Source of the DNA: an uncultured Geobacteraceae bacterium | GTDB taxonomy: Bacteria > Desulfobacterota > Desulfuromonadia > Geobacterales > Pseudopelobacteraceae | Assembly (NCBI GenBank): GCA_903876875.1 | Contig: CAIRBT010000056.1 | Location: 1 to 64,000 of the forward strand | Length of the DNA stretch: 64,000 nt | Direction of reading: 5' to 3' | Part shown: piece by piece, positions 1 to 64,000 of the stretch | Position numbering within the stretch: position 1 is the first letter of the stretch | Layout of the letters: each line of letters begins with the position of its first letter | Translations under genes and position numbers: made by a program | The notes under the pieces: model-generated | Database searches by the model: none | Seen by the model: only the letters and a program-made list of their open reading frames with translations | Told to the model about the DNA's origin: nothing

Positions 1-1583
1 CCCACTGCTGGCGCTGCAAAAAACCGATCATCTTCCGCGCCACCGAGCAGTGGTTCATCAGCATGAAGGCCAACGAACTGCGGGATAAGGCGTTGCAGGC
101 CATCGACAAGGTTCAGTGGATTCCCAAATGGGGACGGGAGCGGATCTACGGTATGATTGAAAACCGCCCCGACTGGTGTGTCTCACGGCAACGCTCCTGG
201 GGGGTGCCGATCACCGCCTTTTCCTGTACCGCCTGTGGTGAATACATCGCCGATGGCACCATCATGGACCATGTGGCAGAAATCTTCAAAAAAGAGAGCT
301 CCGATGTCTGGTTCGACTGGAGTGCCGAGCAGCTGCTGCCGGCCGGTTCGGTCTGCCCGAAATGCGGAGCCGCCTCCTTTGAAAAGGAAAACGACATTCT
401 GGACGTCTGGTTCGACTCCGGCGTTTCCCATGCCGCCGTGCTGGAACCCCGTGCCGGCCTCTCGTCACCGGCCGACCTCTATCTGGAAGGGAGTGACCAG
501 CACCGGGGATGGTTCCACTCGTCACTGCTGGAAAGTGTGGGAACCCGTGGCGTTGCCCCCTATAAAAGCGTCCTGACCCACGGCTTTGTGCTGGATGGCC
601 AGGGGCGTAAAATGAGTAAATCCGTGGGCAATGTGGTGGCACCCGAAGATGTCATCAAAAAATTCGGAGCAGACGTGCTCCGCCTCTGGGTTGCCGCCAT
701 GGATTATCAGGACGACACCAGAATATCCCAGGAGATCCTCACCCGGGTGGCGGAAGCCTATCGCCGTATCCGTAACACCTGCCGCTACATTCTGGGCAAT
801 ATCAACGATTTCTCACCGGCGACCCAGGCCGTTTTGGTAACTGACATGCCGGAAATCGACCGGTGGGCCCTTCACCAGCTGGAACTGTTGAAGGAGCGGG
901 TACTCACCGCCTATGACAACCTGGAATTCCATGTTATCTATCAAGAGGTCAACGGTTTCTGCACCACCGAAATGAGCTCTTTCTATCTGGATATCCTCAA
1001 AGACCGGATGTACACCAGCCGCAAGGACTCACTGGAACGACTGAGCGCCCAGACGGTCATGTACCGTATACTGGACACCCTGGTGCGTCTGCTGGCACCG
1101 GTGCTTTCCTTCACCGCCGACGAGGTGTGGCAGTTCATGCCGGGCGAACGTGAAGAGAGCGTCCATCTGGCACAGTTCCCCCCCCGCTGTCCCGAATGGC
1201 AGGATGACGAACTGGCCACCCGCTGGGAACGGATCATCAAGGTACGCTCCGATGTGTCCAAAGCACTGGAACTGGCACGGGTTGCCAAGACCATCGGCCA
1301 CTCCCTCGATGCCGCCGTTGCCATTGCCGCCCCACCCGAATTGGCGGCGTTCCTTGACAACTACCGGGCCGACCTCACCAGTATTTTCATCGTTTCGAAA
1401 GCGATACTGGTGGACGAAGCGGGTGGTGAATTCTGGGCCTCGGAAAACATTGAAGGGCTCAAGATCGGCGTAACCGCAGCCCCCGGCGTGAAGTGTGAAC
1501 GCTGCTGGTATTACAGCGAGGAGTTGGGGAGCAATGCCGACCATCCGACTATCTGCCTCAAATGCACGGTTGCCGTTGTGTAA
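1..1583 (+). CDS. ileS: Isoleucyl-tRNA synthetase, C-terminal part (5' truncated by window edge)
   Basis: Frame is open from position 3 (HCWRCKKPIIFRATEQWFISMKAN...); KMSKS motif (GRKMSKSVGNVV), anticodon-binding region and C-terminal zinc motif CERCWYY...CLKC. Confidence 0.97.
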   Translation, partial: HCWRCKKPIIFRATEQWFISMKANELRDKALQAIDKVQWIPKWGRERIYGMIENRPDWCVSRQRSWGVPITAFSCTACGEYIADGTIMDHVAEIFKKESSDVWFDWSAEQLLPAGSVCPKCGAASFEKENDILDVWFDSGVSHAAVLEPRAGLSSPADLYLEGSDQHRGWFHSSLLESVGTRGVAPYKSVLTHGFVLDGQGRKMSKSVGNVVAPEDVIKKFGADVLRLWVAAMDYQDDTRISQEILTRVAEAYRRIRNTCRYILGNINDFSPATQAVLVTDMPEIDRWALHQLELLKERVLTAYDNLEFHVIYQEVNGFCTTEMSSFYLDILKDRMYTSRKDSLERLSAQTVMYRILDTLVRLLAPVLSFTADEVWQFMPGEREESVHLAQFPPRCPEWQDDELATRWERIIKVRSDVSKALELARVAKTIGHSLDAAVAIAAPPELAAFLDNYRADLTSIFIVSKAILVDEAGGEFWASENIEGLKIGVTAAPGVKCERCWYYSEELGSNADHPTICLKCTVAVV

Positions 1584-1606
1584 CGATTTTTTCACCCTAT
1601 TACCCA

Positions 1607-1640
1607 CCGGGCGGGGCACTCTGGAGAGTACCCCGCCCGG
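1607..1640. other. Strong hairpin between ileS and lspA
   Basis: CCGGGCGGGGCACTCT-GG-AGAGTACCCCGCCCGG, one mismatch in a 16-bp stem; no T-tract follows. Confidence 0.7.
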
Positions 1641-1657
1641 TTACATGGAATCAACCA

Positions 1658-2149
1658 ATGAAATTTCGCACCATCCAATTTATCGCCCTGGCCACAGTCG
1701 GCATCATTGTTGACCAGATAACCAAATACGCCATTGACCATAGTATGAAACTGTTCGATTCCATCCCGATTATCGAACATTTTTTTCACATCACCTACGT
1801 CAGAAACCGGGGAGCTGCCTTCAGCTTCCTCTCCGAGGCGTCGTGGCGGCTCCCCTTTTTCATTGCCATTTCGATCATCGCTTCGGTGGTTATCCTGGTG
1901 GCGTACCGAAAACTCCGTGATGACCAGAAACTGGGGCACCTTTCCCTGGCACTGATCTTTTCCGGGGCGGTCGGCAACCTCATTGACCGGCTCCGGCTGG
2001 GAGAGGTCATTGATTTCCTGGATGCCCACTGGTATCAGCACCACTGGCCGGCCTTCAATGTGGCCGATTCACTTATCTGTGTAGGGGTTTTTCTACTGGC
2101 AGTTGATATGATTCTGGAAGAGCGGCGGAACAAAGACGGGGCGAGGTAA
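1658..2149 (+). CDS. lspA: Lipoprotein signal peptidase II
   Basis: MKFRTIQFIALATVGIIVDQITKYAI...GAVGNLIDRLRLGEVIDFLD...FNVADSLI; start moved to ATG at 1658 inside ORF 1562..2149. Confidence 0.95.
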   Translation: MKFRTIQFIALATVGIIVDQITKYAIDHSMKLFDSIPIIEHFFHITYVRNRGAAFSFLSEASWRLPFFIAISIIASVVILVAYRKLRDDQKLGHLSLALIFSGAVGNLIDRLRLGEVIDFLDAHWYQHHWPAFNVADSLICVGVFLLAVDMILEERRNKDGAR

Positions 2150-2160
2150 ATCATATGCCC

Positions 2161-2188
2161 CCTTCGGCTCCCTGAGCGGAGTCGAAGA
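2161..2188. repeat. REP-like palindrome between convergent genes
   Basis: CTTCGGCTCC-CTGAGC-GGAGTCGAAG imperfect inverted repeat. Confidence 0.5.
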
Positions 2189-2201
2189 GGACAACGGTGG
2201 T

Positions 2202-2570
2202 TCACCCCATGGCAACGGTAATCGCCTCAAACAGCTCTGTCCGGGTAAAGGGCTTGGGCAACATAGCCCGGGCTCCCAGTGCCTTGGCAATCTTGAGGTT
2301 GTTGGTATAACTTGAGTGACGCCCCCCACCGGACATGGCCACAATAGGTAGATCATCCACCAGACGAACCATCTCCTTAATAATTTCTAAGCCTTCCGTT
2401 CCCGGCATAATGATATCGGTAATCACGATATCCGGCGTGTTCTTGCGGAACATCCGGAGCCCTTCATCACCATCACAGGCCGCTTCAACGTAATGGTTAT
2501 CCTTTTCCAGCATCTGCGTCACCACGTCTCGCAGCAACACGTCATCATCAATTACAAGTATATGTGCCAC
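2202..2570 (-). CDS. Receiver-only (CheY-like) response regulator
   Basis: MAHILVIDDDVLLRDVV...PDIVITDIIMPGTEGLEII...MLPKPFTRTEL; no output domain. Confidence 0.93.
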   Translation of the reverse strand: MAHILVIDDDVLLRDVVTQMLEKDNHYVEAACDGDEGLRMFRKNTPDIVITDIIMPGTEGLEIIKEMVRLVDDLPIVAMSGGGRHSSYTNNLKIAKALGARAMLPKPFTRTELFEAITVAMG

Positions 2571-2573
2571 CCT

Positions 2574-3686
2574 CTACCTCCCCATACATTGTGCTGCCGC
2601 CAACCGGGAACAGCTTCTCCGGCAACCGGTACCCTGTTGTTCATCACTCACAAGGGGCAGAATAAACCTGAAATCCGACCCACAGTTATCCCCGGAGGTT
2701 CTACTTTCAACGGTCAACTCTCCCCCCAACTCGGCAACCAGACTATGAACAATGGAAAGACCAAGCCCCGTACCCTTTCCCGGCTCTTTGGTGGTAAAAA
2801 ACGGGTCAAAAATACGTTCCTGCATCTCGGGAGTCATGCCATGTCCCCGATCCGAAACCATCACACAGAGGCCGCTTGCAGCACCGTCATACCCACACTG
2901 TGACGCGGTGGCCCGTTCAACGTACACGCGGATTTCACCACTCTGAGCCATGGCATCTACAGCATTGATACACAGGTTCATCACAATTTGCTGTACCTGC
3001 CCCGGCTTCGCCATGACCGAAGCCGGGGCAATTCCGGTTTGGAGTGAAATCGTGAATTCTTTCTCCGTCACGTTAACGAGGTCAAGAGCCTCCCGTATCT
3101 CGCTGACGGCATCCACAACCACCATCCCACAGTTCTCTCCCTGCCTGGCAAAGGCCAGCATCCGTGCCACCAAATCCCGTGCCCGCATGCTGGCGGTCAG
3201 CAGGTGCTTGATATTTTTCTTTCCCGATGACCCCTCCGGCAGCTCATCGTCAATCAGCTCCGCATAACCGATGATGCTGCCGAGGATATTATTAAAATCG
3301 TGGGAAATGCCGGCCGCCAAGGTACCCACCGCCTCCAGTTTGTTTGCCTGTTGGAGACGCCGGTCAACAATATCCTGATATCGCTGTTCGACCTGTTCCC
3401 GAAAGGACATACCGTAGGACATGGATATTTCTATCAGTGGCAGAGTCAAGAGACCGGCGACTTCACCCAGGGTAAGTTCGGGATGTTCTTCGGACAAGCG
3501 CAAAACGGCGGCATGGTGAATCGATACCAACTCATCGGGGGGCATCATGAGCTGGCTCACCGAATTGCGGCCAAGTTCAAAGGCGTCTGCCAAATGAATT
3601 TCTCTGTTATCAGGATCATCGGCAAAGACAACCTGTTGCAGAATTTTGCAGTATTCCTTCTCGGTAGTTTCTTTCAGAGCGTCCAT
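2574..3686 (-). CDS. Sensor histidine kinase with RsbU-N-like N-terminal domain
   Basis: HisKA H-box [19 protein letters not shown], HATPase_c motifs ([30 protein letters not shown]); N-terminus [25 protein letters not shown]...[15 protein letters not shown] resembles the RsbT-binding RsbU N-domain. Confidence 0.9.
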
Positions 3687-3699
3687 GAATTATATCCCG

Positions 3700-4284
3700 T
3701 TAACCATGACGATACAGCAGTACCGATGCATCGTCACGTCCATGTGCCAAAGTATCGAGTAACTCCCGAGCCTGATCCTCTGCAGAAACAGCCGTATCGG
3801 AGCAGCGTTCATAGGGAATTGACTGTTCGGGCAGACCATCAGAGTACAAAAGCAGAATGTCTCCCGACACCAGCATGACGCTCTGCACATCAAGATTCCG
3901 GTATCCGGCACCCACAATACCTCGGGTACAGGCAAACCAGGCGTGGCCATGACGCTGCACCAACTGAGCTCGCATATTCCCCACACACGCCACGGTTCCC
4001 CTGCCGCTGGCCCGTTCGATGACCACCACGACCTGAGCCGCCCCACGGGTAGTATGCAATACCCCATCACACCGGGCTAATATCTCTTCGCAGCTCAGAT
4101 GGAGAGCGGCTCCCACCGCGTCAACGGCAGCCTGTGATGCCCGGGCGGCCTCCGGGCCATGCCCCAGACCATCGGCCAAGGTCAGCACAATTCGTTCATC
4201 AGTAACCCAGTAGGCACCACTGTCACCACAGACAACCTGCCCCGCCAGGGGGCGGGTTGCCAGACCGATAGTCTCTATAACCAC
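3700..4284 (-). CDS. rsbX: RsbX-like PP2C/SpoIIE-type serine phosphatase
   Basis: DSGAYWVTDERIVLTLADGLGHGPEAARAS...DILLLYSDGLPEQ...HGRDDASVLLYR; position in stressosome operon. Confidence 0.85.
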   Translation of the reverse strand: MVIETIGLATRPLAGQVVCGDSGAYWVTDERIVLTLADGLGHGPEAARASQAAVDAVGAALHLSCEEILARCDGVLHTTRGAAQVVVVIERASGRGTVACVGNMRAQLVQRHGHAWFACTRGIVGAGYRNLDVQSVMLVSGDILLLYSDGLPEQSIPYERCSDTAVSAEDQARELLDTLAHGRDDASVLLYRHG

Positions 4285-4661
4285 TTGCGCGCCTTAATTT
4301 CCGTCCGCACGCCCGGATAGCTGGCGATATCCAGTTCATCCATCAGCCGCTTCACTCCGGGAAGGCCGCACCCCAGACCATTGGCCGTGCTGAACCCCTC
4401 TTCCAGTGCCTTGTCAATATCGGCAATTCCGGGGCCGTTATCCACCGTCATGAGTTCCATCCCCCGGGCACCGTGGCGCTGCAAGGTAATCATTCCCCCG
4501 CCGGCGTGAATCCAGAGGTTGGCGGCAAGTTCCGAGGCGGCGGTGGCGATGTAATAGGCCGATGTGGTCGAAAAGCCGAGCCGTCCGGCCATAGCTCGTG
4601 ATTGACGTACCGCTTCGGAAATATCAGACTCGTTACGAATGGAAAGATGAAGTACACTCAT
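4275..4661 (-). CDS. RsbT-like anti-sigma-factor-type serine kinase (second copy)
   Basis: HATPase motifs SELAANLWIHAGGG, DNGPGIADIDKALEEGFSTANGLGCGLPGVKRLMDE. Confidence 0.87.
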   Translation of the reverse strand: MSVLHLSIRNESDISEAVRQSRAMAGRLGFSTTSAYYIATAASELAANLWIHAGGGMITLQRHGARGMELMTVDNGPGIADIDKALEEGFSTANGLGCGLPGVKRLMDELDIASYPGVRTEIKARKWL

Positions 4662-5068
4662 TGTCGTTTTCTCACCATGGAAATAGTCACACGGGTAAAT
4701 CCCGGAGATGACTCTATCTCGAATTTATCCACCAGACGACGGGTACCGGGAAGCCCCGCCCCCATGCCGCCGCCGGTGCTGTAGCCATCCTTCATGGCGG
4801 CGGTAATGTCCGGAATGCCGGGGCCATGGTCTTCCATAGTAATATGAAGACGCATTTCTACCGGGGTGGAATCCTCATGGATCGTGCATGATCCTTCCGT
4901 GGCATATTTCAGCACATTGCGCGCCAGCTCGGAGACCGCCGTCGCCAGACGGGTCTGATCCGCCAGACCAAAGCCGATACGAGCCGCCTCCTGTCGCGCC
5001 ACGGAGCGAGCCCGCACAATATCCGTTGCCGTTGTAACAGCCAGATGCTGTAAAATACTACCATTCAT
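4658..5068 (-). CDS. rsbT: RsbT-like serine kinase (first copy)
   Basis: SELARNVLKYA, EDHGPGIPDITAAMKDGYSTGGGMGAGLPGTRRLVD; ATG at 5068 preferred over ORF start 5107 because of the overlap with rsbS. Confidence 0.88.
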   Translation of the reverse strand: MNGSILQHLAVTTATDIVRARSVARQEAARIGFGLADQTRLATAVSELARNVLKYATEGSCTIHEDSTPVEMRLHITMEDHGPGIPDITAAMKDGYSTGGGMGAGLPGTRRLVDKFEIESSPGFTRVTISMVRKRQ

Positions 5069-5453
5069 AGGTATCCCGGTTCCCCCCCCGATCACCTCTG
5101 GCTGCAATACTCACTTCAAGCTTTTTCAGTGCCTGCTCCAGGTTAAACACGCAATCCACATTAATCAGCTCCCGTCCCATCTCCACCAATGCCAGGGCTA
5201 CAAAGGGCTGGACACCACTAATGACCACCTCGGCACCGAGGAGGCGAGCCATGCTGGCGGTATCGTTGATGACGCGGGCCATGTAGGAGTCAACCACATC
5301 GAGGGAGGTGATATCAATGGCCACACCCAATGCTTCGGTTTCACTGATTCTGTTGATTAGATCTTCCTGAAATTGCAGTGCCGCAGCATCGGTAAGATCA
5401 ACCTGTATAGAGACCAGCAGGACTTTACCCAGACGAATAATGGGGACTTTCAT
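5058..5453 (-). CDS. rsbS: RsbS-like STAS-domain stressosome protein
   Basis: Single STAS domain; VAIDITSLDVVDSYMARVINDTASMARLLGAEVVISGVQP retains the phospho-Ser context. Confidence 0.88.
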   Translation of the reverse strand: MKVPIIRLGKVLLVSIQVDLTDAAALQFQEDLINRISETEALGVAIDITSLDVVDSYMARVINDTASMARLLGAEVVISGVQPFVALALVEMGRELINVDCVFNLEQALKKLEVSIAARGDRGGNRDTYEW

Positions 5454-6671
5454 TTATGCCGCTCCTTCATTACGTTCGATGCGGCACCCGACACGCCGCA
5501 GGGCTTCCACAACTCCGGCACGCAGGGTTCCGCAGCAGGTTGACTGTTCAAAACGGATACCCAGTTCCGTCAGTGTGGTAGCCGCCTCCGGACTGATGCC
5601 GGTGATAACGACATGGGTTCCCAGCAATTGGGTTGCGTCAATAGCATTCATGATATGCCGGGCAACGGTCGTATCAAAGGTGGGAACGCCGGTCACGTCA
5701 ATGACGGCCACCGGAGATTCATGGGTGACGATTGCCTGCAACAGACGATCGGTGAATTGCCGGGCGCGACTGGTATCAATCAGCCCAACCAGTGGCAGCA
5801 GCAGCACATTACCGGTCAATTGAATCACCGGGGTTGACAGTTCAAGAATTGACGCACTCTGCTGACCGATTAACCTGTCCCGGGCATCCAGACTGGTGGC
5901 CATGGCAGCCATGGCTCGCAGCAGCTCGCCGACTTCATCCTGGGTAGTGACGTCGATGGCTACGTCAAAATCCCCCCCGGCAATGCGATGTGCCGTGGCC
6001 ACGGCATGGGCAACGGGGCGGGTGATGGCCCGTGCCGCACCGAAGGCGAGCAAGAGACTGGTCACCACAATGGCACCAATGAGGAGATAATTTGCCACGT
6101 AGGAATAGGTAAATCGTGATTCTGCGAGAATTATCTGCTCCGCCGCTTCCCGCTTGTTGATCGCCGCCAGAGCATCGATGAGTTCCCCGGCACGATCACA
6201 GTCACTCTTCCCTTCGGTTCGGTAAACCTGAAATGCTTCCGTTTTCTTACCGTTTTTTGAAAGCAGGATAATCTTCTTATGGATGTCGAAACAGCGGTTG
6301 GCCACGGCGGTCAGTTCAGCGTACTTCTGTTTTTCCTCCGGCGTATTCATGAGCCTGGCCAGCCCGTTATGGTGTTCCCAGAATACCTGAACATGCTGAT
6401 TAATATCCTTTTCACCTTTTGCCATCTCCGCACCGTTGGTTGACAGGATATGCTCAAACCAGTGGCGGGTAATTTCCCCCAACTGTTCGTCAAGGTCCAG
6501 TAACCCGGAAATACTCGGCAGATTATCGTCGGCAATCATGTCAGCACTTCGAAAGACTTTTTTCATCTGATAATTGGAAAAAATCCCCATGAAGACGGAG
6601 AGCGTTATGATTATTGCAAACGTCAGCAGCAGTTTATTACGAATGGAAAGGTTGCCAAACCAACTCATCAT
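5454..6671 (-). CDS. Membrane-anchored RsbR-like protein: MCP-type four-helix sensor - HAMP - STAS
   Basis: N-terminal NLSIRNKLLLTFAIIITLSVFMGI TM, second TM YLLIGAIVVTSLLLAFGAARAITRPV leading into HAMP, then RsbR-type STAS (DVTGVPTFDTTVARHIMNAIDATQLLGTHVVITGISPE). Confidence 0.85.
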   Translation of the reverse strand: MMSWFGNLSIRNKLLLTFAIIITLSVFMGIFSNYQMKKVFRSADMIADDNLPSISGLLDLDEQLGEITRHWFEHILSTNGAEMAKGEKDINQHVQVFWEHHNGLARLMNTPEEKQKYAELTAVANRCFDIHKKIILLSKNGKKTEAFQVYRTEGKSDCDRAGELIDALAAINKREAAEQIILAESRFTYSYVANYLLIGAIVVTSLLLAFGAARAITRPVAHAVATAHRIAGGDFDVAIDVTTQDEVGELLRAMAAMATSLDARDRLIGQQSASILELSTPVIQLTGNVLLLPLVGLIDTSRARQFTDRLLQAIVTHESPVAVIDVTGVPTFDTTVARHIMNAIDATQLLGTHVVITGISPEAATTLTELGIRFEQSTCCGTLRAGVVEALRRVGCRIERNEGAA

Positions 6672-6718
6672 GTCATTCCTTTAGGAAAATTTTCCTGTCA
6701 CTGCCAGCCGGTGACCGG

Positions 6719-7594
6719 TCAGTTGGCACCAGCAATCGACTCAATCCGCCGACCAACCAGTTTCAACGCCTCGGCAACACCGGCACGCAGAGAAACACGG
6801 CTTATAACATTGGCAAAACTGATGCCAAGCTTGGTCAGTGTCTGGGCACCCTCCGGACTGATACCGGTCATCACCACCCGTGAACCGAGCAGTTGAGCCG
6901 CGTCCACCGCCTTCATGATATGGCGTGCCACCCCCGTATCAAAAACCGGCACCCCGGTCACATCGATAATGGTGACAATCCCCTCGTGGCGGGTAATGGC
7001 CTCCAGCATCCGCTCCGTAAACTGTCGGGCACGAATAGTGTCGATTACCCCGACCAGCGGCAGTAACAGCACATTATTCCAGAGCACGATCACCGGTGTG
7101 GAAAGTTCCATGAGCGACTGGCTCTGCTGGGCAATAACCTTCTCCCGTGTGGTGGCATAGGCATCGAAGGAAAGTATCGTCAGTTGATCCATGAGACCGT
7201 GCAACAGTTCGAGGAACTCCACGAACTGTTCCTGGGAATCAGGAAAGGCACAAACCAACTGGTGGGAAATAGCCTTCTTAAGGGCAACCAGATAGAGGGC
7301 AGTGTCAACCGGTTTAATACCACGGGTGTCATGGTCCGAACTCAAGTCATAGACCATTTTCCCCAGGGGACTCTCTTTGGTGACGGTAACAAGCCCCTCC
7401 CGGCAGCTGGCAAAATAGGCAGAAAAAGCGGCCAGTTTCAGATCTGCATGCCGATGAAGCTCATCCATACTGAGTACACCCGGATATTTATGCCCCACTA
7501 AGTCCATAACCGTACGTTTCCACTCGTCAATAATTGCCGCCCGGCTCTGCTCCAATAAGGCTGACAGCTCTGCGATATTAGTTTTTGCTGACAC
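6719..7594 (-). CDS. rsbR: RsbR-like protein (RsbRD-type N-terminus + STAS)
   Basis: N-terminal helical RsbRD_N-like region (LLEQSRAAIIDEWKRTV...), C-terminal STAS DVTGVPVFDTGVARHIMKAVDAAQLLGSRVVMTGISPEGAQ. Confidence 0.87.
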   Translation of the reverse strand: MSAKTNIAELSALLEQSRAAIIDEWKRTVMDLVGHKYPGVLSMDELHRHADLKLAAFSAYFASCREGLVTVTKESPLGKMVYDLSSDHDTRGIKPVDTALYLVALKKAISHQLVCAFPDSQEQFVEFLELLHGLMDQLTILSFDAYATTREKVIAQQSQSLMELSTPVIVLWNNVLLLPLVGVIDTIRARQFTERMLEAITRHEGIVTIIDVTGVPVFDTGVARHIMKAVDAAQLLGSRVVMTGISPEGAQTLTKLGISFANVISRVSLRAGVAEALKLVGRRIESIAGAN

Positions 7595-7648
7595 GATAAT
7601 CCCCTTTTATGGTGGTGCCCCACCGATAGTGTTCATGCTGAAAACAAT

Positions 7649-7683
7649 AAAAAAAGCCCTTCCGGGCGTACGTACAGAGGGCT
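7649..7683 (-). terminator. Candidate intrinsic terminator of riboswitch expression platform
   Basis: Minus strand AGCCCT-(17 nt)-AGGGCT followed by TTTTTT; a tighter GCCC-GGAA-GGGC + T7 is also possible. Confidence 0.7.
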
Positions 7684-7693
7684 CAAACCGCAG

Positions 7694-7779
7694 CCTCTTT
7701 AAGGCAACCCGACTATCCACCCGGTGGACTCGTGGCTTTGCGTCACTGGGTCACCCCAGTTTTGCTCTTAACAGAGAGG
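7694..7779 (-). promoter_or_regulatory. GEMM-I-class cyclic dinucleotide riboswitch aptamer
   Basis: Minus strand CCTCTCTGTTAAGAGCAAAACTGGGGTGACCCAGTGACGCAAAGCCACGAGTCCACCGGGTGGATAGTCGGGTTGCCTTAAAGAGG: GACGCAAAGCC core, P2 CTGGG-GTGA-CCCAG with GNRA loop, GATAGTCGGGTTGCC, P1 TTAAG/CTTAA + CCTCT/AGAGG. Confidence 0.85.
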
Positions 7780-7820
7780 AATCTATGTTTATTGAATCAG
7801 TTGTATACAGTATACGACAT

Positions 7821-9095
7821 TCAATCGGCTTTGTCTGTAGTAAAAACATACCTTTCTCCAGATAGATACAGTTCCTGTGTCACTCCCTGATCCAGCACCC
7901 GCCCCACAATAGTTCCTTCGTCACCGCTACAATGCCCCACCACCTGAAAATCGGCCCGTTTTCCCCGTTCCAGCGTACCACACCGATCAGCAATACCCAA
8001 CGCCTCCGCCCCCCCCCTCGTCACCATGGCAAACAGAAGTGCATCCGACAACTCCCCACCATACACCTGGCGGGCAAAGCGCAGTTCATCCCACAGGGAA
8101 AGTGAGTTGTTACTGGCCAAAGAATCGGTTCCCAATGCCAGGGGCAGAGAATACTTTTTAAACAGCTCCACCGGAGCACGCCCCACATCGAGAATATCGT
8201 TACTGCGGGGACAGAGCACCACATGACTCCCCCGTGATGCAAGCAGCCGCACATCAGACTCGGTGACCTGTACGCAATGAATCGCCAGAGTTGACGGGGT
8301 CAACAGACCGTGACGATCCAGCAGTTCAGCGGCACTGCAGCCGACCCCCTTCCCCCGGTACCGTTCCCAGCCGACGAAGGGATAGAAGAGTTCCGCCAAT
8401 TCTCCGCTGCCATCACGGAGCAGTTCCACTTCGGCTCCTGATTCGGAGAGATGGATGGCAAGGGGGAGCCGATGGAGAGCGGCACGTTCCCGAATGGTCG
8501 GCAGGTGCCCCGCGGCAAGGGTATAGGGGGAGTGGGGTGACAGGCCGGAGAGGAGGGCTTCACGGCCACTCCCCTGGAGTGCCGCCCCCTCGGCTGCGGC
8601 AAGCTTACCGGCAAAGAACGTTTCCTCCTGCCCCAGCAGCTCCTGATAGAGCCGCCCCCCCAGGGGGGTGTGGTGATAGAGCGGGGTATGGAGCGGGTTG
8701 GTGACGATTTCGCCGATGGCGGTGGTGCCCGCCTCCAGACAGAGGCGAATCCCCTCCCGCACCGAAGGGGGGTAATCGGCGGCGGTCAGGCCACGGGATA
8801 TTTTAACCAGCTGAATAATCCAGTCGGAAAAGCGTCGGGGGTGGTAGTCAACAGCGGTACGGCTCCGCCAGGCCGGAAAGTGCGTCAGCTCAAGATGGGT
8901 ATGGGCATTGACAAACCCGGGGATCAACACGCACCCTGGATACTCGCAGACCTCGGCTGAGCTGTGGCGGCGTAAAGCCGCCAGGGTTCCGGTCTCCTTA
9001 ATGACACCATCACGAACGAGCAATGCCCCGCCGGCAAGGGGCGGGGCATTGGGATTAAGTAACCAGGAAGCAGCGTAGATGATATCTTCTGACAT
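7821..9095 (-). CDS. Amidohydrolase family protein (SsnA/MtaD-like)
   Basis: PGFVNAHTHLELTHF, AIHLSESGAEVELL, AIHCVQVTESDVRLLASRGSHVVLCPRSN, ALGTDSLASNNSLSLWDEL. Confidence 0.88.
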   Translation of the reverse strand: MSEDIIYAASWLLNPNAPPLAGGALLVRDGVIKETGTLAALRRHSSAEVCEYPGCVLIPGFVNAHTHLELTHFPAWRSRTAVDYHPRRFSDWIIQLVKISRGLTAADYPPSVREGIRLCLEAGTTAIGEIVTNPLHTPLYHHTPLGGRLYQELLGQEETFFAGKLAAAEGAALQGSGREALLSGLSPHSPYTLAAGHLPTIRERAALHRLPLAIHLSESGAEVELLRDGSGELAELFYPFVGWERYRGKGVGCSAAELLDRHGLLTPSTLAIHCVQVTESDVRLLASRGSHVVLCPRSNDILDVGRAPVELFKKYSLPLALGTDSLASNNSLSLWDELRFARQVYGGELSDALLFAMVTRGGAEALGIADRCGTLERGKRADFQVVGHCSGDEGTIVGRVLDQGVTQELYLSGERYVFTTDKAD

Positions 9096-9118
9096 ACATC
9101 ACCTCAATTCGGTTTTAT

Positions 9119-11578
9119 TCAGACGGCAGCGGCTGACCGACGACGCGTTTTAACCAGGGGTACTACCGAAGTGGCCTCCCCTGTTCCCGCCTGTTCTGCT
9201 TCGGCCACCGGCGGTGTGGGTGGATAACTTTCCAGAGCCAGAGCCAGTGCCTCTTCAACTTCGGACACCGCAATTATCTTCACTTTTTTGAGGATTTCCG
9301 GCGGAATATCCTCCAGATCCTTCTTGTTCTGTTCCGGGATAATCACCAGCTTCATATGGGAGCGCACCGCCGCCAGGATTTTTTCTTTCAAACCACCGAT
9401 GGGGAGCACCTTGCCCCGCAGGGTCACCTCACCGGTCATGGCCACATCCTTTTTCACCGGTATGCGGCAGAATATGGAGACCAGTGCCACCGTCATGGCC
9501 ACACCGGCCGACGGGCCATCCTTCGGAATGGCTCCGGCAGGCACATGGACATGGATCTCGTTATCCTGAAACAGTGCCGGCTTCAAATGAAGTGCTGCCC
9601 CATGGGCCCGGATATAGGAATGGGCCGCCTGCACCGACTCCTTCATCACATCCCCCAGTTGGCCGGTCAGGGTCAACGCCGGTTTACCGGCCATGAGACT
9701 GGCCTCAATATGGAGGATCTCCCCCCCCACCGGTGTCCAGGCAAGGCCATTGACCACACCGATTTCGTTGTGATCAAGATCTTCCTCACGGACGAACTTC
9801 GGTGCCCCCAGATAGGTGTGGAGGGTTTTGGCAGTCACCTTGACCAGAGTACCATTCCCCTCGGCCACCTTGCGTGCCACTTTGCGGCAGACCTTACCGA
9901 TTTCCCGCTCCAGGTTACGGAGACCGGCTTCACGGGTATAGCTGGTAATCAGCTCTTTCAGTGAGCCATCGTCAAAACTGATATGCTTGGCCTTCAGACC
10001 GTTTTCCTTGATCTGACGCGGCACCAGATACCGTTTGGCAATCTCCAGCTTTTCCTCTTCCGTATAACCGGCCAGATTGATGACCTCCATGCGGTCCCGC
10101 AGTGCCGAGGGGATCGGATCCATCTGGTTGGCGGTGGCGACGAACATGACGTTGGAAAGGTCAAAGGGCTGATTGATGTAATGGTCCGAGAAAGAGTTAT
10201 TCTGCTCCGGGTCCAGCACCTCCAGCAGGGCCGACGACGGGTCCCCCTTGTAGTCATAGCCAAGCTTATCCAGCTCGTCCAGCATGAAGACCGGGTTGTT
10301 GGCCCCCGCCTGCTTCAGCCCCTGCAGAATACGCCCCGGCAGGGCGCCGATATAGGTACGACGATGCCCCCTGATTTCCGCTTCATCCCGCACCCCCCCC
10401 AGGGAGATACGGACGAATTTACGGTTCATGGCACGGGCAATTGACTTGCCCAGGGAGGTTTTCCCCACACCGGGAGGCCCGACAAAGCAGAGGATCGGCC
10501 CCTTCATCTTTTTCTTCAGCTTGCGTACCGCCAGAAATTCCAGGATACGTTCCTTGATTTTATCCAGATAAAAATGGTCATCGTCGAGAATTTTCTTAGC
10601 TCTGACAATGTCCAGACTGTCCCGGGTGGCCTTACTCCAGGGGAGTTCCACCATCCAGTCCAGATAGGTTCTGACGATACTCGCCTCACCGGCATCGGGA
10701 TGCATATTTTCCAGGCGTCCTAACTGTTTCAAGGCCTCTTTCTTGACCGTCTCCGGCATCTTGGCCGCCTCGATGGCCGTGCGAATTTCGGCAAGTTCCT
10801 CTTTCCCCTCGTTATCGCCCAGTTCGCTCTGAATCGCCTTCATCTGCTCCCGCAGATAATATTCCTTATGGCTTTTCCCCATCTCTTCACGGGCAGCGTT
10901 CTGGATTTTTGCCTGAACGCTCAGCAGCTCCACCTCACGGTTGAGAAACTCATTGATCTTGGTCAGCCGGGCGATCGGATCATTCAGCTCAAGGAGTGCC
11001 TGGGCATCGACAACTTTCAGCCCCAGATTGCTGGAAATCAGATCGGCCATACTGCCGGCATCCTGAATATTGTCAAGAATTACCATCACCTCGGGGGAAA
11101 CCTGTTTGCCCAGTTCCATCACCTTGGTCAACTGTTCCCGCACGGTACGGATCAAGGCTTCGGACTCCAAAGCATCGATCACCGGTACCGTATCATGCTG
11201 CCGCTCAACCCGCACCAGGTAGAACGGTTTGTCCGAGACAAACTCAGTGATCCGAGCCTTGGCCAGCCCCTGTACGAGGATTTTCACCCGGCCATCGGGG
11301 AGCTTAAGCATCCGCATGATCATGGCCACGGTGCCGAATTCATAGATCTTATCGGCCGGTGGATCCTCGTCACCCACATCATGCTGGGTTGCCAGCAGAA
11401 TCATCCGGTCGCCGGCCAGTGCGTTGTCCACCGCCTGCACCGACATTTCCCGCCCGACGAAGAGCGGAATTATCATAAAAGGATAGACCACCACATCCCG
11501 TATGGGGAGCAGCGGTAAGAGCTCCGGAATCTTCAGCTCTTCCGAATTTTGTTCAACGTCAGTTTCAGTCTCCATCAA
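9119..11578 (-). CDS. lon: ATP-dependent protease Lon
   Basis: LPLLPIRDVVVYPFM..., GPPGVGKTSLGKSIARA, catalytic PKDGPSAGVAM. Confidence 0.98.
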   Translation of the reverse strand: MMETETDVEQNSEELKIPELLPLLPIRDVVVYPFMIIPLFVGREMSVQAVDNALAGDRMILLATQHDVGDEDPPADKIYEFGTVAMIMRMLKLPDGRVKILVQGLAKARITEFVSDKPFYLVRVERQHDTVPVIDALESEALIRTVREQLTKVMELGKQVSPEVMVILDNIQDAGSMADLISSNLGLKVVDAQALLELNDPIARLTKINEFLNREVELLSVQAKIQNAAREEMGKSHKEYYLREQMKAIQSELGDNEGKEELAEIRTAIEAAKMPETVKKEALKQLGRLENMHPDAGEASIVRTYLDWMVELPWSKATRDSLDIVRAKKILDDDHFYLDKIKERILEFLAVRKLKKKMKGPILCFVGPPGVGKTSLGKSIARAMNRKFVRISLGGVRDEAEIRGHRRTYIGALPGRILQGLKQAGANNPVFMLDELDKLGYDYKGDPSSALLEVLDPEQNNSFSDHYINQPFDLSNVMFVATANQMDPIPSALRDRMEVINLAGYTEEEKLEIAKRYLVPRQIKENGLKAKHISFDDGSLKELITSYTREAGLRNLEREIGKVCRKVARKVAEGNGTLVKVTAKTLHTYLGAPKFVREEDLDHNEIGVVNGLAWTPVGGEILHIEASLMAGKPALTLTGQLGDVMKESVQAAHSYIRAHGAALHLKPALFQDNEIHVHVPAGAIPKDGPSAGVAMTVALVSIFCRIPVKKDVAMTGEVTLRGKVLPIGGLKEKILAAVRSHMKLVIIPEQNKKDLEDIPPEILKKVKIIAVSEVEEALALALESYPPTPPVAEAEQAGTGEATSVVPLVKTRRRSAAAV

Positions 11579-12026
11579 TCACTATCTCCTTAATCGGCAC
11601 CACACGCTCACCACATTTTGGGCAGACCACCCGTAACACGCCACGACGATACTCGGCCCGGATTGAGCCAACATCGACGTTAACCGGGATCTGTACCGCA
11701 TGGTGCAAATGACCGTGCCTCCGTTCTACACAGATAAATTTCCCTTCATTTGTTTCCCGCGGTTTCCATGCTTCAAGAATCAGCGTCAAGCTGGCCAATT
11801 TCAGGGTAATATCCCCCAGAGCACAGCCGGGCAGATCAAATTCGATCACCACATCCTGTCCGGTTTCGTACATATCCATCTTCGGCCGGGTTTCATTGTC
11901 TTCAAAGAGATCCCGCAACTCCAGTGCATGCAGCAGGTTACGCATTTCGCTGACATGACGGGTATAAATTTCCTGGGTAAATGGTTTCCTGCCTGAATAT
12001 CGTGACATAGGGCACCTGGATGGCAA
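11565..12026 (-). CDS. Hsp20/alpha-crystallin family small heat-shock protein
   Basis: DMYETGQDVVIEFDLPGCALGDITLKL...RRHGHLHHAVQIPVNVDVGSIRAEYRRGVLRVVCPK. Confidence 0.9.
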   Translation of the reverse strand: MPSRCPMSRYSGRKPFTQEIYTRHVSEMRNLLHALELRDLFEDNETRPKMDMYETGQDVVIEFDLPGCALGDITLKLASLTLILEAWKPRETNEGKFICVERRHGHLHHAVQIPVNVDVGSIRAEYRRGVLRVVCPKCGERVVPIKEIVIDGD

Positions 12027-12080
12027 TAATCCGCTACAAAAGTCATCTGAACATGTTCACACGAAGGTAATCATTCCACC

Positions 12081-12152
12081 GGGTAAAGTCAAGGCAGACA
12101 TTCCTCCGATGATGTATTCAGCGACATACCGAATAAAAATTTGACTTTACCC
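12081..12152. promoter_or_regulatory. Divergent promoter pair with identical 12-bp cores
   Basis: GGGTAAAGTCAA (12081-12092) and TTGACTTTACCC (12141-12152) are perfect inverse complements; each places TTGACT as a -35 toward hsp20 and speA respectively. Confidence 0.55.
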
Positions 12153-12213
12153 CTTGTATGCAATAAATAAGGATGTTTGTTTACACGCGACTAATCGGGA
12201 CACGGGAGCAGAT

Positions 12214-14121
12214 ATGGAAAAATGGGGCATCGCTGATTCTGCCAAAATATATAACATAGACAACTGGGGTGCGGACCTTTTTTCCATCAACAAAAAAGGC
12301 AATATCTGCGTCCATCCATCGTCAAACTCCAAGCATTCCATCGACCTGCGGGAACTGGTGGATGACCTTATCAAGCGGAAAATCAAGCCGCCGATCCTGC
12401 TCCGTTTCATGGACGTGTTGCAGGGGCGCATCGCCTCCATCAACCGGGTTTTCAGAAGTGCCATTCAGGAGAACGAATACCCGGCCAAATATCAAACCTT
12501 CTATCCGATCAAGGTCAACCAGCAGCGCCAGGTGGTGGAAGCCATCGCCGGTTATGGAAAACGCTACAACATCGGCCTTGAGGTCGGCTCCAAACCGGAG
12601 CTGGTGGCCGGCATCTCCATCTCCAGCGGCAACAATCTGCCGATTATCTGTAACGGCTACAAGGACGCCGAATACATCGAAACCGTTCTCTACGCCACCA
12701 AGATCGGCTTTGACATCACCCTGGTGGTCGAAAAGCTGTTCGAGCTGGAAAAGATCATCGAGATTTCCAAAAAAACCGGCATCACCCCCAAACTGGGAAT
12801 CAGGGTCAAACTCTCCTCCAAAGGGACCGGCAAATGGGCCACCTCCGGGGGGGAGGATGCCAAATTCGGCCTCCGGATGTCGGAAATCATCGCCGCCATC
12901 AGCATGCTCAACGAGCAGGGGATGCTGGACTCGGTCAAACTGCTCCACTCCCACATCGGCAGCCAGATCACCAAGATCGACAAGATCAAGACCGCCCTCA
13001 TCGAGGTGGCGCGGGTCTACACAGAGATGCGCAAACTGGGGGTCGGCATCGAATATCTGGACATCGGCGGCGGTCTGGGGGTCGATTACGACGGCTCAAA
13101 ATCCAGCTATTTTTCCAGTGTCAACTACACCATTGAAGAATATGCCAATGACGTCATCTACCAGATCAAGAATATCTGCGATGAGGCCGGGGTCGCCTGC
13201 CCCAACATCATATCCGAATCGGGGCGGGCCACGGTTGCCCACTATTCGGTACTGGTGACCAACGTCCTCAACACCAACACCCAGCATCTGATGCCCGATT
13301 TTGAAGAGATCCTCAGCCAGTCGGAGAAGGTGGCACCGACCGTCAAAAAGCTGACCGACATCTATAAAAGTATCGATCGCTACTCCCTGCGGGAGGATTA
13401 CCACGATACCCTGCAGCTGATTAACGAGGCGGTCAGTCTCTTTAATCTGGGGTATCTGACCCTTAATGACCGTGCCATCGCCGAATGGCTCTATTCGAAG
13501 ATCATCAAAAAGATCAACAGCATTGTCGAAAAGATCAAGCCGATCCCCGAAGAGCTGCAAAACTTCCAGCTCTCCATGCGCCAGACCTATTTTGCCAACT
13601 TTTCGCTATTCCAGTCCATTCCGGACTCCTGGGCCATTGACCAGCTGTTCCCCATCGTGCCGCTGCAGCGGCTCAATCACCGCCCCGATGTCATGGCCTC
13701 CATTGCCGACATCACCTGCGATTCGGACGGTGAGATCACCAGCTTCGTCGGCGAACAGGGGCGGGCCAAATATCTGCCGCTCCACAAGATTCGCAAGGAT
13801 GAGGATTACTACATCGGTTTCTTCCTCATCGGTGCTTATCAGGAAATCCTGGGGGATCTCCATAACCTGTTCGGCGACACCAACGCTGTCCATATCACCT
13901 TTAACAAGAAAACCGGCTACATGATCGACACCGTCATCAACGGCGACGCCACCTGGGAAACCCTCAAGTACGTTCAGTACAAAGGGCCGGAGATCCTCAA
14001 ACGGGTCCGGGACAACCTGGAGAAAAGTGTGGTGATGAAGAAGATTTCCATCGAAGAGAGCAGTCATTTCATCGAACTGCTGGACCGAACATTGTTGGGC
14101 TATACTTATCTGGGGGAATAA
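12214..14121 (+). CDS. speA: Biosynthetic arginine decarboxylase
   Basis: PLP-dependent fold III ADC: YPIKVNQQRQVVEAI, GLEVGSKPELVAGI, LHSHIGSQI, LDIGGGLGVDYDGS; start at 12214 after GGGAG. Confidence 0.95.
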   Translation: MEKWGIADSAKIYNIDNWGADLFSINKKGNICVHPSSNSKHSIDLRELVDDLIKRKIKPPILLRFMDVLQGRIASINRVFRSAIQENEYPAKYQTFYPIKVNQQRQVVEAIAGYGKRYNIGLEVGSKPELVAGISISSGNNLPIICNGYKDAEYIETVLYATKIGFDITLVVEKLFELEKIIEISKKTGITPKLGIRVKLSSKGTGKWATSGGEDAKFGLRMSEIIAAISMLNEQGMLDSVKLLHSHIGSQITKIDKIKTALIEVARVYTEMRKLGVGIEYLDIGGGLGVDYDGSKSSYFSSVNYTIEEYANDVIYQIKNICDEAGVACPNIISESGRATVAHYSVLVTNVLNTNTQHLMPDFEEILSQSEKVAPTVKKLTDIYKSIDRYSLREDYHDTLQLINEAVSLFNLGYLTLNDRAIAEWLYSKIIKKINSIVEKIKPIPEELQNFQLSMRQTYFANFSLFQSIPDSWAIDQLFPIVPLQRLNHRPDVMASIADITCDSDGEITSFVGEQGRAKYLPLHKIRKDEDYYIGFFLIGAYQEILGDLHNLFGDTNAVHITFNKKTGYMIDTVINGDATWETLKYVQYKGPEILKRVRDNLEKSVVMKKISIEESSHFIELLDRTLLGYTYLGE

Positions 14122-14125
14122 ATCT

Positions 14126-15322
14126 ATGAGCAAAGTTCTTATCATCGGAGCCGGCGGTGTCGGCCAGGTCGTTACCCACAAATGCGCCCAGCGGCGTGAC
14201 ATATTCACTGAAATTACTCTGGCATCCCGCACCAAGTCCAAATGCGACGCCATTGCCGCCCAACTGGGCAATAGCATCAACACCGCCCGGGTCGACGCCG
14301 ACAATGTGCCCGAACTGGTGGCCCTGATCAAGGAACTGCAGCCGAAACTGGTCATCAACGTGGCACTCCCCTATCAGGATCTGACCATCATGGACGCCTG
14401 CCTGGAAACCGGTGTTGACTATCTGGATACGGCCAACTATGAGCCGCTCGACACCGCGAAATTCGAATATTCCTGGCAGTGGGCCTATCAGGAACGCTTC
14501 AAGGAAAAGGGCTTGATGGCACTGCTCGGTTCCGGCTTCGATCCGGGGGTCACCAATGTCTACACCGCCCTGGCGGCCAAAAACTATCTGGACGTGGTGG
14601 AAGAGCTGGATATCATCGACGCCAACGCCGGCAGCCATGGCCAGCCCTTTGCCACCAACTTCAACCCGGAGATCAATATCCGTGAAGTGACCGCCACCTG
14701 TCGCCACTGGGAAAACGACAGCTTCGTCGAGTCGGCCCCCCTCTCCACCAAGCGGCAGTTTGACTTCCCGGAAGGGATCGGCCCCATGAACGTCTATCGC
14801 CTCTACCATGAGGAGATGGAATCACTGGTCAAACATATCCCGACCATTAAAAAAGCCCAGTTCTGGATGACCTTCTCCGACAATTACCTGAAGCATCTGG
14901 AAGTATTGCAGAATGTCGGCATGACCCGCATTGACGAGGTTGAATTCAACGGTCAGAAGATCGTGCCGATCCAGTTTTTGAAAGCATTGCTCCCCGATCC
15001 CGGCTCCCTGGGCCCCCTGACCAAGGGAAAAACCTGCATCGGCGTCATCGCCCGGGGTATCAAGGATGGCCAGCGGAAACAGGTCTATATCTATAACATC
15101 TGCGACCATGAAGCCTGCTACCGGGAAGTGCAGTCACAGGCCATCAGCTACACCACCGGCGTGCCTGCCGTAGTCGGTGCCATCATGATGCTGACCGGAA
15201 AATGGCGCGGCGCCGGGGTCTACAATATGGAACAGTTCGATCCGGAACCGTTTCTTGAGGTGCTGACCCCCATGGGGCTGCCAACCGTGGTAGTTGACGG
15301 CGGCAGCTGGCCCGAACTGTAA
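14126..15322 (+). CDS. Saccharopine dehydrogenase family / carboxynorspermidine (carboxyspermidine) synthase
   Basis: MSKVLIIGAGGVGQVVTHKCAQ... SDH fold; adjacent to speA and nspC. Confidence 0.92.
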   Translation: MSKVLIIGAGGVGQVVTHKCAQRRDIFTEITLASRTKSKCDAIAAQLGNSINTARVDADNVPELVALIKELQPKLVINVALPYQDLTIMDACLETGVDYLDTANYEPLDTAKFEYSWQWAYQERFKEKGLMALLGSGFDPGVTNVYTALAAKNYLDVVEELDIIDANAGSHGQPFATNFNPEINIREVTATCRHWENDSFVESAPLSTKRQFDFPEGIGPMNVYRLYHEEMESLVKHIPTIKKAQFWMTFSDNYLKHLEVLQNVGMTRIDEVEFNGQKIVPIQFLKALLPDPGSLGPLTKGKTCIGVIARGIKDGQRKQVYIYNICDHEACYREVQSQAISYTTGVPAVVGAIMMLTGKWRGAGVYNMEQFDPEPFLEVLTPMGLPTVVVDGGSWPEL

Positions 15323-15337
15323 CCGTCAGGGGACACC

Positions 15338-16492
15338 ATGATCGGCATTGACATCGAAAAGATCCTCCAGCTCGCCCCCTCCCCCGCCTATGTGATGGAT
15401 CTGGGGCGACTGCGCCATAACCTGGCCATTCTCGATCAGGTGCAGCAGCGGAGCGGTGCCAAAATTCTGCTGGCCATGAAGGCTTTTTCCATGTGGAGCC
15501 TCTTTCCGCTCATCAGCCAGACTCTCCAGGGGGTCTGCGCCAGCTCCCCCTGGGAGGCCGAACTGGGGCGCAAAGAGTTTGGCCGGGAGGTACACTCCTT
15601 TGCCGCCGCCTTCAAAGAGAGCGATGTCATCAAACTGCTCCCCATTTCCAACCATCTGGTATTCAACTCCTTTAGCCAGCTGGAGCGGTTCCGCCACCTC
15701 TGGGAACCCTACGCCGGAAGCGTCTCCATCGGGCTCAGAGTCAACCCGGAACACTCCGAAGGGCATACCGAGCTGTATGACCCCTGTGCCGCCAACTCCC
15801 GCCTCGGCATCCCTCGGCGGGAATTTGAGGGACGCTCCCTCGCAGGGGTGGAAGGGCTCCATTTCCACACCCTCTGCGAACAGCTTTTCGAACCGCTGGA
15901 ACGGACGGCACGGGCCTTTGAAGAAAAATTCGGTGAATTTCTCCCCCGCATGAAATGGCTCAATCTGGGGGGGGGACACCATATCACCCGTGACGGGTAT
16001 GACCTGGACGGTCTGGTGAAACTGGTGACCTATTTCCGGGAGAAATACGATCTGGAAGTCTATCTGGAGCCGGGGGAAGCCATCGCCATCGGCACCGGCA
16101 TTCTGGCCAGCGAAGTGCTCGACGTGGTCAGCAACGGTATGGATATCGCCATACTGGACGTCTCCGCCACCTGCCACATGCCGGACATTCTGGAAATGCC
16201 CTATCGTCCCGGCATTAAAGGGGGGTTTGATGCCGGAGAAAAACCGTACACTTACCGACTGGCCGGGCCATCATGTCTGGCGGGAGATGTCATCGGCGAC
16301 TGGTCGTTTGAAAAACCGCTCACGCCGGGCGACCGGCTGGCTTTTCTGGACATGTCCCACTACACCATGGTCAAGACAACCACCTTCAACGGCATTCAAC
16401 ACCCCCATATCTGCACCTACGAACCGGACAGCAACGAACTGACGGTGGTGCGCAGTTTCGGGTATGACGATTTCAAACAACGGCTTTCATAG
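15338..16492 (+). CDS. nspC: Carboxynorspermidine decarboxylase
   Basis: PSPAYVMDLGRLRHNLAILDQV..ILLAMKAFSMWS, LNLGGGHHITR, GPSCLAGDVIGDWSF. Confidence 0.94.
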   Translation: MIGIDIEKILQLAPSPAYVMDLGRLRHNLAILDQVQQRSGAKILLAMKAFSMWSLFPLISQTLQGVCASSPWEAELGRKEFGREVHSFAAAFKESDVIKLLPISNHLVFNSFSQLERFRHLWEPYAGSVSIGLRVNPEHSEGHTELYDPCAANSRLGIPRREFEGRSLAGVEGLHFHTLCEQLFEPLERTARAFEEKFGEFLPRMKWLNLGGGHHITRDGYDLDGLVKLVTYFREKYDLEVYLEPGEAIAIGTGILASEVLDVVSNGMDIAILDVSATCHMPDILEMPYRPGIKGGFDAGEKPYTYRLAGPSCLAGDVIGDWSFEKPLTPGDRLAFLDMSHYTMVKTTTFNGIQHPHICTYEPDSNELTVVRSFGYDDFKQRLS

Positions 16493-16509
16493 CCAAGGAG
16501 TAGATAGCT

Positions 16510-16719
16510 ATGGCACTCGACACACGCATCTGGATGACCGGCGCACTGGACTGGTTCGCCATTATTGACGACGAAGAGGTATTCCTCGGTCGCCGTGAAG
16601 TACCGACCCCCCTGGATGAGGGGGATGCCTGGACCAATGAATATGGTGATATGTTCAAGGTAATCGACGCGGAAATCAGGAAAGTCGGCACCACCGAACC
16701 CCCGAAAAAATACTGGTAA
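16510..16719 (+). CDS. Small uncharacterised protein in polyamine operon
   Basis: 69 aa ORF 18 nt after nspC with upstream AAGGAG; MALDTRIWMTGALDWFAIIDDEEVFLGRREVPTPLDEG... Confidence 0.75.
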   Translation: MALDTRIWMTGALDWFAIIDDEEVFLGRREVPTPLDEGDAWTNEYGDMFKVIDAEIRKVGTTEPPKKYW

Positions 16720-16758
16720 CCGGGAGATGCCCTCCCCTCTCCTGCCGCACCGTTATCC

Positions 16759-18996
16759 ATGACGCCTTCTCTCCCCATCATTGAAGTTGCCATTCCGCTC
16801 TATCTGGACAGGACCTTTCACTATCTGGTACCGGAATCATTGCAGGGGTCGGCAGAGACCGGCCATCGTGCTTTGGTGCCCTTTGGCAACCGGAAACTGA
16901 CCGGATACATTCTGGGACCGGTGGCAACCTCGGACGTAGCTACTCTGAAACCGATCATATCGATCCTGGACAGTGAACCGCTCTGGACACCCCGTGAACT
17001 GGAATTCTACCGCTGGGTGGCCTCCTATTACCAACACCCCCTGGGGGAGGTGCTCCGCACCGCCCTGCCGGCCGGAATCAACATCCAGACCCGCAAAGGG
17101 ACCGGTGGGGAGACGGAAACGTTGGCCGGCGGTAAAACAGCCCTGCGGGAGAAATACTATCTTCCCCTGGCCGGAGCCACCACCTCCCGACAACCAGGAG
17201 CAAAAGCTCTGGCCGTTCTGGCTGTTATTCAGGAGCAGGGGGACATTTCGGCCCCCGAACTTCGCTCCCGATTTGGTGCCTGTATCCCCCAGCTCAAACG
17301 GCTGACCGAGTTGGGGCTGGTTCGTGAACTGGAGCGGGAAGTATACCGTGACCCCTTCAAAAAGCAGCTGGTCAACCGGGACACCCCCCGCCCCCTGCAC
17401 GGCCATCAAAAGCAGGCCCTGGACAGCATCGCCGCTACCCTTGACCGCCAGGAGTTTGCCCCCTACCTGCTCTACGGCGTCACCGGCAGCGGTAAGACCG
17501 AAGTCTATCTGCAGGCCATCTCCCACGCCCGTGCCGCTGGCATGAACGCCCTGGTACTGGTACCGGAAATTGCCCTCACCCCCCAGCTGACCGGCCGTTT
17601 CCAGGCTCGCTTCGGCGGCGGCATCGCCATTCTCCACAGCGGGCTTTCCGACGGCGAACGGTACGACGAATGGCGCCGCATCCGCCGGGGCCTCGCCCAC
17701 ATCGTCATCGGTGCCCGTTCCGCCATCTTTGCCCCCCTGGACTCCATCGGCATCATCATTGTCGATGAAGAGCATGAATCCTCCTTCAAACAGTCCGACG
17801 GTCTGCGCTATAACGCACGGGATCTGGCTCTGGTACGGGGGAGGCTGGAACATGCCGCCGTGGTTCTCGGCTCGGCCACACCGGCCGTCACCACCCTCTA
17901 TGCCGCCCGTCAAGAGCGTCTCCAGCTCCTCGAACTGCCGGAACGGGTTCAGGGGAGACCCATGCCGCTGGTGCAACTGGTGGAGATGAAAAAGGGGGGA
18001 GATGCCATCTCCCCCCCCCTGGCAGCCGCACTGGCCGCAACCCTTGAAGAACACCGTCAATCCATCGTTTTTCTTAACCGGCGGGGCTATGCCACCTTTC
18101 TGGTCTGCAGCGACTGCGGCAAGCCGCTCACCTGCCCCAACTGTTCAGTCACCCTGACCTACCACCGCCAGCGGGGGGAAAGCCTCTGCCACTACTGCGA
18201 CTACGCCGTGCCGGCCCCCGGCACCTGTCCGTCATGCAACGGCACCACCTTGAGCGAACTGGGTATCGGCACGGAAAAGCTGGAACAGCAGCTCAAAGAG
18301 CTTCAGCCAACGGCTCGCCTGCTCCGCATGGACAGTGACACCACCTCCGGCAAGGGGAGCCACGGGCGGCTTCTGTCCAAGATGAATGACGGCAGTGCCG
18401 ACATTCTCATCGGCACCCAGATGATCGCCAAGGGGCATGATTTTCCGGAGGTCACCCTGGTGGGGGTGGTCAACGCCGAGGCCAGTCTGGGGATGCCCGA
18501 TTTCCGGGCCGCCGAACGAACCTACCAGCTGCTCTCCCAGGTGATCGGGCGTGCCGGACGGGGCACCATTCCGGGGCGGGTCATTTTGCAGGCCGTTGAC
18601 ACCGAGCAGTACGCCATCAAGGCTGCCGCTCATCACGATGCAGAAGGTTTTTACCGGCAGGAGCTGGAATTCCGTCAGGAGGCGGGCTATCCCCCCTTCT
18701 CCCATCTGGCCGCCTATGCCATCTCCGGGCTGTCGGAACAGGGGGTTACGGCGCAGGCCGAAGCGACGGCTCGCTTACTGATGCAGCTCAAAGGGGAATT
18801 GAAGGTGCGGGTAGAAATACTCGGCCCCGCCCCCGCCCCCATCTACCGCCTGAGAAACCGCTTTCGCCGCCAGATACTCCTCAAGGCACCCAGCCGCAAC
18901 GATCTCCACCGACTGCTATCCCTCTGGCGCAGCCGGGCCAAGGTGGACGCCAATGTGCGAATTGCAGTTGATATTGATCCGGTGGATTTGATGTAG
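16759..18996 (+). CDS. priA: Primosomal protein N' (replication restart helicase)
   Basis: YGVTGSGKTEVYL, DEEHESSFKQ, paired CxxC zinc motifs (CSDCGKPLTCPNCSVTLTYH...CHYCDY...CPSC). Confidence 0.97.
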   Translation: MTPSLPIIEVAIPLYLDRTFHYLVPESLQGSAETGHRALVPFGNRKLTGYILGPVATSDVATLKPIISILDSEPLWTPRELEFYRWVASYYQHPLGEVLRTALPAGINIQTRKGTGGETETLAGGKTALREKYYLPLAGATTSRQPGAKALAVLAVIQEQGDISAPELRSRFGACIPQLKRLTELGLVRELEREVYRDPFKKQLVNRDTPRPLHGHQKQALDSIAATLDRQEFAPYLLYGVTGSGKTEVYLQAISHARAAGMNALVLVPEIALTPQLTGRFQARFGGGIAILHSGLSDGERYDEWRRIRRGLAHIVIGARSAIFAPLDSIGIIIVDEEHESSFKQSDGLRYNARDLALVRGRLEHAAVVLGSATPAVTTLYAARQERLQLLELPERVQGRPMPLVQLVEMKKGGDAISPPLAAALAATLEEHRQSIVFLNRRGYATFLVCSDCGKPLTCPNCSVTLTYHRQRGESLCHYCDYAVPAPGTCPSCNGTTLSELGIGTEKLEQQLKELQPTARLLRMDSDTTSGKGSHGRLLSKMNDGSADILIGTQMIAKGHDFPEVTLVGVVNAEASLGMPDFRAAERTYQLLSQVIGRAGRGTIPGRVILQAVDTEQYAIKAAAHHDAEGFYRQELEFRQEAGYPPFSHLAAYAISGLSEQGVTAQAEATARLLMQLKGELKVRVEILGPAPAPIYRLRNRFRRQILLKAPSRNDLHRLLSLWRSRAKVDANVRIAVDIDPVDLM

Positions 18997-19061
18997 ACTT
19001 TTATGTATATTCTTATAAAAGCTTTCTCACTATTTTTATAGAATGAACATCATTAAACCAC

Positions 19062-19103
19062 AAAAAAAAGCGGAACCCGTCCAGAAGAGCGGGCCCCGCT
19101 TTT
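19062..19103. terminator. Bidirectional terminator between priA and fadL-like gene
   Basis: AAAAGCGG..CCCG...CGGG..CCGCTTTT flanked by A- and T-rich tracts. Confidence 0.75.
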
Positions 19104-19124
19104 ACATAATATTACAAGTACTCA

Positions 19125-20711
19125 TTAAAAAGCGAAACTGAGGGCGACCTGAACTTTCGCTTCTTGGGGGACATCACTGCCACTGACTTTAAAGGTCTTG
19201 GTTGCCATGGCAGCATCAATATCCAACAGGAACAACGTCACACCACCGGTAACCACCATCCCCACATCGGAGTCGGCAAGGTTTTTATAGGCGCCACCAC
19301 GAACCCGCAGCCACGAATAGGGGTGAATTTCGGCACCGCCACCAAAGTTGCGACTCTTGGCGGCAGAACTCCCTACCACACTACCCGGTGCCACCACGTC
19401 ATTCTCCGTCAAGTCAATATCCGATGCCAGTGTCAACCATTTCCACGGTTCCACCGCCACACCGGCACGAGCCTGGGGTTTCAAGACAACATCTTCCCCT
19501 TTCTTCTTCCCACCCTGAGGGTCAACCGTTTTGGTGGTCTCATTATATACAGGAACGCTATACTCGGGTGCAGCAAAGCGTGGTGAATTGAGGTTCTTCC
19601 CCACCACTCCGACGGTCAGCCACTTGTCATATTTGTACATGGCACCAAGATCCACCCCAAAATTAACCGAGGACTCGCTGTTTTTAGTAATATCCTTCAT
19701 GAGGTCCTTGGCACTAATAGAACTATCGTTCGGCCTGTTTACCAGTTGTATGGTGCTCTGCGACACATTACCCGAAATAATTTTGGCGGTAGCACCGATA
19801 CCGAGTTTACCATTTTTACCAAAATTAAAGGGGTGGCCATAGGCAAACGGCACCTCTACATAATCAATATATTTGGTGGTTACGTATGAAGTATTCTTGT
19901 TAAATGTGGAGCCAAGAGTCTGGGCAGAGGAACCACTGGTCATACTGGTGGCAAGGTTTACCAAGGTGGAGTAGGTGCTGCTGGCAGGGATGCCACTCCC
20001 TTGTAACTGACTGGATCCGGTAATTGCATTTACCAACTGGCCTGCCTGAGTAGTAGTAATATAATTAGGATCACCAGATACGCCCGATGCAATACTGAAA
20101 CGGGTAGCCAAGTCATTAAATTGTGTGTTGGTAAAATACCCACTTGTATTGGTGGACGGAATTGGTGAGGTATTAACCGCGGATGTGTAGAGATCTTTAA
20201 CCGAAGTCGTTGTAGTCCCGCCAACATTTGTCGGCAGAATATTTGTCGTATCAACATTCGGCTGAACGTAACCTTCCAAATTGCCAAACACTCCAAAGGA
20301 AAAATGTTTGATGGAAAAGCCCAGCGACGCCTCCCCCCCCAGCGAGAGGTTGCCATTACGTTTTTGGGCATCTTCAAGGGTGGAGAGCAATTTCACCATA
20401 TCGCCGACAGAGCTTGCTTTAGAACTGTCAAATTTGTTAATACTGTCAAAATCAACACCGGAAAGTCGATCCACATTCTCCGCCAAACCGTTACTTGCCC
20501 GCACCCCGGCACCGGCTCCCACATACATGGCAAAGGGGGTATCATTAAACGCACCACCGGCCGGATTCCAGTACGCCGTCAGGGCACCGGTATTACGAGC
20601 CACCCCGGCACCACCAAAGCCGAGTGAACCAATGGGCTGAAACTCCGTTGCCTGTGCCAAAACCGGCAGAGACAGACCAAACAACACCACCGCTGACCAT
20701 ATTTTCTTCAT
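19125..20711 (-). CDS. OmpP1/FadL/TodX-type outer membrane transporter
   Basis: Signal peptide MKKIWSAVVLFGLSLPVLAQA; GSLGFGGAGVARNTGALTAYWNPAG; C-terminal beta-barrel ...VQVALSFAF. Confidence 0.88.
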   Translation of the reverse strand: MKKIWSAVVLFGLSLPVLAQATEFQPIGSLGFGGAGVARNTGALTAYWNPAGGAFNDTPFAMYVGAGAGVRASNGLAENVDRLSGVDFDSINKFDSSKASSVGDMVKLLSTLEDAQKRNGNLSLGGEASLGFSIKHFSFGVFGNLEGYVQPNVDTTNILPTNVGGTTTTSVKDLYTSAVNTSPIPSTNTSGYFTNTQFNDLATRFSIASGVSGDPNYITTTQAGQLVNAITGSSQLQGSGIPASSTYSTLVNLATSMTSGSSAQTLGSTFNKNTSYVTTKYIDYVEVPFAYGHPFNFGKNGKLGIGATAKIISGNVSQSTIQLVNRPNDSSISAKDLMKDITKNSESSVNFGVDLGAMYKYDKWLTVGVVGKNLNSPRFAAPEYSVPVYNETTKTVDPQGGKKKGEDVVLKPQARAGVAVEPWKWLTLASDIDLTENDVVAPGSVVGSSAAKSRNFGGGAEIHPYSWLRVRGGAYKNLADSDVGMVVTGGVTLFLLDIDAAMATKTFKVSGSDVPQEAKVQVALSFAF

Positions 20712-20795
20712 ATGCGCTCCTTTTTATGATACAGAGTACAAAACTATCATCACGAACTATATAAATAAATATTAACTTTTGTCAAGGATACATTC

Positions 20796-21491
20796 GTGGA
20801 TAATAAACCAATCATTGAAAAAATCAAAAAACTGTTGGCACTTGCCAACTCTTCAAACGAGCATGAGGCGGCATTGGCGGCCAGCCACGCCCAGCGGCTT
20901 CTCTCGGAATACAATCTGGCCATGGCTGACATTGAAACAGCCCATAGACCGGACAAGGCGGACAGCGTAGAAACCACCGTGCCCAAAACCCTCCCTAAAT
21001 GGGTACGTCATTTGAGTGGGGGCGTAGGCAGTGCCTTTGACTGCCAGGCGGTTCACCACCCGGCCACCGGCAAAATGACCTTCATCGGCGTCGGAGCAGA
21101 TGTGGAAATTGCCGTTTACACCTTCAATTTTCTGCTCACCACCATCAAAAAGCTCTGCAGCAGCTACATGCAGCAGCACCAGGGTGCCCACATTGTCCCC
21201 CGCTACCGGGAACGGTTACGACTCTCCTATTATTTGGGTGCCGTCTCTGCCATCACGACCCGCCTCAGCGAACAAAAAGTAAGCACACCGGTCACCACCG
21301 GTGCCCTGGTTCCCCTCAAGGCACAGCTGATCAAGCAGGCCATGAGCGAGATCGGGAACATCCGCACCATGCGTAGCCGCCGAAGTTACGTACATTCGGA
21401 CGCCTACACTAAAGGACAGAGCGACGGCACCACCATCACCATATCCCAAGGAATCGGCACCTCACCCGCAGGCGGTGCCATCGGTCAGTAA
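20796..21491 (+). CDS. DUF2786 domain protein
   Basis: IIEKIKKLLALANSSNEHEAALAASHAQRLLSEYNLAMADIE matches the DUF2786 N-terminal signature. Confidence 0.82.
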   Translation: MDNKPIIEKIKKLLALANSSNEHEAALAASHAQRLLSEYNLAMADIETAHRPDKADSVETTVPKTLPKWVRHLSGGVGSAFDCQAVHHPATGKMTFIGVGADVEIAVYTFNFLLTTIKKLCSSYMQQHQGAHIVPRYRERLRLSYYLGAVSAITTRLSEQKVSTPVTTGALVPLKAQLIKQAMSEIGNIRTMRSRRSYVHSDAYTKGQSDGTTITISQGIGTSPAGGAIGQ

Positions 21492-21729
21492 CTGAAGCGG
21501 CAGGCTGGGACGCCATTGTTACCATTGTAGGTGAGAAACTCGGGGTGCGGGTTGAGCAGAACCGAGGGCGGAGGTCTGGGCAGATGCAGACAATAGTGAT
21601 ACCATCATATGGTGGGTGGGGATACCTGATCTCACCACAATATGGACGTATCGTTGACCGTTAGACGCCATCTGCGATCCTTTTTTCACGGCGCACGGTG
21701 AACGGCTTTTCTCTCCACAAGGATTAATT

Positions 21730-22848
21730 ATGATCAATACAAACAGACTGTTCACATCCTTCATGGAACTCTGTGCCATAGACTCCGAACCGACCAGTGA
21801 GCGGTTGATGGCCGACCGATTGACTGACATACTGACTTCACTCGGCTTTACTGTTTCGGAAGACACCACGGGCAGCATCATCGGTGGCAACGCCGGCAAC
21901 CTGTACGCCCGCCTGGAAGGTACCGCTGTCGGTGATGGGCTGTTTTTCTCCTGCCACATGGATCGGGTCGTTCCCGGGCTAGGGGTTAAGCCCCGTATTG
22001 ACGGTGATTATATTGTCAGTGACGGCACCACCGTATTGGGGGCCGACGATGCTGCGGGTCTGGCGGCTCTGCTGGAGGCGATCACTCTGCTGAAACAGAA
22101 TGGAAAAGACCATCCGACCATCGAACTGGTGCTAACCGTCGCCGAGGAACTTTCATTGGTTGGCTCCCGGCATTTCGACACCTCACAGGTCACCTCCCGA
22201 ATCGGTTTTGTACTGGATGCCGGTGGCGATGTGGGGGAAATTGTGCTGCAGGCACCGGAGCATATCAAATTTAGCGCACGGTTCCACGGGGTCAGTGCCC
22301 ATGCCGGTTTCTCCCCGGAACAGGGGATCTCGGCAATCCAGATTGCGGCAACCGCCATCACCCGCATGGGATTACTGCGAATTGACGCCGATACGACCGC
22401 CAACATCGGCAGCATTTCCGCCATTGGCCCAACCAATATCGTTCAGAACAGATGTGAAATTGAGGGCGAAGTCCGTTCCCTCGTTCCAGCACAGGCTATC
22501 TCCCACATGGCAACGCTGACAGAGGTAATGCACCATGGTGCGGCAGAGTACGGCGGAGCGGTAACCATCGACACGGTGACCTCCTATCAGGCGTACCAAC
22601 TGTCAGAAGAGAGCGAACCGGTTCGCCGTGCAGCACAAGCAGCGGCCTCCCTCGGAATACCGGTACGCTATAAATCGACCGGCGGTGGCTCCGATGCCAA
22701 CTATTTTAATGCACGAGGATTACCAACCGTTGTACTTAGTTGCGGCTATGAGAGAGTTCATACAACCAAAGAGCGGATCCCCCTGAGGCAGCTAGAGCTT
22801 CTCACGCAATGGGTTATGGCTCTTCTTGAAGGGGGGATTGCGGCATAA
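21730..22848 (+). CDS. M20 family metallopeptidase (PepT-like)
   Basis: GLFFSCHMDRVVPG, VLGADDAAGLAALLEA, TVAEELSLVGSRHFD, GGSDANYFNARGLPTVVLSCG. Confidence 0.92.
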   Translation: MINTNRLFTSFMELCAIDSEPTSERLMADRLTDILTSLGFTVSEDTTGSIIGGNAGNLYARLEGTAVGDGLFFSCHMDRVVPGLGVKPRIDGDYIVSDGTTVLGADDAAGLAALLEAITLLKQNGKDHPTIELVLTVAEELSLVGSRHFDTSQVTSRIGFVLDAGGDVGEIVLQAPEHIKFSARFHGVSAHAGFSPEQGISAIQIAATAITRMGLLRIDADTTANIGSISAIGPTNIVQNRCEIEGEVRSLVPAQAISHMATLTEVMHHGAAEYGGAVTIDTVTSYQAYQLSEESEPVRRAAQAAASLGIPVRYKSTGGGSDANYFNARGLPTVVLSCGYERVHTTKERIPLRQLELLTQWVMALLEGGIAA

Positions 22849-22999
22849 CAAGCAGAGCATTGTCCAGCTTGTTTTTTGCACATGGCACCGTTTATTGGCC
22901 TCCGGAATCAAATAGTACCCTTGAAAATCCGTTCCCCACTTTTCTCGGCTGACGGTTAACGATTAATGGCTTATGGTCAACACCCCCAAAAGCCCGATC

Positions 23000-23013
23000 A
23001 GGTGCCTGTCCCC
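23000..23013. repeat. Possible orphan REP/RAYT-type core motif
   Basis: AGGTGCCTGTCCCC in a non-coding tract (22849-23338). Confidence 0.3.
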
Positions 23014-23338
23014 TTATTGACTTCTGTGCGAAAAGTATTATACCGACATTCACCGTTTGATATCTGCTAACCTATCTATTATTATGATCTTCGAAGTTAT
23101 AAAATCGTTTCAGTATCGTTTCACAACGTGTGGTACTCATGACGACAACATCCCCCATGGCACACAAGCTTCTCGTCCTCCTCTCTGACCGTTAGCTGTT
23201 GTCTGTTGCCTGGAAGACGTTGGACGTCCTATGTTTCTCCATTGAATGACACCTTTCCTTGCTGTTTATCCCCTGAACAGAGGATAAAATTATTTACATC
23301 AAAATAATACGCTTGTATGTCGTAATATTGCTACAAAT

Positions 23339-23365
23339 AAAAAAGCAGGCTATTTCAGCCTGCTT
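23339..23365 (-). terminator. Intrinsic terminator (minus strand)
   Basis: GCAGGCT-GAAAT-AGCCTGC followed by TTTTTT on the minus strand. Confidence 0.8.
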
Positions 23366-23606
23366 CTCCGATGTTCAATATGCATGATTTTCCGTTACGT
23401 ACTCATATACTGCCTCTTTTAAAAGTTTTGTTGGGGAAGATATCCACAATATCAACAGGGTTATCCACTTTTTTTTGTGGAAAGCGGGGATTTTTTCACC
23501 TGGAAATAAAATCGAGGGGTTGCGCGGAGGCGTACAGTGGTACGCCGCACAAGCAACGCCAAAGATTGACGCCGCCAGGGGAAAAAACACCCTTTCCGGA
23601 CAGAAA

Positions 23607-24278
23607 CTACTTCCCCACCTTGCGAGCCCAGAACTCCCGTTCAAACGGCCAGTACTCCTTCATCATATCCACCAGACCGGCCATGCGTCCCCTGAACTCC
23701 GCTCTGAAACCTTCCTGCTCTGCAAAGATCCGCTTTTCACTGATGCTCTGGCACAGTTCCCGACCCAGGGTACGGGCCGTGGCATAGAGATTTTCCTCAT
23801 CGGGAAAGGTTCTGACGCCTGCCACGGGTGAGCCCACACCTCCGACGACGTTTGCCCCAAGGGTGTTCACGAAACGTCCCATGTAGGTCAGCACCTCCTG
23901 ATCTTCCCCCCCGCCGGATGTTTCGACCATGACAGCGTATTTACCCTCAAGAGCCATACAGTGAATCAGGCCATTGCACCGATCAAAAAGGGCTTTCATC
24001 TGGGCCGACACGCTCCAGATATAGTTGGGGCTGGCGAGAATAAAACCATCACAGGCAAGCAATTTTTCCTTGATAAGCTCGTAATCATCATCGATGTTGC
24101 AGACGCCGGTTTTATGACACACGTCACAGGCGACGCACGGCTTGACCGTAAGACTCTTCAGAGAGATGATTTCCGTGACCCCTCCGGTGGCATCAACCCC
24201 GGCAATCACTTCTTCAAGCAGACGACCGGTATTACCCTGCATGCCACGGGGACTGGCGATTATGGCAAGTATGTTCAT
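23607..24278 (-). CDS. Flavodoxin family protein / NADPH-dependent FMN reductase
   Basis: MNILAIIASPRGMQGNTGRLLEEVIAG, CVACDVCHKTGVCNIDDDYELI, ACDGFILASPNYIWSVSAQMKALFDR. Confidence 0.9.
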   Translation of the reverse strand: MNILAIIASPRGMQGNTGRLLEEVIAGVDATGGVTEIISLKSLTVKPCVACDVCHKTGVCNIDDDYELIKEKLLACDGFILASPNYIWSVSAQMKALFDRCNGLIHCMALEGKYAVMVETSGGGEDQEVLTYMGRFVNTLGANVVGGVGSPVAGVRTFPDEENLYATARTLGRELCQSISEKRIFAEQEGFRAEFRGRMAGLVDMMKEYWPFEREFWARKVGK

Positions 24279-24297
24279 TGTATTCCTCCTTCGTTTT

Positions 24298-24337
24298 ATT
24301 AAAACAACCCCTGCAACGGTCCGCCGGGAGCGGCCAG
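24298..24337. repeat. 40-bp direct repeat, left copy (duplicated ubiD 3' end)
   Basis: ATTAAAACAACCCCTGCAACGGTCCGCCGGGAGCGGCCAG; 39/40 identical to 24951..24990. Confidence 0.95.
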
Positions 24338-24353
24338 AATCGAAAGTGACCGA

Positions 24354-24626
24354 TCATTTGTTGACAGCAACTGCTTTCACCGGATCAACGGAGCCAATTG
24401 TTTGTGAACGATCGTATAATGTTTCCGGTGCAATATCCAGATTACCGGGCCAGCAGATTGTGTCATACGCAACATACACCTGATTGAACAGCACTTTATC
24501 TTTCAATCGAGTAAAAACACCTTTTTCCAGATATGGCTGTGCATCAAATACCTTTATTTCCCCCGTGTTGAAGGTAATCAGAAGCTGATAACCTTCCTGA
24601 GGAATAACTTTGGTGACAGATTGCAT
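24354..24626 (-). CDS. DUF2442 domain protein
   Basis: VIPQEGYQLLITFNTGEIKVFDAQPYLEKGVFTRLKDKVLFNQVYVAYDTICWPGNLDIAPETLYDRSQ. Confidence 0.85.
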   Translation of the reverse strand: MQSVTKVIPQEGYQLLITFNTGEIKVFDAQPYLEKGVFTRLKDKVLFNQVYVAYDTICWPGNLDIAPETLYDRSQTIGSVDPVKAVAVNK

Positions 24627-24635
24627 GATAATCTC

Positions 24636-24905
24636 CTACTTAAGTGGATCGATGGGAAATGGAGTCTGCCCGTTGACCGCAAGCTCCCAATCAGCCATAA
24701 GTGATTCACGATGAATTTCAACCCAAGCTTGGACCAGACGCAGTTTCGCTTTCGGAATGTCACCCGCAAGCACGTCACCGTCAATTATTGATACTGATGC
24801 ATCCTGCCCCTGAAATTTTGCGTGGATATGCGGGGTGTTATGACGTTCATCATCGTAAAAGTAGAGATAAATCACAATTCCATAAAACATCGAAATGGTC
24901 GGCAT
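24636..24905 (-). CDS. DUF4160 domain protein
   Basis: MPTISMFYGIVIYLYFYDDERHNTPHIHAKFQGQDASVSIIDGDVLAG...WELAVNGQTPFPIDPL. Confidence 0.88.
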   Translation of the reverse strand: MPTISMFYGIVIYLYFYDDERHNTPHIHAKFQGQDASVSIIDGDVLAGDIPKAKLRLVQAWVEIHRESLMADWELAVNGQTPFPIDPLK

Positions 24906-24950
24906 GCTGTTACTCCGTTATTCTGTTTATTTTTGCCAATACATGCAAGA

Positions 24951-24990
24951 ATTAAAACAACCCATGCAACGGTCCGCCGGGAGCGGCCAG
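24951..24990. repeat. 40-bp direct repeat, right copy (genuine ubiD 3' end incl. stop)
   Basis: ATTAAAACAACCCATGCAACGGTCCGCCGGGAGCGGCCAG. Confidence 0.95.
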
Positions 24991-26793
24991 GCTTTCTATT
25001 TTTCGTGTCACCTCCGGATCCTCAACAAGGGGGGGGGCATGAAACGGCTTGATCCGGGCATCGATCACCAGAGGGCCGCGACATCCCCAGTGCCTCCCCC
25101 GCTGTTCCGCCTGAATGCCATAGATATCGGTGGCCGGATTGGAGCGGGTAAAGGTGACCCAGAGGAAGTTGTTCAAGGTTGTGGCGGTAAAGAGTGCATC
25201 ATCACAGATGATTATAAGCGGAAACCGCTCAAACAGAGCTCTATCCGTGTAAAAACGGCAGAATTCTTCAATCAGCGGATCGGACTCCCCCCGCTGCTGC
25301 CGGGATGGCGGGCCCTGAATTGCCAGTATGCCGGGGAGGCAGAGGGTGATCGGGCCGAAAGCGGGGGGGAGTTCACAACCGGCGGGAAGTTCGGTTCCCA
25401 GGGTGCGGCGTACCGGGCCGGCGGCGGCCACCACCACCTTTGATCCTTCGTTAAGGGCGGAACCGCTGTAATCAAGGGTATCAATTGTGGTGGCGGTCTG
25501 GAAATGCAGGTTACTCCGCCAGTCGACCCGCTCCAGCATATGACTCAGGAAGGCGGCGATGTCGTGGGTATGGAGTGAGGGAGCATCCTCCTGGGCGGCA
25601 ATGAACAGATACTTGGCAAGGGAGAGCTGCCCCTGCCCTAAAATGGCATTGGCTACGGTCAGCAGTTCCTGTGGCTGGCGTACCGGAGCGTAGGGGACGT
25701 ACCGTTCGGTGGCAATGGCCAGCAGCAGGGGGTGCACACCGGCGGCGTCCACGGCATGGACCTCCTTCACCCCGGAGACCACGGTCGGAATCAACGGACC
25801 GGTCAACTCATGGATGAAGGCGCCAAAACTGGTATCCTCCTGGGGAGGTCTCCCCACGGTGGTAAAGGGGAAAATCGCGTCACGCCGATGGTATACCCCA
25901 TCAACCTCCAGATAGGGGAATTCATGTATCAGACTGTAGTACCCCAGATGGTCGCCAAAGGGGCCTTCCGGCAGCGTCTTTGCCGGGTGGACCAGACCGG
26001 TGATACAAAAATCAGCCTCCCCATACACCGGCAGTTTTCCCGCCATCCGGGTCATGGGGAGCCGATGGCCCGCCAGCAATCCGGCAAAGGAGAGTTCGGG
26101 CATCCCTTCCGGCAGCGGCATCACCGCCGCAACGGTCATGGCCGGTGCCCCGCCGAGAAAGATGTTGACCCGAAGCGGTTCGCCCCGTTCGATGGCCTCG
26201 GCATGGTGGGCACCGATGCCCCGATGGATCTGGTAATGGAGCCCCACCTGTCGATCCGTTTCATAGCTGTTGCCGGAGATCTGAATGCGGTACATGCCCA
26301 GGTTGGATTTGCCGAAACCGGGGCGGGAGGGCTGTTCGCTGTAAACCTGTGGCAGGGTCAGAAAGGCACCCCCATCGTCGGGCCAGGAGATAAGCCGGGG
26401 GAGTGCGGAAAGTTTTGTCTGACAGTCAAGTACCGGAGCCCGCCCCGTGGTGACAGGAAGCAGGTGCCAGGCGGCACAGGGGGCTTTCAGCAGATCAAGA
26501 GGATTTTTCAGCAGGGTGAACGGATTGATTTTAATATCCACCAGGCGACGGATATCCTCAAGGGTGTCACGGAAGATAAAGCGGGTCCGTTCCAAAGTAC
26601 CAAACAGATTACCAAGGAGCGGAAAGCCGGTGCCCACCGGCCTGGTAAAGAGCAGTGCCGGTCCGCCTGCTTCGTAGACCCGCCGTTGCACCGCCCCGAT
26701 TTCAAGGTTGGGATCCAGCGGCACCGTAATACGGCGCAGATGCCCCTGTTGTTCCAGATCGGCCACACATTGCTGCAAATTTCTATAGCCCAT
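24952..26793 (-). CDS. ubiD: UbiD-family decarboxylase
   Basis: 613 aa; GYRNLQQCVADLEQQGHLRRI, GNLFGTLERTRFIF, GPFGDHLGYYSLIHEFPYLEVDGVYHRRDAIF, ...PGGPLHGLF end. Confidence 0.92.
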   Translation of the reverse strand: MGYRNLQQCVADLEQQGHLRRITVPLDPNLEIGAVQRRVYEAGGPALLFTRPVGTGFPLLGNLFGTLERTRFIFRDTLEDIRRLVDIKINPFTLLKNPLDLLKAPCAAWHLLPVTTGRAPVLDCQTKLSALPRLISWPDDGGAFLTLPQVYSEQPSRPGFGKSNLGMYRIQISGNSYETDRQVGLHYQIHRGIGAHHAEAIERGEPLRVNIFLGGAPAMTVAAVMPLPEGMPELSFAGLLAGHRLPMTRMAGKLPVYGEADFCITGLVHPAKTLPEGPFGDHLGYYSLIHEFPYLEVDGVYHRRDAIFPFTTVGRPPQEDTSFGAFIHELTGPLIPTVVSGVKEVHAVDAAGVHPLLLAIATERYVPYAPVRQPQELLTVANAILGQGQLSLAKYLFIAAQEDAPSLHTHDIAAFLSHMLERVDWRSNLHFQTATTIDTLDYSGSALNEGSKVVVAAAGPVRRTLGTELPAGCELPPAFGPITLCLPGILAIQGPPSRQQRGESDPLIEEFCRFYTDRALFERFPLIIICDDALFTATTLNNFLWVTFTRSNPATDIYGIQAEQRGRHWGCRGPLVIDARIKPFHAPPLVEDPEVTRKIESLAAPGGPLHGLF

Positions 26794-26799
26794 ATCAGT

Positions 26800-27612
26800 T
26801 CACCATACGGTCATGGCAGCGTATCCCACCACCCGTTCATTATCGCCGGTCACGTCACCACTGGTGGCATAGGCAATCAGCTCTGTCTGCTTCGCCCCCC
26901 CGGTCAGGGCGGCCTCAATCATGACGGTGGCCGGCATCACACCGCACATGGTAATCCGGTTACTCTGGCAGACCTCAAGGAGCCCCTTGCCATCCAGAAC
27001 CACGGCCCGGTCCAGTGCCAGCTGATCCTTCTGCCGGGCCAGGGGAGCCGCTTCGTAATGGCTCATGTCCGAACTGGCGACAATAAGCACCTCCGAACCA
27101 TACTCGGCAATGGCGGCGGCAATCCCCCTGCCAATCTCACAGAGGGCTCCATAGGGGCCATGGCCCAGGCAGAGGGCGGCAATGGTCACATCGGAGCGCA
27201 GGTACTGGAGAAACGGCAACTGAACCTCCAGGGAGTGCTCACGCTGATGGGCAACGGTGTCGGTCGTCAGATAGGGGGTATGTTTGAGCAGCAGCGAGTT
27301 GAAGCGGCCATTGACAGGGGTAGTACCCAGAGGGGTGAGCCATTCCCCCTCAGGATAGAGGGCGGCGGCTGCCCCCGCACCATGGTGGTTGGGGCCGATG
27401 ATCAGCACCGTATCGGGAATGGTTATTCGCGAGAAGAGCCGACCGGCCACCCCCCCCGAATAAACGTACCCGGCATGGGGGGAGATAACCCCCAGCACCG
27501 GAGCGGGAGCAACCGTCCGGTTATCCGGCATCAATTGTAACAGTGCGGTACGGAGAGACGTTTCGGTGCCGGGATAAAACTGCCCGGCGACGGCGGGTTG
27601 TCGTTGTAGCAT
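26800..27612 (-). CDS. amrB: AmmeMemoRadiSam system protein B (MEMO1 family)
   Basis: RQPAVAGQFYPGTETSLRTAL, GVISPHAGYVYSGGVAG, IGPNHHG, HSLEVQLPFLQYL, SSDMSHYE. Confidence 0.92.
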   Translation of the reverse strand: MLQRQPAVAGQFYPGTETSLRTALLQLMPDNRTVAPAPVLGVISPHAGYVYSGGVAGRLFSRITIPDTVLIIGPNHHGAGAAAALYPEGEWLTPLGTTPVNGRFNSLLLKHTPYLTTDTVAHQREHSLEVQLPFLQYLRSDVTIAALCLGHGPYGALCEIGRGIAAAIAEYGSEVLIVASSDMSHYEAAPLARQKDQLALDRAVVLDGKGLLEVCQSNRITMCGVMPATVMIEAALTGGAKQTELIAYATSGDVTGDNERVVGYAAMTVW

Positions 27613-27626
27613 CGTTCCCCCTTTAT

Positions 27627-28232
27627 TCAGTCAAACGGCAGGTCACTCTCAACCGGCACCGGTTTTCCCGGCTCCAGTTGCAGCTCTTCCTGACGTTCAT
27701 AGAGCGGTTGTTCATCCAATGCCTTGATCTCTTTCAGTGTTGGCAGGGATTTCAGATCTTTCAGTCCGAAAATCTCCAGAAACTGTTTGGAAGTTCCATA
27801 AATGAGTGGCCGTCCCGGTATGTCTTTCTTGCCGAGGATACGCACCAGGTTTTTCTCCAGCAATGACTTGAGAACACCGCCGCAATCAACCCCCCGCAGA
27901 TGTTCCACCTCGGCACGGGTCACCGGCTGCCGGTAGGCGATAATGGCCAGGGTTTCCAGGGCCGATTGGGAAAATTTGGCCGCTCGGGACTTGATATGAC
28001 GGGTAATGTAGCTTTGCAGTGATGGTGGAGTTCTGAACTGCCAGCCACCGGCCACTTCTACCAGTTCGAAGCCCCCTCCCCGCCCCTGATGCTGGTCAAC
28101 CAGCTCGGCCAAAGTAGTTTTAATGACACTCCGTTCAAATTCGGTCAGCAGATCACAGAGACGGTCCAGGGAAAGGGGGGAGTCGGCGGTAAAAATGATA
28201 CTTTCGATAATGGCAGACAGTTCACTGCTCAT
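27627..28232 (-). CDS. scpB: Segregation and condensation protein B
   Basis: AIIESIIFTADSPLSLDRL..., ALETLAIIAYRQPVTRAEVEHLRGVDCGGVL. Confidence 0.94.
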   Translation of the reverse strand: MSSELSAIIESIIFTADSPLSLDRLCDLLTEFERSVIKTTLAELVDQHQGRGGGFELVEVAGGWQFRTPPSLQSYITRHIKSRAAKFSQSALETLAIIAYRQPVTRAEVEHLRGVDCGGVLKSLLEKNLVRILGKKDIPGRPLIYGTSKQFLEIFGLKDLKSLPTLKEIKALDEQPLYERQEELQLEPGKPVPVESDLPFD

Positions 28233-29038
28233 TCGGATTCAACCTCTGAAGAATCGGCGGCGACCGCCGGAATGAACCAGATGGAGCCATGCTCGCTCCC
28301 CTGAAAGATGCGGATCAGCTTGAGACGGCACAGTTCAAGCAGTGCCAGAAAGGAGACAATGACCCGTTCACGGGTGAAATCGTCCCGCACCAGATCGTCA
28401 AACTGCACCATTTCCCGTTCCTGAAGCAGGGACAGAATTTCATTAATACAGTCGGCAATGCTCAGCGTTTCACCAGGGGCCACATCGTGGAAACTTTCGA
28501 CCGGAATCCGTTGCAGCAGCAGCCGAAAGGCATCCACCAGCTCAAACAGAGTCACTTCAAGGGGCCCTTCCACATTCTGGGCCGCCGTAAGGAGCGGATC
28601 GGCGGCGGTACGAACGAACACTTCTCTCCCCAGCAGTGCCCGTGCCCCGATAACCATGCCCGCTTCCTTGTACTGCTGATATTCCAGCAACCTGCGGACC
28701 AGCTCGTTCCGGGGATCGACCTCTTCCGCATCGGGCTCCTCCTGCTCGTCGAGGGGGAGCAGCTGCCGGGACTTTATCTGCAACAGGGTGGCCGCCATGA
28801 CCAGAAAATCCCCCGCCACCTCCAGATTCAGCTCCTTCATGATCTTGATAAAATCCAGATACTGGCGGGTGATGACCGCAATGGAGATATCACAGATATC
28901 CAGTTCATTCTTTTTAATCAGATGAAGCAGCAGGTCCATCGGCCCGTCAAACTTTTCCAGATGGACGCTGTACTGTTCATGAAAACCATCCAGCAGTGGC
29001 AGGTTTTCATCCTGACGATGGTGCGGTGCCGACGACAT
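28229..29038 (-). CDS. scpA: Segregation and condensation protein A
   Basis: YSVHLEKFDGPMDLLLHLIKKNELDICDISIAVITRQYLDFI. Confidence 0.95.
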   Translation of the reverse strand: MSSAPHHRQDENLPLLDGFHEQYSVHLEKFDGPMDLLLHLIKKNELDICDISIAVITRQYLDFIKIMKELNLEVAGDFLVMAATLLQIKSRQLLPLDEQEEPDAEEVDPRNELVRRLLEYQQYKEAGMVIGARALLGREVFVRTAADPLLTAAQNVEGPLEVTLFELVDAFRLLLQRIPVESFHDVAPGETLSIADCINEILSLLQEREMVQFDDLVRDDFTRERVIVSFLALLELCRLKLIRIFQGSEHGSIWFIPAVAADSSEVESE

Positions 29039-30018
29039 CAGAATTTAAGCGCCCCGCGTACCTCGGTCATAACCGCATCGGAGATGACAGAGGCTTTTTT
29101 ACTCCCCTCCCGCAGCAGCTCATCGATAAAATCGGGGGAGGCAGCCAACTCCTCCCGTCTGGCCCGGAAGGGTGCCAAACGTTCGTTCAGATGGGCGGCG
29201 AGGATATTCTTGCACTCAACACAGCCGATCGTGGCATTGCGGCAGGCCGGAATGATTTCATCCCGTTTTTCCTCCGGCACATAGATGCGGTGCAGATTAA
29301 AGGCGACACAGACCTCCGGGTCACCCGGATCAGCCTTCCGCACCCGGTTGGTATCCGTCACCATGGATCTGATCTTTTTGTCTGTTTCTTCAGCTGAATC
29401 AGATAGATAGATGGAGTTGTTGTATGATTTACTCATCTTCCGGCCATCGAGCCCCGGCAGTTTGGGAGTTTCGGTCAGCAGTGCCTCCGGTTCGGGGAAC
29501 ACCGCGCCGTAGAGGTGGTTGAAGCGGCGGGCGATCTCACGGGTAATTTCCAGATGGGGAAGCTGATCGTGCCCCACCGGAACCCGGGTCGCCTTATAGA
29601 GGATAATGTCAGCCGCCATCAGCACCGGGTAGCCAAGAAAACCAAAGGTGGTTAAATCCCTTTGTTCAATATTATCGAGCATTTCCTTATAGGTCGGATT
29701 ACGCTCCAGCCATGACACCGGGGTAATCATGGAGAGGATCAGATTCAGCTCGGAATGATGGGGCACCAGACTCTGTCGGAACACCGCACACTTTTCCGGA
29801 TCAAGGCCAAAGGCAACCCAGTCAAGCACCATCTCCCGAATACTCTGGGCGATGCCCGATGTATCGGCATATTCAGTGGTCAGTGAATGCCAGTCAGCCA
29901 CAAAAAAGAAACAGTCATAGGAATCCTGCATCTTCACCCAGTTTTCCAGTACTCCGTGATAATGTCCGATATGCAGCCTACCGCTCGGTCTCATGCCGCT
30001 GACAACCCGTTGTTTCAT
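29038..30018 (-). CDS. trpS: Tryptophanyl-tRNA synthetase
   Basis: SGMRPSGRLHIGHYHGVLENW; GRKMSKSYNNSI. Confidence 0.97.
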   Translation of the reverse strand: MKQRVVSGMRPSGRLHIGHYHGVLENWVKMQDSYDCFFFVADWHSLTTEYADTSGIAQSIREMVLDWVAFGLDPEKCAVFRQSLVPHHSELNLILSMITPVSWLERNPTYKEMLDNIEQRDLTTFGFLGYPVLMAADIILYKATRVPVGHDQLPHLEITREIARRFNHLYGAVFPEPEALLTETPKLPGLDGRKMSKSYNNSIYLSDSAEETDKKIRSMVTDTNRVRKADPGDPEVCVAFNLHRIYVPEEKRDEIIPACRNATIGCVECKNILAAHLNERLAPFRARREELAASPDFIDELLREGSKKASVISDAVMTEVRGALKF

Positions 30019-30097
30019 GGTAAAACGCTCCTTGTGTCCGGTTGGTCTCTTCTGATACAGTGCATCTACGACACTCTGACAAAGAATGGAAATTTAC

Positions 30098-30562
30098 ATG
30101 AACCGACCTAAAATTGAAACCAAAATCATGAATCCGTTAATCGGCAGCAGCATTCCGCTCCCCTCCTACGCCACACCGGGGGCCGCCGCCATGGATCTGC
30201 GCGCCTGCCTGGAAGCGGCAAAAACCGTTCAACCGGGGGAAACCGTACTGATTCCCAGCGGCATCGCCATCAGCATCCACGATCCCGGCCTGGTGGCACT
30301 GCTGGTCCCCCGCTCCGGTCTCGGCATCAAGCATGGCATCGTACTGGCCAACACCATCGGGGTCATTGATTCCGACTACCAGGGTGAAATCGGCATCGGC
30401 ATCGTCAACCGGGGCAGTGCGCCCTACAGCATCGAACCGGGGGAGCGGATCTGTCAGATGCTCTTCGTACCGGTTCACCAGGCGGTTCTGTCGATAGTTG
30501 ACGAGTTCAGTCAGGAGAGTGAACGGGGCACCGGAGGGTTTGGTTCAACGGGGAGCCGGTAG
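30098..30562 (+). CDS. dut: dUTP diphosphatase
   Basis: [57 protein letters not shown]. Confidence 0.97.
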
Positions 30563-30947
30563 GGAAGTTACTATTCATGCCGCTGAAAGCTTTCTCAGTA
30601 ATAATTCGTTTTTGTCCAGGAACTCCGGACGAAAATTGACTAAACATCCCATCGTATAACTTCCATATTAGACACGTTTTTATGGAAATCCCAACTTGAA
30701 ATCCGTATTGAATAAACAAAAATTCTGATACTGGATCGGGAGGATTACGCAATGGCTGGAACAAGAGCCGAAACAAAAAAATGCATAACAAAAAATATGA
30801 TCCCATATCAAAGCCACCTCAGCGACTTTCGAAAGCAGATCGATTACTACTGGACAGCCTGGAACCAAACCGGTCTTGATGTTTTTAAAAATATAACCAC
30901 TGGCAAGCCACTCTATCCTGTCGATACACATATCTCTACACCCGTAA

Positions 30948-32471
30948 CTATTCAAACACCACCGTACCGCCAAAAGCCTTCTCAAACAGATCCTTTTTGG
31001 CCGTTCCGCCAAACAGCTCCACGGAAATATCTTCCGTACCGAGCAGTTTCATACTGAATTCCGTGCCGGTTTTTTTCAGGGTCACCACCTCAACCAGCCC
31101 GCTCCGACGCCGGTCAAGCCCATCGGCCAGACGAAGAATCCCCCCTAACCGGCAGACGATCTGCTGATCCTTTTCCTCAAGAGCTGCGTACTCCGCGTGC
31201 TTTTTCTTCGGCAGAGATTTCCGGTGATAGCGGGCAATCAGTGCCACCATCTCCCGTTCACGAGGTGAAAAACCAAACAGGTCGGCGTGACGGATCAAAT
31301 GGTGGGAATGTTTGTGGTGGCTGTTGTAGCTTATAAAATAGCCAATATCATGAAGTAGCGCCGCCCCCTCCAACAGCTTTCGCTCCCCCTTTTTCAGGCC
31401 GTACTCCCGTGCCATGGCGTCGAATATGCTGAGGGAAAGGGTGGCAACGTGGCGGGAATGGGGTTCATCGAAGTGACATGACCGGGCAAAGTCCACTATG
31501 GCCGCCTTCCAGGTGCGGGGGGAGTTGCTTTCCGGGAGCAGATTAAGCTGTTTCATGGAGCGTATCAGCAATCCTTCCCGGATACCCCGCTCGTTGACCA
31601 GCAGCATATTGGCGGTAAAAAATTTCATTAACTCATCAATGACCACCAGGCCTCCAACAATAATATCAGCCCGATCCGGGTTGAGTCCCGGTACACTCCG
31701 CACCCCCTTGGTATCTTTACGCACCAACATGGCCAGGAGATGAACCACTTCAGAGCGGAGCACTTCAAACCCCTGGGTGGTCGTATAGTGACGCTTCCGC
31801 ATATTCATTACCATCTGCGCCAGCGAAGTAATGGTACCGCCTGAGCCGATCAGGGTTTGAACCACCGGACGGTCACCGGGAAAGGCCTTCTTCAGTTCGG
31901 AGCGGACAAAACGCTTCAGGGCCATCAGCTCCTGAGCACGTGGCGGATCGGACTTGAGGAACCGGTCGGTCATCCGCACCGCTCCCAATTCCAGGGAGAC
32001 AGCATTTTCAACATGATTGGCAACAGCAGTCATGATTTCCAGACTACCACCACCAATATCGACGATAAGATACCGTTTGCCGCTCATATCAAAATTATGA
32101 CGAACCGACAGAGCAACCAGCTCAGCCTCCTCTTCACCGCTGATAACCCGAATTTCCCGCCCCAGGGCCTCGTTCAATACGATCACCAACTCGCCTCCGT
32201 TGGCGGCACTCCTCACCGCGCTGGTGGCAATGGCCTCAACTTCGGTCACATTGAGACCGTCAAGCAGTTTCCGTATCCGGAGCATGGCCTCCAGGGCGCG
32301 GGCAAAGGGAGCCGGAGCAATGACCCCGCTTGCCGCCAAATTCTCACCAAGCCGCACCGTGGCTTTCTCGTCGTCAAGCACAAGGTATCTTCCCCGCTGA
32401 TCAACCTCCACCACGATACAGCGAATCGAGTTGGTACCGACATCAATGGCTGCAATTCTGGTTTTTTCCAT
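30948..32471 (-). CDS. ppx: Ppx/GppA family exopolyphosphatase
   Basis: IAAIDVGTNSIRCIVVEV, VIVDIGGGSLEI-like motif (YLIVDIGGGSLEIM), HD-like C-terminus LLHDIGYFI. Confidence 0.94.
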   Translation of the reverse strand: MEKTRIAAIDVGTNSIRCIVVEVDQRGRYLVLDDEKATVRLGENLAASGVIAPAPFARALEAMLRIRKLLDGLNVTEVEAIATSAVRSAANGGELVIVLNEALGREIRVISGEEEAELVALSVRHNFDMSGKRYLIVDIGGGSLEIMTAVANHVENAVSLELGAVRMTDRFLKSDPPRAQELMALKRFVRSELKKAFPGDRPVVQTLIGSGGTITSLAQMVMNMRKRHYTTTQGFEVLRSEVVHLLAMLVRKDTKGVRSVPGLNPDRADIIVGGLVVIDELMKFFTANMLLVNERGIREGLLIRSMKQLNLLPESNSPRTWKAAIVDFARSCHFDEPHSRHVATLSLSIFDAMAREYGLKKGERKLLEGAALLHDIGYFISYNSHHKHSHHLIRHADLFGFSPREREMVALIARYHRKSLPKKKHAEYAALEEKDQQIVCRLGGILRLADGLDRRRSGLVEVVTLKKTGTEFSMKLLGTEDISVELFGGTAKKDLFEKAFGGTVVFE

Positions 32472-32528
32472 ACACCCCTCCCCGTCTGTCTCTTCTCCTC
32501 ACTATGCATCAATTCGCGTTAAATGAAA

Positions 32529-32552
32529 AGGCGAAGCCGGTGGGCTTCGCCT
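32529..32552 (-). terminator. Hairpin, possible terminator
   Basis: AGGCGAAGCC-GGTG-GGCTTCGCCT perfect 10-bp stem, short T-run on minus strand. Confidence 0.55.
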
Positions 32553-32690
32553 GAGAAGAATACTCCAGAAGGGTGTCTTCTACGGATCGGTAAATTGAGA
32601 TGAAATGGCACTTTCTTTGAACAAGTTACCGTCACAATTTCAATCTAAAAAGCGCGGGTACCTCGTCTCGTGCCTCTGCCCTTCGAGGAG

Positions 32691-32846
32691 AAAGTCACCA
32701 CCCCGTCAGGCTGCGCCTGCCACCCCTCCATGGGAGGGGAATTGTGGCAAGTACAAGATATACTTGAGTTTACCAGACACAACAAACCAGAAAACAAAAA
32801 TCCCCCCCCGTGGAGGGGTGCCCCGCAGGGGCGGGGTGGTCGCTTT
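32691..32846. mobile_element. MITE/REP-doublet-like element with GC-rich terminal inverted repeats
   Basis: AAAGTCACCACCCCG...CACCCCTCCATGGGAGGGGA inversely matches TCCCCCCCCGTGGAGGGGTGCC...CGGGGTGGTCGCTTT; no coding content. Confidence 0.6.
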
Positions 32847-32994
32847 TGAACGAGAGCAATAAAGCGGCAGACCAGCATATATCACCCTTCGAAGATCATC
32901 TCTGGAACGAATTACGAGTTCACCTGATTTCAAAAGTATGGTGTCCCCGGAATTTTCTGTGTAAAGCGGCTATCACAACGTCTTCAACAGCTCA

Positions 32995-33552
32995 TCACTT
33001 CTGTTTTTTCTGCTTAAGTAACAATTTCAAACCCTGAACATCCTTCGTTACCGATTTGAGATTTTTCTCGATACCGATTACTTTCAGACGCAGTTCAGTG
33101 ATCTGGACTGCCAGCATTTCGTTGGACGGTATCTCCTTATCCTTTGCAATGACCGGCACAACAGGAGAGGCGGTTTCCGGGGTGGTCGCTATTTCTTTTA
33201 CGACAGAAGCCTCTCCTGCCACTGCCACTGCCACTGGTACTGCCACTGGTGCTGCCGCTGTGGCAAATGTTACCGGCGAGATAGCCCATCCGCCGACATA
33301 TCCAGAATAACGACCATCTTCCGATTGTACTTTCACCCAACCACCGGAACAGCGATCCTCCGCAATAACGGTCATACCCTTGACCAGGTTGGTGATGACA
33401 CGAGCTTTTCTGGCCGGTTTTTGCCTGAGCCGTAACTCGGAAACAGTAACCGTACAAATTTCCCGTGCTGAGACGGACTCCACAAAGACCAACATACCGA
33501 TACATATAAGGATTACGGACAACACACGATAACATGCCATTATCTTCTTCAC
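32995..33552 (-). CDS. SH3-domain (bacterial type) secreted protein
   Basis: Signal peptide; CTVTVSELRLRQKPARKARVITNLVKGMTVIAEDRCSGGWVKVQSEDGRYSGYVGGW. Confidence 0.83.
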   Translation of the reverse strand: MKKIMACYRVLSVILICIGMLVFVESVSAREICTVTVSELRLRQKPARKARVITNLVKGMTVIAEDRCSGGWVKVQSEDGRYSGYVGGWAISPVTFATAAAPVAVPVAVAVAGEASVVKEIATTPETASPVVPVIAKDKEIPSNEMLAVQITELRLKVIGIEKNLKSVTKDVQGLKLLLKQKKQK

Positions 33553-33610
33553 ACTGAACCTCCCACATGAGACTAAAACTGCATTCTCTCATAAATCACT
33601 TTAAAATAAA

Positions 33611-33656
33611 ATACCACATAATTCTGTCAGAATAAACTGACAGAATTATGTGGTAT
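33611..33656. other. 20-bp perfect palindrome with 6-nt loop
   Basis: ATACCACATAATTCTGTCAG-AATAAA-CTGACAGAATTATGTGGTAT. Confidence 0.95.
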
Positions 33657-33684
33657 ACATGTAGGTAAAAAGAGGGAGGATAGC

Positions 33685-34431
33685 TTAGTAGACGACAGGA
33701 TCCGGGGAGTCGATCATCGGATTCAGGCGGACGGCCAGTGAGAATAGGTAGGGATAATCGGTTTTCAGATGTTCCATATATCTGACCCATTCCCGGGACA
33801 GATAACCAAATACCCGCTTTATGTCTCCGTTGATATGGTCAATATCACTCTGTGGCATATTATCAAAGGAGTCACGGGCTTCAAGCTCCTCTACCAGATG
33901 GAACACTGACCAAAGCAGATCGGTAAACTCTTCATGCTCAAGAAGGTTTTGGTTTTCCAACAAACTGACCAGAAAACCACGCTTTTCAATCATAAATTTT
34001 TTTAATATCACTTTCTCACAGTGACTCGATTCTATGGTGATGGGGCATTTTTGCAGATATTCCACCGCAGCGTTATAATCCCGCTCCTTCCAGGAACCAT
34101 CCACCCGCAAGTGCCGCTTTAACTCATCACACCCGGAGACATAGACCGAAAGCTCCCTGAGCAGGCGGTTTCCGATTTCACTGAAAAACACGCCGATAAC
34201 CATATTCAGTTTTCTCATGATGGCGTGGCGCTCTCTCTCCTTAAGCACACGCTCAATCATCAGGGTAACAATGATTACGTAAATAGGCAGAAATGCAATA
34301 TTGCCCAGAAACCAGATGGCTAACTCCTTCGCACTTCCCAACAAAAGATAGTCAAGGGAATAAAAGAAAAGCGAGACGGAAAAAAGGGTAGATACCATGA
34401 GTTTCTTATTCAAAATCAGCTTGCGAAGCAC
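33685..34431 (-). CDS. Hypothetical membrane protein (two N-terminal TM segments)
   Basis: 248 aa ORF, KLMVSTLFSVSLFFYSLDYLLLGSAKELAIWFLGNIAFLPIYVIIVTLMIERVLKERERHAIMRKL. Confidence 0.75.
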   Translation of the reverse strand: MLRKLILNKKLMVSTLFSVSLFFYSLDYLLLGSAKELAIWFLGNIAFLPIYVIIVTLMIERVLKERERHAIMRKLNMVIGVFFSEIGNRLLRELSVYVSGCDELKRHLRVDGSWKERDYNAAVEYLQKCPITIESSHCEKVILKKFMIEKRGFLVSLLENQNLLEHEEFTDLLWSVFHLVEELEARDSFDNMPQSDIDHINGDIKRVFGYLSREWVRYMEHLKTDYPYLFSLAVRLNPMIDSPDPVVY

Positions 34432-34451
34432 GTGAATCCTCCAGAGTGGGA

Positions 34452-35618
34452 TTAATGTTCCCTGAGTGCATCGACAATTTTCAGTCTGCTGGCACGTATG
34501 GCCGGAATGACCCCGCCGACAAAACCCATGACAATCGAAAATATTAATGATTTAATTATAATATCAAAAGTTAAGGTAAAAGAAAAGGCCAGTTCTGAAA
34601 AGGTCTGCCAGTTCATGGTCGAGATGGTGATTAACTGCATGCATGAGGCACCAACAAGACCGCACATGCCACCGAAGAGTCCAAGCAGCAGGGCTTCCAC
34701 CAGAAAGGCCACTAGTACGCTGGAGCGGGGAAAGCCGAGTGCCCTGAGTGTACCGATCTCCCCCACCCTGTTGGCCACAGCAGCGTACATGGTTATCATG
34801 GCACCGATAATGGCACCAATGGAAAATATGATCGTCAGTGAGGTACCAAGTATTCTGAGGAATTTAGCCATCGCTTCCGACTGGTCACGATAATAGGTGG
34901 TTTCCCGCCGCACATCAACCGTCAGTCGGGGGTCGCCATCAAGCGTGGCCTTCACTCCGCCGAAATTGCCCCTGTCACGGAGCCGGAACGTCAGGGATGA
35001 ATAGACTGGACGGCGAAACGCCTGCATCAATTGGGTTGCATCGCCCCATATTTCCGAACTGAAACCGGTGGCTCCGGCATCAAAAACGCCAACCACGGTC
35101 CAGTCACGCATGCCAAAGTGGAGCGTTTCGCCGAGCCCCCCCCCTTTGAAGCGACGTGCAATACTGCTGCCGGCGATAATTTCTGCCGAACCGGGACGGG
35201 GCATTCGCCCTTCACTCAGTACGACCTGGGGACGCAGCTGAAGGGATACGTTCTGAATGCCCCGGATGACCACGTTGGCCGGCTTGTTGCTACCCCGTTT
35301 TGGGAGACTAATCAGCACAACCAACTCCTTGGCCAGCAGCGGTTCGCCGCTTGTTCCGGTGGCAATATCAGGCAGGCTCTCGACAATTGATGCCTGCAGC
35401 CGCTCCACCCCGCTCTGCACCTCGGAATTAGCCCCCTTGCGGGTTATGATAACATTTTCTTCCGAGCCGGTTTCAATGAGGGTTTTCTCCAGACCGGCAG
35501 ACAACATGAGTATTGAGGCAAAGACATAGACAACCAGGGCCATACCGGAGGCGGTTAAAAAGGTTGTTAATCTACGGGTAGACAGATTGCGATAGCTGTA
35601 GGAAAAAGGGAGTATCAT
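34452..35618 (-). CDS. ABC transporter permease, FtsX/MacB family
   Basis: YSYRNLSTRRLTTFLTASGMALVVYVF..., GTLRALGFPRSSVLVAFLVEALLLGLFGGMCGL; start placed at 35618 overlapping the pilS stop. Confidence 0.88.
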   Translation of the reverse strand: MILPFSYSYRNLSTRRLTTFLTASGMALVVYVFASILMLSAGLEKTLIETGSEENVIITRKGANSEVQSGVERLQASIVESLPDIATGTSGEPLLAKELVVLISLPKRGSNKPANVVIRGIQNVSLQLRPQVVLSEGRMPRPGSAEIIAGSSIARRFKGGGLGETLHFGMRDWTVVGVFDAGATGFSSEIWGDATQLMQAFRRPVYSSLTFRLRDRGNFGGVKATLDGDPRLTVDVRRETTYYRDQSEAMAKFLRILGTSLTIIFSIGAIIGAMITMYAAVANRVGEIGTLRALGFPRSSVLVAFLVEALLLGLFGGMCGLVGASCMQLITISTMNWQTFSELAFSFTLTFDIIIKSLIFSIVMGFVGGVIPAIRASRLKIVDALREH

Positions 35619-37228
35619 CAGGAAAGTACCGGCAGAATTATACTGCATCTGCACCCACCGGAAGCGGGTGATTCGATTGTAAGGGTGCCACCATGGGCTT
35701 CAATGATTCGATAGCTGACGGCCAGCCCTAATCCTGTACCGTTTGCTTTGGTTGTCCAGAATGGTTCAAAGAGATGATGGAGTGCATTATCAGGAATTCC
35801 GGGTCCGCTATCGGTCACACGGATAATCGACATTGACGGTTCAGTAGCATATTCCACCAGAATAGTACCCACCTCCCCGATGGCATCAGCCGCGTTTTGA
35901 AGTATATTGATCAAAACCTGATTCAGCTGCCCGGGATCGGCGGTAACCACCACGGTGTCCGGAACGGAATTTATTAACTGGATATGGCTAAATTTGGGAT
36001 CGTGCCTCAAGAGTATACATTGATCCTCAATATAATGATGAAGCATGAGCGGGGTGAGCTGGGGGGATGCCGGACGGGCATAGCGAAGAAAATCAGATAT
36101 CAACGTATTCAGCCGCTCCGATTCTCTCGTAATGATCGTGAAAAGCCGGGTGTCGTGCCCGCTCTTTTCCGGAGCGGCAGAGAGCAACTGCACCGCTCCG
36201 CAGAGTGCGGCAAGGGGATTGCGAATTTCGTGGGAGAGGCGGGCTGAAAGTTCACCGAGAGCTGCCAGGCGATCGGCTCTTTTCAAAGCATCTTCCATAT
36301 GCCGGAGTGCCGACACATCTCTGAGGTTAATAATATATCCGGAAAACGCGCCATTACGGTCATTAAACCGCGCCACATTACACTCGAGGTTGCGGGTAAC
36401 TCCGTCCTGATTTCGGTAGTTAAACTCGACGTTGGAAACAGGTGCCCCCGAAGTAAGCATATCCGCGAGAGGGGGAAATACCGCTTCAAGCGGCGTATCG
36501 TAGACATCTGCCAAGGACCGCCCGACAATCGACTCCGCATAGGGGTTAAACACCCTGATCCTCCCGGCTATGGTTGTGGTAAGCAGTCCGATTTCGCTGT
36601 GAACCACAATGGCAGAATTGAGCTGGGCAAGTTCAGAGAAATCTATCGAAGAGCGTTGAAGCGCCTCTTCACTTAATTGGGCACGTTCAGCCAGGACACC
36701 GGTGATGAATGCCGTCAGGCCAAAGACGATAAAGTTAAAAGAGATCAGAAAGAATAGCCGTGTGGCATCTATGTGGTGTCCATCCCCCGGGCTCAGACCG
36801 ATCACGGAAAGATAACCGAAATAGTGAAAATCCAGAATCGTGCCATAGAGTATTCCGCAGAGTGAAGCGGTGTAAAGGGACTGACGACGCCCAAGCAACA
36901 TGCCGGCGGTCATGATTGAAAGGAGGTACAGGAAGGAGAAGGGGCTGTGTATCCCACCGGTGAACAAAACCAGCAGTGACACAAACAACAGATCCCAGAT
37001 TACCTGGAGATTGGTGAGAAACTGGGTAGAGGTGATTCTTTTCAGCAGGACCAGCGACACGACAGAAAAAATAAAAGAAGTGCCCATCAAGCGGGTTACT
37101 CCCGATTGATAGTTTTCAAACTGAACGGCCGTATCCCAATAATTGAAAAGCAGTGTCGATACCAGAAAAAGGAATGAGACCACAATCCTGGCATAAATAA
37201 ACAGCCTGAGTCTTCGTTCTGCCCCCAT
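35618..37228 (-). CDS. pilS: PilS-like sensor histidine kinase (6TM + PAS + HisKA/HATPase)
   Basis: LGELSARLSHEIRNPLAALCGAVQLL, NILQNAADAIG, DSGPGIPDNALHHLFEPFWTTKANGTGLGLAVSYRIIEAHGG; next to pilC. Confidence 0.87.
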   Translation of the reverse strand: MGAERRLRLFIYARIVVSFLFLVSTLLFNYWDTAVQFENYQSGVTRLMGTSFIFSVVSLVLLKRITSTQFLTNLQVIWDLLFVSLLVLFTGGIHSPFSFLYLLSIMTAGMLLGRRQSLYTASLCGILYGTILDFHYFGYLSVIGLSPGDGHHIDATRLFFLISFNFIVFGLTAFITGVLAERAQLSEEALQRSSIDFSELAQLNSAIVVHSEIGLLTTTIAGRIRVFNPYAESIVGRSLADVYDTPLEAVFPPLADMLTSGAPVSNVEFNYRNQDGVTRNLECNVARFNDRNGAFSGYIINLRDVSALRHMEDALKRADRLAALGELSARLSHEIRNPLAALCGAVQLLSAAPEKSGHDTRLFTIITRESERLNTLISDFLRYARPASPQLTPLMLHHYIEDQCILLRHDPKFSHIQLINSVPDTVVVTADPGQLNQVLINILQNAADAIGEVGTILVEYATEPSMSIIRVTDSGPGIPDNALHHLFEPFWTTKANGTGLGLAVSYRIIEAHGGTLTIESPASGGCRCSIILPVLS

Positions 37229-37230
37229 AA

Positions 37231-38451
37231 TTAGCCGCCGCCGACCGCACCAGCCAGTTTGAAGATCGGCAGATACATGGCTACGACAAGTCCTCCGACC
37301 ACCACACCGAGAAATACCATCAAAAGTGGCTCCATCATGGCAGTCATGGCACCAACGGCCTCATCGACCTCGTCATCGTAAAAATCGGCAATCTTGTTGA
37401 GCATGGCATCCATGGCTCCGGTCGCTTCACCGACTGAAATCATCTGCACCACCATGGGGGGAAATACGCCACAGGCGGCAAGGGGCTCGGCCATGGTTTT
37501 ACCTTCGGAAATGGCCTGCCGCACGCCGTAAATAGCCTCTTCTACAATCTTGTTGCCGGCTGTTTTCGCGACTATTTCCAAGCCATCCATGATCGGCACC
37601 CCCGAAGCAACCATGGTACCGAGCGTACGGGTAAATTTTGCCACCGAAATTTTCCGGATCAGCGGCCCGGCCACGGGGGCCCGAAGAGCCATCCGATCGA
37701 TATTTTTCTTTCCGGCCGGCGTTGCATAATATTTTTTTATCCCCACATAAATACCATAAAAGCAAGCAAGTATAAGAAGAATATATTTAACCAGGAAGTC
37801 ACTGAGGGCAATAACAAATTTGGTCGGTGCGGGCAATTCACCCCCAAAGTCGGCGAACATTTTGGCAAAGGTCGGGATAACAAATACCAGAATAACACCA
37901 ACGACAAACATCGCTATCGACATGATGGTGATGGGGTAAACCATGGCTCCTTTAATCTGTTTTTTTAACTTCATCGCTTTTTCTATGTAGGCGGCCAGAC
38001 GGGTCAGAATGACATCAAGAATACCGCCAATCTCACCGGCCGCCACCAGGTTAACAAAAAGCTCATCAAATGCTTTCGGGTGCTTGGCCAGGGCATCGGC
38101 AAAGGTGGAACCACTCTCCACGCTTTCCTTCACCTTGTATAACATGCCCTGGAAGGCTTTGTTTTCCTGCTGTCCCGCCAAAATTTCAAGGCATTGGACG
38201 AGGGGAAGACCGGAATCTATCATGGTCGAAAATTGCCGGGTAAAAATAACCAGCTCTTTCTGGTTGACCTTGCCACCACCACCGAAGCCGGGTAACTTGA
38301 GCGAGAACCCCTTCGCTTCGCCCTTTATGGTGATGTTGGTAAAGCCATATTTTTTCAGCTGGGCCTCGACCGCCTCAAGTGTTGGTGCCTCAATAACACC
38401 ATTTTGCGTGGCACCGTTCCGTGAACGACCTTCCCAGTTAAATTTTGCCAT
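37231..38451 (-). CDS. pilC: Type IV pilus inner-membrane platform protein
   Basis: T2SS F family: FTRQFSTMIDSGLPLVQCLEIL, FTRTLGTMVASGVPIMDGLEIV. Confidence 0.95.
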   Translation of the reverse strand: MAKFNWEGRSRNGATQNGVIEAPTLEAVEAQLKKYGFTNITIKGEAKGFSLKLPGFGGGGKVNQKELVIFTRQFSTMIDSGLPLVQCLEILAGQQENKAFQGMLYKVKESVESGSTFADALAKHPKAFDELFVNLVAAGEIGGILDVILTRLAAYIEKAMKLKKQIKGAMVYPITIMSIAMFVVGVILVFVIPTFAKMFADFGGELPAPTKFVIALSDFLVKYILLILACFYGIYVGIKKYYATPAGKKNIDRMALRAPVAGPLIRKISVAKFTRTLGTMVASGVPIMDGLEIVAKTAGNKIVEEAIYGVRQAISEGKTMAEPLAACGVFPPMVVQMISVGEATGAMDAMLNKIADFYDDEVDEAVGAMTAMMEPLLMVFLGVVVGGLVVAMYLPIFKLAGAVGGG

Positions 38452-38471
38452 GACGGTTCTCCTCCTTCACA

Positions 38472-39569
38472 TCAGTTCCGTTGTAAACGGCGTTGTAAAA
38501 CAGCAGAGGGATTACTGAGCATCTGTTTCAACTCTTCCGGGTCCTGTGAACGCCCAAGGGCATCTTCAAGGGTTATCATACGTTTTTGCAGCAGGGTATA
38601 TAAGGCCTGATTCATCGTCTGCATGCCGGAGTTTTCCTGACCGATCTGCATCTGTGAATAGATCTGATGAACCTTATCTTCGCGGATCAGGTTTCTGATC
38701 GCCGCATTCGGCACCATTACCTCAAGGGCCAGTGCCCGCCCCTTGGAACCGGACATCGGAATCAGTGATTGGGAGACTACCCCTTCAAGCACAAAGGACA
38801 ACTGAGTCCTGATCTGGGTCTGCTGGTAGGGGGGAAAGACATCGACAATCCTGTTGATCGTCTGGGCACAGGAGTTAGTATGGAGTGTAGCAAGGCAGAG
38901 ATGTCCGGTTTCAGCCAGTGTCAGGGCAGCCTCAATGGTTTCCAGGTCACGTAATTCGCCCACCAGCACCACGTCCGGATCCTGCCGCAGAACGTACCGG
39001 AGCGCATTTTTAAAGCCCTTGGTATCGGCTCCCACTTCCCGCTGATTTATCAGACACCCTTTATGGGGGTGAATATATTCGATGGGATCTTCAATGGTAA
39101 TTATATGTTCACGGCGGTTTATGTTGATATAGTCCACGATGGAGGCTAACGTGGTGGATTTGCCGCTCCCGGTGGGACCGGTTACCAGTATCATGCCACG
39201 GGGACGTGATGCCAGCACCGAGACCACCGGTGGCAGTCCCAGCTCTTCAAACGAGAGGATCTTGTAAGGAATCACCCGGAAGACGCCCGCAACGGCACCC
39301 CGCTGAATAAACAGGTTGCCCCTGAAGCGCGAAAGCCCCTTAACACCGAAGGAAAGATCCAACTCATTATCCTCTTCAAAGCGGTGTTTCTGTGCTTCCG
39401 TAAGCACACTAAAACAGAGTTGCTTGGTATCAACCTGATTCAAGGGGGGAAAATCCATCACTTGCAAATGCCCGTCAACACGCATCTGGGGGGGGGAATG
39501 GGTGGTTATATGAAGGTCTGAGCCCTTCGCTTCCACGAGTATTTTCAATAATTGATGGAGGTTTAACAT
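38472..39569 (-). CDS. pilT: Type IV pilus twitching ATPase
   Basis: GPTGSGKSTTLASIVDYIN, ALRQDPDVVLVGELRDLETI-type Asp box, AETGHLCLATLHTN. Confidence 0.95.
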   Translation of the reverse strand: MLNLHQLLKILVEAKGSDLHITTHSPPQMRVDGHLQVMDFPPLNQVDTKQLCFSVLTEAQKHRFEEDNELDLSFGVKGLSRFRGNLFIQRGAVAGVFRVIPYKILSFEELGLPPVVSVLASRPRGMILVTGPTGSGKSTTLASIVDYININRREHIITIEDPIEYIHPHKGCLINQREVGADTKGFKNALRYVLRQDPDVVLVGELRDLETIEAALTLAETGHLCLATLHTNSCAQTINRIVDVFPPYQQTQIRTQLSFVLEGVVSQSLIPMSGSKGRALALEVMVPNAAIRNLIREDKVHQIYSQMQIGQENSGMQTMNQALYTLLQKRMITLEDALGRSQDPEELKQMLSNPSAVLQRRLQRN

Positions 39570-39584
39570 TGTAACTCCCTGAAT

Positions 39585-41291
39585 TTAATCATCAGACGTG
39601 GTTACTCTCAATACTTCTTCAAAAGAGGTTACCCCTTCTTTAAGTTTTGTCAAGCCGGATTGTCGCATCGTTTTGATGCCGATACGAATGGATTCCCGCT
39701 TTATTTCTGCAGTATTGGCACCATTTAGAATCAGTTCCTTAATTTCTTCACGCATCGGCATTACCTGATAGAAACCGACACGCCCTTTATAACCGGTATT
39801 ATTGCAGACGGGGCAACCGGTTCCCCGCATACAAACGAAATCGGCAGCCTCATCGGGGGAAACTCCGGCGCTGATCAGGGACTGAACCGGAATATGTTCA
39901 GGCTCTTTGCACTCGCTACAGACACGACGAGCCAGTCGTTGGGCAGTGATAAGATTGACCGCAGAGGCCACCAGAAAGGGTTCAATACCCATATTCAGCA
40001 ACCGGTTAATGGTTGACGGCGCATCGTTGGTATGGAGCGTTGAAAGTACCATATGGCCGGTCAAAGCGGCCTTGATGGCTATTTCAGCGGTTTCAAAATC
40101 CCGAATTTCCCCGATCATGATGATGTCCGGATCCTGCCGCAGAAAGGAGCGGAGTGCCGCAGAGAAATTGAGGCCGATATCTTCGTGCATCTGTACCTGA
40201 TTGATGCCGGCAAAATTGAATTCGACCGGATCTTCGGCGGTTGAGATATTTTCAGAGACGGTGTTCAGTTCGGCAATGGCTGAATAGAGCGATACTGTTT
40301 TGCCGCTGCCGGTGGGCCCGGTTACCAGAACCATGCCGAACGGTTTGTGTATTTCACGCATGAAGTGGGCCAGAGCTTCCGGTTCATAGCCAAGCTTGGT
40401 CAAGTCAGTCTGCAGATTGCCCTTATCGAGCAGTCGCATGACGATTTTTTCGCCGAACAGCGTCGGAAGGCAGGAGACACGGAAATCCATATCTTTGCCC
40501 CCCCCCAACTTGATTTTGATACGTCCGTCCTGGGGCAGGCGCCGTTCTGCGATATCCAGTTCCGCCATAATCTTGATACGGGAGGTAATGGCATTTTTTA
40601 ACTTGAGCGGCGGCTTCATGATTTCATAGAGCACACCATCAATCCTGAACCGGACCCGAAACATCTTTTCATAGGGCTCAATATGAATGTCGCTGGCTTT
40701 TCTCTTGATGGCATCCTGCAAAATGGCGTTGACCATCTTGACCACCGGCGCATCCTCCGTGGCTCGCTCCAGAAACCCCACATCAACCTGTTCTTCGTCC
40801 CCAACAATCTCAAAGTTTTCCACGTTAAAATTATTCATAACATCGGCCAAAGAAGCCGATTGGTCATAATACCTGTCAATGGAAGCCTTAATATCACGTT
40901 CCGAGGCCACCACCATTTCAATATTGTAGCCGGTCATAAATTTGATATCTTCAATGGCAAACAGATTTGACGGATCACTCACCGCCACCACCAGCGTGGC
41001 ACCTGCCCGGTTAACCGGAATTAACTGATACTTTTGAGCAACGTCGGAAGGGATGATTTTGATGACAGCGGCTTCAACGTCATAATCGGCAAGACTGACA
41101 CTTGGCACGCCGTACTGTTTGGAGAGAAATGAGGTAAGATACTCTTCCGTAAGCATTTTTTTGCTGACAAGAATAGTACCCAGATTGAGCCGACCACCAG
41201 AAAGCCGCTGCTCTTCAAGAGCTTTACCAAGCTGCTCACGGGTAAGAAGATTGTTACTGACAAGAACTTCGCCAAGCCTGTTTGATTGCAT
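39585..41291 (-). CDS. pilB: Type IV pilus assembly ATPase
   Basis: MshEN-like N-terminus; GPTGSGKTVSLYSA; CSECKEPE...CMRGTGCPVCNNTGYKGR zinc motif. Confidence 0.96.
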   Translation of the reverse strand: MQSNRLGEVLVSNNLLTREQLGKALEEQRLSGGRLNLGTILVSKKMLTEEYLTSFLSKQYGVPSVSLADYDVEAAVIKIIPSDVAQKYQLIPVNRAGATLVVAVSDPSNLFAIEDIKFMTGYNIEMVVASERDIKASIDRYYDQSASLADVMNNFNVENFEIVGDEEQVDVGFLERATEDAPVVKMVNAILQDAIKRKASDIHIEPYEKMFRVRFRIDGVLYEIMKPPLKLKNAITSRIKIMAELDIAERRLPQDGRIKIKLGGGKDMDFRVSCLPTLFGEKIVMRLLDKGNLQTDLTKLGYEPEALAHFMREIHKPFGMVLVTGPTGSGKTVSLYSAIAELNTVSENISTAEDPVEFNFAGINQVQMHEDIGLNFSAALRSFLRQDPDIIMIGEIRDFETAEIAIKAALTGHMVLSTLHTNDAPSTINRLLNMGIEPFLVASAVNLITAQRLARRVCSECKEPEHIPVQSLISAGVSPDEAADFVCMRGTGCPVCNNTGYKGRVGFYQVMPMREEIKELILNGANTAEIKRESIRIGIKTMRQSGLTKLKEGVTSFEEVLRVTTSDD

Positions 41292-41369
41292 GCGTACTCC
41301 ATCGGGTGACTGGCAACCATACTAGGAAATAACCTACAGGAGTGTCAAGTAGTTAATGAGAAATACTGC

Positions 41370-42218
41370 CTAACCAAGTGCCCGCCCCATCACCCCGGAG
41401 GGAGGCTTCACCCCGGTCCAAATTTTAAAGGCCCGCTCCCCTTGCGCTACCAGCATACCAAGCCCATTAACCGCCGCTAAACCAAGTCGGGAAGCGTCAC
41501 TGACCAGTGGCGTGGCACAAGCACTGTACACCATATCATACACCTTGGCGGACGGTGACAGAACGGAAAGATCCAGTTGTGCAAAGCGCTCCCCCCTCAT
41601 ACCGACAGAAGTGGTATTCAGCAGCAATGCGGTTGAAGCGGAAAGTTCACACCCCATACCTTCAGAAATAACCGATGAAAAAACGGTGTCGGGAAAACGA
41701 TCCTGCATATCGGCACATAACCGCTCGGCATTATCCCGCGAGCGATTCACCAGAGTGATCTGTCTGGCTCCGGTTCGGCAAAGTGCCGCGACAGCCCCAC
41801 GGGCAGCACCACCGGCTCCCAATACGACAATCAGCCCATCGCCGGGCGTAAAATCAAGATCAACAGCAAGTGCGTCAACCAGACCATCCCCGTCAGTATT
41901 ATGGCCAATGAGGAGCGACCCACATACCTGAACCGTATTGACCGCACCTGCCGCCACAGCACTTTCTTCCAGTCGGTCAAGAAACGGGATGATCGCTGTC
42001 TTATGGGGAATGGTCACATTGAAACCGGCAACCCCCAGAGCCCGCAGTCCGGCAACCGCCACTCCAAGACTTTCAGGGCTTACCGCGAACGGAACATAGA
42101 CATAGTCCAGATTGCAGGCAGCAAAGGCGGCGTTCTGCATAACGGGTGATTTGGAATGCCGAATCGGGTCACCAAGTATGGCAACCATTGCGGTGGTACC
42201 TTTTACATTGGTATTCAT
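41370..42218 (-). CDS. aroE: Shikimate dehydrogenase
   Basis: AILGDPIRHSKSPVMQNAAF, GFNVTIPHKTAIIPFLD, GHNTDGDGLV, GAGGAARGAV. Confidence 0.96.
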   Translation of the reverse strand: MNTNVKGTTAMVAILGDPIRHSKSPVMQNAAFAACNLDYVYVPFAVSPESLGVAVAGLRALGVAGFNVTIPHKTAIIPFLDRLEESAVAAGAVNTVQVCGSLLIGHNTDGDGLVDALAVDLDFTPGDGLIVVLGAGGAARGAVAALCRTGARQITLVNRSRDNAERLCADMQDRFPDTVFSSVISEGMGCELSASTALLLNTTSVGMRGERFAQLDLSVLSPSAKVYDMVYSACATPLVSDASRLGLAAVNGLGMLVAQGERAFKIWTGVKPPSGVMGRALG

Positions 42219-44084
42219 CTAGCGTAGTCCGTAACGGGTGCGAATTTGATTAATTGCCCCTCCCATGTCAGGGGCAATCAACTCGGCCTTTTGGAGCATC
42301 ATTACCGCCTCCTGGCGCCTGTTTATGCCTGCAAAGAAGTCGCCTGCTTCAAGATAGCTGTTGGCATAGATCAAAATGGCCTTTCCGGTATCAAGATCTA
42401 AAAACGACTGTTTCTCGAATATGCCACGAATATTATAATTATCCCACAAGGAAAGATCCGGTATTCCGGTCGGCTCACTGTTTCTCCGTATCCGATACAC
42501 AAGCCCCCGCTGAGTCGGCTGAAATTCCCGAAAATCTATGGAATAACGGGTGGAAAAGTCGATATACACCGGCCTGACACCAAGATTTTCCTGCACGGCA
42601 ATGCGCAGAGCCGATTCGGGATCCAGTGAAGTTATATCAAACTTTCTCAGGTTACTGTTTTTGAAAACCCGGGGTAGACTATCAAGATACCAACCGAAAA
42701 CCAGATGGGGAGTATGGGGAAGATCCACATCTTCCCGCAACCGTTCAACCCCCTGCAGGTACCAGAGCGGAAAGGCACCGCTGTCGCCCCAGGTGAACAT
42801 GACGGCATTTTGGGGCAGTGACCGGAGTGAATTGACGGCATAATCATAGGCGATATAATTGTTGTGTTGGTCATTTTCAAAATAATTAACGGCACAGAGT
42901 CCCGAGGGGAGTGTGAGAAACATCAGCACAATAGCCCCGCACATCGTTCTACTGGAAGGATTGAACCGGGGGATACGCTCCAGAGCCAGACCGCACAGGG
43001 TAAAAAGACCGAGCCCCAGAAGCACGGCTGTCAACAGATAGAGCGGGGTAAAAAACTCTTCTGTAAGGAAGATCACCTCAAGGGGGGTGTTAAAATACCC
43101 GGCAATAACCAGAAGAAACACCACCACTGAAACCAGGTACGCAACAAAAACCGTCCGGTGACGACGGAACAGCCAGGCAAGCCCAACCACCACCAAAACG
43201 GCACCAAACCAACTGAATTCACGGGCGATATTGAAAGCTTTTATTTGTGCCCACCAGAGTGCCAGATCCCGTACCGGCGGTGTTGAAGGGTACCCTTTGC
43301 GAAGAAAATGCCAGAGAAACTGACCGACTGTTTTGGAATCACCCCAGTTAAGCAGAGGATTACTAAGTGCCCGCAGCGGGAGGTACAGCTGCACCAAAAA
43401 CCCGACCAGTGCAAAGGCGATGGCCAGCAGCAGCTCCTTGATTCGCAGCAGCATTCTCCGGTCAGTAAGGATAATCATCAGAAACCACGCCGGAAGCAGC
43501 AACACAATCGTCTGATGAACCGCCATGGCTAACCCGGCCAGAAAAGTACATACGTAAATGTACGAGGGGCGTTCGCGCCCTTCATGGTACTCTTCTTGCC
43601 ATTGGAGGAGCAGGAAGAAGACAACCGACGTGATGAAAGCCAGCAGCGGGTACGGTTTATCATGGTTTGACTGGAGCCAGAGCCGGGGGGTCACACCAAA
43701 CGATACGGCGGCAGCAAAACCGGCCCATTGTGCCACTTTGCCGCTGAGTCGGCTATCGTCAAGGAGCGTTTCATGCTTTAAAAGACGAACCGTCAGCAGA
43801 TAAACCATGAGACACGCCAGGGAAGAAGAGACCGCCGTGGCGACGTTTATCCGGAACGCGATGTTGCCAAAGGGAAGCCAGGTGAAGAGCTTGGCATACA
43901 TTAAAAACAGCGGATACCCGGGGGAGTGGGCCGAACCAAGGGAAGCGGTGGCGGTCAGAAACTCGCCGCTGTCAAAAAAAGTCACCGACGGTGCCAGGGT
44001 AGCCATATACAGAGCAAAGGGAATGACAAAAGAGAGTATGAGAAAAAAATCAATGCCGGTATTTCTGATTCTGGGTAGATTCAT
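42219..44084 (-). CDS. DUF2723 family membrane protein (O-mannosyltransferase/TMEM260-like)
   Basis: LAPSVTFFDSGEFLTATASLGSAHSPGYPLFLMYAKLF; C-terminal TPR-like tail. Confidence 0.85.
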   Translation of the reverse strand: MNLPRIRNTGIDFFLILSFVIPFALYMATLAPSVTFFDSGEFLTATASLGSAHSPGYPLFLMYAKLFTWLPFGNIAFRINVATAVSSSLACLMVYLLTVRLLKHETLLDDSRLSGKVAQWAGFAAAVSFGVTPRLWLQSNHDKPYPLLAFITSVVFFLLLQWQEEYHEGRERPSYIYVCTFLAGLAMAVHQTIVLLLPAWFLMIILTDRRMLLRIKELLLAIAFALVGFLVQLYLPLRALSNPLLNWGDSKTVGQFLWHFLRKGYPSTPPVRDLALWWAQIKAFNIAREFSWFGAVLVVVGLAWLFRRHRTVFVAYLVSVVVFLLVIAGYFNTPLEVIFLTEEFFTPLYLLTAVLLGLGLFTLCGLALERIPRFNPSSRTMCGAIVLMFLTLPSGLCAVNYFENDQHNNYIAYDYAVNSLRSLPQNAVMFTWGDSGAFPLWYLQGVERLREDVDLPHTPHLVFGWYLDSLPRVFKNSNLRKFDITSLDPESALRIAVQENLGVRPVYIDFSTRYSIDFREFQPTQRGLVYRIRRNSEPTGIPDLSLWDNYNIRGIFEKQSFLDLDTGKAILIYANSYLEAGDFFAGINRRQEAVMMLQKAELIAPDMGGAINQIRTRYGLR

Positions 44085-45091
44085 TGTGCCTGCGTAGCCC
44101 CCTGAAGCTCAGTTAATGATACTTTATTCTTCCAGAGATAATAAAACCCGGCAACAATAACCGGGAAAAAAGCCGTGCCATGGATCACCAGGGCAATACT
44201 CACCGACGTGTTTTCCGCAACGCCAAACACCGAAAGTCCTTTGTAACAGGCGTAGTGATAGGTGCCGATAAAACCGGGTGAAGCCGGAACCATCACCGCA
44301 AAGACCAGCAGAATTAATATAAATACGGAAGCCATTATCGGCAGATGGATATTGAAGGCCCGCAATGTCATATCGACGGGAAGAATGCAAAAGAACCAGA
44401 TGGCACACGACGATGCCACCATGGCACCGAGATGGCCGCCACGGGATGACAGCCGAATCCCACCGATGAAGGAGGCGAGGAGCGGAATAACCTTTTCACT
44501 CACCGAAACTGGCAACGGTTTCAGACAAAAGCCGACCATAGCCAGGGTTTTTACGGTCTGCCGTTTCAGCACGAAGAGAAACAGCAATACCCCGCAGTAG
44601 AGTGCAAACATGACAACACCGCCAGTCTTGAGTGCCGTGGCGGCGTCTTCCATGCCGGCGGGGAGATGGAGGGTAAAGAGTGTTGCCACCAACAGGAGCA
44701 GTACGGTAAAACCGTCAAAAAGGCGGTCAATGACCAGAGAGGCAAAGACAGCCGGGGTGGCAAGCTGTTCCCGGCGAGCCAGTGTATAGGCCCGCACAAA
44801 CTCCCCCAGACGGGCCGGAAGCAGGTTGTTTGCCATGTAGCCGATGATGGTGGCCGGATAGAGCGAGGAGAGCGGTATACTCTTCTCGGCAATCAGCAGA
44901 TAGCGCCAGCGCACCGCCCGGAGGAAATAACTGGCAAAAGTAAAAAACACCGCCAGTGCGATGTAACCGTAGTCGGCTGAGCGAAGTGCCGCAGCAAGTT
45001 GGTGAATATCAATTTTTCTGAAGAGTAACACCAGAAAAAAGAGGCTGATGAAAATCCCTATGCCGGTTTTCAGATCGATTCGAGAGCGCAC
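44081..45091 (-). CDS. Lysylphosphatidylglycerol synthase TM-region/flippase-like (UPF0104)
   Basis: YFLRAVRWRYLL, ATIIGYMANNLLPARLGEFVRAY, VPASPGFIGTYHY. Confidence 0.88.
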   Translation of the reverse strand: MRSRIDLKTGIGIFISLFFLVLLFRKIDIHQLAAALRSADYGYIALAVFFTFASYFLRAVRWRYLLIAEKSIPLSSLYPATIIGYMANNLLPARLGEFVRAYTLARREQLATPAVFASLVIDRLFDGFTVLLLLVATLFTLHLPAGMEDAATALKTGGVVMFALYCGVLLFLFVLKRQTVKTLAMVGFCLKPLPVSVSEKVIPLLASFIGGIRLSSRGGHLGAMVASSCAIWFFCILPVDMTLRAFNIHLPIMASVFILILLVFAVMVPASPGFIGTYHYACYKGLSVFGVAENTSVSIALVIHGTAFFPVIVAGFYYLWKNKVSLTELQGATQAQ

Positions 45092-46038
45092 ACGGTTCCT
45101 GTCGTTATGTAATTTGTATCTTCAAGTATGGTTCGCACCGTTGCCACATCCCGACCAATGGCTTGTTTCAGGGCGGTGATATCGGAGAATTTTTCTACCG
45201 GTCTGAGTCGGCTGATAAACTGTAGAGAGATATTACAGTCATAGAGCTCACCGGAAAAATCCAGGATAAACACCTCTACCGTACGGGCGTTACCGCCAAC
45301 CGTCGGATTGCAGCCAATATTACAGGCACCCTTGTAGAGGCCGCCCCCCACCTCAACCATGACCGCATAGACGCCATCGGCCGGAATCAGCTCATTGGCA
45401 GAAGCAATATTAGCCGTCGGAAAGCCGATGGTCTGCCCCAGTTGGCGTCCCTTGCTCACGGTGCCCTGAAGTTGATACTGCCGACCAAGCATGCGGGCAG
45501 CATTTTCCATCTCACCACCGGCAATGGCGGCACGCACCTGACTGCTGCTGAAGATAATGTCACCTTCCCCGATGGGGGGTAAATCTTCAACGGTAAAACC
45601 ATTCTGTTGGCCCAGTTCCTGCAAAGTGGCAAAATTCCCCTGGCGATTCCTGCCAAAGGCGTAGTCATGTCCGATAATGATATGTCCCATACCCAGCTGT
45701 CGGCAGATACGGTCAACCACAAAATCACGGGCTGATATCCGGGAAAATTCAGATGAAAACGGAATGATCCAGAGATAGTCTATGCCGTACGCGGCAATCA
45801 ATTCACACTTCTGGGACAGGGTTGTCAACAATAACGGTGCCGTTCCCGGAGCGAGCACCTTGAGTGGATGGGGATCAAAGGTGACCACCACAGACGGGGC
45901 ACTCCGCTCACCGGCGGTACGCCTCACGTGGCGAAAGATCTCTCCGTGCCCCCGGTGGACACCATCAAAGTTACCGATGGTGACAACCGAGCCATGCAGC
46001 GTGATGTCGTTACTCCCAAGACCCTGTATAATCTGCAT
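45070..46038 (-). CDS. ribF: Bifunctional riboflavin kinase/FAD synthetase
   Basis: VVTIGNFDGVHRGHGEIF, IIGHDYAFGRNRQGN, GRQLGQTIGFPTANI; start at internal Met 46038. Confidence 0.95.
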   Translation of the reverse strand: MQIIQGLGSNDITLHGSVVTIGNFDGVHRGHGEIFRHVRRTAGERSAPSVVVTFDPHPLKVLAPGTAPLLLTTLSQKCELIAAYGIDYLWIIPFSSEFSRISARDFVVDRICRQLGMGHIIIGHDYAFGRNRQGNFATLQELGQQNGFTVEDLPPIGEGDIIFSSSQVRAAIAGGEMENAARMLGRQYQLQGTVSKGRQLGQTIGFPTANIASANELIPADGVYAVMVEVGGGLYKGACNIGCNPTVGGNARTVEVFILDFSGELYDCNISLQFISRLRPVEKFSDITALKQAIGRDVATVRTILEDTNYITTGTVCALESI

Positions 46039-46055
46039 CAACCGCCCCTGTTTCG

Positions 46056-48368
46056 TTATCCTGTCGTGGCCAGCTCCAGCCGTCCACCCCACCGCCTGAG
46101 GAGTTCATCCCGCAACGGTAGATGTTCAGACTGTGAAAGCTCCGGATCATTTTCAAGAATCTTGAAGGCCTCCTGGCGAGCCCGTTCCAGCAGGGAACCA
46201 TCCCGAAGAATATTGGCAACACGAAAGTCCGGCATGCCGGCCTGGCGGGTGCCAAGAAAATCACCCGGCCCCCTGATTTCCAGATCTGCTTCGGCGATGC
46301 GGAAACCATCACCGGTTGCCTCCATCACCCGCAGCCTTTTTTCACCATCTTCCGACAGCCTGCCCGGTGTCATCAGCACACAGGTAGATCGGGCACTCCC
46401 CCGCCCCACCCTGCCCCGCAACTGGTGCAACTGGGAGAGGCCGAAGCGTTCCGCATGTTCAATGACCATCAATGAGGCATTCGGCACATCAATGCCAACC
46501 TCAATAACAGTTGTGGCTACTAAAATGGCCAACTCTCCCGAGGCAAAAGAAGCCATCACCGCTTCCTTCTCACCACTGGTCAGTCGCCCATGGAGCAGGC
46601 CGACCTTCACCTCAGGGAATATAGCGGTCTGCAACTGTTCCGCCATCTGGCTTGCCGCCTTCAGATCGCTCTTTTCCGTCTCCTCCACCAGCGGGTAAAT
46701 AACGTAGACCTGATGCCCCAGAGACACTTCCCGCCGCATCATATCATAGAGTTGGCTGCGACGTGACTCAAAAAATATTTTTGTCTCAATGGGGGTGCGC
46801 CCCGGTGGCAGTTCGTCGATCACCGAAAGATCCAAGTCACCAAATAGCGTCATGGCAAGGGTACGGGGTATGGGGGTGGCGGTCATGACGAGGATGTCAG
46901 GATTAGTCCCCTTTTTTTTCAAGATACTCCGCTGTACGACTCCAAAACGGTGCTGCTCATCGATAATACCCAGACCGAGCCGGTGAAAGGTAACTTTTTC
47001 CTGAATGACCGCATGGGTGCCGATAACAATGTGAGCCGTCCCGGTGGCCGCCTGCTCCATCGCCTCCTTCTTGGCCTTCCCCTTAAGCCCTGCGGTAATC
47101 AGGGTCACTACCAACCCCATCTGGCTGCACCAGCGATGAAGGGTCTGCCAATGCTGTTCGGCCAGTATTTCCGTCGGCACAATCAAAGCCACCTGATAGC
47201 CATTCTCAACGGCGATGAGGGCAGCCATGAGTGCCACCAGCGTCTTGCCGCTCCCCACGTCCCCCTGCACCAGTCGGTGCATCGGATGGACGGACATCAT
47301 ATCGTTTTTTATTTCCGCCAGAACCCGGCGCTGGGCACCGGTCAGCTCAAAGGGGAGCAACCGCACAAGCTCCTTGGTATAGCGATGGGTGACCTGAAAA
47401 GCGATCCCCTCCTCAAGGGCCACACCCCGCTTTTTACGAGCCAACCCCAACTCCCAGAAGAAAAACTCATCATAGGCAAGGGAGCGGTGAGCCGGTGTCG
47501 CGCCACTGTTATACTCCTGTATATCACCGTCAGCGGCGGGGTGATGCACCAGGGTAAGAGATTCACGGAGCGGCGGAAAGCCATCCGGAATGGCTGCCGG
47601 TGGTATGACACTCTCAATGTTGTTTCCGAAGGTGTCAACCACCACCCCCATGACCCGCCGCATGGTTTTCTGCTGTATCCCCTCCGTCAGCGGATAGACC
47701 GGCACGATACGACCATAATTTGTCGTATCACCATCGAGTAACTGCTGTATGGTTCCCCCTTCGGGAATCCACTCCACATCGGGATGGTGTATCTCCCGCT
47801 GGGAACCGAACTGGTTCACCTCACCACTAAACAGACCGATCCGGCCAATTTTCCAGGTTCGCTTCATCCAGACACCATTGGAATGGAACCATTTAAAAGT
47901 AATGGAACCGCTCGCATCACGGACAACAGCTTCAAAGACGTTCCGCCCTCCCCGGGTTGTCGTAGTATCGGCAGTCACCACCGTACCGGAAAAAACCACG
48001 CTCTGGCCAGGGTAGAGGGCGGCAATGGGGGTAATACGGCGACGATCTTCATAGCGGAGGGGCAGACAATAGAGGGCATCTTCAACGGTGCGAATGTCAC
48101 GTTTTTCGAGGAGGTCGGCAAACTTGGGCCCAACTCCTTTGATAAAGCGCAGAGCGGTTTCGAGGTTTTTACGATTAATGGCATCCCTAAGGGGAGGAAT
48201 GGCGACAGTTGAAGGTGACGGTGCTTTTTCCGCGGTAACGGGACGAATGACCAGTTCACCGTTGCGTTCCATAACCATAACTTCACACCCCGGTTGCAGA
48301 TTCAGGGCACGCACCAGTTCATCAGGAATGGTAATGGTATTGTGTTCAGATAACCTGACGGTAGTCAT
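46056..48368 (-). CDS. recG: ATP-dependent DNA helicase RecG with N-terminal AbrB/SpoVT-like domain
   Basis: RecG motifs RLVQGDVGSGKTLVALMAAL, IIDEQHRFGV, TATPIPRTLAMTLFGDLD; N-terminal MTTVRLSEHNTITIPDELVRALNLQPGCEVMVMERNGELVIRPV. Confidence 0.94.
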   Translation of the reverse strand: MTTVRLSEHNTITIPDELVRALNLQPGCEVMVMERNGELVIRPVTAEKAPSPSTVAIPPLRDAINRKNLETALRFIKGVGPKFADLLEKRDIRTVEDALYCLPLRYEDRRRITPIAALYPGQSVVFSGTVVTADTTTTRGGRNVFEAVVRDASGSITFKWFHSNGVWMKRTWKIGRIGLFSGEVNQFGSQREIHHPDVEWIPEGGTIQQLLDGDTTNYGRIVPVYPLTEGIQQKTMRRVMGVVVDTFGNNIESVIPPAAIPDGFPPLRESLTLVHHPAADGDIQEYNSGATPAHRSLAYDEFFFWELGLARKKRGVALEEGIAFQVTHRYTKELVRLLPFELTGAQRRVLAEIKNDMMSVHPMHRLVQGDVGSGKTLVALMAALIAVENGYQVALIVPTEILAEQHWQTLHRWCSQMGLVVTLITAGLKGKAKKEAMEQAATGTAHIVIGTHAVIQEKVTFHRLGLGIIDEQHRFGVVQRSILKKKGTNPDILVMTATPIPRTLAMTLFGDLDLSVIDELPPGRTPIETKIFFESRRSQLYDMMRREVSLGHQVYVIYPLVEETEKSDLKAASQMAEQLQTAIFPEVKVGLLHGRLTSGEKEAVMASFASGELAILVATTVIEVGIDVPNASLMVIEHAERFGLSQLHQLRGRVGRGSARSTCVLMTPGRLSEDGEKRLRVMEATGDGFRIAEADLEIRGPGDFLGTRQAGMPDFRVANILRDGSLLERARQEAFKILENDPELSQSEHLPLRDELLRRWGGRLELATTG

Positions 48369-48679
48369 GCAGCTTCCCCACGGATGTAATCAGGCGAAGA
48401 TAGTATTTATTATGGTACGTTGTCCACACATTTCAGCCCGTATTTGCCTTCAAGCATTTTACCTCAATTCACGAAACAACTCATAGTAACGTAACGCCCC
48501 ATAAACCTGTGCATCACTACGCCTCTGCACCACCATATATCACCCCAGTTTCAAAATAGTCATTTTTATGTAATTTGAAACTACTAAATTGAAATTATAT
48601 AGATTAGTATCAAGATCAGTAAGAAGCATAGTCGCTCTCCAAGAGAGCATATTTATCAGCACCTCATGAAGGGAGTTAT

Positions 48680-49477
48680 ATGAAGACGTCCTACTCATTT
48701 GAAGAACTTGTTGCCATTATGCGGAAACTGCGGGAACCGGGTGGCTGTCCCTGGGATGCGGAACAGACCCACCAGAGCCTGACCCGTTATCTGCTTGAAG
48801 AAACCTATGAAGTTATAGAAGCGATTGACGAGAACTCCCCCGGCCATCTGAAAGAAGAATTGGGAGATCTTCTGCTACAGCCGGTTTTTCATGCCGCCAT
48901 TGCTGAAGAGTCCGGTGCCTTTGCCATTACCGATGTCATCACCACCCTCTGTGAAAAACTTGTCAGACGGCATCCCCATGTGTTTGGTGACCTGGAAATA
49001 AAGGACAGTCAACAACAGATTGAAAACTGGGAGAAGATCAAACGGCTTGAGAAGGATACTACCGAACGTCCCTCAGCCCTCTCCGGCGTCCCCCCCCATC
49101 TGCCGGCACTGCTGAAAGCCCATAAAATCGGAGAAAAAGCGGCACGGGTCGGCTTTGATTGGGAACATGCCGACCAGGTATTTGCCAAGGTGATGGAAGA
49201 ACTCACTGAGTTTGAGGAGGCACGGAGCGAAGGAAATGCGGAACGGATGGAAGATGAACTTGGTGACCTGCTGTTTGCCATCGTCAATCTGGGGCGCTAT
49301 CTCTCCCTCAATCCGGAAGAGGCACTCAGAAAAACCATCGGCCGTTTTCAAAAACGCTTCAGCTATGTGGAAACCTCTCTGCACCGGCAGGGCACAACCA
49401 TGCAGGAAAGCTCACTGGACACCATGAACCAGCTGTGGGAACTGGCAAAAGATGCGGAGCGAAGCGGGCAGCTCTGA
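48680..49477 (+). CDS. mazG: Nucleoside triphosphate pyrophosphohydrolase
   Basis: LREPGGCPWDAEQTHQSLTRYLLEETYEVIEAI; second MazG domain EDELGDLLFAIVNLGRYL. Confidence 0.95.
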   Translation: MKTSYSFEELVAIMRKLREPGGCPWDAEQTHQSLTRYLLEETYEVIEAIDENSPGHLKEELGDLLLQPVFHAAIAEESGAFAITDVITTLCEKLVRRHPHVFGDLEIKDSQQQIENWEKIKRLEKDTTERPSALSGVPPHLPALLKAHKIGEKAARVGFDWEHADQVFAKVMEELTEFEEARSEGNAERMEDELGDLLFAIVNLGRYLSLNPEEALRKTIGRFQKRFSYVETSLHRQGTTMQESSLDTMNQLWELAKDAERSGQL

Positions 49478-49574
49478 CCGCCAGCCAACCGGGCGAATGA
49501 ACGTGCGCCACATATTTCATCATGATTTCATGGGCTGTGAAGCCATGACTCCTTTCTGCCCCGAAAAATTTTAG

Positions 49575-49628
49575 TGTTTTGTATATAAAACAACTTCGAC
49601 TTGTTATGCATGATTGTTTTGTATATAA
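49575..49628 (+). promoter_or_regulatory. Duplicated hipBA operator-like motif
   Basis: TGTTTTGTATATAA at 49575-49588 and 49615-49628, exactly 40 bp apart, directly upstream of hipB. Confidence 0.6.
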
Positions 49629-49635
49629 TGCAATT

Positions 49636-49875
49636 ATGCTATTCGAAATCGGTGAAAAAATACGTGGAGAGCGTAAGCGGCTCAAAATATCTCAGGACAA
49701 AATGGCGAAAGACCTGGAGATGAGCCGCACAACGATCAGCCAGATTGAGTCTGGTTCAGTACAGGAAATCGGCATCCGCAAGGTAATCCGCATGCTGGAG
49801 TACCTACACCTTGAGTTGCGTGTGCGACCGGCAGGTGCACCGCCGACCCTGGATGAGCTAAGGGGTGCGAAATGA
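49636..49875 (+). CDS. hipB: HipB-like XRE-family antitoxin
   Basis: IGEKIRGERKRLKISQDKMAKDLEMSRTTISQIESGSVQEIGIRKVIRML; overlaps hipA start. Confidence 0.88.
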   Translation: MLFEIGEKIRGERKRLKISQDKMAKDLEMSRTTISQIESGSVQEIGIRKVIRMLEYLHLELRVRPAGAPPTLDELRGAK

Positions 49876-51056
49876 GCGCTGCCACACTGGACGTATGGGC
49901 TTCCGAACAGCGGACCGGTCTTCTGAAACAGACTGCTGACCAACGTAACTATGTGTTTGCCTACGATCAGTCCATGGCATCACCGGATGCTCAGGTCTCA
50001 ATTACCATGCCGATACGCCTGGAGAGTTGGCTCAGTCGGGACTTGCATCCAATATTCCAGATGAACCTACCGGAAGGCGCGCTGCTTGAAGCAATCCGGC
50101 GTGCCATAGCAAAACTTGCAGGTGAAGATGACCTTACCATTCTGCGAGTTACCGGTGGCAACCAGATCGGCCGTAACCGTTTTTCTCTCCGGGGGGATAG
50201 TACTCCCGGCGTTGTTGAAACAGTTGAATCGCTGGATGACCTGTTGTCATTTCCAGATACCAAAGAGCTGTTTCATGACCTGATAGCGAAATATGCACTC
50301 CGATCAGGTATTTCCGGCGTGCAGCCGAAGGTCATACTGGACGCCTCCGGACGGGGAACCACTGCCGTGGGCGGCTATATTGTAAAATCCTGGGGTGCCG
50401 ATTATCCACACTTGGCGGCAAATGAATACTTTTGCATGACCGCCGCCCGGCGGGCAGGTCTTCCCGTGCCGGAATTCCATCTTTCCGAAAATGGCGGCCT
50501 GTTTGTGATGAAACGTTTCGATCTGGCAGAGAATGGTTCTTCCCGGGGATTTGAGGATATGTGTACTCTACAGGCTCTCGGAACCGCCCGGAAATACAGC
50601 AGCACCTATGAACGTGTGGCACGGTCAATCAAGGATTTTGTATCGGGAGAGTTCTTGCAAACTGCCCGCGAGCAGTTCTTCGCTTCACTTGTCCTCTCGT
50701 GCATGATCCGTAACGGCGATGCCCACCTGAAAAATTTTGGGGTTCTGTACGAAAGCCCCGGTCAACCGGTCCGACTGGCACCAGCGTATGACATGGTAAC
50801 GACGGCAGTCTATATTCCCAAGGATGTCCCCGCACTCTCCCTGGCAGGAACCAAAAAATGGTGGTCACGAAAGGTTCTGGAGAAATTTGCCATGACTCAC
50901 CTCTCGTTGCCGGTCGGAAAAATAGGACAGATTTTTGAAGAGGTCGCAGAGGGGGTCAACGATACCCGTGGTATGTTGACTGCCTACATGAAAGGGTACC
51001 CGGAGTTTCGGGAAGTGGGAGGCCGCATGTTGGCAGCATGGAATGAAACCATTTAA
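49872..51056 (+). CDS. hipA: HipA-like serine/threonine kinase toxin
   Basis: ISGVQPKVIL, YIVKSW...YPHLAANEYFCMTAARRAGL, VMKRFD, SCMIRNGDAHLKNFGVLYESPGQPVRLAPAYDMV. Confidence 0.93.
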   Translation: MSAATLDVWASEQRTGLLKQTADQRNYVFAYDQSMASPDAQVSITMPIRLESWLSRDLHPIFQMNLPEGALLEAIRRAIAKLAGEDDLTILRVTGGNQIGRNRFSLRGDSTPGVVETVESLDDLLSFPDTKELFHDLIAKYALRSGISGVQPKVILDASGRGTTAVGGYIVKSWGADYPHLAANEYFCMTAARRAGLPVPEFHLSENGGLFVMKRFDLAENGSSRGFEDMCTLQALGTARKYSSTYERVARSIKDFVSGEFLQTAREQFFASLVLSCMIRNGDAHLKNFGVLYESPGQPVRLAPAYDMVTTAVYIPKDVPALSLAGTKKWWSRKVLEKFAMTHLSLPVGKIGQIFEEVAEGVNDTRGMLTAYMKGYPEFREVGGRMLAAWNETI

Positions 51057-51183
51057 CCTGAAAACAGCGGTTTGATCCACGAAAGCCCCCTGTGGAATTT
51101 CCCGCTGATAGTATGCCTAAACACGTTGTAAACAACTTTTTACGGATAGCCGGAATAATTCAACACATGGTGAAATTCAAAAG

Positions 51184-51230
51184 CAAATCCCCCCTGCCCC
51201 CCTTTGTAAAGGGGGATCAAGGGAGATTTG
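51184..51230. repeat. Dispersed-type palindromic repeat
   Basis: CAAATCCCCCCTGCCCCCCTTT-GT-AAAGGGGGATCAAGGGAGATTTG. Confidence 0.75.
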
Positions 51231-51502
51231 CCTCTCAGACCTTGTAGTTACAGGCTGTACTGCATAGTTACGAAAAAAATATACCGCCGTAGCAGGATAC
51301 CGTCTTTTGTCCACAAAAAATGTTAATAACCTGTGGATAACAGTGTTGACGTCGTGCAAAAGTGATATTTTTGCAAGAACTTTGTATAAAATGCCTATTT
51401 TTTACACAATATATAATATGTTAAATATCAATTGGTTATAATCAATCAAGCAATAATGAGAGGTTATACTGTCAAGATTTTTATTACTCAAAAGATAATT
51501 TT

Positions 51503-52039
51503 TTATTTTTCATTATTACTGTTCATAACCATACGAACAGAATCACTATTCATCCCTATAAATTCAGTACCTTCCATCATAAGCATCCGTCTTTTGGCAG
51601 TGATCCCCCCCGGTGCCGAAAATCCGGTCAGCATTCCATTGGCGGCAACAACCCGGTGACAGGGAATAATAACCGGCAGCGGATTGGCCCCCAGGGCTCC
51701 CCCTACCGCACGGGCACCACCGGGAGCACCACACCGGACGGCCAACTGGCCATAACTGCATACCTCACCATAGCCAAGCCGGCGGGTCATCCGCAATACC
51801 TGTTGACGAAACGGAGAAAATTGGTCAAGCAACACCGGCAGGGGGGTGAAATCGACTCTCTCACCGGCGAAATAGCACTTCAGCATCCGGGCTGCCAGAA
51901 CGGAGAAGGGGCACGGAGTTAAACCCGCCTGCCTGACAGCTTCTCCAACCGGTACCGGAAGAGCGACAGAGACAACCGCTCCTTCGGTCGTGACCACAGA
52001 GCCGACACCAAGGTCTGTTTCATAGCTTGAACAAAACAT
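51503..52039 (-). CDS. ogt: Methylated-DNA-[protein]-cysteine S-methyltransferase
   Basis: YGEVCSYGQLAVRCGAPGGARAVGGALGANPLPVIIPCHRVVAANGMLTGFSAPGG (PCHRV active site). Confidence 0.93.
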   Translation of the reverse strand: MFCSSYETDLGVGSVVTTEGAVVSVALPVPVGEAVRQAGLTPCPFSVLAARMLKCYFAGERVDFTPLPVLLDQFSPFRQQVLRMTRRLGYGEVCSYGQLAVRCGAPGGARAVGGALGANPLPVIIPCHRVVAANGMLTGFSAPGGITAKRRMLMMEGTEFIGMNSDSVRMVMNSNNEK

Positions 52040-52045
52040 GATAAC

Positions 52046-53614
52046 CTACGCCTTGCCCAGCTTCTTTTTGACGAGACCGGCCATTTCGTGCAACTCCTCG
52101 GACCGGAGCAGCCAGGCAAGCAGCAGGTAGAGTGCCGCTCCGCCGCAGACGCCCGCTCCGAGAACGGCACTTTTCATGATTTTGTGCCCCGCCTGTGACC
52201 AATCAAAGAGCGAACAGACATACCAGACCGCCCCCGCCATGGGCAGGGATGCCGCCGCCGATGTTACCGCCGTTGTAAGCATACCCCGACCGCCAAACGC
52301 GCCGATCTTGCGCCTGAGCAACCAGAAGAGCATGACCATATTACAGAAGGCGGACAGGGTGGTGGCCAGGGCTAGCCCTCCATGCTTCAGGGTCCCCATC
52401 AGCAGCAGGCTCAGGGAGAGATTGACGAGAAACGTTATAAACGCGGTTATTACCGGTGTTCTGGTATCTTTCATGGCATAGAACACCGGTGCCAGAACCC
52501 TGGTCAAGGCCACAAATGACAACCCGATGGAATAGTAAGAAAGGGCGTGTGCCGAATTGACCACCTTATTAAAATCAAAGGCTCCCCCCATGAAAATCAG
52601 ACTGAAGATCGGCGTGGCACAGACCATGAGCCCGGCCATGGCAGGAATGGTAATAAAGAGGGTTAACCGGATTCCGAACGACAGAGTCTCCTTCATGCCG
52701 GCACGGTTCCCCTCGGCAACCTGCCTGCTCAGGGAGGGTAACACGGCCTGGGCAACGGAAACGGTAAAAATCCCCTGGGGGAATTCAAACAGCCGCTGGG
52801 CGTAATAGAGATAGGAGACGCTCCCCTGGGGGAGCAGGGAGGCAAGGATGGAGCTGACCGTAATGTTGAGATAATAGACGCCAACGCCGAAGATGGACGG
52901 AATCATCAGCAGGGCGATACGGCGGATTTCGGGAGCGGCAAAATTAAAATTGAGCCGAAAAGGAAACCCCTTCTTCCAGAGCACCGGCAACTGCATTAGC
53001 AGCTGTAGACAGCCGCCGCAGAGTACCCCCACGGCAAGTGCCGTGATAGGTGCCTCAAAAAAACCGCGCAAGGTGAGCGCAGCAACGATCATGGAAATAT
53101 TGAGGAATACCGTTGAGATGGCGGGAGTAAAAAAGTGGCGAACCGTGTTGAGTATGCCCATGCAGAGGGCAACCAGGCTGATGAAGAAGGCGTAGGGGAA
53201 CATGATGCGGTTCAACAGAACGGTCAACTCAAACTTACCCGGTTCCCCCCGGTAGCCGGGATACATCAAGCCGACAATGGTCGGTGAGAAGAGAATACCG
53301 AGCAGGGCAATGACCGCCATGACGATGGTAAGCAGGGTAAAACAGGTATTGGCAAGCTCCCGTGCCTTCTCCTCCCCCTCCTGGGAGAGGGTGGCGGAGA
53401 AGGTCGGAACAAACGCCGAGGTCATGGCCCCCTCGGCAAAAAAACGCCGGAGCATGTTGGGAATCATGAAGGCGGCAATAAAGGCATCGGAGGCCAGGCC
53501 GGCACCAAAAAGGCGAGCTTGCACCATATCCCGCACCATCCCCATGATGCGGGAAAGCATGGTGGCACTGCCGAGAATCCCCGCAGCCCTGGCTATATTA
53601 CCTTTTTCAGACAT
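52046..53614 (-). CDS. murJ: Lipid II flippase
   Basis: MLSRIMGMVRDMVQARLFGAGLASDAFIAAFMIPNMLRRFFAEGAMTSAFVP. Confidence 0.96.
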   Translation of the reverse strand: MSEKGNIARAAGILGSATMLSRIMGMVRDMVQARLFGAGLASDAFIAAFMIPNMLRRFFAEGAMTSAFVPTFSATLSQEGEEKARELANTCFTLLTIVMAVIALLGILFSPTIVGLMYPGYRGEPGKFELTVLLNRIMFPYAFFISLVALCMGILNTVRHFFTPAISTVFLNISMIVAALTLRGFFEAPITALAVGVLCGGCLQLLMQLPVLWKKGFPFRLNFNFAAPEIRRIALLMIPSIFGVGVYYLNITVSSILASLLPQGSVSYLYYAQRLFEFPQGIFTVSVAQAVLPSLSRQVAEGNRAGMKETLSFGIRLTLFITIPAMAGLMVCATPIFSLIFMGGAFDFNKVVNSAHALSYYSIGLSFVALTRVLAPVFYAMKDTRTPVITAFITFLVNLSLSLLLMGTLKHGGLALATTLSAFCNMVMLFWLLRRKIGAFGGRGMLTTAVTSAAASLPMAGAVWYVCSLFDWSQAGHKIMKSAVLGAGVCGGAALYLLLAWLLRSEELHEMAGLVKKKLGKA

Positions 53615-53626
53615 GGGTGAGCGTCA

Positions 53627-55012
53627 TCACCCGACGTGGGAGACGAAGAAAGCACGCACCTTTTCAATGTCAGCGTCCATCACGTCACAACGGGTCGCCT
53701 TGCCGTACAGCTCCCTGACCGAATCGGGAACCGGTGCCGGAAAGCCGAGGGCCCGTTCCACGGTTTCACTGAACTTGGCCGGATGGGCCGTGGCCAGACA
53801 GACACGGGCCGTATCCTCCGGCAGCAGCTGCCGGGCACCCCTGACACCAACCGCGGTGTGGGGGTCCAGCAGATAGCCGGTTTCGGCGTAAAAATCCCGT
53901 ATTTCCTCGAGTGTTGCCTCCTGATTGACGGAGGCGGAACAGAAATCATTCTGAACGGTGACCATTTCCTCAGCAGAACAGCTGATCCGTCCCTGCTCCT
54001 TCAGTTCGGCAAAGGCCCCTTTGACCCGTTCCGGGTTCTCCCCAAACAGGTGAAACAGATACCGTTCGAAGTTTGAAGCGATCTGGATGTCCATGGAGGG
54101 GGACACCGTGGAGACAACGGTGCCGAGGGAATAATCGGCAGCCGTGATGAAGCGGGTTAAAATATTGTTCTCATTGGTTGCCAGCAGCAGTTTGTCAATG
54201 GGGAGTCCCATGCGCCGCGCCACATAGCCGGCAAAGATATCGCCAAAGTTACCGGTCGGCACGGAAAAGCTCACCGTCTGCTCCCCGCCGTCGGTCACCC
54301 GCAACCAGGCGTAGAAATAATAGACCACCTGGGCAAGCACACGGGCCCAGTTAATGGAGTTGACCGCCCCCAGTGAGTATTTTTCCTTGAACTCCAGATC
54401 GCCAAACAGCTCCTTCACCATATCCTGACAGTCGTCGAAAGTACCCCGCACCGCAATATTATGAACATTGGCATCGGTGACAGAGGTCATCTGCAACGCC
54501 TGGACGGCCGAGGTCTTGCCATGGGGATGGAGGATAAAGATGGTAATCCCCTTTTTACCCCGGACGCCGTGGATGGCGGCACTCCCCGTATCACCGGAGG
54601 TGGCACCGATGATGTTCAGGGTCTGGTTCCGTTCGGCAAGAATGTGTTCAAACAGATTGCCGAGAAACTGAAGGGCCACATCCTTGAACGCCAGCGTCAC
54701 CCCGTGGAACAGTTCCAGAATATAGACACCGTCCTGTTTGATCAGGGGCGTGACGTCCGCGTGACTGAAGGTGGCATAGGAACGGGAAATAATATTTTTC
54801 AAATCATCGGCAGAGATATCATCCACATAACGGGAGATCACCTCATAGGCCAGTTCGGGATAGGTAAGCTGCCGCCAGGATTCCAACTGCTGCCGGGTGA
54901 CGGTCGGATAGGTCTGGGGCAACAAAAGGCCTCCGTCGGAAGCCAGTCCCATCATAACCGCATCTTTAAACGAGATCGGGGCGATGCCGCCACGGGTACT
55001 GATATAACGCAT
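53627..55012 (-). CDS. thrC: Threonine synthase
   Basis: MRYISTRGGIAPISFKDAVMMGLASDGGLLLP, GVTLAFKDVALQFLGNLFE, ATSGDTGSAAIHG; start placed at internal Met 55012. Confidence 0.95.
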   Translation of the reverse strand: MRYISTRGGIAPISFKDAVMMGLASDGGLLLPQTYPTVTRQQLESWRQLTYPELAYEVISRYVDDISADDLKNIISRSYATFSHADVTPLIKQDGVYILELFHGVTLAFKDVALQFLGNLFEHILAERNQTLNIIGATSGDTGSAAIHGVRGKKGITIFILHPHGKTSAVQALQMTSVTDANVHNIAVRGTFDDCQDMVKELFGDLEFKEKYSLGAVNSINWARVLAQVVYYFYAWLRVTDGGEQTVSFSVPTGNFGDIFAGYVARRMGLPIDKLLLATNENNILTRFITAADYSLGTVVSTVSPSMDIQIASNFERYLFHLFGENPERVKGAFAELKEQGRISCSAEEMVTVQNDFCSASVNQEATLEEIRDFYAETGYLLDPHTAVGVRGARQLLPEDTARVCLATAHPAKFSETVERALGFPAPVPDSVRELYGKATRCDVMDADIEKVRAFFVSHVG

Positions 55013-55108
55013 GAATGAAAACCTTTCGTTGGGGGAATTGGCCAAAACTATAGCAGATACCGAGCAATTTTAAAAGAAATGTTACCACCCAAATGATAAC
55101 AACCGTAG

Positions 55109-55134
55109 GTTGGGCAAAGCAAGCTGTGCCCAAC
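55109..55134. repeat. Dispersed-type palindromic repeat
   Basis: GTTGGGCA-AAGCAAGCTG-TGCCCAAC. Confidence 0.6.
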
Positions 55135-55145
55135 GGAGCAGACTC

Positions 55146-55760
55146 CTACCCACCCGACACCGAGGGCATGACCGTCTCCCGCAACTCTCCCGGAGCGAAG
55201 AGGAAAAACATCCGGAACAGACAGTACTTGTAAAACTCGCGGAACAGCAGATGAAAACTCCCCCCGTGGTTCCACCACGACTCCTTCAGATTGGTGGAAT
55301 CAACCGGATAGGGAATAATATTGATATCCTTCGGCAGGGAATTGCGAAAGAGGATGGACGACCGCTTCAGATGGTAGCGGGACGTAATCAGCAGAATGGA
55401 GCGAATATCCCGCGACACGATAACATCCCTGCCAAAAATGGCGTTTTCCAGGGTATTGCGGGACGCCTTTTCAAGGATGACGTTTTGGGCGAACGACTCC
55501 CCTCCTTTGACGTGATAGAGATCACTTTTTCTGACCGATGGATCAACACCGACAAAGATCAGATAACCGGCACGTTTTTCCTGAAACAGCCGTACCCCCT
55601 CCTCCACACGCCCCTTCCCCCCGGCCAGTACCACAATGGCATCGGCTTTTTTGGTTGTCTGTCGATAGGAAAAGGTTTTGTAGGAAAAATCGATAAAAAG
55701 GGCGGTAATAACCACCAGGCCAATGATGGCCACCGTCAGCAATGCCTTGATTATATTCAT
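55146..55760 (-). CDS. YdcF/DUF218 family protein
   Basis: ADAIVVLAGGKGRVEEGVRLFQE...YLIFVGVD...SRNTLENAIFG...ILLITSRYHLKRS. Confidence 0.9.
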   Translation of the reverse strand: MNIIKALLTVAIIGLVVITALFIDFSYKTFSYRQTTKKADAIVVLAGGKGRVEEGVRLFQEKRAGYLIFVGVDPSVRKSDLYHVKGGESFAQNVILEKASRNTLENAIFGRDVIVSRDIRSILLITSRYHLKRSSILFRNSLPKDINIIPYPVDSTNLKESWWNHGGSFHLLFREFYKYCLFRMFFLFAPGELRETVMPSVSGG

Positions 55761-55840
55761 AGCCTATCCTATATTTTACTTGCAACAACCACGCTTATCT
55801 GCTATAAAAATTTTTTCAGCAATCAACGGAGGACAACCAT

Positions 55841-56035
55841 ATGTCAAGAAAATGTGAAATTTGCGGAAAAGGCCCCAGCTTCGGTAACAACGTCAGCCAT
55901 GCGAACAACAAAACCCGCACTGTCTGGTATCCGAACCTTCAGAAAATCAAGGCTGTCAAGAACAACGGCAGCATTACCACCGTAAAAGTCTGCACCCGCT
56001 GCATCCGTTCGGGGTTTGTGACCAAAGCTCTGTAA
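55841..56035 (+). CDS. rpmB: 50S ribosomal protein L28
   Basis: [38 protein letters not shown]...[14 protein letters not shown]. Confidence 0.97.
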
Positions 56036-56062
56036 CCAACCGGCGTTCCAACGGTAACAAGC

Positions 56063-56095
56063 AAGCCGCACCCCTTGGGGGATGCGGCTTTTTTT
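56063..56095 (+). terminator. Intrinsic terminator after rpmB
   Basis: GCCGCACCCC-TTGG-GGGATGCGGC-TTTTTTT. Confidence 0.9.
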
Positions 56096-56121
56096 CGTTA
56101 TCATTGAAAGTGTCATCATCC

Positions 56122-56505
56122 TTACTTCAGATTAACGATAATTTCTACTTCCAGCAGGGCATTGCGGGGCAGTGCCGCCACGGCAACCGTGGAACGTGCC
56201 GGTTTGTGGCCGGTAAAACGGGCACCATAGACGGCATTTACTGCTGCAAAATCGGCCATATCCACCAGATAGATAGTGGTTTTTACCACGTCGTCAAAAC
56301 CGGCACCGACGGCCTGCAAGAGGGCGGCAATATTATCCATGACCCGTTCAGCCTGAAGGGTGATATCGGCGGCCACCATATCGCCCGTTGCCGGATCCAG
56401 CGGAATCTGACCAGAACAAAAGAGCAGGTTCCCGCAGCGTACCGCCTGGGAGTAAGGCCCGATGGCGGCCGGAGCCCCTTCGGTGGAGATAATTTCCAGA
56501 GTCAT
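56122..56505 (-). CDS. ridA: RidA family protein
   Basis: APAAIGPYSQAVRCGNLLFCSGQIPLDPATG...ARSTVAVAALPRNALLEVEIIV. Confidence 0.95.
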   Translation of the reverse strand: MTLEIISTEGAPAAIGPYSQAVRCGNLLFCSGQIPLDPATGDMVAADITLQAERVMDNIAALLQAVGAGFDDVVKTTIYLVDMADFAAVNAVYGARFTGHKPARSTVAVAALPRNALLEVEIIVNLK

Positions 56506-58652
56506 TGTTTTATCCTTTCTACCTTGATAACACCCTTGATTTTCATGAGCGCATTCATAACTTTTTGCAGATGGGCCAGATCGACCACGTTGACTTCAAA
56601 GGTATTTTCACCCCGCTGGTCGATGGTACTCTGAATCTGAGCACTGGCAATATTGGCTTCACAGTTGGTGATGGCAATGGTCATGGTAGCCAGAATACCC
56701 TTAACATCATGGCAAAGCACCCGGATTTTGACCGGCAGTGCCGCCGTTTTCCCCTTGTTCCAGACCACATCAACCCGCCGTTCCGGATCCCCTTCAAGGG
56801 CAAACGGGCAATCGGCCGTATGAACCGTCACCCCCTTGCCACGGGTAATAAAGCCGGTAATTTCATCCCCCGGCACCGGGTTACAGCATTTACCAAAACG
56901 CACCAGAACATCATCGAGACCGCTTATTTCAACGGCTCCGCTTGATTTCCCCTTCAGCTTATTAATGACCGCTTCAAGGCGGGATTCTTTATGGTCATTC
57001 CGTTCCTTGATCTTATCTTCCGGCAGCAGCTTACCGACGATCTGGCTACTGGAAATTTTGCCGTAACCGACCGCCGCCATCAGATCTTCATCGGCCGCAT
57101 AGCCAAACTCTCCGGCAATCTTTTTAAATTCGCCACTCTTCTGAATCTTCTGCAGATTGAGTGAATAACGCCGGAAATCCTTCTCACAGATTTCCCGTCC
57201 CAGCACGATACTCCGCTTCCGCTCTTCAATCTTGATCCAGCTTCTGATTTTGTTACGAGCACGGGAACTCTTGACAATTTTGAGCCAGTCTTTACTGGGG
57301 GTATGGTGGGGGGAGGTGATAACTTCAACGATATCGCCATTTTTAAGCTCATATTTCAGCGGCACCAGCTTGCCGTTAACTTTGGCACCGACGCAGCGAT
57401 GACCAATATCCGTATGGACGCTGTAGGCGAAGTCGATGGGGGTAGACCCCTTGGGATACCCTTTAACATCCCCTTTGGGGGTAAAAACGTAGACCTCTTC
57501 GGTGAACAGTTCCACCTTGACCGAATCCATGAACTCTTTCGAGTCCTGCAGATCCTGCTGCCACTCAAGAAGTTGACGAAGCCAGGCAAAGCGTTTGACA
57601 TCTTTCTCGTCGTACCCTTTCCCCTCTTTGTATTTCCAGTGGGCCGCGATCCCGGCATCGGCGACACTGTGCATCTCGTGGGTACGGATCTGCACCTCCA
57701 TCCGGTCCCCCTGGGGGCCGATGACGGTGGTATGAAGGGACTGGTACATGTTCCCCTTGGGCATGGCGATATAATCTTTAAAACGCCCCGGGATCGGCTT
57801 CCAGGCCGAATGGATGACGCCAAGCACCTCATAGCATTCACGCACATCATTGACCAGAATGCGTACCGCAATCAGGTCGTAGATCTCTTCAAATTCAACA
57901 TTACGTTTTTCCATCTTGCGATAGATGGAGTAGAGATGCTTGCTCCGACCGGACACCTCCCCCGGAATGCCGTAAAAGTTCAGCTTATCGAAGATAATGG
58001 CCTTGGCCTCTTCAACAAAGGCCTCCCGCTCCTGCTTTTTCTGGGAAATTTTCTTCACCAGATCAAAATAAACCTCCGGATGGAGATAACGGAACGACAG
58101 ATCTTCCAGCTCCACTTTCACCCAGGAGATACCGAGGCGATTGGCGATGGGGGCGTAGATGTCCATGGTTTCCCGTGCGATACGCCGCTGCTTGGTTTCA
58201 TCCTGAAACTCAAGGGTCCGCATGTTGTGGAGACGGTCCGCCAGTTTGACCAGAATAACCCGGATGTCAATGGCCATGGCCAGCAGCATTTTCCGGAAAT
58301 TTTCCGCTTGGCTTTCTTCCTTGGTCTTGAAGTTGATCTTACTGATCTTGGTAACGCCCTCAACCAGGGTGGCAACCTCTGCACCAAACAGGGAGGTCAG
58401 ATCCTCCGCAGTCGCCAGGGTATCTTCGATGGTATCATGGAGGAATCCGGTGACGATACTCGGCACATCCAGCTTCAGATCGGCAAGCAGGCCGGCAACT
58501 TCCATCGGATGGATGATATAGGGCTCACCGGAAAGGCGGGTCTGCCCCTGATGTACCTTGGCACAATAAACGTACGCCTTGCGGATCAGATTGTGGTCTG
58601 CCGTCGGATTGTACGATGAGACCTTATCAAGAATGTCATTGAGTCGGATCAT
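56502..58652 (-). CDS. spoT: Bifunctional (p)ppGpp synthetase/hydrolase (Rel/SpoT)
   Basis: HD domain FLHDTIEDT, KLADRLHNMRTL; synthetase RIYRKM-type KHLYSIYRKMEKR; TGS, ACT domains. Confidence 0.96.
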   Translation of the reverse strand: MIRLNDILDKVSSYNPTADHNLIRKAYVYCAKVHQGQTRLSGEPYIIHPMEVAGLLADLKLDVPSIVTGFLHDTIEDTLATAEDLTSLFGAEVATLVEGVTKISKINFKTKEESQAENFRKMLLAMAIDIRVILVKLADRLHNMRTLEFQDETKQRRIARETMDIYAPIANRLGISWVKVELEDLSFRYLHPEVYFDLVKKISQKKQEREAFVEEAKAIIFDKLNFYGIPGEVSGRSKHLYSIYRKMEKRNVEFEEIYDLIAVRILVNDVRECYEVLGVIHSAWKPIPGRFKDYIAMPKGNMYQSLHTTVIGPQGDRMEVQIRTHEMHSVADAGIAAHWKYKEGKGYDEKDVKRFAWLRQLLEWQQDLQDSKEFMDSVKVELFTEEVYVFTPKGDVKGYPKGSTPIDFAYSVHTDIGHRCVGAKVNGKLVPLKYELKNGDIVEVITSPHHTPSKDWLKIVKSSRARNKIRSWIKIEERKRSIVLGREICEKDFRRYSLNLQKIQKSGEFKKIAGEFGYAADEDLMAAVGYGKISSSQIVGKLLPEDKIKERNDHKESRLEAVINKLKGKSSGAVEISGLDDVLVRFGKCCNPVPGDEITGFITRGKGVTVHTADCPFALEGDPERRVDVVWNKGKTAALPVKIRVLCHDVKGILATMTIAITNCEANIASAQIQSTIDQRGENTFEVNVVDLAHLQKVMNALMKIKGVIKVERIKQ

Positions 58653-58756
58653 ACGCTGTTCATCGCCTGTGAATGGTTAGGTGGAAAGAAACGGAAAGCG
58701 GATAAAAAAAAGGTGAAACCGGTATCGAATACTCCGGTTCCACCAGGAATGGCAGA

Positions 58757-58963
58757 TTAGACGCGCTGTTTCTTGGAAACTTCAAAGCCGATTTTTCCGG
58801 CAGCAATTTCCCGAAGCGCAGTAACCACCTGACGGTTATTTTTAGACTCAGTCAACGGCTGAGCCCCTTTGTAGAGCTGCTTTACCCGCTTGGCAGCCAA
58901 TATTACCAACAGGAAACGATTTTCAACCTTTTCCAGACAATCTTCTACTGTGACTCGTGCCAT
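58757..58963 (-). CDS. rpoZ: RNA polymerase omega subunit
   Basis: [33 protein letters not shown]; start at 58963. Confidence 0.96.
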
Positions 58964-59018
58964 GACAGTACCCCTTTTCAACTTCTTTATATGAAGGGTC
59001 AATATACCTCATTTCCCC

Positions 59019-59627
59019 CTATAGATCAAACAATTTTCCAACTTTTTCCATCATTCTAAAGGTTTTACGCCGATGAGCCGTCACAATGGCTGCCAGTTCA
59101 CCACAGGCGGTGCTAAATTCATCATTAAAAATTATATAATCGTACCAGCAGGCCTGCTTGATCTCCTCAGTAGCCCGGTTGATCCGCACTTCAATGACCT
59201 CCGGTGCATCTGTGGAGCGATGTTCCAGGCGGCGGCGCAATTCAACCATGCTGGGGGGCATGATGAACACGTACACTCCCCCTTCAAACTGCTCCTTAAG
59301 CTTCAGTGCCCCCTGGCAATCAATGTCCAGCACCAGATCCACACCATTTTTACGTGCCACTTCCAAGGTGTGCAGCGCGGTGCCGTATTTATTACCATGG
59401 ACGACGGCCCACTCGGCAAAGGCATCATCGTCAATCATCCGGTCAAACTCCTCCACCGTCACGAAATGGTACGCCTCCCCCTCAACCTCTCCAGTTCGGG
59501 GAGCCCGGGTCGTATAACTAATGGACTCTTTCATATCGGGAAATGTTTGAAACAACTCCCGGCAAAGCGACGTTTTCCCCGCACCGGATGGGGCAGAAAG
59601 TATCAGAATCAAGCCTTCTCGTTTCAT
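59019..59627 (-). CDS. gmk: Guanylate kinase
   Basis: LILSAPSGAGKTSLCREL, SISYTTRAPRTGEVEGEAYHFV. Confidence 0.97.
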   Translation of the reverse strand: MKREGLILILSAPSGAGKTSLCRELFQTFPDMKESISYTTRAPRTGEVEGEAYHFVTVEEFDRMIDDDAFAEWAVVHGNKYGTALHTLEVARKNGVDLVLDIDCQGALKLKEQFEGGVYVFIMPPSMVELRRRLEHRSTDAPEVIEVRINRATEEIKQACWYDYIIFNDEFSTACGELAAIVTAHRRKTFRMMEKVGKLFDL

Positions 59628-59642
59628 CGGGTCTTCCTTCCT

Positions 59643-60521
59643 TTATTCAACGTTCTGTACCTGCTCCCGCATTTTTTCCATTTCAGCCTTAATCTGGATT
59701 ACCAGCGTCGTAATGGCCGCATCATTGGATTTCGAACCGATGGTGTTGACCTCCCGGTTCATCTCCTGCATCAGAAAATCCAGCTTTCTGCCGACCGGCT
59801 CGTTACTACGTAAGGCATCATCGAACTGGTTAAAGTGACTGGCAAGCCGCACCAGCTCTTCAGTTATATCACCACGGTCCGCCAACAGGGCAACTTCCTG
59901 GGCAAGCCGCGACTGATCCATCTCCGTCCCCTCAAGCAGCAGCTCAAGACGCCCCTTCAATTTAAGACGATACTCTTCAATAACCACCGGTATCCGCCCA
60001 CCAATCTCGTCGGTCCACTGGGCAATCTGCACTCTCCGGGCGGCCAAATCCTGCTCCAGTGCCTCCCCTTCCCGGCTCCGCATGGCGTCCAGTGCAGCAA
60101 CAGCAGCCGTTACCGCCTCACAAAGCAAAGGGAGCTGTTCCGTCTCTTCACGGGTAACGGTAACCTCTTTCAGCACCCCTTTCTGAGCCATAAGAAAGGC
60201 CGGTGCCACATCCTGGGGGAGATTAAACTCCTTGGAAAGGCGGCCATAGGCTTCAAAATAAGCCCGTGCCAACACCATATCGATCTGGGGAACGACCTGT
60301 TCGGTCGCCACTTCGTTACACTGTATCGAAACATCTATTTTCCCCCGCTTCAGGGAGGAAGAGACGAGACGTTTTACGTCGTTTTCATGTTGATACAGGG
60401 AGCGTGGCATCCGCACGGAGACCTCGCCGTACCGATGATTAACCGAGCGAATCTCCACGACAAAGGCACCTTCTGTCGTCCCCGCTTCCCCTTTGCCATA
60501 TCCGGTCATGCTTTTGAGCAT
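59643..60521 (-). CDS. yicC: YicC family (stress-induced) protein
   Basis: MLKSMTGYGKGEAG...VEIRSVNHRYGEVSVRMPR...GRKLDFLMQEMNREVNTIGSKSND. Confidence 0.95.
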   Translation of the reverse strand: MLKSMTGYGKGEAGTTEGAFVVEIRSVNHRYGEVSVRMPRSLYQHENDVKRLVSSSLKRGKIDVSIQCNEVATEQVVPQIDMVLARAYFEAYGRLSKEFNLPQDVAPAFLMAQKGVLKEVTVTREETEQLPLLCEAVTAAVAALDAMRSREGEALEQDLAARRVQIAQWTDEIGGRIPVVIEEYRLKLKGRLELLLEGTEMDQSRLAQEVALLADRGDITEELVRLASHFNQFDDALRSNEPVGRKLDFLMQEMNREVNTIGSKSNDAAITTLVIQIKAEMEKMREQVQNVE

Positions 60522-60678
60522 CAGCTGCGCACCTCACTTTTTTATGTTCACATACCGTACTTACCGCTCGTTTGTCCAGCCAATTCCGGTAGAGCCACCT
60601 TGAGAAAAGCGGATTTGGAGTGATTTGCTTTTGAATTCCGCTCTAAAAAACCTATTGACATTCCAGAACGGTTCATAT

Positions 60679-60721
60679 AGTTTGATATTAAATCATACTG
60701 TTTTTGTCCTATTTAAGACAA
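60679..60721 (+). promoter_or_regulatory. Two operator-like palindromes upstream of yceI-like gene
   Basis: AGTTTGAT-ATTAA-ATCATACT (60679-60699) and TTGTC-CTATTTAA-GACAA (60704-60721), just after TTGACA at about 60655. Confidence 0.5.
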
Positions 60722-60747
60722 AGTAAATATACCAAAGGAGATACACC

Positions 60748-61341
60748 ATGAAAAAGCTCATTACCCTGTTTACCGCCGTATTCGCCCTTTCACTGCCGGT
60801 GATGGCACTGGCATCGACTTGGAAAATTGACCCGGATCACTCAAATGTCGGCTTCAAGGTTCGCCACCTGATGGTGTCAAACGTCAAGGGGAGCTTTGAA
60901 AAATTCAGTGGTTCCGTGGAAATTAACGAAAAAGATATCACTAAATCCCACGTATCGGTTTCCATTGATACGGCTTCCGTAAACACCAACGTCCAGAAGA
61001 GAGATGGCCATCTCAAGAGTGCCGATTTCTTTGATGTGGCCAAATATCCGACCATGACCTTTGTATCGAAAAAAGTGGTCTCAGCAGGCAAGGACAGGTT
61101 GAAAGTAACCGGTGATCTGTCACTGCACGGCGTCACCCGCGAGGTAGTGCTGGATGTTGAAGGGCCAGCCGTTGAAAGCAAAGACCCCTGGGGTAATTAC
61201 CGAAGCGGCGTGGTAGCCACCACAAAAATAAATCGTAAGGACTTTGGCCTGCTGTACAATGCAGCTCTGGAAACCGGCGGCGTGGCCGTTGGCGAAGAGG
61301 TTGCCATCACCCTGGAAATCGAGATGATTAAAGGGAAGTAG
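60748..61341 (+). CDS. YceI family periplasmic protein
   Basis: Signal peptide; STWKIDPDHSNVGFKVRHLMVSNVKGSFEKFSG...NRKDFGLLYNAALETGGVAVGEEVAI. Confidence 0.94.
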   Translation: MKKLITLFTAVFALSLPVMALASTWKIDPDHSNVGFKVRHLMVSNVKGSFEKFSGSVEINEKDITKSHVSVSIDTASVNTNVQKRDGHLKSADFFDVAKYPTMTFVSKKVVSAGKDRLKVTGDLSLHGVTREVVLDVEGPAVESKDPWGNYRSGVVATTKINRKDFGLLYNAALETGGVAVGEEVAITLEIEMIKGK

Positions 61342-61359
61342 GTATTGCATACGTTCTGC

Positions 61360-61397
61360 AAAAAAGCCTGCCCCCGAATCGGGGGCAGGCTTTTTTT
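61360..61397. terminator. Bidirectional intrinsic terminator
   Basis: AAAAAAGCCTGCCCCCGAATCGGGGGCAGGCTTTTTTT. Confidence 0.92.
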
Positions 61398-61555
61398 GTA
61401 GGGGAAATCACCACGGCGGTGCGGTTTCCGGATTAGTGCGGGTAATTTACGGAGTGCTATAGCCGTCCCACCACCGAATAGGCAACTATGTTCATTTTAG
61501 GAGAACCCCATTCAAAACAGAGAGAACCTGAGCGATAACGTGGTGGTGGGGACGT

Positions 61556-61747
61556 TCAAACATTGCTGCCCCCCCCCTCAAAAGCCAAACGTAACGCGTT
61601 TATAAGGTACTGTTCTTGTACCGTAATATCCTGTTCATGTATGTGTCGCCAGTTGCGAACATATATACCCCACGCCTCAGCAGGTGACAATGCTTCTGTA
61701 CCGTGTACCTGCCAGGCGAGTTGCTTCAGTTGCGGATAATCCATCAA
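61556..61747 (-). CDS. Small uncharacterised protein
   Basis: 63 aa, MMDYPQLKQLAWQVHGTEALSPAEAWGIYVRNWRHIHEQDITVQEQYLINALRLAFEGGGSNV; co-oriented with following genes. Confidence 0.55.
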   Translation of the reverse strand: MMDYPQLKQLAWQVHGTEALSPAEAWGIYVRNWRHIHEQDITVQEQYLINALRLAFEGGGSNV

Positions 61748-61795
61748 ACGAATGCGTGCGGGTAACCGTAATCCGTGTTACATTTCCTCCACCAA

Positions 61796-62068
61796 TTAAT
61801 ACCCAACCCCGGCAAACTGTATATTGCTCGGGTCGCCCGAACGGGGTGGTGAAACGGCATGAACCCCGCCGCACTCCGGACAACTGGTCACAAAAGTGGC
61901 CTGAATGAAGGGTGCCCCACACCCCTGACAGGTTGCCGCTAAACCACCATCCGGCAGCGACTGGTTTTTAAGCGTACCCCCATGGGCCTGTGACACAAAC
62001 TCAACCAACGCTCTTCCCTCTGCAAACGGCCCTGCCCCGGCAGCATGACCACAACCACAACTTCCCAT
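61796..62068 (-). CDS. Small Cys-rich protein with zinc-ribbon-like CxxC...CxxC
   Basis: MGSCGCGHAAGAG...ATCQGCGAPFIQATFVTSCPECGGVHAV. Confidence 0.65.
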   Translation of the reverse strand: MGSCGCGHAAGAGPFAEGRALVEFVSQAHGGTLKNQSLPDGGLAATCQGCGAPFIQATFVTSCPECGGVHAVSPPRSGDPSNIQFAGVGY

Positions 62069-62090
62069 ATCTGTTGCTCCTTTTATCTAC

Positions 62091-62240
62091 TCAGTTATCC
62101 TTCACATCAGTTGTACAGGATTTCCCTTCCCTGCTCTTCATACCCTTTTTACGTATGGCGGCGCGTATTCCGAAGAAGCCCCCCACGGCGGTGAGGCTCC
62201 AGATTGTGACGGTTACGGCCACTTCACTTATGGTAAGCAT
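62091..62240 (-). CDS. Single-TM small protein (49 aa, below ORF-track cutoff)
   Basis: Hand translation: MLTISEVAVTVTIWSLTAVGGFFGIRAAIRKKGMKSREGKSCTTDVKDN*. Confidence 0.55.
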   Translation of the reverse strand: MLTISEVAVTVTIWSLTAVGGFFGIRAAIRKKGMKSREGKSCTTDVKDN

Positions 62241-62261
62241 CGCCCCCCTCCCCGTTTGTCC

Positions 62262-62843
62262 CTATTCCTGTTCATACCGAATGATGACTGCCAGATAGCC
62301 CGCTTCAAGCCCGGGAGGCATCCGCGACTCTGCCGCCTGATACTGTGTCACAATGGCACCACGCATGGTGTCCGGCAGTACCCGTTCCGCCAGTGGGTAC
62401 AGAACCCCATCCTCTTTTGCGATATGTTCCCGCAGGAGTGCCCCATAGCCAAGGGCGTTGTCTGCGATATCCCGATAAGCCGCCGGATCTCCCCCCTGAG
62501 CCGTACGAAGAGCCGTTTCCATCGCTGCGACAAAACCACGCCCCTGGTCATGTTCCATCAGCATGGCGGCCACCGGACTATGTTCCCGTGGCATACCGTT
62601 CTCAACCAGCGCCTTAAAAAGCACATCCTCCTCCTTGGCATGATGGAATCGATCCGCGTACTGACGGATAAAATCAATACCATCATGATAAAAGTGCCAA
62701 TTAAGATACGTGGCTTCCGCTGTCAGTGGTGCATTGCGCTCCAGAAGTGCGATCATGCGGAGAATCAGCCGGTGCTCGTTCACCAATGTGTCGGTAATAT
62801 TCATTTTCATACTTCCCGAACAGCCACACCCTGAATTTACCAT
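62262..62843 (-). CDS. Hemerythrin HHE cation-binding domain protein
   Basis: LVNEHRLILRMIALLE, FIRQYADRFHHAKEEDVLFKALVE, LMEHDQGR, REHIAKEDGVLYPLAE. Confidence 0.9.
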   Translation of the reverse strand: MVNSGCGCSGSMKMNITDTLVNEHRLILRMIALLERNAPLTAEATYLNWHFYHDGIDFIRQYADRFHHAKEEDVLFKALVENGMPREHSPVAAMLMEHDQGRGFVAAMETALRTAQGGDPAAYRDIADNALGYGALLREHIAKEDGVLYPLAERVLPDTMRGAIVTQYQAAESRMPPGLEAGYLAVIIRYEQE

Positions 62844-62846
62844 GAT

Positions 62847-63068
62847 CTACGCTCCTTTTTCGGCCAAATGGTCGTTAATTTCCTGTTCAATGTTCGCTTC
62901 AGCTTCCGGTGACAAGCCATGGATGGCAACCACATCCTTCAGCAGACAGATTCCCACCTTACAGGTGGTGCAGCCGATGTCGTAACGGGCAAGTATTTCA
63001 CCGATCACCGGATACTTCTGCATCACTTCCTGTATGGCCGTATCGCCAAGTTCATGGGAAAATTTCAT
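62847..63068 (-). CDS. DUF1858 domain protein
   Basis: MKFSHELGDTAIQEVMQKYPVIGEILARYDIGCTTCKVGICLLKDVVAIHGLSPEAE. Confidence 0.85.
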   Translation of the reverse strand: MKFSHELGDTAIQEVMQKYPVIGEILARYDIGCTTCKVGICLLKDVVAIHGLSPEAEANIEQEINDHLAEKGA

Positions 63069-63126
63069 TGGGTTGTCCCCCTGTGTTGAGATGAACCGAG
63101 CATAGGCCAGGGGAGTTCAGAAGAGT

Positions 63127-63140
63127 TTGATGTGGGTCAA
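63127..63140 (-). promoter_or_regulatory. FNR/CRP-family-like binding site
   Basis: TTGAT-GTGG-GTCAA about 60 bp upstream of the DUF1858 gene start. Confidence 0.55.
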
Positions 63141-63228
63141 TAAAATGATTTTAGCAGAAAAAAGGGAAGACTTCCTACCAAACGGTTGTACCAATCATTT
63201 TTCGGTCTCTATTCCGACCAACAAAAGG

Positions 63229-63384
63229 TCAATAATAGGTAGGAGATAGACTGCTTGCTTTTCCATAGATTTTACTCTGCTCCCGGCACCGATTGTTTAA
63301 GTTGTTCAAAACACGAAGAAGCATCGGTAAGCTATGAGCCTTACGTGGTGAGGGGAAACTGTTGCCAAGAGCTATGGTATCCAT
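63229..63384 (-). CDS. Orphan 51-aa ORF behind a perfect palindrome
   Basis: Hand translation MDTIALGNSFPSPRKAHSLPMLLRVLNNLNNRCREQSKIYGKASSLSPTYY*; AGAGGA ribosome-binding-like site. Confidence 0.35.
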   Translation of the reverse strand: MDTIALGNSFPSPRKAHSLPMLLRVLNNLNNRCREQSKIYGKASSLSPTYY

Positions 63385-63397
63385 GACTGTTCCTCTT

Positions 63398-63413
63398 TAT
63401 CCCGTACGGGATA
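63398..63413. promoter_or_regulatory. 16-bp perfect palindrome, operator-like
   Basis: TATCCCGTACGGGATA. Confidence 0.6.
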
Positions 63414-63455
63414 TTTTACATCTTGGTGAGATAACGTTAAAAAAATGCCCCCTCC

Positions 63456-63872
63456 CTACCCACCGATAATCTTGACCAGCACCCGCTTGCGCCGTTTGCC
63501 GTCAAACTCTCCGTAGAAAATCTGCTCCCAGGGGCCCAGATCCAGTGCACCTGCGGTCACCGCCACCATAACCTCCCTCCCCATGATGGTTCGTTTGAGG
63601 TGGGCATCGGCATTGTCCTCATACCCGTTATGATGGTAACGGGAATAGGGCTTTTCCGGTGCCAACCCCTCAAGCCACGCTTCGAAATCCCGGTGCAGAC
63701 CGGACTCGTCATCGTTTATAAATACACTGGCGGTGATATGCATGGCATTACAGAGCAACAGACCGTCTACAATGCCGCTCTCCCGCAGACAGGCGGCAAC
63801 CTGCGAGGTAATATTGAACAGTTGACGTCGCTGGTTTGTCTCAAACCACAATTCCTTCCGATAGGTTTTCAT
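63456..63872 (-). CDS. YjbQ family (UPF0047, secondary thiamine-phosphate synthase)
   Basis: [31 protein letters not shown]...[47 protein letters not shown]; start at internal Met 63872. Confidence 0.93.
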
Positions 63873-64000
63873 CGAATGACCTCCCTGCCTTTTGTGTTTA
63901 ACCCCGTAACGCGCTGTAGAGAGAACTGTACCGGACGGCCTCCCGGTGAGGTGAGCATGATTCCTGGACAAACGCCCCGGCCTTTCGACCTACCTCCTGA

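Follow-up and report, generated by a model that had tools for sequence, protein, structure and literature searches.

A leader on the minus strand of the window, the 64,000-nucleotide stretch of DNA analyzed here, belongs by sequence to the GEMM-I riboswitch family, carries an adenine in its binding pocket at the position equivalent to G20 of the Vc2 aptamer (A20), and precedes a stressosome operon. We infer a transcriptional riboswitch that would operate in vivo as an OFF switch, with ligand-induced shutdown of the operon and c-di-GMP as the most likely ligand, a reading to which we give slightly better than even confidence. The aptamer is most likely mainly c-di-GMP-sensing or dual-specific: c-di-GMP is the likelier ligand because only one of the base changes of cyclic AMP-GMP (cGAMP) sensors is present, and the others are absent.

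The aptamer runs from 7776 to 7700 on the minus strand, within a span (7649–7779) that extends from the 5′ strand of P1 through the terminator U-run. As the initial annotation had proposed, it is a GEMM-I (c-di-GMP-I) aptamer: cmscan matches it to RF01051 over the full model (positions 1–87) with 63.5 bits against a cut-off of 35 bits and E = 4.4e-10, and no other Rfam family exceeds the gathering threshold in the whole window. A chance match is ruled out by this E-value together with conservation in the sister species. The P2 loop is GUGA, the GNRA cap that had been described for it. Pocket bases A47 (7739) and C92 (7704, conserved) are intact in the covariance-model alignment, which places the c-di-GMP-type partner strand, equivalent to G45-C46-A47 with the intercalating A47, at 7739–7741. 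The lower P2 strand at 7764–7765, equivalent to G21-C22, is of the c-di-GMP type, where canonical GEMM-Ib relatives have C-U. G20, a consensus pocket base of RF01051 that does not strictly define the family, is absent; as predicted, the alignment gives an A instead (7766), directly 5′ of GCAAA at model position 11, where the consensus is G. Counting Vc2 residues, we take the column preceding GCAAA to be that of Vc2 G20. In the Rfam variant c-di-GMP-I-UAU, whose name we read as encoding positions 20, 47, and 92, the consensus is U in both the position-20 and the C92 columns. The column assignment agrees with this variant consensus and with the equivalence of Vc2 G20 and G11 of Cd1 (PMC9262584), which rules out an alignment slip as the origin of A20.

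Upstream of the leader, a pattern scan found one σ70-like promoter (CAGACA, 17 nt, TATACT; 7809–7837, minus strand), with 0.5 expected by chance. Downstream, the Pfam domains bear out the stressosome operon of the initial annotation, which is assigned by gene content: RsbR and RsbS STAS proteins and an RsbT-type kinase are all present (RsbRD_N, STAS, HATPase_c). Reading along the minus strand, the operon opens with an rsbR-like gene with a GTG start (6719–7594; RsbRD_N, PF14361, and STAS, PF01740), followed by a second rsbR-like gene with a 4HB_MCP sensor, HAMP, and STAS domains (5454–6671), an rsbS-like STAS gene (5058–5453), an rsbT-like ATPase/kinase gene (4658–5107; HATPase_c), a second RsbT/RsbW-type ATPase gene (4275–4661; HATPase_c_2), an rsbX-like PP2C/SpoIIE phosphatase gene (3700–4284), a histidine kinase gene (2574–3686; HisKA and HATPase_c), and a receiver-only response regulator gene (2202–2570; Response_reg). 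Elsewhere in the same genome (L116:6712–8667, contig C100), a second RsbR-like gene precedes a histidine kinase gene resembling that of the window, and the searched stretch of this related operon contained no riboswitch.

The closest RsbR among 58 genomes, 87% identical, is encoded by the sister genome G013. In its operon (locus L099), the promoter matches that of the window in hexamers, spacing, and location, and the P1 strand is identical; A20 and C92 are both present in the GEMM-I aptamer, and the leader could likewise form a terminator. The two aptamers are identical at 66 of 77 bases, and P2 differs by one compensatory double change, from A-U to C-G. The two species have thus retained the promoter, P1, the pocket, and the capacity for a terminator though the flanks diverge, while the exact terminator pairing differs. 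No riboswitch was found upstream of the RsbR relatives identified in other organisms. At the level of sequence, the link between riboswitch and stressosome is real in two species.

The initial annotation took A20 for the established cGAMP signature of Geobacter and proposed a cGAMP switch. Taken alone, A20 does not carry that weight, since the characterized aptamer also has a distinctive base pair: in the solved 3′,3′-cGAMP structure, J1/2 ends at A14, P2 opens with C15-G40, and the pocket is completed by A41 and C75 (PMC6274999). The counterpart of position 20 in that structure is A14, and that of pair 21-46 is C15-G40. In the window this pair is G-C, the c-di-GMP type found in Vc2; the C-G of the cGAMP aptamer is absent. 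Because this c-di-GMP-type pair lies beside A20, the window aptamer resembles the Vc2 G20A mutant. The canonical cGAMP-type arrangement, ACTAAACC...GACGGAAAG, is present in 47 of 58 relatives, and neither the window genome (G000) nor G013 contains such a site. We take these sites to be the GEMM-Ib class on the basis of their match to C15-G40 and to the Gs1761 sequence. Position 20 has been described as influencing selectivity without acting as a hard filter: a protonated adenine allows cGAMP riboswitches to bind c-di-GMP, selectivity responds to point mutations in lower P2, G11A and G11C have no large effect in Cd1, and A20 does not abolish c-di-GMP binding (PMC9262584). In the Gmet_0970 background, A20 confers selectivity for cGAMP and A20G is reported to turn it to c-di-GMP (PMC6456294). 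Set against one another, these results indicate that A20 matters but that its effect depends on the background, and the background in the window is of the c-di-GMP type.

The use of A20 as a specificity mark is also at odds with the range of bases found there, since the sites of the two genomes include all four. The eight GEMM-I sites of the window genome comprise five with A20 (one of them, L008, weak at 35.6 bits), two with G20, and one with C20. Among the 17 sites read in G013, six have A20, five C20, five G20, and one U20. A pattern search for C20 sites, which required a T before GACG, gives a lower bound only. Exact-core sites with A20 make up 11 of 26 RF01051 matches in G000 and G013 versus 5 of 382 in 35 other genomes of the genus (Fisher p = 2.5e-11, for genomes that are not independent, with totals that include canonical GEMM-Ib sites and an exact pattern that undercounts). 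The combination of A20 with a c-di-GMP-type core is therefore a feature of the G000/G013 lineage, with C20 and U20 alongside. Its enrichment and its retention at orthologous sites could reflect selection for another ligand.

GEMM-I sites L007, L100, L101, L102, L106, and L114 have C or U at position 20 in an otherwise ordinary c-di-GMP-type core. L003, L007, L100, and L101 are very similar copies with terminators, mostly with no convincing gene close downstream, and are perhaps a dispersed element. In both G000 and G013 (L004, L112), an A20 riboswitch precedes a gene that we take, by eye from its sequence, to be IHF-alpha-like. A weak match near a contig end (L115:1963–2037, contig C35 of G000; 35.6 bits) has A20 and no recognizable C92, and is possibly degenerate.

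The repertoire of cyclic dinucleotide synthases bears on which ligand could be available. At the Pfam level, the window genome has 14 GGDEF domains, and 13 keep the canonical Asp of GH..GD and are of the c-di-GMP type. The search for a Hypr GGDEF suggested in the initial annotation does yield a candidate, a membrane GGDEF protein (L022:946–2037, contig C144) with Thr at the Hypr site (NDRYGHFAGT ... GGDEF); none of the 14 domains has Ser there. Ser or Thr at this selectivity site is counted as Hypr (PMC9140294), and naturally occurring enzymes with either residue are reported to have only GGDE[F/Y] motifs (PMC6456294); L022 has both the Thr, at the position of PleD D344, and GGDEF. Orthologues of L022 occur in 27 of 58 relatives and so are not specific to G000 and G013. 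Thr is present in all 24 in which the motif was read, and Met replaces Arg at the cross-dimer site wherever that stretch was read; the L022 type is a candidate second type of Hypr enzyme. These orthologues (L069–L072, L206–L228) form a conserved family of membrane GGDEF proteins in genomes with and without GacA.

Orthologues of GacA itself, a Ser-type response regulator-GGDEF protein, are present in 52 of 58 genomes, with Ser and GGDEY in all 30 read. G000 and G013 have no GacA match at E ≤ 1e-70 and are the only two genomes within the genus that lack it. We rejected concealment in an assembly gap, since GacA is missing independently in G013, which is 99% complete, and a CD-NTase as the cGAMP source, since neither genome has a match to SMODS, the type of family searched. 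In G. sulfurreducens, deletion of gacA and a second Ser-type gene removes >90% of cGAMP reporter activity (PMC8835794). That both sister genomes lack GacA as well as canonical GEMM-Ib sites, in a genus where all other genomes searched have GacA, suggests that the cGAMP pathway has been lost. From this survey of GGDEF proteins and GacA, a supply of cGAMP in the window organism appears possible, and a supply of c-di-GMP is expected. A GAF-GGDEF protein in another genome (L085:1453–2532, G010) has Ser at the Hypr position and is distinct from GacA.

We therefore regard a cGAMP riboswitch in the window as rather unlikely. The part of that proposal that stands is A20, conserved in both genomes and reported to govern selectivity in Gmet_0970, together with a Hypr candidate whose Thr and GGDEF agree with reported enzymes. 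Weighing against it are the c-di-GMP-type lower P2, the lack of GacA and canonical GEMM-Ib sites, the breadth of distribution of the Thr GGDEF, the C20, G20, and U20 sites found alongside A20 sites, and a predicted polarity opposite to that of the known Geobacter cGAMP switches. With three accompanying features (lower P2, platform, GacA) absent, the reading is weak. A less probable variant is that, in a lineage without GacA or canonical GEMM-Ib sites, changes at position 20 (to A, C, or U) adapted GEMM-I riboswitches on a c-di-GMP scaffold to a different ligand, either cGAMP made by a Thr-type GGDEF or some other cyclic dinucleotide; these switches would have OFF polarity, and the one on the stressosome operon would belong to them. 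More doubtful still is drift, whereby constraint on position 20 relaxed after GacA was lost and left a weak c-di-GMP sensor or a decaying element of little regulatory effect. The occurrence of A, C, G, and U at this position would fit such drift, but the elements kept between the two species amid diverging flanks, and the compensatory change in P2, argue against it.

The switching platform points to the direction of control in the favored reading, that of a c-di-GMP OFF switch. The leader contains four strands on the minus strand: P (CCUCU, 7775–7779), the 5′ strand of P1, identical in G013; A (AGAGG, 7694–7698), which can pair with P to form P1 or with T to form an antiterminator; T (AGCCCUCU, 7676–7683), which can pair with A or with H; and H (AGGGCU plus a U-run, 7649–7660), the 3′ arm of a putative intrinsic terminator. 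Folded in isolation, the A-T and T-H helices are predicted at -8.2 and -12.5 kcal/mol in the window and at -7.1 and -10.0 kcal/mol in G013. The antiterminator helix is short, with five pairs plus two across a bulge. Minimum-energy folds of the whole window leader do not show P1, and the terminator escaped a generic scan of the minus strand, presumably because its loop exceeds the length allowed there. The three-strand P/A/T/H platform recurs at 16 of 24 GEMM-I sites of G000 and G013, versus 1.25% in shuffled sequence (mononucleotide shuffling of the downstream part only).

In the Cd1 OFF switch, T-H pairing terminates and A-T pairing antiterminates, whereas the pilM ON switch terminates through the aptamer's own 3′ strand (PMC9262584). 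For the leader in the window, the prediction is a separate T-H terminator with an A-T alternative, and not one that draws on the 3′ strand of the aptamer. From this topology, which is that of Cd1 and unlike pilM, we predict a three-strand platform of the OFF type and ligand-induced termination, unlike the known Geobacter ON switches. Transcription of the leader would begin at the conserved promoter, and the aptamer would be the first to fold. When bound to ligand, it would keep P1 (CCUCU/AGAGG) closed, leaving the CCC-rich T strand free to pair with H; the resulting intrinsic terminator would turn the rsbR-rsbS-rsbT operon OFF. When ligand is absent, AGAGG would pair with T as antiterminator, and the operon would be transcribed. 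The ligand would most likely be c-di-GMP, which the A20 pocket should tolerate, while probably also accepting cyclic AMP-GMP, as does Vc2 G20A. An ON switch in which ligand prevents the terminator is improbable: the cGAMP riboswitches known from Geobacter act as ON switches, and their genes fall upon gacA deletion (PMC6456294; PMC9262584), but in pilM the aptamer's own 3′ strand and the C92 equivalent are taken up into the terminator, while the window has its separate downstream T-H hairpin.

If functional, this riboswitch would let a second messenger govern how much of the stress sensor itself is expressed, whichever cyclic dinucleotide is read. The stressosome target looks new to the literature searched, in which GEMM riboswitches and RsbR were not found together in any paper; a combination of riboswitch, stressosome, and cyclic di-GMP returned one paper, on Listeria virulence signals. 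The new part looks to be the stress genes apparently controlled, the type of sensor itself being common in bacteria. A20 alone can mislead cGAMP calls, and lower P2, platform type, and the presence of GacA are to be checked together.

Among known systems, the window aptamer shares with Vc2 (RF01051) its full architecture, the lower P2 G-C/C-G pairs, A47, C92, and the GNRA loop on P2, and differs in having A where Vc2 has G at position 20. The Vc2 G20A mutant binds both c-di-GMP and cyclic AMP-GMP. Like that mutant (PDB 3MUM, 4YB1; PMC10671752), the window aptamer has A20 on a c-di-GMP-type pocket, although the mutant was engineered and the window sequence is natural. With the Geobacter GEMM-Ib 3′,3′-cGAMP riboswitches (Gs1761, Gm0970, pilM), it shares A at position 20, A47, and C92; those riboswitches differ in their canonical lower P2 C-G with an adjoining U, where the window has G-C, in an ON-type terminator that uses the aptamer 3′ strand, and in their cognate synthase GacA, which was not found in the window genome. 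Cd1 of Clostridioides difficile, an OFF switch, has the same three-strand P/A/T/H platform and separate T-H terminator, but carries G at the position-20 equivalent and targets flagellar genes. With its rsbR/rsbS/rsbT-type genes, the operon resembles the RsbR-RsbS-RsbT stressosome modules known from Moorella and Gram-negative bacteria; in the window, a phosphatase gene and two-component genes come after them. A diguanylate cyclase is the reported target of the Moorella stressosome (PMC4976288); in the window the arrow would be reversed, with a cyclic dinucleotide riboswitch lying ahead of the stressosome operon.
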